Part shown: piece after piece, positions 1-22,966 of the stretch
How the letters are laid out: every line of letters begins with the position of its first letter
How positions within the stretch are numbered: the stretch's first letter is position 1
Origin: a virus
Reading direction: 5' to 3' (one strand)
DNA length: 22,966 nt
IMG/VR virus record: IMGVR_UViG_3300025070_000251
Span: 1 to 22,966 of that record
Made by a program: the position numbers and the translations under genes
Notes under the pieces: generated by a model
The model's database searches: none
What the model saw: the letters and a program-made list of their open reading frames with translations, nothing else
What the model was told of the DNA's origin: nothing

Positions 1-477
1 AAGATCCTCGCTGCGATGCAACCTGAGTTCCAAGATGAAGAGAAAGTAAATGTCTTTGATCTGTGGGAAGGTGCTAACTTCAAACTGAAGATCAAGAAGG
101 TCGCAGGATACTGGAACTACGATAGTTCTGAGTTTGATAATGTCTCTGCTCTGTCAGCTGATGATGATCAACTAGAAGCAATCTGGAAGCAAGAGCATTC
201 TCTTGAAGCATTCACTCACAAGGATCAGTTCAAATCATATGCTGACCTTGAGAAGCGTCTGAATATGGTGCTTGGTATCACTCAACGTGCTGCTGTTCCT
301 ACAGTAGATAGTGAAGAGTATGAACCAGTCGCTGCTACTGGTGGGTTCAATGACCCTGACATCACTAGTGGATCTTCTTTCCGTCAGCAGATGAATGCTC
401 CCTCTCCCGTCAAGGAAGAGGCAATCGTTGAGGATGATGACGCACTGTCATACTTCGCACGTCTTGCTGAAGAGTGA
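1..477 (+). CDS. 32: gp32 single-stranded DNA-binding protein (C-terminal part)
   Basis: The reading frame is open from base 1 and the true start lies upstream of the window, so this is a 3' fragment of 158 codons plus stop. Gp32 coats single-stranded DNA during phage replication, recombination and repair and organises the replisome. The segment NVFDLWEGANFKLKIKKVAGYWNYD (here about residues 17-41) matches the conserved OB-fold part of T4-like gp32. It is followed by a linker rich in Gly, Ser and Pro and then an acidic tail (EDDDALSYFARLAEE), which in the family is the protein-protein interaction domain. The TGA stop overlaps a GTG that could start the next small ORF. Family assignment is by recognition and is firm; only the N-terminal basic region is missing because of the window edge. 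Confidence 0.93.
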   Translation, partial: KILAAMQPEFQDEEKVNVFDLWEGANFKLKIKKVAGYWNYDSSEFDNVSALSADDDQLEAIWKQEHSLEAFTHKDQFKSYADLEKRLNMVLGITQRAAVPTVDSEEYEPVAATGGFNDPDITSGSSFRQQMNAPSPVKEEAIVEDDDALSYFARLAEE

Positions 478-683
478 TTAAGTTTCTCTGGAAAGGTCTG
501 AGTCATCCAGTTACAATGATAAACCTTACGTTTGTTGGGATGCTGTTGTTGATTCAGATCGTTCACACTAAAGCACACCTTACTTTAGAAACAGATGTTC
601 ATGGTCATGCTTACAGAGTACTAAAAAAGAATCCAAAACTAGCAACATCTGCTTGCTACAAAATGGGTTTTTCAAAACGGTAA
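474..683 (+). CDS. small single-pass membrane protein, unknown
   Basis: A 69-aa ORF that begins with GTG overlapping the gp32 stop (4-nt overlap). An in-frame ATG at 516 would give a 55-aa version. Residues about 15-32 (TMINLTFVGMLLLIQIVH) form a hydrophobic segment long enough for one membrane helix, followed by a polar, basic C-terminus containing one Cys. I do not recognise a family. The overlap with gp32 suggests translational coupling to it. The downstream hairpins at 682-735 would end this transcript. The GTG start is uncertain. Confidence 0.5.
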   Translation: MIKFLWKGLSHPVTMINLTFVGMLLLIQIVHTKAHLTLETDVHGHAYRVLKKNPKLATSACYKMGFSKR

Positions 684-735
684 AACTGGAAAAAAATTTC
701 GAGCAAATTTTTGCTTGAAAAAGTCAACCAGTTTT
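682..735. terminator. two-sided terminator between convergent genes
   Basis: An outer inverted repeat AAAACTGG (682-689) / CCAGTTTT (728-735), followed on the + strand by CTTTA, could end rightward transcription. An inner hairpin CGAGCAA (700-706) / TTGCTTG (711-717, one G-T pair) is followed on the minus strand by a run of seven T (minus-strand reading of 696-690), a good Rho-independent layout for the leftward gp53 operon. It sits exactly between two converging genes. Confidence 0.65.
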
Positions 736-1353
736 CTTTAGACGCTGACTAATATAGTTGGCGTCTTTTTTGTATAAATTTTTCTTTCTAAAATCATCTA
801 CAAACTGTTGAAAGTATGCAGGTTTTAATAAGTAAATAGAACGCTTCTTTTCATTCTCAGCAGTGTAGTATTCGGCAATGGTAACGGGACGACAAATCTC
901 GTTGCCATTTTTTAATGTCATAGCACCATTGATGTTCAGTTTATGTGTTGTGCTATAGAAAGTCTCATCTACATGAACACCAGCAGGATACTGACCAATC
1001 TTATAGGTTTCGTAGTGAATAATCTCACCGTATGGATCGTCAAATTCTGACTCTAGCACACTAGTTAACTCATAGTTTGTCATTGGCCAATCATATTGAG
1101 CGTTAACCATATTGTTTGTCAATAAGATTACCCAATCAAAAAATGGATTTCCATATGCTTCATTCGCAATGTAATCAGGTCTCTGACCGTCCTGTATACT
1201 ATACTGTTTAAAGTACACAGCATATGATAATACATCATCATTAATTTTATATCTACGGAAGAAATTCTTTGCAGTTACAAAATCTGACTCTGAAAATGGA
1301 TAACTGATTGGTTTCTCATCGTATGAGATGTTTGGAACTAGTGAAAAGTACAT
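724..1353 (-). CDS. 53: gp53 baseplate wedge protein
   Basis: 209 aa, close to the length of T4 gp53 (196 aa). Gp53 is a component of the baseplate wedge and joins neighbouring wedges around the hub. The N-terminal part has the family signature: YFSLVPNISYD, then a DDVLSYAVYFKQYSIQDGQRPDYIANEAYGNPFFDWVILLTNNM stretch (about residues 39-82), in which the YG-P--W-ILL-NN pattern is shared with gp53 and related LysM-associated baseplate proteins. It is the last gene of the leftward operon; its ATG overlaps the gp48 stop by one base (TGATG), indicating translational coupling. A T-rich hairpin terminator follows. Confidence 0.9.
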   Translation of the reverse strand: MYFSLVPNISYDEKPISYPFSESDFVTAKNFFRRYKINDDVLSYAVYFKQYSIQDGQRPDYIANEAYGNPFFDWVILLTNNMVNAQYDWPMTNYELTSVLESEFDDPYGEIIHYETYKIGQYPAGVHVDETFYSTTHKLNINGAMTLKNGNEICRPVTIAEYYTAENEKKRSIYLLKPAYFQQFVDDFRKKNLYKKDANYISQRLKKTG

Positions 1354-2480
1354 CAGTATCTGTCTACCTCTTCTGCGAATACAAGTTTGGTCTCTTGGAA
1401 TGAAAGTGATAGACCATAAGCGACCATGGTGCCATCACCATATGTAGCATACGTGCCATCAGGAGTGTAGTTAATTTCCACATTTGTTATAGCACACATT
1501 TTATACTGTGCTACATCAGGATTTCTATCTCCCCCACGCATAAATGTAATCTTACACACGTCAGGAACTCTAATAAAATTATTAGAAACATTCTTAGCGT
1601 TATTAAATCTAATATCTCCAGATTTTGCAAACGATGGGAGCATTGATCTTTTGAAAACATTGATTATGTTTTTAATTTTTTGTGCTTCTGTAGCATTTCT
1701 AGGAACTAATTTATAATTTAGTTGTAAGTTTCTAAGATCAGTGCCTTGGAATAATAATTCAACGTTTGGGTTTAAGATAACACCACGAGTAGCAGAGAAC
1801 AAATCATTTGGAGAAACATCTTCTCCAGTAATTTTGCTAATAGTTTTTCTGATAGCAAAGTTCATTGCATTTGGAATTGCCTGATTGATATTAGTTTCTG
1901 CTGTCTGCAATGTATTTTGAATTGCTTCATTAATATCTTTGCTACCTGCTGTAGCTAATGCATCTGCGGCAATATTACTGAATGCTTTACCACTCCAATT
2001 TGCTTTATAACCTGTTGAAATATCTTCAGGCATATAAAGAATTATAGGACCTGATTTTACACTAGTGTAAAACTTAGCATCTTCTGCAGTTTGATTGTAT
2101 GCTCTAACGGGAGAACTTCCTCCCTGAGTAGCACCTCTGTTAACACCTTGGAAAGGTGGTTGATACTTATAGAATTCAAACATTACGTAGTCAGTGTCAA
2201 AACCAACAGCAATATCATCAGGATATCTATAGTCTGCTGCAGCATTTGCACCTTTCATTCCAAGGTCAGGTAAAACCTTGTAGTTAACTACATTGGGATT
2301 TATTTGGAGATAGTCTTTTAATGGAATTAAGGTCCATTTACCACCTTTATGCTGCCAATATTGTTTTGTTTCACTACCATCAAGTTTCTTTGCTTGAGTA
2401 GTGGTGGTTTGACCTTCTCTACCTTCTTTTGTAGGAACATTGTTTAATAATGGACCTTTATTTAATCCTAATTCACTCAT
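1353..2480 (-). CDS. 48: gp48 baseplate tail-tube cap protein
   Basis: 375 aa, similar to T4 gp48 (364 aa). Gp48 sits on top of the baseplate hub and, with gp54, forms the platform on which the tail tube polymerises. The C-terminal third carries the typical tube-like fold pattern: LRNLQLNYKLVPRNATEAQKIKNIINVFKRSMLPSF, then YKMCAITNVEINYTPDGTYATYGDGTMVAYGLSLSFQETKL. In that pattern the NVEINYTPDG-ATY-DG--V-Y-L-L-FQE motif is the most diagnostic. The N-terminus is low-complexity and polar. It overlaps both neighbours by one base (TAATG upstream, TGATG downstream), so gp4, the gp2-like gene, gp48 and gp53 form one translationally coupled unit. Confidence 0.85.
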   Translation of the reverse strand: MSELGLNKGPLLNNVPTKEGREGQTTTTQAKKLDGSETKQYWQHKGGKWTLIPLKDYLQINPNVVNYKVLPDLGMKGANAAADYRYPDDIAVGFDTDYVMFEFYKYQPPFQGVNRGATQGGSSPVRAYNQTAEDAKFYTSVKSGPIILYMPEDISTGYKANWSGKAFSNIAADALATAGSKDINEAIQNTLQTAETNINQAIPNAMNFAIRKTISKITGEDVSPNDLFSATRGVILNPNVELLFQGTDLRNLQLNYKLVPRNATEAQKIKNIINVFKRSMLPSFAKSGDIRFNNAKNVSNNFIRVPDVCKITFMRGGDRNPDVAQYKMCAITNVEINYTPDGTYATYGDGTMVAYGLSLSFQETKLVFAEEVDRY

Positions 2481-3169
2481 TACTGAGACATCTCCTTAGA
2501 CTGTTTGCTACCATATCCTTTAATCATTCTTTGACCTGAGATTTTATCGTAGAATCTATCATCAGTTTCTTCCCACACAATTTTTTTATCGATAGGGAAA
2601 GTTCTTCCATTAACATCTTTCACAAAATCCTCGGTCGGCAAAAGAATAGAAGTGTCCCATTCATCTGCAGCAAGGTCAAGATATAATCCATCTACATGAC
2701 TACTCAGATATTTATGGAAACATACCTTAGGTATATCAACTCTGCCTTGCATCAATTTTTTTGTAACAATCAATCTTTTCTTTGGGGACAGGTAGTGTAA
2801 GTTAGCACCCCAAAATTCACTCTTCCCTGGTGCCTTAAAACAATACAACAAAGGAAATCTATCGTAGTAAGGCAGATGCTTCATCTTTGCCTTATACTCA
2901 AACATATACAGATGACCTGCTACTGCATATCTACGCAGTTCATTCTTGTCTTGTTCTTTGACAGCACCAGCACGATCTTTACGTTCGTCTAAGATGTATT
3001 TGTTAAAATTCTTTTTATATTTACTTGCTTCTGCTTTTACTGCAGATCTGTACCAAGAAAGAGATTTCTTTTCTCCTCCTGTAGAAGCACTTACTCTTTC
3101 AAAGAGTGTTTTGTATCCTGGGTCTTTGTTTGTAGTATTACGTTGGACTGATGCGAATCCGGTTGCCAT
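2480..3169 (-). CDS. 2: gp2-like DNA end protector / head completion protein
   Basis: 229 aa, rich in Lys, Arg and Tyr. The block AGHLYMFEYKAKMKHLPYYDRFPLLYCF----SEFWGANLHYLSPKKRLIV (about residues 82-135) resembles the LPYYD-FPL---------F-G-NLHYL pattern I associate with T4-like gp2 DNA end protectors. In T4, gp2 binds the packaged DNA ends and protects the injected genome from RecBCD. Synteny supports this: in T4 genes 2 and 4 are adjacent, and here the gene follows gp4 with a 1-nt gap. A good ribosome site (AGGAGT, 6 nt before ATG, minus strand) decides the start. The match is to one block only, so a different head- or tail-completion role is possible. Confidence 0.65.
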   Translation of the reverse strand: MATGFASVQRNTTNKDPGYKTLFERVSASTGGEKKSLSWYRSAVKAEASKYKKNFNKYILDERKDRAGAVKEQDKNELRRYAVAGHLYMFEYKAKMKHLPYYDRFPLLYCFKAPGKSEFWGANLHYLSPKKRLIVTKKLMQGRVDIPKVCFHKYLSSHVDGLYLDLAADEWDTSILLPTEDFVKDVNGRTFPIDKKIVWEETDDRFYDKISGQRMIKGYGSKQSKEMSQ

Positions 3170-3170
3170 T

Positions 3171-3602
3171 TTAGACTCCTAAGTGATCTTCGGTTAGTAT
3201 TAAGAAGTTCATCTGCCTGTCTTCACAATACTCTCTCGCAGCGGACCATTTAGTTTGGTTCTTTACATAAGTTAGTGCGGCATTACGATAGGCAGCAGTT
3301 TTTTTGTTTTTCTCATTCGGTGGTTGAGTTTGTTTTTTGGGTTTGATCTCAATAATATACTTAGTAAGTTTCCCACTCTTTTCTTTTACTTTAATGTAAA
3401 AGTCGGGAAAATATCGTCTTACTTTACCATCAGGTGCGCGATAGGGAATGATTATCTCCTCGCTACCCCATTCAATTATTGAGGGATTATTATCACAGAA
3501 CACCATGAACTTACGTTCCCAAAGTGATCTATAAACTATGTTTGAAGGATTGCCACGATACTTAGTAGGATTTTTAGGTTTGTAAAATCCAGAGTATGCC
3601 AT
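3171..3602 (-). CDS. 4: gp4 head completion protein
   Basis: 143 aa (T4 gp4 is 150 aa). The protein matches the family along its length: MAYSG-Y-PKNP-KYRG-PSNIVYRS-WE-KFM at the start, WGSEE--IPY---DGK-RRYFPDFYIK (about residues 45-72), YIIEIKPKKQTQPP (about 82-96) and a C-terminal ILTED. The E/PDF(Y)/EIKPKK spacing is that of a nuclease-like fold (TnsA/PD-(D/E)xK type), though gp4's own role is completion of the filled head before tail joining. It is the first gene of the leftward operon. An ACTAAATA box on the minus strand (3633-3626) lies 23 nt before its ATG. Confidence 0.93.
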   Translation of the reverse strand: MAYSGFYKPKNPTKYRGNPSNIVYRSLWERKFMVFCDNNPSIIEWGSEEIIIPYRAPDGKVRRYFPDFYIKVKEKSGKLTKYIIEIKPKKQTQPPNEKNKKTAAYRNAALTYVKNQTKWSAAREYCEDRQMNFLILTEDHLGV

Positions 3603-3607
3603 AAATA
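3600..3607 (+). promoter_or_regulatory. late promoter box CATAAATA, rightward
   Basis: CATAAATA matches the T4-type late -10 box (TATAAATA) and the NATAAATA form reported for cyanomyoviruses. It overlaps the gp4 start codon and ends 26 nt before the GTG of the gp54-like gene. No -35 element is expected for a gp55/gp33-type late promoter. Confidence 0.6.
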
Positions 3608-3625
3608 TAAAGAGACCAACATAGG

Positions 3626-3633
3626 TATTTAGT
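3626..3633 (-). promoter_or_regulatory. late promoter box ACTAAATA, leftward
   Basis: Read on the minus strand the bases give ACTAAATA, the same string seen on the + strand at 4402 and 9744. It ends 23 nt before the gp4 ATG. It points toward the rightward box at 3600-3607, so the two promoters face each other inside the same short gap. Confidence 0.55.
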
Positions 3634-4335
3634 GTGTCGATAGATCGTCTATTAACGACAATAGCAGCAAGGGGCGGAATGTCGTTTAGTAATAACTTTG
3701 TTGTGAAATTTACTAACAGAAAATTGTATCCTATAATGCCATCTGATGAGGATTACTTTGAGATGTTTTGTAGCGAAGCACAACTCCCCAATACTAATTC
3801 CGGAAAAGGCAGTGCTAATGGAATTCATTTAGGTTCCGGATCTGTTGATTATATGCATAGTAGAGTTTACACAGATTTTCAATTGGGATTCATGTGTGAT
3901 GCTAACATGACATCTTTAAAATTTTTACAAGATTGGGTAGATTATATTTTTTCTGGCGATAGTGATGAAGTTGGTGAAAATAAGGCTAGCGTCCAAACCA
4001 AATCACAGATGCAAGTTAAATCAGGTAGATCAGAAAATCGACCTATCCGTCTTAATTATCGTGATGATTATGCTTGCGATATTATTATAACTAAGACTGA
4101 AATAGGTGGAAACTCTCCAACAGAAAGAGCATCTATCAGTTATGTTATGGAGCAAGCATATCCTTATGCTATTGATGCTGTACCTTTGCAGTTTGGATCA
4201 AGTCAGATTACTCAAGTAACTGCACAGTTTACTTACACAAGACATCATGTCGTCAAGAATGACATCAGACAGAGTGCTAACTTTATTGACTCTGATTTTA
4301 TTCCTTCAGCACCTATTTTACCACCACCTCCCTAA
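3634..4335 (+). CDS. 54: gp54-like baseplate tail-tube initiator
   Basis: 233 aa with a GTG start. In T4, gp54 (320 aa) binds the gp48 cap and nucleates polymerisation of the tube protein gp19. The pattern visible here fits gp54 and the related tube fold: SEAQLPNT near residue 48, FMCDANMTSLKFLQDWVDYIF (about 89-109; compare the D-E--NY-AMQDWVNS- segment in T4 gp54), then YACDIIITKTEI, and AYPYAIDAVPLQFGSSQITQVTAQFTYTRHHVV near the C-terminus. A second possible start is ATG 3679, preceded by AGGGGCGG, giving 218 aa. The shorter form has the better ribosome site; the longer one fits the promoter spacing. Cyanophage copies are often left as hypothetical, so the name rests on fold-level resemblance and context. 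Confidence 0.7.
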   Translation: MSIDRLLTTIAARGGMSFSNNFVVKFTNRKLYPIMPSDEDYFEMFCSEAQLPNTNSGKGSANGIHLGSGSVDYMHSRVYTDFQLGFMCDANMTSLKFLQDWVDYIFSGDSDEVGENKASVQTKSQMQVKSGRSENRPIRLNYRDDYACDIIITKTEIGGNSPTERASISYVMEQAYPYAIDAVPLQFGSSQITQVTAQFTYTRHHVVKNDIRQSANFIDSDFIPSAPILPPPP

Positions 4336-4401
4336 ATTGACTTTTTCAATTCCATAAAAGTGGGAAAATTTTTCCTGCGTATTTTTGCTCTAAAAAGACG
4401 C

Positions 4402-4409
4402 ACTAAATA
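4402..4409 (+). promoter_or_regulatory. late promoter box ACTAAATA before gp26-like gene
   Basis: The box ends 24 nt before the ATG of the gp26-like gene, within the 98-nt non-coding stretch 4336-4433. That stretch also holds a weak GCGT (4377-4380) / ACGC (4398-4401) inverted repeat and is otherwise AT-rich. Confidence 0.55.
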
Positions 4410-4433
4410 TTAATATGATATGATCTAAGTATA

Positions 4434-5147
4434 ATGGCATTACCAAAAGTTGCACTACCAACATATGAGTTGGAAGTTCCTTCAAATGGCAAAAAAATCA
4501 AATATCGCCCATTTGTTGTAAAAGAAGAAAAATTACTTTTGTTAGCACTTGAATCTGAGGATGATAAGCAGATTGAAGAAGCTACAAAAAATCTGCTAAA
4601 AGGTTGTATTCAAACGCGAATCAAATTAGATGATTTAGCGATTTTTGACCTGGAGTATATCTTTCTTCAAATTCGCGCTGTATCAGTTGGCGAAGTTGTT
4701 GAAATGTTGCTAACTTGTAGTGATGACGGAGAAACTCAAGTCAAGTACAATCTAGATTTGACGCAGGTTCAAGTTTCTAAACCTGAAGGTCATTCTAACA
4801 AAATCATGCTATCTGATGATATGGGCGTGATTATGAAATATCCAGCATTTGAGGAATTTGTAAAAGTATCAATTATTGGCAAAAGTGGCAACAGTGATGA
4901 TATTATTAATATCGTGGCAAGTTGTATAGATCAAATTTTTGATGGGGAAGATGTATATGACAGTTCTACCACATCAAAGAAAGAATTTGTAGAATTTGTT
5001 GAAGGGTTGACAAATAAGCAATTTGAAGATGTTCAAAAATTCTTTGAAGACGCACCTGTGTTAAAACACGAGATTAGTCTCACAAACCCTAACACTGGAG
5101 TTGAAAATAGTGTTGTAATTCAAGGATTATCTAATTTTTTCGGATAA
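4434..5147 (+). CDS. 26: gp26-like baseplate hub / tail assembly chaperone (zero-frame product)
   Basis: 237 aa ending at TAA 5145-5147. The N-terminus (LPTYELEVPSNGKKIKYRPFVVKEEKLLLLALESEDDKQIEEA) is the hallmark of the T4 gp26-type baseplate hub family found in cyanophages: Y-LE-PS-GK-IKYRPF-VKEEK-LL-ALES-D. The middle (LEYIFLQIRAVSVGEVVEMLLTCSDDG, about 72-100) also fits the family. Near the end, codons AAT TTT TTC GGA TAA contain a T TTT TTC heptamer (5135-5141), and an open -1 frame follows to 5326. The gene is therefore probably the short product of a frameshift pair. It lies directly before the putative tape measure gene, as tail chaperone genes do. A late box lies 24 nt upstream of the start. 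Confidence 0.82.
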   Translation: MALPKVALPTYELEVPSNGKKIKYRPFVVKEEKLLLLALESEDDKQIEEATKNLLKGCIQTRIKLDDLAIFDLEYIFLQIRAVSVGEVVEMLLTCSDDGETQVKYNLDLTQVQVSKPEGHSNKIMLSDDMGVIMKYPAFEEFVKVSIIGKSGNSDDIINIVASCIDQIFDGEDVYDSSTTSKKEFVEFVEGLTNKQFEDVQKFFEDAPVLKHEISLTNPNTGVENSVVIQGLSNFFG

Positions 5148-5326
5148 GCCTCTTTCATAATACGTTAGAGGGGTATTACAAGACTAATTTTGCCTTGATG
5201 CAACACCATAAATATAGCTTGAGTGAAATAGAAGATATGATGCCTTGGGAGAGACAAGTTTACACTAGTCTCCTCATGCAATACCTAGATCAAGTCAAAC
5301 AAGAACAAGAAAAAGCGGCAAGGTAG
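4434..5326 (+). CDS. gp26-like frameshift fusion product (-1 at 5135-5141)
   Basis: A -1 shift on T TTT TTC (5135-5141) joins residues 1-236 of the gp26-like protein to 61 residues read from 5141 to the TAG at 5324-5326, giving about 297 aa. The extension contains YYKTNFALMQHHKYSLSEIE, then DMMPWERQVYTSLLMQYLDQ and a charged end. The Y-----MQHH-YSL-EIE-M-PWER--Y---L pattern is what C-terminal domains of frameshifted tail chaperones (lambda GT-like) look like. The -1 frame is closed by TAA at 5132-5134, immediately before the slippery site, so the overlap of the frames is confined to that site. A stand-alone start (ATG 5198 or 5237) has no ribosome site. In T4 the gene following 26 is 51; whether this extension corresponds to gp51 I cannot tell. 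Confidence 0.75.
5135..5177 (+). promoter_or_regulatory. -1 programmed ribosomal frameshift signal
   Basis: Slippery heptamer T TTT TTC (5135-5141) in the correct phase, 7-nt spacer (5142-5148), then stem CCTCT (5149-5153) / AGAGG (5167-5171). Loop bases AATAC (5159-5163) can pair with GTATT (5173-5177), giving a possible H-type pseudoknot. The single base between the two 3' arms (5172) is short for crossing a 5-bp stem, so the second helix may be only AAT/ATT, or the element may act as a simple hairpin. Confidence 0.65.
5207..5214 (+). promoter_or_regulatory. possible late promoter box CATAAATA inside frameshift extension
   Basis: Exact CATAAATA, like the box at 3600, but it lies within codons for H-H-K-Y of the conserved -1-frame extension and 114 nt before the next start codon, far beyond the usual spacing. 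It could give the 1004-aa gene its own transcript or may be a by-product of the conserved peptide. Confidence 0.35.
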
Positions 5327-5328
5327 TA

Positions 5329-8300
5329 ATGGCACACGGTTATCTATCATATTCACCAGTAACAGGCGAAGGTCCTCTTGGTCCGTGGTTGTATGACAAA
5401 TTAGAAAAACTCATTAAGAATCAAGGCAAGAAGCAAAGTAAGAAACTTCTTAATGGTGTAAAAGATCTTCTAAAGAAAGATAAAGATACTACCTATAGAA
5501 ATAATATTGGTAAGCGTTTTGATGTAACTGGCAAAAGAGGTGGCGAAAATACTGCTAAAGGTGGTGGAATTTTTGGAGCATCTAAAGAACCAAAAGGACT
5601 ACTTGCTGCTGGTAAAGGTGGATTAGTAAAGAGAGAAGTTAGAGAATCTGCACTAGGTAAAAATCCTACTAATAGTGATAAGAAAGAAAAAAATCTTTTA
5701 GGACCAGCTGGATCTACTGGTAGAGCGAGAAAAGGTGGTGGTCCTGTTGATATGGATGGTGCCGTATCAAAGGGATTAAATAAAGATGCTTTTTTCCAAG
5801 CAACAACACAAGGAATCGATTCTTCTACTGGAGAGTATCTAAGTAGAGAAGATAGAATTGCTAAGTTTAAACAGGGAATGCTTGCTGATAGAGCAGCAGC
5901 TACTGGTGCTCCACCAATTACACCAGATAGTGGTGCTGATATTGTCGCTGCAATGGCGAAAAACACGCAAGCAATAATTACTCTTGTAGATACTACAGAA
6001 AAACAAACGCAATCTGGCATTAATATTGCCGAAAAACAGGCACAAGCACAAGATACATTATTCAGTCGTCAAAAAGCAAGAAAAGAAGAAAAGGGACTAG
6101 AAGAGGCTGAAGATCTTTCTGGATTTATGACTCCAGAAAAAATCATGAAAGCCATCAAACCACCTAAGAGTAAAGATGGTGGTGGTGAAAAAGATGGCAA
6201 AGGTGGAGGATTGCCTGGAATGCCATTGGGTGGTGGAAAAGGATTGGGTAAAGCTGCCAGATTTCTTGCTCCTGCTGCAAAATGGACTGCAATAATAGGA
6301 ACAGGTATTTTAGCTGGGATGAGTTTTGGCACTCATTTATGGCATCAAAATAACGATAAGAAAAAAGCAAATGCTCCTAAGAGTGATAGATTAGGTAATT
6401 TATTGGATGATGATGGAAATGTACTTTCAGGACCATCTGCTCCTACTCAAGAAGAACAGTTTGTTGATAATGATACCGGTGAGAGATATGATCCTCCTCT
6501 TCTACCCGTAGAACCCGCAAAAGATCCAAATAACAATCCTGGTTACAATCAAGGTGGTCTAGTATCAGGTGGCAAGGCAAATCTAGTTGATGATGTGCCA
6601 ATCAATGCTGATGAAGGCGAAGTTGTGATGAGCAACCGTGCTGGTAATATGTTTGGCAGAGATTCTTTAATGAGCATGAATGCTCTGGCAGGTTCAACTA
6701 ACACCCCATCTTCTGGTGGTGGATATGCCCAAGGTGGTACTATTGGTGTGTCTTCACAATCGCGAAAAATGTATAAGGCATTTGGACAAGGTATTGTTGA
6801 TGCTCAACTGGATGAAAAGAAAAAACTAGCAGAAATTCAAGGAGAGGGACTTAGAAACTATTTTGAGACTAAAGGTGGTATTGAGAAATTGGGTGAAGGT
6901 TTGAAAGGTTTCTTTGAAGGTCTTGGTGGAGCATTTGCTAGTTTGTTTCGTGGATCTCCAGATACTCCTGGTGGTCCTGGTGATCCCACTAATGTTGGTG
7001 GAGGTGGCACAGGAGAGCAAAATCTTGCTGCATTCCTATCAACCATGGAAGCAACTGGCAATCAAAACCAAGCAGACGCATTCCAAGTAATGCTTAACAG
7101 AACCGCTGATGCAAAAGCAGGTGGTTCTATGAAAGCATATGGAAGCACTTTGGGTGATCAAATTATGGGTAAAGAGCAGTTCTCGCCATTATCCGCTGCA
7201 ATTTACGGTGCTAGTGCAGATAGTGCAGCAGCTAAAAAGTATGGTCATATTACATCGGCATTAGGTGGTAATGTAGAGGAGAGAAAGAAAAAACTACTTG
7301 AGATTGCTTCTCAACCAGATGGATTAGCCGCTTTACAAAAACTATTTGGTGGTGGTTCTGCATCCGATGCATCGAAAGTATTACAAGACTTCAAATCTGG
7401 TGGGTCATTATCTCAAACATCTGCTAAAGATATTGGATCTATGGTATCCTTCAGAGGATATAGTGATGGTTTACCAGCGGATCGTTATAATAGAGGAAAA
7501 GGTGGAAACTTCTTCTTTGATAAAGGATCAAAAGGTAAAGTAGGATCATTATCTGAAGTGTCTCCTGGTCAGAGTCCTGGTGCTGGGATTAGTTCTAAAG
7601 AAGGAACTGGAATGGCAACATTTGGTGAGACAGATGGTGGATCTGGAAGATTACGTAATGCTGTTGGATATGTTCACGGACACTTCCAAAGTAATACTGG
7701 TACTGCACAAGATGTTGTTAACGATACATCAGCGATGGTTCGTGGTATGTTAAATTCTGGTTTAACTGATATTTCTATATCAGATGGAACCACTTTTCTA
7801 CCAAGTATGTCTGATGGTGAGATTAAGGGATTGGTAGAAAGAGGATTAGCACAACATTCACATAGTGGTGATGGAAGATCTGTTGATATCTTTGTTCCAA
7901 AAGGAACTCCTGTTCCTTTCCCACTAACTGATGTAAGAACCACTGGTGGTGGTGAAGGTAGAAATGGTATTCTTCCTGGATCTGGAAATACATGGGTGGG
8001 ACATTTAACTCCTGATTCTCAGTCTGGATCTAAACCTTCTGCTGGTATTGCTGCAGAACCAGATATGTCTCCAGCAAAAATGCTTGCGTCTGCTAAAATG
8101 CCTGCATTAGCGGCATCATCAGCATCACCACAAACTGGAACACAAATGATGGCAACTTCAGCACAAGTAGCATCTGCTAATCGTGGGGGTGGTGGATCGC
8201 CTACAGTTATTAATAATTACTATGGTCCTGGCGGCGGTCAACAAAATGGAACTCCAACTCCAAATAGTGTATCTGCTGGTATTGATATGAATGCTGCAGG

Positions 8301-8343
8301 TCTTGGTGCGTTCCAAGAAGCTAAACTTAGGATTCTAACATAA
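5329..8343 (+). CDS. putative tail tape measure / structural protein with SleB-like hydrolase domain
   Basis: 1004 aa, Gly/Lys-rich. Segments in order: charged N-terminus; a helical stretch (about 205-250) with many Ala, Gln and Lys; a hydrophobic segment at about 309-334 (AAKWTAIIGTGILAGMSFG); the motif NQGGLVSGGKANLVDDVPINADEGEVVMSNRA (about 405-437), a form common in marine phage tape-measure and hub proteins; a domain at about 565-735 resembling SleB-type cell wall hydrolases (FLSTMEATGNQNQADAFQVMLNRT, then QIMGKEQFSP, then NFFF), with E574 as candidate catalytic Glu. A further region (about 780-893, HSHSGDGRSVDIFVPKGTPV then WVGHL) faintly recalls M23 peptidases but lacks the HLH motif. 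The tape-measure role is inferred from position just after the frameshifted chaperone and before gp27; length control is not visible in the sequence. Its TAA overlaps the next ATG. Confidence 0.6.
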   Translation: MAHGYLSYSPVTGEGPLGPWLYDKLEKLIKNQGKKQSKKLLNGVKDLLKKDKDTTYRNNIGKRFDVTGKRGGENTAKGGGIFGASKEPKGLLAAGKGGLVKREVRESALGKNPTNSDKKEKNLLGPAGSTGRARKGGGPVDMDGAVSKGLNKDAFFQATTQGIDSSTGEYLSREDRIAKFKQGMLADRAAATGAPPITPDSGADIVAAMAKNTQAIITLVDTTEKQTQSGINIAEKQAQAQDTLFSRQKARKEEKGLEEAEDLSGFMTPEKIMKAIKPPKSKDGGGEKDGKGGGLPGMPLGGGKGLGKAARFLAPAAKWTAIIGTGILAGMSFGTHLWHQNNDKKKANAPKSDRLGNLLDDDGNVLSGPSAPTQEEQFVDNDTGERYDPPLLPVEPAKDPNNNPGYNQGGLVSGGKANLVDDVPINADEGEVVMSNRAGNMFGRDSLMSMNALAGSTNTPSSGGGYAQGGTIGVSSQSRKMYKAFGQGIVDAQLDEKKKLAEIQGEGLRNYFETKGGIEKLGEGLKGFFEGLGGAFASLFRGSPDTPGGPGDPTNVGGGGTGEQNLAAFLSTMEATGNQNQADAFQVMLNRTADAKAGGSMKAYGSTLGDQIMGKEQFSPLSAAIYGASADSAAAKKYGHITSALGGNVEERKKKLLEIASQPDGLAALQKLFGGGSASDASKVLQDFKSGGSLSQTSAKDIGSMVSFRGYSDGLPADRYNRGKGGNFFFDKGSKGKVGSLSEVSPGQSPGAGISSKEGTGMATFGETDGGSGRLRNAVGYVHGHFQSNTGTAQDVVNDTSAMVRGMLNSGLTDISISDGTTFLPSMSDGEIKGLVERGLAQHSHSGDGRSVDIFVPKGTPVPFPLTDVRTTGGGEGRNGILPGSGNTWVGHLTPDSQSGSKPSAGIAAEPDMSPAKMLASAKMPALAASSASPQTGTQMMATSAQVASANRGGGGSPTVINNYYGPGGGQQNGTPTPNSVSAGIDMNAAGLGAFQEAKLRILT

Positions 8344-9752
8344 TGGCACAATCACAACAGTTTCAAAATACATTTGAATTTTCTCTTAAAAGTGTTGTTA
8401 TAGCAGCACTTGGAGAAACAGAAGGGTATGAAATCAAACAAATGGTTGGAACTTTCAGTTATGTTGAAGGTATCACTAGTCCGTTTGTTGCAGGAACAAT
8501 GTCGGTTGTTGATAGTGCTGGATTGTTAGCAGATCTTCCTATTCAAGGTGGTGAGACTGTTAAGATCGTTGTAGATACTTCTTCTACAGATGATCCACAA
8601 GAATATGTAATGCAAGTGTGGAAAGTGGGTAATAGATATGCTAAAAACCAAACACAAGCATTTACATTAGGTCTTGTATCTGTTGAAGCACTTAATAATG
8701 AATGTGTGAGATTAATGAAAAGATTGGAAGGAAAACCAGAAGAGATTATTGCTAAAATTTTACAGGAAGATTTAAATACAGACAAACCATTTGTAGTAAA
8801 TTTGAATGGTATGACATCACCAACTCAATTTGCTGTAAAAATGCTTCCTACAAATAGGAGACCATTTGATATTATCTCATCGTTATGTGTAAAGAGTGTA
8901 AAAATTGATAGTGGTGGATCTGCAGGAAAAAACTCAAAATCTGATGGAGATAGAGATAAAATTAGTGGATCTGCTGGATATTTCTTCTGGGAGAATAAAA
9001 GAGGGTATAATTTCTTTGCCGTTGACGATTTATTAGACGAGAACGAAGAGAATACATGGGGTCCATACATTGAAAAACCAGCTAATCAATCAGATGGTGC
9101 AGATGATAGACTTACAATTTCTCAAGCAGTATTTCAGTCTGAAGTTGATGTTATGTCTGCTATGCGAAAGGGTAAGTATTCTAGTCTTATTGTTTTCTTT
9201 AATCATTCCACAGGTCAGTATCATGAATATGACTATAGTTTAGAAGATGCATATGATAACATGAAGCATCTTGGAGCACAAAATAAACCATCTTTAATTA
9301 AATTTGGAGATAAGTCTATTTCTGATTATCCAACTAGAATTGTATCTACCATTTTGGATCATGAATCATGGTACAATGAACCCGGAATTGCATCTTATGA
9401 AGAAGAAGATGAATCAGAAGAACCAAGTGAATTTTGTGATTTTCATAAACATTTTGCAGCACAGTCTTTAATGCGATATGAATTATTGAAACATCAAATG
9501 GCAACAGTTGTGATTCCGGGCAACTCAGAGATCTGTGCAGGTGATAAGATCAACATAAAACTTGTAAATAAAGCACCAGGTGCTAGAATCAATGATGAAC
9601 CATACGATCAAGAAAGTAGTGGCATTTACCTCATTGAGGAAGTAACACATACTTACGACTCTGCAGCAAACGGAAACGGTAAGTTTACAACAACCTTAAG
9701 ATTGATGCGAGATTCGTATGGGGACATTGAATCAAACCACGGCACTAAATAA
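8343..9752 (+). CDS. 27: gp27-like baseplate central hub protein
   Basis: 469 aa (T4 gp27 is 391 aa). Hub proteins of this class form a trimeric ring that links the spike (gp5) to the tail tube. The N-terminus shows the hub beta-barrel pattern: GYEIKQMVGTFSYVEGITSPFVAGTMSVVDSAGLLADLPIQGGETVKI (about residues 28-75), typical of gp27-like and tail hub proteins in the gpD/gp44 superfamily. Later segments include DIISSLCVKSVKI, SGYFFWENKRGYNFFAVDDLL and the C-terminal VIPGNSEICAGDKINIKLVN...GIYLIEEVTHTY, where the GN--I-AGD-I--------------G-YLI-EV-H motif marks the second barrel. An insertion rich in Glu/Asp (about 350-362) is extra. The start overlaps the previous stop (TAATG). Its 3' end contains a late-promoter-like box for the next gene. 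Confidence 0.85.
   Translation: MAQSQQFQNTFEFSLKSVVIAALGETEGYEIKQMVGTFSYVEGITSPFVAGTMSVVDSAGLLADLPIQGGETVKIVVDTSSTDDPQEYVMQVWKVGNRYAKNQTQAFTLGLVSVEALNNECVRLMKRLEGKPEEIIAKILQEDLNTDKPFVVNLNGMTSPTQFAVKMLPTNRRPFDIISSLCVKSVKIDSGGSAGKNSKSDGDRDKISGSAGYFFWENKRGYNFFAVDDLLDENEENTWGPYIEKPANQSDGADDRLTISQAVFQSEVDVMSAMRKGKYSSLIVFFNHSTGQYHEYDYSLEDAYDNMKHLGAQNKPSLIKFGDKSISDYPTRIVSTILDHESWYNEPGIASYEEEDESEEPSEFCDFHKHFAAQSLMRYELLKHQMATVVIPGNSEICAGDKINIKLVNKAPGARINDEPYDQESSGIYLIEEVTHTYDSAANGNGKFTTTLRLMRDSYGDIESNHGTK
9744..9751 (+). promoter_or_regulatory. late promoter box ACTAAATA before CP12 gene
   Basis: Overlaps the stop codon of the gp27-like gene and ends 21 nt before the CP12 ATG. It is identical to the boxes at 4402-4409 and, on the minus strand, 3633-3626. 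Confidence 0.5.
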
Positions 9753-9772
9753 AAACGTAGAAGCAATTACTT

Positions 9773-10000
9773 ATGGAAAATATCGAAACTCATATTGCTA
9801 AGGACAAAGAAATCCTTGACAATCCTATGACTTCTCCTAACCAACGTCGTCATATTGAAGGAGAACTTCATGACTTAGAAGAATATGTAGAACATCACAA
9901 AGAAGAAATTGAAGCAGGAGATCATCACGATCCAACTGCACTTGAACTTTATTGCGATCAAAATCCATCAGAGTTAGAATGTTTGATTTATGAAGATTAA
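9773..10000 (+). CDS. cp12: CP12-like Calvin cycle inhibitor
   Basis: 75 aa, the normal size of CP12. In cyanobacteria CP12 bridges GAPDH and phosphoribulokinase into an inactive complex and shuts down the Calvin cycle; cyanophage copies are thought to push carbon toward the pentose phosphate pathway for nucleotide synthesis. The diagnostic C-terminus is present: LELYCDQNPSELECLIYED with C61 and C70 separated by eight residues, matching the C-terminal redox loop that docks on GAPDH. The middle (IEGELHDLEEYVE, about 28-40) corresponds to the PRK-binding helix. The N-terminal Cys pair is absent, as in some cyanobacterial and phage forms. It is placed between two baseplate hub genes, with a likely late promoter box 21 nt upstream and only 5 nt to the next ATG. 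Confidence 0.87.
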   Translation: MENIETHIAKDKEILDNPMTSPNQRRHIEGELHDLEEYVEHHKEEIEAGDHHDPTALELYCDQNPSELECLIYED

Positions 10001-10005
10001 CTGAT

Positions 10006-12969
10006 ATGGACCAATTAGTATCACAGTTGATTCCTACTCAGCGCATCGGAAACGATGGGTTCAATTGGTGGGTGGGTCAAATTGAAGGAACTGCCACTGA
10101 CGAAAAAAATAACAAAGGTGGTTATCGTTTCAAAGTTCGTATTGTAGGAGATCATCCTGGTAAAAAGGAACTCCTTGATACGGCAGATTTGCCATGGGCA
10201 ACTGTGATGATGCCTGTCACAGTTCCATTCATTCCTGGTAATAGTGGTGGAGCACACCCACAACTAGAGATTGGTTGTTGGGTTATCGGTTTCTATATGG
10301 ATACCGAGAAACAAAAACCTATCATCATGGGGTCTATTGGACAGACTCCTGGTGCAACAAAAGTATTCAGTGAGAGAACACCAGATACTCCACCATTTGT
10401 TACAGCAATCCCACAACTTAATACACAGGCAGTTGGTCCACCAATCCAAAAAGATGAAGGTGGAAACTCTACTGGAAAAAACACAGCGACAGGTGGATTG
10501 CCAGATGGTAGTTGTGATGGGGATGGTAATTCTAGAGTTAATGTTCCACCTAAGAAGGTAGCACCACTAAAAAATAAAACAGCACAGGCAGAAGATTGGT
10601 GTCAGTCTAAAGCAGAAAAATGTGATAACGAAGATATGTCATCACAATTGACTGGTATCATGGGAGAATTCCTTGCTGCAGTTCAAAACAATGGTGGAAA
10701 CATTGGTACATATGTTGTCAACGAAGCGACAGGACAGTTGCAAAATGGTATTGGCATAGCAAGAAGTTATGTCAACAAAGCAATGATGGTTGTTAGCGAA
10801 TTTGTTGCTAGAGTAAAGGGGTTTATCATTGAAAAACTCAAAGCAGCAGTAAATGATTTAATTAAAGCATTACTAAGACCATCTGAAGATGGCAACTCAC
10901 TAACTCCAGTTACAGAATTTTTCAATAACATATTAGCAAACTTAGGATGTTCAATGGCAGATCTTGGTGATCGCCTTGCTAAGTTCCTAACAGACATTTT
11001 AATGAGTTATGTTCAACAGATTTATAAGTCTGTTGCTTGTCAGATTGATGCTCTTGTTAATGGTATCATGTCGAAGATTAATTCGTTGATGAATGATCTT
11101 CTTAGTCAAATTCTTGGACCACTTAGTGATATCTTAGGAGCAATTGCGGGACCACTAAACATTCTTGGTGGTGCAATTAATTTCGTCTTGAATCTTCTTG
11201 GAATTTCATGCTCTGGTCCTGATAGAACATGTAGCAAGTATAAACAAGTATGCACAAATGGTGGTCAAGAACTAGATGAAGAAGACGATTTTCTAGATCG
11301 GTTGTTATCAGATATTGATAATCTATTCCCAGCAACCGGTGCTGATTATACCCAGTATGTTTGTGATGATGCATACAAAGGAAATAGTTTAAAGTTTACT
11401 ACTGTTGGATTTACTGGTGGTGTTCCTAAGGGTGGCACTAGTGATATCGATGGCGGCGGCAGTGGTCCTAATAGAAAACTAGAAGACCAAGATCCTGATA
11501 ATAACGGCGTAAAACAAACCGAAAGAATTACATATGAAATTAAAAATGTAATTGTAGTCGAAGGAAATATTGCTAAATTTGTAGTCACTAGGAAAGGATT
11601 TATTTCGGTATCATCTTCTGTGACGTATAAAACATTAAAATATGCTGGTAGTGCCACAGAAGAAAAAGATTATATTCCAGTAAATGGTATCTTGGGGTTT
11701 GCTCCAGGAGAATCAGAAAAAACAATACAAGTTCAAACTCTGGTTGATTCTGAAAGAGAACAGGACGAAGACTTTAAAATTATTATACGAAAGAATACAC
11801 CAGCAAAGGGAAGTCCAGTACAGACAAGATTTATTAAGAACCTTGCTACAGGAACAATCACTGAAAAGAATGTAATAGAACCATCTGATCCATATACCGG
11901 ATCTCCTACAAATCCAATATATGATCTTCCTGATGTCTTTCCTCCTTCAGTAACTGATCCTACTGATGATGATGGTGATGGGGATACAACTGGACCAGAT
12001 GTAAATGATCCAAACCCTTCGCCAACAGATGATGATGGGGATGGAATTGATGATAATACTGGAGTCGGAATTGTAAAAACTGTTAGTGTTGCAGCAGATA
12101 GAGATACCTGTCCAGAAGGAGAATTTATTGTTTATACAGTAACAACAACAAACTATGTGAATGGAGAAATTTTATATTACACTCTTTCTGGCAATGATAT
12201 AACTTCTGATGATATCATTGGTGGAAATTTAGTTGGAAATGTTGTTGTTAATGACAACAAAAGTAAAATTACGGTAGGTATTGAAGAGGATGGTGTTGTA
12301 GAAGATGCAGAAATTCTTCGATTGACCATTAATGGAACCGGCGCATTTGATGATGTTGTAATCGTTACATCAGATGATTTAATCGATGATGGCGAAGGAG
12401 AAGGACCCGGAACTGATACAGGAACATTTGTTCCACCAACTGTTGTAGTCGAAGATGTTATCACAGATGAAAGCGGAGGAATAATTGATATTCCTGTATC
12501 TAATCCTGGTTCACCATGGGCAGAACCTCCATATGTCTTTATTACAGGAGAAGGTATTGGTGCTACTGCAACTGCTTTATTGGATAGAGATGGTTTCTTG
12601 ACAGAGATTCGTGTCAAATCTAATGGTTTTGGTTATAAGAAAAATCTTGCTGATGATAATGGCAAGAGATGTATTATCGATGCTCTTACTCTCATTAGAC
12701 CTGGAATTGATTATAAAGAACCACCCACTATCTACATTAATGGTAGAGATGATGTAGCAGAAGCAATTATTAATGAAGATGGATTTGTAATTGGTGCTCG
12801 TATTACTGACAGAATAACAACATATAAGGAATATCCTGAGATTATTGTAGTTGGTGGTGGTGGTTATGGTGCTAAACTATTACCGTCTCTAGCATGTCTA
12901 GATACAGATGCACTGTCTAGAATCGGTTCTACTAAGATTGGAACTGGTCGTTACGTTGATTGCCCATAA
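10006..12969 (+). CDS. 5: gp5-like baseplate hub protein with Calx-beta domains
   Basis: 987 aa. Residues about 15-130 form the gp5 N-terminal OB fold (WWVGQIEGTATDEKNNKGGYRFKVRIVGDHP...LPWATVMMPV...LEIGCWVIGFYMDTEKQKPIIMGSIGQTPG), which binds the gp27 hub. No T4-type lysozyme domain follows. Instead there is an amphipathic helical region (about 205-410), a Cys-rich stretch, a Calx-beta domain at about 507-620 (VVEGNIAKFVVTRKG...GSATEEKDYIPVNGILGFAPGESEKTIQV), two acidic DDDGDG calcium-binding-like loops (about 652-682), a second Calx-beta-like domain (about 690-790), and C-terminal Gly-rich beta repeats (PPYVFITGEGIGATATALLD, PPTIYINGRDDVAEAIINEDGFV). The latter modules recur in cyanophage structural proteins. 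The protein therefore looks like a gp5 hub whose enzymatic part was replaced by adhesive, calcium-binding modules. Its stop overlaps the start of the beta-helix gene. Confidence 0.8.
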   Translation: MDQLVSQLIPTQRIGNDGFNWWVGQIEGTATDEKNNKGGYRFKVRIVGDHPGKKELLDTADLPWATVMMPVTVPFIPGNSGGAHPQLEIGCWVIGFYMDTEKQKPIIMGSIGQTPGATKVFSERTPDTPPFVTAIPQLNTQAVGPPIQKDEGGNSTGKNTATGGLPDGSCDGDGNSRVNVPPKKVAPLKNKTAQAEDWCQSKAEKCDNEDMSSQLTGIMGEFLAAVQNNGGNIGTYVVNEATGQLQNGIGIARSYVNKAMMVVSEFVARVKGFIIEKLKAAVNDLIKALLRPSEDGNSLTPVTEFFNNILANLGCSMADLGDRLAKFLTDILMSYVQQIYKSVACQIDALVNGIMSKINSLMNDLLSQILGPLSDILGAIAGPLNILGGAINFVLNLLGISCSGPDRTCSKYKQVCTNGGQELDEEDDFLDRLLSDIDNLFPATGADYTQYVCDDAYKGNSLKFTTVGFTGGVPKGGTSDIDGGGSGPNRKLEDQDPDNNGVKQTERITYEIKNVIVVEGNIAKFVVTRKGFISVSSSVTYKTLKYAGSATEEKDYIPVNGILGFAPGESEKTIQVQTLVDSEREQDEDFKIIIRKNTPAKGSPVQTRFIKNLATGTITEKNVIEPSDPYTGSPTNPIYDLPDVFPPSVTDPTDDDGDGDTTGPDVNDPNPSPTDDDGDGIDDNTGVGIVKTVSVAADRDTCPEGEFIVYTVTTTNYVNGEILYYTLSGNDITSDDIIGGNLVGNVVVNDNKSKITVGIEEDGVVEDAEILRLTINGTGAFDDVVIVTSDDLIDDGEGEGPGTDTGTFVPPTVVVEDVITDESGGIIDIPVSNPGSPWAEPPYVFITGEGIGATATALLDRDGFLTEIRVKSNGFGYKKNLADDNGKRCIIDALTLIRPGIDYKEPPTIYINGRDDVAEAIINEDGFVIGARITDRITTYKEYPEIIVVGGGGYGAKLLPSLACLDTDALSRIGSTKIGTGRYVDCP

Positions 12970-13910
12970 TGAATACACAATCCGCTTCCACATATCCAAC
13001 AACTCTTGCTAAGTCCACAACTCCTGATGAAACTCAGGATAATGGTTGTGGACCTAGGTTTAGAACTTGGAATAAAGGCACATTAACAGGATCTGAAATA
13101 TATGAGAGAATGTTGCCGGATGGTGAAACTAAGGCACTTCGTATTGATGGTCCAGAAGATAGCACAATTGTGCAAAATAATCTTGGGCAAATTAAATTAA
13201 TTACTGGTGAAAGAGGTACAGAAAGGGGACCTGGTAGCGGTCAACTACAGATTCACTCTTGGGGTTATCAAGCAAAGCATGAGCAGAGATCAAACTTACA
13301 GTTTAATGCTGGCGATGACAATGAAGAAAAACAAGCATTAAACCTTCAATGCTATGGGGACTATGTAGAGAAAACTACAGGTGGTACACGGTATATCAGA
13401 GCACAAAAAATTGTTATCGAAGCATCAGAAGAATTGCTATTGATTGGTAAGACTCAAGTCAACATCCAAGCAGGAACTGCCGGTGGTGGTGCTATTATTA
13501 TGAATGCTGGTAGTATTGAAAGAACTGCAAGTCAAGACAAAGAAATTATTACTGGACAGAAAATGACATTTGGTGTCAGTGAAGAAACAAAAGTTCAGTT
13601 TGATCCAAGAGCATCACAAAACATTGTTTCTCCTGGACACATCAACTGGAGTATTCTTGGAGATTATAAGCAGTGGATTGGTGGAGTAGAACAGCATATT
13701 GTCGCTGGTGGACCAGGAACACCTCCGTTAATCAAAGCAAGAGATAGTACATATTCTGTTAAGACAACAATTGGTGGTCAAACTTATGATTCTACAGACT
13801 TTATCAGTGTTAAGGCAGGTCTGAATTATAATCTTACCGCTGGTGGTATTGCTAACCTAACGGCAACAGGAGCAATGAATATCAAAGGCGCATTAATTTT
13901 ACTTAACTAA
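12969..13910 (+). CDS. beta-helix spike-like protein (gp5 C-terminal-like)
   Basis: 313 aa from ATG 12969, which overlaps the upstream TAA (TAATG); a longer TTG start at 12960 is possible but less likely. The second half is made of short alternating polar/hydrophobic strands with Gly turns: IVIEASEELLLIGKTQVNIQAGTAGGGAIIMNAG, then SVKAGLNYNLTAGGIANLTATGAMNIKGALILLN. This is the repeat style of the trimeric beta-helix in gp5/VgrG spikes. The N-terminal part includes a segment ETKALRIDGPEDSTIVQNNLGQIKLITGERG that also fits spike 'needle' proteins. With the preceding gene carrying the OB fold, the pair looks like a split gp5: hub-binding protein plus separate membrane-puncturing needle. The function is inferred from fold style and position. 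Confidence 0.65.
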   Translation: MNTQSASTYPTTLAKSTTPDETQDNGCGPRFRTWNKGTLTGSEIYERMLPDGETKALRIDGPEDSTIVQNNLGQIKLITGERGTERGPGSGQLQIHSWGYQAKHEQRSNLQFNAGDDNEEKQALNLQCYGDYVEKTTGGTRYIRAQKIVIEASEELLLIGKTQVNIQAGTAGGGAIIMNAGSIERTASQDKEIITGQKMTFGVSEETKVQFDPRASQNIVSPGHINWSILGDYKQWIGGVEQHIVAGGPGTPPLIKARDSTYSVKTTIGGQTYDSTDFISVKAGLNYNLTAGGIANLTATGAMNIKGALILLN

Positions 13911-14026
13911 GCAATCACGGATACTGATCGTAAACTGGCACAAGGGGGGTTGTTTTCTGGATTCAACTCTGATAAATTACTCTTGTAGCAAATCAGGTGA
14001 GTGCCGCAACTACTTGCATAACCTGG
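13911..14026 (+). other. non-coding stretch before the outer-membrane cassette
   Basis: No convincing gene. It holds an imperfect hairpin CAGGT (13994-13998) / ACCTG (14021-14025) with an inner GCAA/TTGC helix and no T run, so it is not a clear terminator for the upstream structural cluster. The rest of the intergenic region (14027-14137) is described under the promoter and leader entries. Confidence 0.4.
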
Positions 14027-14055
14027 TTGACGCATCCAGCGTCTTGTGCTATAAT
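14027..14055 (+). promoter_or_regulatory. sigma70-type promoter TTGACG-17-TATAAT
   Basis: -35 TTGACG (14027-14032), 17-nt spacer, exact -10 TATAAT (14050-14055). Only one base departs from consensus. It lies 82 nt upstream of the outer-membrane protein gene and should be read by host RNA polymerase, unlike the late boxes of the neighbouring structural genes. Confidence 0.8.
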
Positions 14056-14065
14056 AAACTCATGC

Positions 14066-14111
14066 GATCGGGAGTCGAACCGATCCATCATCTGCGGGTA
14101 TTCATTCCGCA
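14066..14111 (+). promoter_or_regulatory. structured 5' leader with two hairpins; antisense tRNA-half-like
   Basis: Hairpin 1: GATCGG (14066-14071) / CCGATC (14080-14085), 8-nt loop. Hairpin 2: TGCGG (14093-14097) / CCGCA (14107-14111), 9-nt loop. Both lie in the predicted leader of the outer-membrane gene. Read on the minus strand, the order is an anticodon-arm-like helix, a 7-nt link and a helix with loop TTCGACTC, like a T arm, but loop sizes are wrong and no D arm or acceptor stem is present. Confidence 0.5.
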
Positions 14112-14137
14112 AGTAAACAAAAAGGTAATTAAACAAA

Positions 14138-14509
14138 ATGATCAAATCTGTATTCGCAGCAACCGCTGCCCTGTCCGTATCCGCTGGTGCTGCTTTCGCA
14201 GGACCCTACGTCAACGTGGAAGCCAACTCCGGTTTCACTGGATCTAGCTACAATGGAACCGCAACTGACCTTCACGTTGGTTACGAAGGCGCTCTTGGCG
14301 AGAACGCATCATACTACGTCCAAGGTGGTGCTACTGTAGTCTCTCCTGACGGTGCTGAGAGCGACACCGTTCCTTCTGGTAAGGCAGGTCTTGGTATCGG
14401 TTTGACCGATGCTCTGGGCGCATATGGCGAAGTCTCCTTCGTTGGTAGTGGCGATAGCAACATCGATCGCGGTTATGGCACCAAGTTGGGTCTGAAGTAC
14501 AGCTTCTGA
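14138..14509 (+). CDS. small secreted outer-membrane beta-barrel protein
   Basis: 123 aa. Residues 1-21 form a clear signal peptide (MIKSVFAATAALSVSAGAAFA, cleavage after AFA). The mature part of 102 aa alternates polar and hydrophobic residues with Gly-rich turns (YVNVEANSG, DLHVGYEGAL, ASYYVQGGATVV, GKAGLGIGLTDALGAYGEVSFVG) and ends in GTKLGLKYSF, with the terminal Phe typical of BAM-recognised barrels. It resembles small OmpX/opacity-type barrels or porin-like proteins. The gene is bracketed by its own sigma70-type promoter, hairpin leader and strong terminator. Codons mostly end in C or in preferred T, and the gene is visibly GC-richer than its AT-rich neighbours, suggesting high expression or foreign origin. 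A weak AAGG lies 12 nt before the ATG. Function in infection (for example host-envelope alteration or superinfection exclusion) is a guess; a virion role is not excluded. Confidence 0.8.
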   Translation: MIKSVFAATAALSVSAGAAFAGPYVNVEANSGFTGSSYNGTATDLHVGYEGALGENASYYVQGGATVVSPDGAESDTVPSGKAGLGIGLTDALGAYGEVSFVGSGDSNIDRGYGTKLGLKYSF

Positions 14510-14520
14510 TAAATAACGTT

Positions 14521-14584
14521 GAGACCTTTCGTGCGGTCTCTACAAAAGTCGGAACACCCAAGGGGACCTTCGGGTCCCTTTTTT
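14521..14584 (+). terminator. tandem hairpins, second a strong Rho-independent terminator
   Basis: Hairpin GAGACC (14521-14526) / GGTCTC (14535-14540), then GGGACC (14563-14568), TTCG tetraloop, GGTCCC (14573-14578) followed by six T (14579-14584). The second is a textbook terminator closing the outer-membrane gene transcript. Confidence 0.9.
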
Positions 14585-14590
14585 CATGGT

Positions 14591-14598
14591 TCTAAATA
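14591..14598 (+). promoter_or_regulatory. late promoter box TCTAAATA
   Basis: Located just after the terminator and ending 22 nt before the ATG at 14621, the same spacing as the CTAAATA boxes at 4403 and 9745. It would restart late transcription for the small-gene chain. Confidence 0.5.
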
Positions 14599-14620
14599 AT
14601 TACGTGGAAATGAGTGCCGT

Positions 14621-14935
14621 ATGTTATCTACACAATATAGACTACGACTAGAATTTATTTGTAAACGTATCGCAAATAATGATGATGTAAAACTAGATGA
14701 TATGATCTGGGCGCAGAAACTTGCTAAGGCAAATACATCTGCTAATGAGATGTTAAAGATGGCAAGACGCCAAGCATCACAAAATATTGAGGAAGGTAGT
14801 ACAGACGATTTTCTGAATAGGATGGGACTAGGTGATCCCGACCCATCCAATCATAAGACGGGATTTACCGATGCTGATGATATTAAAAATTGGTTTCAGC
14901 AAGACAAACCTGATGACTGGAGACAGCGAGACTAA
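14621..14935 (+). CDS. conserved cyanophage-type protein, unknown
   Basis: 104 aa, charged and soluble. The N-terminal half looks helical (RLRLEFICKRIANNDDVKLDDMIWAQKLAKANTSANEMLKMARRQA), and the C-terminal half contains DDFLNRMGLGDPDPSNHKTGFTDADDIKNWFQQDKPDDWRQRD. I recognise the style as a small protein common in T4-like cyanophages but cannot name a function; the late co-activator gp33 was considered, but I see no similarity to T4 gp33. It is the first gene of a chain whose members overlap by a few bases. Its TAA overlaps the next ATG. Confidence 0.75.
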   Translation: MLSTQYRLRLEFICKRIANNDDVKLDDMIWAQKLAKANTSANEMLKMARRQASQNIEEGSTDDFLNRMGLGDPDPSNHKTGFTDADDIKNWFQQDKPDDWRQRD

Positions 14936-15111
14936 TGCCAAGTGAATTTGATTACGTTGAAGCACCTACAGAGGGTGAAGTTGACAAATGGGGGTTTACA
15001 ATCAAACCATCTATTAGCGATACCGAACTAATTCTTAGGTGTTTACGCAATGCTCCTTGTGGATCTGATAAGAAACAAGTTGAACGATTAATTAAGCAAT
15101 ACCATGACTAA
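14935..15111 (+). CDS. small hypothetical protein (58 aa)
   Basis: MPSEFDYVEAPTEGEVDKWG at the start and NAPCGSDKKQVERLIKQYHD at the end. Acidic N-terminus, helical basic C-terminus, two Cys (C43, C49). Starts in the TAATG overlap with the upstream gene and overlaps the next start by eight bases. No family recognised; coding status rests on the unbroken overlap chain. Confidence 0.6.
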   Translation: MPSEFDYVEAPTEGEVDKWGFTIKPSISDTELILRCLRNAPCGSDKKQVERLIKQYHD

Positions 15112-15208
15112 GAAACAATACAAACAACTGCTACTGGACCACTTCACAGAACAGTTAGATAAACTCACAGCAAAGGAACTGAAGGAACTTGCTGCGAGAC
15201 ACACATGA
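15104..15208 (+). CDS. small hypothetical protein (34 aa)
   Basis: MTKKQYKQLLLDHFTEQLDK followed by LTAKELKELAARHT; almost entirely predicted helix, charged. ATG overlaps the upstream gene by eight bases and its TGA overlaps the next ATG (ATGA). No family recognised. Confidence 0.5.
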   Translation: MTKKQYKQLLLDHFTEQLDKLTAKELKELAARHT

Positions 15209-15336
15209 AGGATTATGTCTGTATCCCCATGTGGGATCCTATTCGCGAAATGATGCGCTATCATTGGGTTCATAAGTCCGAAAAGGATCCTATGCAATTC
15301 GCGAAAAATCTCAACCCAGAGCAAGAAGTCTTATGA
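15205..15336 (+). CDS. small hypothetical protein (43 aa)
   Basis: Starts MKDYVCIPMWDPIREMMRYH and contains HKSEKDPMQFAKNLNPEQEVL. Start and stop both lie in ATGA overlaps with the neighbours. No family recognised; coding supported by position in the coupled chain. Confidence 0.5.
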   Translation: MKDYVCIPMWDPIREMMRYHWVHKSEKDPMQFAKNLNPEQEVL

Positions 15337-15632
15337 GTAGTAAGATGCTGTTTCTGGTTGACATTGGTAATGGTAGATGTGTCAGTCATGATGGATACAT
15401 TCAAATTGGTATTTTCTCTCATAGTGTAGAGAAGCATCTTGAGTTGTGTCCTGACCAAGAATGGCAGGTAACATACTGGATGCCTGATCCATTCTGTATC
15501 AGATATCCAAGACCTAATTATCAGCATACTATGAAGGCGAATGAAGGTTCACCTAGAACTGATAATGCTACTGATAGTAGACCAAGAGATTTCCCAGATC
15601 AAGCAACAAATAGATTGGAGAGAACATTATGA
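15333..15632 (+). CDS. hypothetical protein (99 aa)
   Basis: The N-terminal half has alternating strands (MLFLVDIGNGRCVSHDGYIQIGIFSHSVEKHL...EWQVTYWMPDPFCIRYPRPN), and the C-terminal third is polar and probably disordered (NEGSPRTDNATDSRPRDFPD). Three Cys (C16, C39, C55). Coupled by ATGA overlaps on both sides. I do not recognise a family. Confidence 0.6.
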   Translation: MSSKMLFLVDIGNGRCVSHDGYIQIGIFSHSVEKHLELCPDQEWQVTYWMPDPFCIRYPRPNYQHTMKANEGSPRTDNATDSRPRDFPDQATNRLERTL

Positions 15633-15778
15633 AGATGTGGGAGACACAATGTGTTGGGTGTGGGAATATGATTCCCGCCAATCAATGTCCTCAAGTTGGA
15701 TGTTATGTCCCTTCTAAGGGCAAATACGAAAACTCTTTATGTAAACCTTGTTGGTTAATACGAAAATTATGGAAGTAA
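15629..15778 (+). CDS. Cys-rich zinc-ribbon-like mini-protein (49 aa)
   Basis: Six Cys in 49 residues: C8-VG-C11, C20-PQVG-C25 and C38-KP-C41, with a basic C-terminus (WLIRKLWK). Two CxxC knuckles flanking a CxxxxC loop suggest zinc binding, as in small phage transcription or nucleic-acid-binding modulators, but no specific family is recognised. It starts in an ATGA overlap and ends inside the next gene's first codons. Confidence 0.6.
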   Translation: MKMWETQCVGCGNMIPANQCPQVGCYVPSKGKYENSLCKPCWLIRKLWK

Positions 15779-15939
15779 GCAAAATCGATACACAGGGAAT
15801 GAGTCTCCCTGGTAAATCAAAGAAACCAAGTAGTTATGATCCTATGCCAGTGAAAATTCGTACAATCTTCACACCAGAAGAACGTATTGAGTTGAAGCAA
15901 ATTATTCATGAGGCACTTGACGAGAGGGAGAAAGCATGA
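15769..15939 (+). CDS. small hypothetical protein (56 aa)
   Basis: I chose ATG 15769 (10-nt overlap with the upstream gene) over TTG 15748. The sequence is polar in the first half (MEVSKIDTQGMSLPGKSKKP) with a helical acidic/basic end (TPEERIELKQIIHEALDEREKA). The TGA overlaps the purS ATG (ATGA). Function unknown; probable coupling with purS. Confidence 0.55.
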   Translation: MEVSKIDTQGMSLPGKSKKPSSYDPMPVKIRTIFTPEERIELKQIIHEALDEREKA

Positions 15940-16211
15940 AGTTTAAAGCATTAGTATTCATCCGACTACGATCACAGGTGGATGACTCACCAGGCAACGC
16001 CGTGAGAGACGCCTGTAAGCGACTGTCTGAGTTAGACATCAAGAAATTGAGATTGGGTAAGGTAGTTGATGTTTGGTTGGAGTCAGAGAGCAGAGAGTAT
16101 GCTGAGAAGGAACTCGAAATGCTATCTGATAGATTCCTTGCCAACACAGTCATGGAAGACTGGGACTATGAACTAACTGAGATTGAAGAATTTCCTAAAG
16201 GTATTGAATAA
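15936..16211 (+). CDS. purS: PurS-like subunit of FGAM synthase
   Basis: 91 aa, the usual PurS length (about 80-90). PurS joins PurL and PurQ in phosphoribosylformylglycinamidine synthase, the fourth step of purine synthesis, which makes FGAM from FGAR and glutamine. The full-length pattern fits: FKALVFIRLRSQVDDSPGNAVRDACKRLSELDIKKLRLGKVVDVWLES, then AEKELEMLSDRFLANTVMEDWDYELTEIEE. In it V-----D-PG-AV--A---L----I--LR-GK and -LANTV-ED--YE are family hallmarks. PurL and PurQ are not in the window, so the protein may assist host enzymes or phage copies elsewhere. PurS genes are known auxiliary metabolic genes of cyanomyoviruses. Coupled to both neighbours (ATGA, TAATG). Confidence 0.88.
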   Translation: MKFKALVFIRLRSQVDDSPGNAVRDACKRLSELDIKKLRLGKVVDVWLESESREYAEKELEMLSDRFLANTVMEDWDYELTEIEEFPKGIE

Positions 16212-16414
16212 TGGATGATTTTAACACACCAGGATCTAATAAATCTTGGATGGATGATGGATTTAAAAAGTTTAGCACTCAATGGCAACTAGATAATGTT
16301 GTGAAATTACTAGATGCTAAGATCGAACGTTGTCGTGTATACAATAGCGACAATCGGGATGAAGTATATAATCAAATCACCATTACTTACAAAGAAGACA
16401 CATGCAAGCAGTAA
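16211..16414 (+). CDS. small hypothetical protein (67 aa)
   Basis: Begins MDDFNTPGSNKSWMDDGFKK; then WQLDNVVKLLDAKIERCRVYNSDNRDEVYNQITITYKEDTC. The start is in a TAATG overlap with purS, and the C-terminus overlaps the glutaredoxin-like start by 13 bases. No family recognised. Confidence 0.6.
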   Translation: MDDFNTPGSNKSWMDDGFKKFSTQWQLDNVVKLLDAKIERCRVYNSDNRDEVYNQITITYKEDTCKQ

Positions 16415-16638
16415 TTTATTCAAATGGTAGTCAAGAGTGTGAGCGTATCGCAGCACTACTTAAATCAATGGGTGGAGAGTTTCATGAGTATAACCTCAAC
16501 GAACACTTTACTCAAAGAGCATTTGAAGCAGAGTTCGGACCTGAAGCAACCTATCCCCAGGTCGCTATTGGTGCCAAGCATCTTGGTAATATGCATGACA
16601 CATTACACTATATGAAAGATGCTGGGATGCTTGTATAG
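16402..16638 (+). CDS. glutaredoxin-like protein with altered active site
   Basis: 78 aa, typical phage glutaredoxin size. Glutaredoxins pass electrons from glutathione to targets such as ribonucleotide reductase. The fold signals are clear: first strand VIYSNGS, helix CERIAALLKSMGGEFHEYNL, cis-Pro site T50-Y51-P52 (ATYPQVAIG), and HLGNMHDTLHYMKDAGML (compare HIGG-DDL). The CxxC position reads S10-Q-E-C13, so the nucleophilic N-terminal Cys appears replaced by Ser, leaving only the second Cys. It may therefore be a monothiol or non-canonical form. It is the last gene of the overlapping chain; a sigma70 promoter begins 2 nt after its stop. Confidence 0.82.
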   Translation: MQAVIYSNGSQECERIAALLKSMGGEFHEYNLNEHFTQRAFEAEFGPEATYPQVAIGAKHLGNMHDTLHYMKDAGMLV

Positions 16639-16639
16639 C

Positions 16640-16668
16640 TTGACAGCATTTAAGAAACCCAGTATAAT
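16640..16668 (+). promoter_or_regulatory. exact-consensus sigma70 promoter TTGACA-17-TATAAT
   Basis: TTGACA (16640-16645), 17-nt spacer, TATAAT (16663-16668): all 12 consensus bases and the optimal spacing. It starts right after the glutaredoxin-like stop and lies 26 nt before the ATG at 16695, so it should drive early, host-polymerase transcription of the 16695-17513 genes and perhaps the tRNAs. Confidence 0.88.
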
Positions 16669-16694
16669 AACTATGTTGAGGATAAAGAGGAGCA

Positions 16695-16895
16695 ATGGCT
16701 TTAGGTAAACAAGTAGAGGAGAGTCTTTCAGAGGCTACAAGTAGTCTTCGCAACGCATTATCATATGCTGCTAGACAAGAACGACCGATTGTATGTAAAC
16801 AGATTGCTAATCTTATCTCAGAGATTGACAGTATCGGATCATTTGATGGTATTCTAGACAAATTAGAGGAGTTTTCCAATGAAAAAGACAGTTAA
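16695..16895 (+). CDS. small hypothetical protein (66 aa)
   Basis: MALGKQVEESLSEATSSLRN followed by ALSYAARQERPIVCKQIANLISEIDSIGSFDGILDKLEEFSNEKDS. Predicted all-helical, one Cys. A good ribosome site (AGAGGAG, 4 nt before ATG) and the consensus promoter immediately upstream make it the first gene of an early unit. No family recognised. Confidence 0.65.
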   Translation: MALGKQVEESLSEATSSLRNALSYAARQERPIVCKQIANLISEIDSIGSFDGILDKLEEFSNEKDS

Positions 16896-17016
16896 GAAGA
16901 TCGATAGACACGGACATGAAGAGACTTGGGAGTGGGAAGAGACTCCTGAACTGAAAGAGTTTATTAAGCGCCAGTCATTTACAAATCTGTCAGCACCCCC
17001 CACTCGTCCCACATAA
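16879..17016 (+). CDS. small hypothetical protein (45 aa)
   Basis: MKKTVKKIDRHGHEETWEWE, then ETPELKEFIKRQSFTNLSAPPTRPT. Basic start, Trp/Glu-rich middle. Overlaps the upstream gene by 17 bases and the oxygenase ATG by one base (TAATG). No family recognised. Confidence 0.55.
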   Translation: MKKTVKKIDRHGHEETWEWEETPELKEFIKRQSFTNLSAPPTRPT

Positions 17017-17513
17017 TGCAAGTTATTGATAACTTTTTGAATAAAGATCAATATCATGAATTGTATAATACCATGTTCTCTGCCGATTTTCCATGGTATT
17101 ATGCAAACAGTGTTATGCCCGAAGGTCTAGTAACATGTAAAACGTTTGACAACTATCAATGGGGTCATTCTTTTTATAGAGAGTATGCTTTTCAGAGTCA
17201 ACATGCTATAATACTTCTTCCTATAATTAAAAAGTTAGATCCTGCTGCTATTGTTAGAATCAAAGGGTTAATGCTCTCTAGAACTGAGGAGAATGTAGAG
17301 CATGGAATGCACGAAGACAATACGTTTAGTACAACCAATGCTCTATATTATCTTAATACTAATAATGGATACACTAGATTTGAAAATGGTAAAAAGGTTG
17401 ACAGTGTTGCCAATCGTATGCTAATATTCCCTAGTGGGATCAAACACACAGGAGCAACATGCACAGATCAAAAAGTGAGATGTGCCATTAACTTCAATTA
17501 CTATTGTAAGTAG
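17016..17513 (+). CDS. 2OG-Fe(II) oxygenase (prolyl 4-hydroxylase-like)
   Basis: 165 aa. Members use 2-oxoglutarate, oxygen and Fe(II) to hydroxylate proteins, nucleic acids or small molecules; the substrate here is unknown. The metal triad is visible as H99-E-D101 (HEDN) and H144 (GIKHTGA), with R155 (VRCAINFNYY) as the 2OG carboxylate ligand. Between them LYYLNTNNGYTRFENGKKV and RMLIFPSG have the family's core strands (-YLN-N-GYT-F--G--V-------MLIFPS---H-G). Such oxygenases are common in cyanomyovirus genomes. The start is set by the TAATG overlap. The tRNA group begins 2 nt after the stop. Confidence 0.88.
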   Translation: MQVIDNFLNKDQYHELYNTMFSADFPWYYANSVMPEGLVTCKTFDNYQWGHSFYREYAFQSQHAIILLPIIKKLDPAAIVRIKGLMLSRTEENVEHGMHEDNTFSTTNALYYLNTNNGYTRFENGKKVDSVANRMLIFPSGIKHTGATCTDQKVRCAINFNYYCK

Positions 17514-17515
17514 AA

Positions 17516-17588
17516 GCTTCCTTAGCAATCTGGTGAATGCAGCAAACTCATAATTTGCCTAAGGAGAGTTCGATCCTCTCAGGAAGCA
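17516..17588 (+). tRNA. tRNA-Met(CAT) (or tRNA-Ile2 CAT)
   Basis: 73 nt without CCA. Acceptor GCTTCCT / AGGAAGC, anticodon stem GCAAA / TTTGC with loop CTCATAA, T arm GAGAG-TTCGATC-CTCTC, discriminator A. Anticodon CAT is Met unless C34 is modified to lysidine (Ile for AUA), which cannot be told from sequence. Confidence 0.9.
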
Positions 17589-17591
17589 TCT

Positions 17592-17675
17592 GCGAGTATG
17601 GCGGAATCGGTAGACGCACCAGACTTAAAATCTGTTGAGAGCAATCTCGTGGGAGTTCAAGTCTCCCTACTCGCA
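17592..17675 (+). tRNA. tRNA-Leu(TAA)
   Basis: 84 nt with a long variable arm, as in class II tRNAs. Acceptor GCGAGTA / TACTCGC, anticodon stem CCAGA / TCTGT (with G-T end) and loop CTTAAAA (anticodon TAA), T arm GGGAG-TTCAAGT-CTCCC, discriminator A. Reads UUA/UUG, codons abundant in AT-rich phage genes. Confidence 0.95.
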
Positions 17676-17703
17676 TTCCTGTTAAATATATCATTAACAG
17701 GAA
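17676..17703 (+). repeat. 10-bp perfect inverted repeat with embedded TTAAATA
   Basis: TTCCTGTTAA (17676-17685) and TTAACAGGAA (17694-17703) around an 8-nt loop, starting directly after tRNA-Leu. GTTAAATA (17681-17688) inside it sits 26 nt before the next ATG, like the late boxes. It may be a processing/termination hairpin or an operator overlapping a promoter; there is no T run. Confidence 0.6.
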
Positions 17704-17714
17704 ACCATGACATT

Positions 17715-17996
17715 ATGGCACAATTTCGGTACACAATCTCACGTAAGCATGTATTTGTAGACAATGTACCTGTTTTGATGTATTATGTTGAAAGTATGCC
17801 ATTTGCTTTTGATGTCCTCGAAGATGAGGATAAAGATGACAAATGGATACTGGCAGAAGCAGCACTCAATGAAGAGTATACTATGGAGGATATCTTCAAG
17901 TACTCTGATTACTTGATTGCTGAAGAATGCCACCCTGTATTATTTGAATTAGATCTTATTAATCCTGAAGTGATGCCCGATGAACACGTTTCTTGA
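17715..17996 (+). CDS. hypothetical protein (93 aa) upstream of cpeT
   Basis: I start it at ATG 17715; the same frame runs back through tRNA-Leu, which cannot be coding. Begins MAQFRYTISRKHVFVDNVPV, with a strand-rich first third and an acidic remainder (FDVLEDEDKDDKWILAEAAL, then MEDIFKYSDYLIAEECHPVLFELDLINPEVMPDEH). Its last 17 bases overlap the cpeT start, suggesting co-expression. Not recognised. Confidence 0.65.
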   Translation: MAQFRYTISRKHVFVDNVPVLMYYVESMPFAFDVLEDEDKDDKWILAEAALNEEYTMEDIFKYSDYLIAEECHPVLFELDLINPEVMPDEHVS

Positions 17997-18504
17997 ATTA
18001 TTTGAGGGAACTTTTGCTAACAAACGTCAAGCACAAAGTCATCCTACTCGTTATGCTCACATTCGTGTTAGTCATCGTAAGATTGGGGAGACTCGATTTT
18101 ATGGAGAACAGGCATACAACTATCAATTAGATCGTCCTTACAGACAATTTGTAATTGATGTAGTTGATGAAGGTGATTACCTTAGACTAAAGAATTACGA
18201 AATCAGAACACCATCAGATTTTGTTGGATGCAGGAATCTTGATAAACTTACTGATGACCTCTTGACATATCGAGAGGGATGTGATAATATTATTAAGGAA
18301 ACAGCAACAAAAACATTTACCGGTAAGAATGATACTTGTGAATGTTATGTAATGCGTGGAGGAGTTAGAACTTATGTTAATAACGAAGTTCTTCTTACTG
18401 AAACAAATTACCAAGTAATGGACCGTGGTCTTCATTCAGAAACTCATCAAAAAGTATGGGGATCTGATTACGGTCCATTCAATTTTACTCGTATGGGGTT
18501 GTAG
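17980..18504 (+). CDS. cpeT: CpeT-like phycobiliprotein lyase
   Basis: 174 aa. CpeT-family proteins are beta-barrel bilin lyases/chaperones acting on phycoerythrin; cyanophage copies are known auxiliary genes thought to influence light harvesting. The family pattern runs through the protein: FLELFEGTFANKRQAQSHPTRYAHIRVSHRKI (3-34), FYGEQAYNYQLDRPYRQFVIDV (40-61), LKNYEI, GCD near residue 101, FTGKNDTCECYVMRGGVRTYVNNEVLLTE, and VMDRGLHSETHQKVWGSDYGPFNFTR. The length is close to other phage CpeT proteins. It overlaps the upstream ORF by 17 bases. Its last three codons and stop (18495-18504) form the first ten bases of tRNA-Asp. Confidence 0.9.
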   Translation: MNTFLELFEGTFANKRQAQSHPTRYAHIRVSHRKIGETRFYGEQAYNYQLDRPYRQFVIDVVDEGDYLRLKNYEIRTPSDFVGCRNLDKLTDDLLTYREGCDNIIKETATKTFTGKNDTCECYVMRGGVRTYVNNEVLLTETNYQVMDRGLHSETHQKVWGSDYGPFNFTRMGL

Positions 18505-18568
18505 CTCAGTTGGTTAGAGCGCCTGCCTGTCACGCAGGAAGTCGTGGGTTCAAGTCCCATCAATCCCG
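18495..18568 (+). tRNA. tRNA-Asp(GTC)
   Basis: 74 nt. Acceptor GGGGTTG / CAATCCC (one G-T pair), D arm GCTCAGTTGGTTAGAGC, anticodon stem CCTGC / GCAGG with loop CTGTCAC (anticodon GTC), T arm GTGGG-TTCAAGT-CCCAT, discriminator G. Its 5' end overlaps the cpeT C-terminus and stop codon. Confidence 0.95.
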
Positions 18569-18571
18569 TAT

Positions 18572-18643
18572 GCCAAACTAGCTCAGTGGTAGAGCAGGGC
18601 TTTTGTAAAGCTCAGGTCGCAGGTTCAAATCCTGTGTTTGGCT
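18572..18643 (+). tRNA. tRNA-Thr(TGT)
   Basis: 72 nt. Acceptor GCCAAAC / GTTTGGC, D arm GCTCAGTGGTAGAGC, anticodon stem GGGCT / AGCTC (one G-T) with loop TTTGTAA (anticodon TGT), T arm GCAGG-TTCAAAT-CCTGT, discriminator T. Confidence 0.95.
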
Positions 18644-18648
18644 CTCGA

Positions 18649-18721
18649 TCCTCTATAGCACAATTGGTAGTGCGCGAAGCTGTTAACTTTGAGGTTCTTG
18701 GTTCGAGTCCAAGTGGAGGAG
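18649..18721 (+). tRNA. tRNA-Asn(GTT)
   Basis: 73 nt. Acceptor TCCTCTA / TGGAGGA (one T-G pair), D arm with ATTGGTAG, anticodon stem CGAAG / CTTTG with loop CTGTTAA (anticodon GTT), T arm CTTGG-TTCGAGT-CCAAG, discriminator G. Confidence 0.95.
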
Positions 18722-18723
18722 TT

Positions 18724-18828
18724 ATGTATAGAACAACGTATAAAGAACAATTTGGATACATTTACATGTGTCTTAAAGAAATAGCATTAATGCTTATTCT
18801 CAGAGATAGGTATAGACCCCGTGTATAA
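18724..18828 (+). CDS. possible small ORF (34 aa)
   Basis: MYRTTYKEQFGYIYMCLKEI, then ALMLILRDRYRPRV; basic, with a short hydrophobic stretch. ATG is 2 nt after tRNA-Asn and there is no clear ribosome site. The stop codon lies inside the late promoter box. Could be non-coding spacer. Confidence 0.35.
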   Translation: MYRTTYKEQFGYIYMCLKEIALMLILRDRYRPRV

Positions 18829-18831
18829 ATA
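18824..18831 (+). promoter_or_regulatory. T4-consensus late promoter TATAAATA
   Basis: Exact match to the T4 late promoter box, ending 40 nt before the ATG of the giant structural gene. It is the best late box in the window and fits late expression of a virion protein. Confidence 0.75.
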
Positions 18832-18871
18832 AATCCTAGGATAAAAGATATACCGCAGGGTCAGATTAATC

Positions 18872-21800
18872 ATGCCTTTAACACGTCTGGATAACCTTAT
18901 CAGCAGCAAAACTGGTAAGTATCTTTATGTTTCTCCTGATGATTTCAACGCTACAGATGCGTTATCGAATAGAGGTAACTCACCTGTAACACCATTCAAG
19001 AGCATCCAGCGTGCTTTTCTAGAGATTGCAAGATACTCGTATCTTCCTGGATTTGGTAATGACAGGTTTGACCAGTTCAGCATTATGCTGATGCCTGGTA
19101 TCCATTACATTGATAACCGTCCTGGTCTTGTAGATACTAGTGGTATCTCTGCGTTTGGTTTTGATCAAGCAAATAACGAGTGGACAGACAATTCCATTCT
19201 TGATATCTCTAATCCTGATAACGTACTATACAAGTATAATAACACTGAGGGTGGTGCTATCATCCCTAGGGGTTCATCTCTGGTAGGTTATGATCTTCGC
19301 CGTACTGTTGTTCGTCCTCTATATGTTCCTGACCCTGCATCAGTAACTGTTCCTCGTTCTGCTATTTTTAATGTAACAGGTGGTTGTTATTTCTGGCAGT
19401 TCACTATCAAAGATGGTCAGACTACTGCTGAGTCTCCTCTCTTTAATACTGTAGAGGGAACTGGTGAGGTATACTACGATCCTTATGATTTCACTAGAAA
19501 AACTGCTCCTAACTATTCTCACCATAAATTAACTGTATTTGAATACGCAGACACAGAAGAGTTGTCTCTATTCTACAGAAAGATTGCTAAAGGTTTCTCT
19601 GATTATCAACCAACAATTGATGATCCTGGTGAGTTTGACTTTAGAATTCAGGAGAACCGTATTGTTGGTCCTCTATCTGACTCTAGAGTTATTGAGTCAT
19701 TAACACTTAATGATGCTACAACTATTCCTAGTATTGCTGCATCAACATCTAAAATTGAAGTAACAACTAAGGTAGACCACGGATACTTTGCTGGTCAGTT
19801 TGTTGCTATTTCCAATACAAATATCGATAGTGTTTTGGAAGGTATCTTCCCAATCATTGATATTGATCAAAATGATCCACGTAAGTTTACTTACGAAGTT
19901 GCTGAAGTTGTCAGCGCAATTGGTACAGGTATTGCTTCGGGTCAAACTGTTAGTGTAGATACTACTCCAGCACTCGGTCAGAACGCTCAGACGCTCGCTG
20001 AAGTTGATAGTGTAGAGTCTGCCTCTCCATATGTCTTTAACTGCTCTATCCGCTCTACGTGGGGTATTTGTGGCATCTGGGCAAACGGTCTTAAGGCGAC
20101 TGGCTTTAAGTCAATGGTCATAGCTCAATATACGGGCGTTTCGCTTCAGAAGGATGACAGAGCATTCATCCGTTATGATGAGTATTCTAACACCTGGAAC
20201 CAAGCATCACTAACTGATGCTTTTGCGACTGTTCCTTATCACGCTAAAGGTGATTCTTATTGGAAGGATGAATGGAGAAACTTCCACGTTCGTGCTTCGG
20301 AAGATGCGTTCATCCAGAACGTTTCTATCTTCGCTGTTGGTTTCGCTGATCACTTCCTGATGGAAAGTGGTGGTGATATGTCGATCACCAACTCGAACTC
20401 TAACTTTGGTAACACATCTCTACATGCTATTGGTTTCAAAGGATTTGCCTTTAACCAAGATAAGGGTGGTTTCATTACTGATATCATTCCACCAGAAGCA
20501 GTTGATAGTGGTGCTGCTAATATCAAGAAAACTCAATACTATACTATTGATATTTCTGGAACAACTCAAGATACTAATAACTATACTAAATTATTCCTTG
20601 GTAGTGAAGACATTACTAGTCCCCTAGATCGCCCTGCCGTATCTATTGGCGGATATAGACTTGGTTCTAAGTCTGGGGAAAAACTATATGTTAGACTAGA
20701 TCCAGCAGTTGCTGGTGGAACTGAAGAGTTTAACGCAACTCTAGAACCAACTGGATTTGTTAAGTATATTGCTGCTCCTCAAATTCTTAATCCTTCTGGA
20801 TTCGCTATCAACAACATCTATGCAGATGCTGCTAACTTAATTGAAAGCAACCGTAAGATGATCCAAGAGGAAGTCTTTGGATATATCATTGAGAAGTATC
20901 CAAGACTTCAGGATATTTCTTATGTTAATCCTGGAAGAGATCCTAATGCGAATCGTTATTTCGATGCTCGCAATCTAATTATTGCTAATAGACAGAATAT
21001 CATCAACGCGACTATACAGTCTTTGGGAGTCTTTAGTCCTGGTTCTCCTGTTAGTGTTAACGATATTGGTGTTATTGTTGATGCCGTAGCGGAAGATTTA
21101 AGAGACGGTGGTAACTATAATACAGTTGCTGCAGTACAAGGATTCTTTGCTAATGATACAGCACTTACTGGACTGTTAGTTGGTCAAGAAGAAAATCTAC
21201 TTTGGGCATTTAGAAGAGCTCGCGATCTATGTAAGCAAGCAGTTGCTAATTTACTAAGTGTAAAAGCAAATCTATATGATCCTGTTCCTTTCGCAGACAG
21301 TCCTTATAATTTCTATAGTAATCTTCCATGTGGCAGTATTACTTCTGGTAAGACAGGATCTCAAGCAGAGAATGACGGAGACACTACAAATGGTGTCACT
21401 ATTGATCTAGCACAGAAAATTGATCCTGCTGCTAGGTATAGAGACACATACAATTTAATTACAGAAAACAGAGATTATATTCTTGATAATGCTCTTGCTG
21501 AAATTGCTGTTTATGATGGAGCTCCATTCTTCTCCTTCCCTGGAGATCCTGCTGAGACTGCTAGATCTAGATTTAAGACAGCATATCGTTTAATCAGAAG
21601 AAACAAAGCAGATGCCCAAGACTATGCTATTGGTCAGGTCTCTGTTTTATATCCATCGTTCGTCTTCCCTGGTGGATCTGATAAGTGTAAGAGAGATATT
21701 GGATACTTCATCGATGCTGTTGCGATGGATATTTTCCTTGGTGGTAACTTATGGAGCAGTACTTTCATCAACAAATATTTCTCTGGCACCGGTCAGTGGA

Positions 21801-22966
21801 TCACTGGTGGATTGCAAGGTGAAGAACTACAAAGCATTGCCGCATATAATGCTGCTAGAGATTATCTGCAGGATGCTGTATCTAATCAACTAACTTCTGG
21901 ATATCAAGATCTTACAGTTTCTCCTGGTGAATCAATATATGGAGATGGAAATGGAGATGTTGTTAATACTGACACCACTGCTTGTGCTGACGTACAAAAT
22001 GCCATTTCGTCTCTAACATCAATTGTAACTCAATGTATTAGTGATGGTAATAATGATAGTATTACTGATTCAAATAACGCAAACTATGTTGTTCCTACAC
22101 AAAGAGATTTACTAACAGGTGCGAGTAAGTGTAGAAGAGATATCGGACATATTGTTGATGCCATAAGACAAGATCTTTGGTTTGGTGGTAATGCTTATTC
22201 CATCGCGATGGCGAAAACATATTTCAATCGCTTTGGTGGACCAATTAGTACTGGTCTTTCTGGAGAAGAATCACCATCTATCACAGCATTTAAGAGAGCC
22301 GCTGATGCTATTAACTTAGCAATCAACAACCAACTATACTATAAAGATTCTACAATTACGCTTGATCAAGTAGGAGATCCTCCTATTGTATCCGATATGA
22401 ATGCGGATGCTTATGATCTTGTATTAGCAAATAAGAAGTTTATTGCTAAGCAAGCATATGAAACAATGAAGGAATCATATCCTTCATACACTCCTCAGGC
22501 AGATAATACTGAGCAAGACTGTTTAGATGATGTCTATAACGTCTTAGAAGAAGTTATGTATGATGTTAAGTTTGGCGGAAATGCTAAAACTTATGATTCT
22601 GCAGAGATTTACACTACCAATGTAATGCCTTACTTTGGTTTAAGTAAGAGAAGAAAGCAATTTACTCCTAGTACTGTATCTTACGATCCAGCAACAGGTT
22701 TATCTGTGTTCACTATTCCTGGTCATGATATGACACAAGGTGGATACATTAGAGTTGATACTGGAAGTGTCATCTTTACGTGTACTATGGATGGCAACCA
22801 GACACAACATGCTTCACCAAGTGCTGATGATCCTTATGCTGGTCAGTGGATGGTAATCACAGAAGCAGATGCTTCTACTATAACTGTCAATGTTGGTCCT
22901 TCTGGCGCTAATGAGAGTTTCAATCCAACCAATGCAGTATACAACTCTACGACTGGTGATATGGAA
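18872..22966 (+). CDS. giant virion structural protein, N-terminal 1365 residues (3' end outside window)
   Basis: Open from ATG 18872 to the last base with no stop, so at least 1365 aa. The N-terminus (MPLTRLDNLISSKTGKYLYV...GNSPVTPFKSIQRAFLEIARYSY...FSIMLMPGIHYIDNRPG) has the look of phage fibre/beta-helix proteins: a P-KSIQ-A--E pattern followed by an I-L-PG-Y strand. The C-terminal half of the visible part holds repeated units: helices of the type Y-LI--N---I---A (21443, 21588 and 22418 regions) each followed by a C-RDIG-IVDA---D---GGN-----------YF motif (four copies, 21062-22636). A large protein of this type is common in cyanomyoviruses, where it is annotated only as structural; a tail fibre or baseplate appendage role is inferred. 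It is driven by the TATAAATA box 40 nt upstream. Confidence 0.85.
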   Translation, partial: MPLTRLDNLISSKTGKYLYVSPDDFNATDALSNRGNSPVTPFKSIQRAFLEIARYSYLPGFGNDRFDQFSIMLMPGIHYIDNRPGLVDTSGISAFGFDQANNEWTDNSILDISNPDNVLYKYNNTEGGAIIPRGSSLVGYDLRRTVVRPLYVPDPASVTVPRSAIFNVTGGCYFWQFTIKDGQTTAESPLFNTVEGTGEVYYDPYDFTRKTAPNYSHHKLTVFEYADTEELSLFYRKIAKGFSDYQPTIDDPGEFDFRIQENRIVGPLSDSRVIESLTLNDATTIPSIAASTSKIEVTTKVDHGYFAGQFVAISNTNIDSVLEGIFPIIDIDQNDPRKFTYEVAEVVSAIGTGIASGQTVSVDTTPALGQNAQTLAEVDSVESASPYVFNCSIRSTWGICGIWANGLKATGFKSMVIAQYTGVSLQKDDRAFIRYDEYSNTWNQASLTDAFATVPYHAKGDSYWKDEWRNFHVRASEDAFIQNVSIFAVGFADHFLMESGGDMSITNSNSNFGNTSLHAIGFKGFAFNQDKGGFITDIIPPEAVDSGAANIKKTQYYTIDISGTTQDTNNYTKLFLGSEDITSPLDRPAVSIGGYRLGSKSGEKLYVRLDPAVAGGTEEFNATLEPTGFVKYIAAPQILNPSGFAINNIYADAANLIESNRKMIQEEVFGYIIEKYPRLQDISYVNPGRDPNANRYFDARNLIIANRQNIINATIQSLGVFSPGSPVSVNDIGVIVDAVAEDLRDGGNYNTVAAVQGFFANDTALTGLLVGQEENLLWAFRRARDLCKQAVANLLSVKANLYDPVPFADSPYNFYSNLPCGSITSGKTGSQAENDGDTTNGVTIDLAQKIDPAARYRDTYNLITENRDYILDNALAEIAVYDGAPFFSFPGDPAETARSRFKTAYRLIRRNKADAQDYAIGQVSVLYPSFVFPGGSDKCKRDIGYFIDAVAMDIFLGGNLWSSTFINKYFSGTGQWITGGLQGEELQSIAAYNAARDYLQDAVSNQLTSGYQDLTVSPGESIYGDGNGDVVNTDTTACADVQNAISSLTSIVTQCISDGNNDSITDSNNANYVVPTQRDLLTGASKCRRDIGHIVDAIRQDLWFGGNAYSIAMAKTYFNRFGGPISTGLSGEESPSITAFKRAADAINLAINNQLYYKDSTITLDQVGDPPIVSDMNADAYDLVLANKKFIAKQAYETMKESYPSYTPQADNTEQDCLDDVYNVLEEVMYDVKFGGNAKTYDSAEIYTTNVMPYFGLSKRRKQFTPSTVSYDPATGLSVFTIPGHDMTQGGYIRVDTGSVIFTCTMDGNQTQHASPSADDPYAGQWMVITEADASTITVNVGPSGANESFNPTNAVYNSTTGDME
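21062..22636 (+). repeat. four diverged protein repeats (D-IG-IVDA--D---GGN)
   Basis: Copies at 21062-21148 (DIGVIVDAVAEDLRDGGN), 21686-21781 (CKRDIGYFIDAVAMDIFLGGN), 22130-22225 (CRRDIGHIVDAIRQDLWFGGN) and 22520-22636 (CLDDVYNVLEEVMYDVKFGGN). Three begin with Cys; all keep D at the third-fourth position, the GGN turn and a terminal aromatic YF/FF. They are diverged at DNA level, so duplication is old. The array may continue past the window. Confidence 0.8.

Follow-up and report, generated by a model that had tools for sequence, protein, structure and literature searches.

The tail-assembly chaperone locus of a T4-like Kyanoviridae cyanophage very probably contains a programmed -1 ribosomal frameshift, a reading from sequence to which we assign a probability of roughly 0.93 and by which gene 26 would be extended into a gp26-gp51 fusion. 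The DNA analysed, here called the window, is a 22,966-nt virus record (IMG/VR IMGVR_UViG_3300025070_000251) representing one environmental virus contig; its nearest named phage is Synechococcus phage ACG-2014e, a member of the Kyanoviridae, with 86.7% identity across the gp26 region. The following features make up the locus and its downstream neighbour.

4434..5147, + strand: gene 26, putative short tail-assembly chaperone (TAC-N), 237 aa, zero frame (PF12322, E 2.9e-72; phrog_150, E 5.7e-80)
5122..5126, + strand: SD-like element AAGGA, putative 5' stimulator (codon choice; SD-motif count)
5135..5141, + strand: slippery heptamer T TTT TTC, in phase with gp26 and conserved among relatives
5142..5148, + strand: 7-nt spacer holding the gp26 stop TAA (5145-5147), from the window sequence
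5149..5171, + strand: 3' stem-loop, CCTCT (5149-5153) with AGAGG (5167-5171) (lineage mean z -4.24; window z -2.0)
5135..5326, + strand: -1 frame extension, gp51 / TAC-C domain, ending in TAG 5324-5326 (phrog_634, E 8.7e-27; pN/pS 0.09)
5329..8343, + strand: 1004-aa gene, candidate tape-measure protein (position after the chaperone locus; phrog_34252)

In the proposed mechanism, most ribosomes would finish gene 26 and stop at 5145 to give a short chaperone, and a minority would shift by -1 on U UUU UUC and read 61 more codons, producing the gp26-gp51 fusion (long form, TAC-NC). The frequency of slipping is probably set by the upstream SD-like element together with the downstream hairpin. Both forms would then assemble on the tape-measure protein and bring in subunits of the tail tube, like lambda gpG and gpGT. 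We infer frameshifting itself, its efficiency and the chaperone activity from the genomic evidence set out below.

A slippery heptamer conserved in place and phase

Gene 26 ends in ...AAT TTT TTC GGA TAA, and thus carries a canonical X XXY YYZ heptamer in phase near the zero-frame stop. The initial annotation had recognized this heptamer and its phase correctly but put it nine bases before the stop, whereas it starts 10 nt before it. TTTTTTC is not rare by itself, occurring 14 times in the window against 8 expected. Three IMG/VR searches and isolate records gave a first set of 254 loci, counting the window, at which the gp26 stop could be read; about 330 related viral sequences were examined in total, and nearly all keep the signal. 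Because 250 of the 254 loci have TTTTTTC exactly at -10 from the gp26 stop, the above-chance signal lies in the conserved place and phase of the heptamer and not in its mere presence; of the remaining four, two carry a U-run heptamer that is in phase but at a different distance.

Conservation extends to codon choice. Dereplication of the first set left 100 representatives, 97 of which are cyanophage-type and were codon-aligned. Among 53 conserved-residue columns the only invariant codons are the two Phe codons of the heptamer (TTT 97/97, TTC 97/97), whereas the commonest codon at other conserved Phe columns accounts for 58-87% of the aligned sequences. The residue encoded before TTT TTC may be S, N, A or D, yet the final base of its codon is always T.

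A second set was made up of more distant relatives. T TTT TTC or T TTT TTT is in phase at 81 of its 83 loci, even though the distance from the heptamer start to the gp26 stop ranges from 7 to 31 nt. The heptamer reads T TTT TTG in Rhizobium RL2RES and T TTT TTC in Desulfovibrio phage 7757. Five loci place the gp26 stop 16-31 nt past the heptamer start, which suggests that the zero-frame sequence beyond the shift site can vary freely with the heptamer retained. Only Ackermannviridae-type phages lack the canonical heptamer. Three Ackermannviridae loci keep the -1 gp51 extension despite this, with G GTT TTC at the corresponding site in a Serratia phage and G ATT TTC or A ATT TTC in two Salmonella phages; the Serratia sequence may be compared with the G_GU-type shift noted for T7 gene 10 (PMC5009743).

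The -1 frame encodes a gp51 domain under purifying selection

The -1 frame of the window is closed upstream, opens at 5135 and runs through FF plus 61 codons to the TAG at 5324-5326, just as had been read from the window at the outset. Its product matches the PHROG family of the baseplate hub assembly catalyst, gp51 (phrog_634), as well as columns 231-277 of phrog_150, the gp26 family, implying that some phrog_150 members carry the gp51 domain in one protein. Each of the 97 aligned sequences has an open -1 frame, with both other frames closed, and purifying selection acts on the -1 frame from the shift site onwards. In the window's lineage, the 15 codons that follow the zero-frame stop give a pN/pS of 0.09 when read in this frame; read in the others, the same bases give about 3. 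A sequencing error or a decaying gene could be suspected at a frame change in a single environmental contig, but the same arrangement, with purifying selection, recurs in isolate genomes and hundreds of independent contigs, which refutes this explanation.

We also considered whether gp51 is a separate small protein, made by termination-reinitiation or from an internal ATG such as that at +53, as GenBank records annotate it. Several records contain a gp51 CDS of its own, and start codons lie close to the gp26 stop in some lineages: the S-PM2 lineage has an ATG or TTG 2 nt past the stop, and an ATG adjoins the stop in phiN3, Vibrio PVA23 and Vibrio D504. In such lineages gp51 could be produced as a free protein as well. 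Where a start codon is present, however, its place differs between lineages, and no conserved independent start was found across them. In the window itself, the first ATG, GTG or TTG in the -1 frame comes at about +50, and 41 of the 100 representatives have none before +48. Residues ahead of any plausible start are conserved at the pN/pS of 0.09 given above, and the nearby or internal ATGs used as gp51 starts in public records leave these upstream residues unexplained. The heptamer, moreover, is kept codon for codon even in lineages with an ATG, and T4 gp51 includes the gp26 part too. We thus consider a separate gp51 very unlikely. These results agree with the original description of a conserved-looking extension with no start signal of its own, and with its prediction that relatives would keep the -1 frame.

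Putative stimulatory elements flank the heptamer

To score the 3' structure, predicted folding downstream of the heptamer was compared with synonymous recodings of the -1 frame. Three of four cyanophage lineages have a 3' stem stronger than protein coding would lead one to expect: mean z is -4.24 in the window's lineage, where 91% of sequences reach p 0.05 or below, -2.22 for S-PM2 and -2.62 for a mixed third group, against about -0.7 to 0.3 in control segments of the same three groups. The P-RSM1 lineage has no 3' stem beyond coding expectation by the same recoding (z -0.24), and among non-cyanobacterial relatives the stem is not general, being significant in 20% against 17% in a control segment. 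A universal 3' stem was consequently rejected, given its absence from the P-RSM1 lineage and from most non-cyanobacterial relatives.

The stem itself differs between groups. The window's lineage has an 8-bp stem with 97.9% of cells paired and zero double compensations. In the S-PM2 lineage the stem has 11 bp and one pair is compensated; in the third group it has 10 bp and 11 cells are compensated, a number unmatched in 500 shuffles, for a register chosen after seeing slid controls. A small subgroup, to which the window belongs, has a weaker stem in a register 3 nt away, and the window's own stem is among the weaker ones (z -2.0, p 0.06 by synonymous recoding; z -1.26 by dinucleotide shuffles). 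A putative stimulatory structure at suitable spacing is thus present for the lineage and borderline for the window alone. The 7-nt spacer and the CCTCT/AGAGG stem first noted in the window are both there, and the stem is real as a feature of the lineage, but it is lineage-specific and not universal. The pseudoknot suggested alongside them fared worse: AATAC (5159-5163) could pair with GTATT (5173-5177) in the window, but the pairing is not conserved and was unsupported among the 35 sequences tested.

Upstream of the heptamer, at a distance of 8-9 nt (8 nt in the window), there is an SD-like element, AAGGA in the window and GAGGGA in others. Codon choice at this site is skewed towards it, with GAG in 40 of 61 cases against a 25% background, CAG in 13 of 15 against 34%, and GGR at 65% against 36%. 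SD motifs occur in 86 of the 100 representatives and in 25 of 35, compared with a 14% background, counts that partly reflect conserved amino acids. All of these tests on the stimulators count related sequences as independent, which inflates their significance.

A homopolymer run such as the T6 here also raises slippage by RNA polymerase, in which a fraction of mRNAs would be frame-changed and then translated normally, an established alternative route in bacteria (PMC5009743). Bacterial runs of this kind comprise about 9 A or T according to the same review (PMC5009743), however, and the present run comprises six; the conserved phase, the stem and the SD-like element instead fit ribosomal shifting. 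We regard polymerase slippage as even less probable than a separately translated gp51.

Relationship to T4 gp26 and gp51 and to known folds

Residues 14-244 of T4 gp51 align with the fused gp26-extension profile, ending NYSLNSISKMIPAERG against KYSLSEIEDMMPWERQ, and T4 gp51 falls in phrog_150 over columns 13-280 (E 2.6e-84). This end-to-end alignment with gp26 plus the extension, a comparison that had been proposed as a check, indicates that T4 gp51 is the full-length counterpart of the long form, encoded as its own gene. T4 gp26 and gp51 both align with the cyanophage locus and belong to the same protein families, but genes 26 and 51 of T4 are divergent and separate, unlike the single cyanophage locus; T4 gene 26 has no gp51 extension, and its -1 frame only runs into gene 25. 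In the window, the short form belongs to the gp26 family, and the long form consists of the short form plus the gp51 C-terminal domain, as in T4 gp51. From homology and arrangement, the best reading is that gp26 (short) and gp26-gp51 (long) would be a tail-assembly chaperone pair like lambda G/GT. The initial proposal of a frameshift with this chaperone reading is strongly supported by the conservation of the site, selection on the -1 frame and homology to T4 gp51.

A structure model of gp26 (pLDDT 89) matches many viral gp26 models. A PDB fold search with the model returned weak matches only, the sole relevant solved fold being the HK97 chaperone 2ob9 (probability 0.57, E 0.74, not significant), and searching PDB sequences with the gp26 profile yielded no useful match.

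A candidate tape-measure gene follows the chaperone locus

A putative tape measure had been placed after the extension from the start, and we retain the 1004-aa gene as a candidate by its position. Its positional equivalents in phiN3 and Vibrio PVA23 have weak matches to tape-measure PHROG families. The gene itself has no detectable similarity to T4 gp29, and its residues 475-1003 match phrog_34252, a PHROG named endolysin; this last match suggests that a cell-wall-degrading domain may be built into the gene. Further along, a 75-aa CP12-domain protein (9773-10000, + strand; PF02672, E 1e-10), of a photosynthesis-related regulator family, lies inside the tail/baseplate gene block, followed by a gp5-like hub protein (10006-12969, + strand) with a Calx-beta domain (PF03160, E 5.8e-13).

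Discussion

Frameshifting is reportedly conserved in several T4-like groups, with T4 itself said to use genes 26 and 51. Tail-assembly chaperones of T4-like phages were identified by Vladimirov, Gautam & Davidson 2022 (Virology 566:9-15), as cited in PMC10885494 and PMC12846349; the former cites that work for the occurrence, in some T4-like phages, of separate genes for the short and the fused chaperone, and the latter for poly-T shift signals in T4-like short-form chaperone genes. The initial annotation had considered the signal absent from standard T4-like annotation, but chaperone frameshifting in T4-like phages was published in 2022, so the core claim is already known and not new in principle. 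The quantitative conservation figures are additions made here, and the SD-like element and the lineage-specific stems may be further ones.

The arrangement resembles several known systems. The mechanism of lambda gpG/gpGT and its 30:1 ratio have been reviewed (PMC5009743); the lambda slippery site differs from the cyanophage T TTT TTC. E. coli dnaX has the same three-part layout of 5' SD-like element, X XXY YYZ heptamer and 3' stem-loop, but it uses A AAA AAG where the cyanophages have a U-run, and the cyanophage frameshift product is the longer one. The Vandenendeviridae / Andersonviridae, with phage Adele, provide a myophage chaperone with a conserved U-run site and an uninterrupted -1 frame, which is likewise annotated as a separate gene in public records (PMC12846349), although they are another phage group with another U-run motif. 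We think the odds are about even that the shift signal is a three-part dnaX-like cassette in which the U-run heptamer and SD-like element are ancient and common to T4-like phages of cyanobacteria, Vibrio, Aeromonas, Rhizobiales and Desulfovibrio, in which the 3' stem was gained, re-registered or lost by lineage, and for which the T4 group swapped the whole device for a separate full-length gene 51.

Among the annotated record regions examined, none contains a joined gp26-gp51 CDS, gp51 being separate or missing there. In the records of ACG-2014e, Aeh1, P-RSM1 and phage 65, the gp51 region is an unannotated gap after gp26, with a tiny ORF in phage 65.

gp51 has long gone by the name of hub-assembly catalyst, and a programmed frameshift at this locus would account for its appearance in cyanophage annotations as a fragment without a start, or its absence from them. 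It would also correct the annotation of an abundant marine virus group to a joined gp26-gp51 CDS. The ratio of short to long chaperone thereby becomes testable in cyanophages, and the comparison supports T4 gp51 as a full-length long-form chaperone and not an enzyme-like catalyst.

Follow-up and report, generated by a model that had tools for sequence, protein, structure and literature searches.

Cyanophages rank with the most abundant viruses of the ocean, and the T4-like cyanophages among them are lytic. In Escherichia coli, the ompA mRNA is a monocistronic message for an abundant outer-membrane protein and carries stabilizing hairpins at its extreme 5′ end, while the phage proteins T5 Llp and T1 Cor act on FhuA. 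Llp is a small exported protein that is made early and acts at the host outer membrane (PMC9586334). Structured RNAs, namely manA, wcaG, and PhotoRC-II, have been described in the 5′ regions of T4-like cyanophage genes (PMC2864571), and cyanophages raise host RNase E in infection (PMC9692554). The common cyanophage genes of unknown function include the Phage_OMP gene, and here we describe a unit in which one member of this family is combined with a conserved RNA leader.

The window, by which we mean the whole 22,966-base virus fragment that was analyzed, is the baseplate region of a T4-like cyanophage. Its genes, identified by PHROGs and Pfam matches, encode hub and tail-lysozyme proteins, a T4 baseplate protein, and tail proteins, and the nearest named records are the Synechococcus phages ACG-2014i, ACG-2014e, and S-CAM4. 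Within this region lies a monocistronic unit composed of a σ70 promoter, a two-hairpin leader, a gene for a secreted 123-aa protein, and a strong terminator, with the following features.

14,027–14,055, plus strand: σ70-type promoter TTGACG-17-TATAAT with extended −10 (TGC 5′ of TATAAT), an 11/12 consensus match
14,060–14,115, plus strand: conserved structured RNA leader, from covariance model R1 (50.2 bits), covariation, and fold
14,062–14,088, plus strand: hairpin 1 of the leader, with loop GAGUCGAA including the conserved GUCGA, from fold and alignment
14,089–14,092, plus strand: unpaired invariant linker CAUC, from fold and alignment
14,093–14,111, plus strand: hairpin 2 of the leader (UGCGGG...UCCGCA), from covariation and fold
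14,138–14,509, plus strand: gene for Phage_OMP paralogue A, 123 aa (PF24653, phrog_417), from profile matches
14,138–14,200, plus strand: signal peptide MIKSVFAATAALSVSAGAAFA, with cleavage inferred before GPYVNVE from sequence inspection and the conserved A-x-A-G-P-Y
14,201–14,506, plus strand: mature six-stranded β domain with C-terminal Phe, from an AlphaFold2 model (pLDDT 93.6, pTM 0.76)
14,521–14,540, plus strand: 3′UTR hairpin (z −3.4)
14,560–14,584, plus strand: intrinsic terminator GGGGACC-UUCG-GGUCCC with U-run, from fold and comparative tally

Several other loci of the window deserve mention. A perfect 12/12 σ70 promoter (TTGACA-17-TATAAT; 16,640–16,668), which outscores the unit's own promoter, lies just 5′ of a 66-aa ORF (16,695–16,895). 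The 165-aa protein encoded at 17,016–17,513 carries the PHROGs label DNA endonuclease V (phrog_274), its best Pfam match is a 2OG-Fe(II) oxygenase just below cutoff, and the PHROGs label is possibly wrong. A baseplate hub/tail lysozyme-like protein (10,006–12,969) harbors a Calx-beta domain (PF03160, 49.3 bits), and an open-ended ORF of at least 1,365 aa (18,872–22,966), probably a large structural protein, leaves the window at its right edge.

Every element that the initial annotation had noted in the unit is present, from the near-consensus promoter, the hairpin leader, and the signal peptide with C-terminal Phe to the GC-rich, C-ending codons and the strong terminator. Such a terminator follows only one of the 17 plus-strand window genes tested, that of the cassette, and one is found downstream of 90% of 150 unique homologous (paralogue A) genes, compared with 0% in shuffles. 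Because the layout recurs in this manner, with a structured leader also located upstream of the genes of essentially all close relatives, it lies far beyond chance. The 3′UTR hairpin at 14,521–14,540 has no counterpart in the 3′ region of phage S-TIM4. The codons of the cassette gene are indeed unlike those of its neighbors: GC3 is 0.496 versus 0.275 ± 0.069 in 20 other window genes, and third-position C is 0.398 versus 0.135 ± 0.033 in the same set. The initial annotation took this bias as a sign of foreign cargo. However, across ten genomes third-position C follows, and is equal to, that of the major capsid gene gp23, so the bias is a high-expression signature and does not point to alien DNA.

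The window leader has a predicted folding energy of −19.1 kcal/mol (z −2.1 to −2.5 when taken alone). Covariance model R1, built from 47 distinct aligned leaders with the window's own included, scores it at 50.2 bits with an E value of 3e-12, E values of the model being approximate. Across the 47 distinct sequences, two-sided compensatory changes are observed in 10 of the 12 leader pairs. The alignment has 94.3% of its cells paired, compared with 75.3% when shuffled, and a covariation score of 0.610, compared with 0.246 for shuffles, none of 500 of which reaches it; sliding the pairing partners yields at most 0.148. RNAalifold, unaided, recovers the same two hairpins. The CAUC linker is invariant across the aligned leaders and the GUCGA of the hairpin-1 loop is near-invariant, with the string GUCGR in 62 of 65, whereas the stem bases of hairpin 1 are variable. 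Because stem changes compensate while unpaired bases are held invariant, comparative sequence analysis identifies the leader as a real RNA element. In the window fold, neither hairpin includes the SD-like AAGG, and an alternative fold that would mask it is not evident. That the linker pairs with the start codon was considered and rejected, as the pairs −1:+4 and −2:+5 show no covariation.

No Rfam 15 family scored above gathering for the window leader or in 13 relatives, in a search whose positive control, wcaG, was recovered from these data. A known riboswitch or cyanophage motif was set aside, the window leader having no Rfam match even at an E value of 10. The resemblance of the leader to an antisense T-arm (GGGAGTCGAACC) raised the possibility of a tRNA remnant, which is disfavored because neither ARAGORN nor Rfam reports a tRNA at this site and because the stem varies freely among relatives. 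In whole-genome searches with R1, 17 of 20 phage records each contained a single strong match, as did Syn9 (172,757–172,811, at gp222), Syn19, S-TIM4 (65.8 bits), S-SZBM1, and P-SSM7. The R1 search found no leader in two records that bear a family member, 9515-10a and ACG-2014f, and no strong match in S-PM2d. A DNA-pattern scan, independent of the protein and favoring close relatives, gave at least 80 matches. Of the 80 listed, 74 have the gene directly downstream; two of the others are true elements at a fragment end and four are chance matches lacking a model score. By these searches, the leader is essentially a single-copy element of phage genomes, restricted to the Phage_OMP gene. One locus (L128) contains two leader copies 1.2 kb apart (326–379 and 1,522–1,576), which suggests tandem copies of the cassette. 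In two loci, a wcaG RNA (RF01761) lies ∼150–200 nt upstream of the leader on the same strand (L010, 2,188–2,287; the L061 record, G006:C1:13,023–13,120).

Comparison of upstream regions from 140 unique homologous loci revealed a σ70 promoter matching at least 10/12 in 62 and a late-type promoter, defined by a TATAAATA-like motif, in 90, where random windows gave ∼3% for each. Many of these regions harbor both types, often overlapping, and in Syn9 and Syn19 they are arranged in tandem. Together with its own promoter and terminator, this tally bears out the view of the unit as self-contained and independently expressed. The further proposal of early expression agrees with the σ70 promoters of many loci, but "early only" is too narrow given the late or combined promoters of many relatives. 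In 19 of 23 loci with a σ70 promoter alone, hairpin 1 begins 5–10 nt past the −10 element. In late-promoter loci an additional hairpin begins 1–6 nt past TATAAATA, with a median z of −3.5 compared with −0.14 at other TATAAATA sites. The spacing of hairpins to the predicted promoters would fit a 5′-terminal position. The transcript is thus predicted to begin with a hairpin whatever the promoter type, and for the window we infer a start near 14,061–14,062. The resulting message would be short and structured at both ends, by the 5′ hairpin and by the terminator. The spacer of the window promoter also contains an inverted repeat, GACGC-ATCCA-GCGTC (14,027–14,044), and some relatives carry different inverted repeats at the same place; a role as an operator is possible.

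The 123-aa product matches Pfam PF24653 (Phage_OMP) over its full length (residues 1–123 of 123; 170.7 bits against a cutoff of 27) and matches phrog_417, which is of unknown function. Homologues are found in 463 phage records, nearly all from cyanophages. The Pfam DUF680 model gives no match to the protein at E ≤ 1, and the GenBank name DUF680 is a mislabel for the family that current Pfam does not support. A match to the NCBIfam model JUQZ_fam_ocin is subthreshold (21.6 bits versus 40). The signal peptide ends in AFA, followed by GPY, and the C terminus reads GLKYSF. AlphaFold2, given the mature domain and an alignment of 92 sequences, predicts six antiparallel strands, as did a shallower first model; the eight-strand barrel anticipated in the initial annotation is predicted by neither model, the deeper of which has a pLDDT of 93.6. 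The best structural neighbors are nonetheless small outer-membrane barrels: OprF (Z 10.1; rmsd 3.4 over 97 aligned residues), OmpA (9.6), OmpW (9.2), and OmpX (9.0). A designed ten-strand barrel superposes over 88 residues at 1.7 Å, and unrelated avidin-type barrels score a Z of ∼7, below OprF and OmpA. Foldseek E values for the model are above 0.01, and no solved structure was matched by sequence. Polarity alternates in all six strands, in three of them beyond the 95% level of shuffles. With the Pfam assignment and these neighbors, the model makes an outer-membrane-type β domain, as had been proposed, well supported. We know of no natural monomeric outer-membrane barrel with as few as six strands, and because six are too few for the natural monomeric barrels known, the model may represent part of an oligomer or, alternatively, a soluble periplasmic protein.

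The Phage_OMP family contains two paralogues, A (PYVNVE, the window type) and B (PYVESKHEFKG), which are ∼31–34% identical and both belong to PF24653. They are often adjacent, in the order A-B-pstS. B is followed directly by pstS in 74 of the 79 loci listed, whereas A usually lies beside nrdC or elsewhere, not beside pstS. The RNA leader is located upstream of A and never directly upstream of B, and terminators are found after 90% of A genes versus 3.6% of B genes. When we searched for tandem Pho boxes (CTTAACCT-3-CTTAACCT, score at least 12/16), these were found upstream of B in 46% of loci compared with 0.9% in shuffled sequence, but upstream of A in 0.8% compared with 0.7%, the best score in the window being 10/16. 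This shuffle-level frequency rules out the Pho box as a regulator of A. A CTTAACC string in late-promoter loci, which resembles a Pho half-site, in fact forms the 5′ side of a hairpin predicted in the transcript. The border between the paralogues is imperfect, as the S-SZBM1 member has the leader yet begins GPYVESK.

Both paralogues are annotated as T4-GC 241 and DUF680, and they are treated as one in the literature. A phosphate role fits B because the Pho boxes and the pstS neighbor are associated with B and not with A, and the published phosphate link ("PhCOG173/DUF680") likewise fits B. S-PM2d169, the top upregulated low-phosphate gene of S-PM2 (PMC10976474), was considered and set aside, as it is T4-GC 355 and not of the Phage_OMP family. 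In S-TIM4, loss of ORF224 reached about 100% in a sweep confined to Synechococcus WH8102 and not seen on Prochlorococcus (PMC6224464). ORF224 is an A-type gene with the leader, and the authors' nutrient-response reading of it should be revisited. Separating A, with its leader, capsid-like expression signature, and absence of a Pho box, from B corrects this conflation in the literature and shows which of the two genes the published S-TIM4 selection concerns.

The position of the unit varies: in the window it lies in the baseplate region, in many phages it adjoins nrdC, and in others it precedes B-pstS. In the T7-like podovirus 9515-10a the gene (L083, 2,441–2,797) adjoins psbA and hli, without the leader. 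In seven loci (L434 and L436–L441), the hub gene and the phrog_507 gene are separated by only 28–200 bp with no insert, while in other contigs a Phage_OMP family gene is found at the same junction; the family is absent from all seven empty-site contigs, which are fragments. This empty site in relatives and the varied genome positions support gain and loss of the unit as a cassette. The idea of moron cargo thus holds as regards the unit's own promoter and terminator and the empty site, but not as regards composition, which equals that of gp23, or the gene's wide distribution in cyanophages. Cellular homologues are limited to three matches among genome contigs, all of them MAG contigs of 4.6–24 kb (L114, L115, and L116, labeled Rhodobacteraceae, Lewinella, and Dehalococcoidia). 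The leader is present in two of the three MAG records that hold the phage gene, and the contigs are probably misbinned cyanophage DNA.

The explanation we favor, and hold to be slightly on the probable side, is that the unit produces a phage outer-membrane protein, at a high level and from early to late in infection, from an mRNA that is stabilized or controlled by its 5′-terminal structured leader. Host RNA polymerase would transcribe the unit from the σ70 promoter, and the late promoter added to or overlapping it in many relatives would probably extend its activity from the early into the late phase. Its mRNA would start within a few bases of the leader, so that hairpin 1 with its GUCGA loop, the CAUC linker, and hairpin 2 follow in turn. 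The leader would most likely stabilize the message, its 5′-terminal hairpin blocking attack of the RNase E/RppH type, and such protection gains plausibility from the rise in host RNase E that cyanophages cause (PMC9692554). A trans factor may bind the invariant unpaired bases and tune stability or translation. The codon-optimized precursor would be exported via its signal peptide, and the protein, a small barrel-like form of six strands that perhaps closes only as an oligomer, would insert in the outer membrane, where it may alter the surface or permeability of the infected cell. Any benefit would depend on the host, since one published experiment saw the gene kept on Prochlorococcus but lost on Synechococcus WH8102. 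Against this explanation stand the two family-bearing phage records without a leader and one virion proteome in which a homologue was detected (PMC9146016), and against an outer-membrane monomer stand the six strands and the avidin-type barrels at Z ∼7. A more specific version, which we put forward tentatively and consider rather unlikely as a whole, is that the leader belongs to a previously undescribed class of cis-acting phage RNAs that serve a single gene family, and that a host or phage factor reads GUCGA and CAUC to set the dose of the outer-membrane protein throughout infection, the protein being a six-stranded unit that forms a barrel only as an oligomer.

Structured leaders also serve as riboswitches or translational operators, and the conserved loop and linker bases exceed what simple stabilization needs. 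The leader could therefore switch translation, either as a riboswitch that senses a ligand or as an operator bound by a phage or host RNA-binding protein or an sRNA, with stability secondary; outer-membrane mRNAs are common regulatory targets. We give this reading serious weight but think it probably does not hold, as the SD-like AAGG lies clear of the hairpins, the linker–start codon pairing lacks covariation, and metabolite riboswitches are seldom tied to a single gene. That the leader is instead a DNA-level exchange site moving the cassette between phages, rather than a working RNA, would account for the different genome positions and the empty site, but compensating stems with conserved unpaired loop bases are the signature of an RNA and no second strong copy was found elsewhere in the genomes searched with R1, making this exceedingly improbable. 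The leader is a directly testable RNA element and, if it does stabilize or control the message, offers a handle on how selected cyanophage messages survive raised host RNase E.

As regards the protein, superinfection exclusion or receptor masking, in which the protein, small and lodged in the outer membrane, would cover or reshape a phage receptor early in infection, would suit the early-type promoters, the secretion signal, the outer-membrane-type fold, and the high-expression codons, and it has a precedent in Llp (PMC9586334). Passage of a single phage on naive hosts in the laboratory gives no reward for exclusion, and the loss in S-TIM4 (PMC6224464) could fit; yet the gene was lost on WH8102 only and not on two Prochlorococcus hosts passaged alike, which exclusion alone does not predict. 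As Llp and Cor are lipoproteins and not β-barrels and no receptor or partner is known, we regard exclusion as unlikely. Less likely again is a nutrient channel by which phosphate or other solutes would cross the outer membrane, as the label "DUF680/PhCOG173, phosphate limitation" would imply. The Pho boxes and pstS neighbor of B, a member of the same Pfam family, speak for it, but A has no Pho box, is usually not beside pstS, and ends in its own terminator, and a monomer of six strands leaves no obvious pore. A minor virion protein packed in or on the particle is highly improbable. The initial annotation had set detection in the virion against a membrane role, and the proteomes divide: S-SZBM1_90 (122 aa, 2 peptides) was detected in CsCl-purified particles (PMC9146016), and in S-SZBM1 the leader precedes a family member of 122 aa, whereas ORF224 was not found in S-TIM4 particles and its loss leaves the phage viable (PMC6224464). 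The signal peptide and the often early promoters also argue against packaging, and outer-membrane vesicles could copurify with particles.

Comparison with described systems places the unit as follows. The window protein is a full-length member of PF24653 Phage_OMP/phrog_417 (GenBank DUF680, Syn9 gp222, T4-GC 241), a family name that covers the barrel only; none of the entries and papers examined describes the leader, the monocistronic layout, or the split into A and B. Paralogue B shares the Pfam family but differs in its tandem Pho boxes, the lack of a leader directly upstream, the near absence of a terminator, and an operon-like arrangement with pstS. OmpA, OmpX, OprF, and OmpW have a similar fold by Z score, but their eight-strand count is not matched by the window protein. 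Llp of T5 and Cor of T1-like phages, compared by description only, share its small, exported, outer-membrane-acting nature but are lipoproteins. Like manA, wcaG, and PhotoRC-II, the leader is a structured RNA located 5′ of a T4-like cyanophage gene; unlike them, it has no Rfam match and is restricted to one gene. The closest parallel in layout is the E. coli ompA mRNA, with which the unit shares an outer-membrane-type product and a monocistronic message and, going by its predicted promoters, would also share a hairpin at the extreme 5′ end. The leader sequences are unrelated, and the cyanophage leader, whose stabilizing role is proposed by analogy with ompA, is distinguished by its invariant loop and linker bases and its covarying stems.
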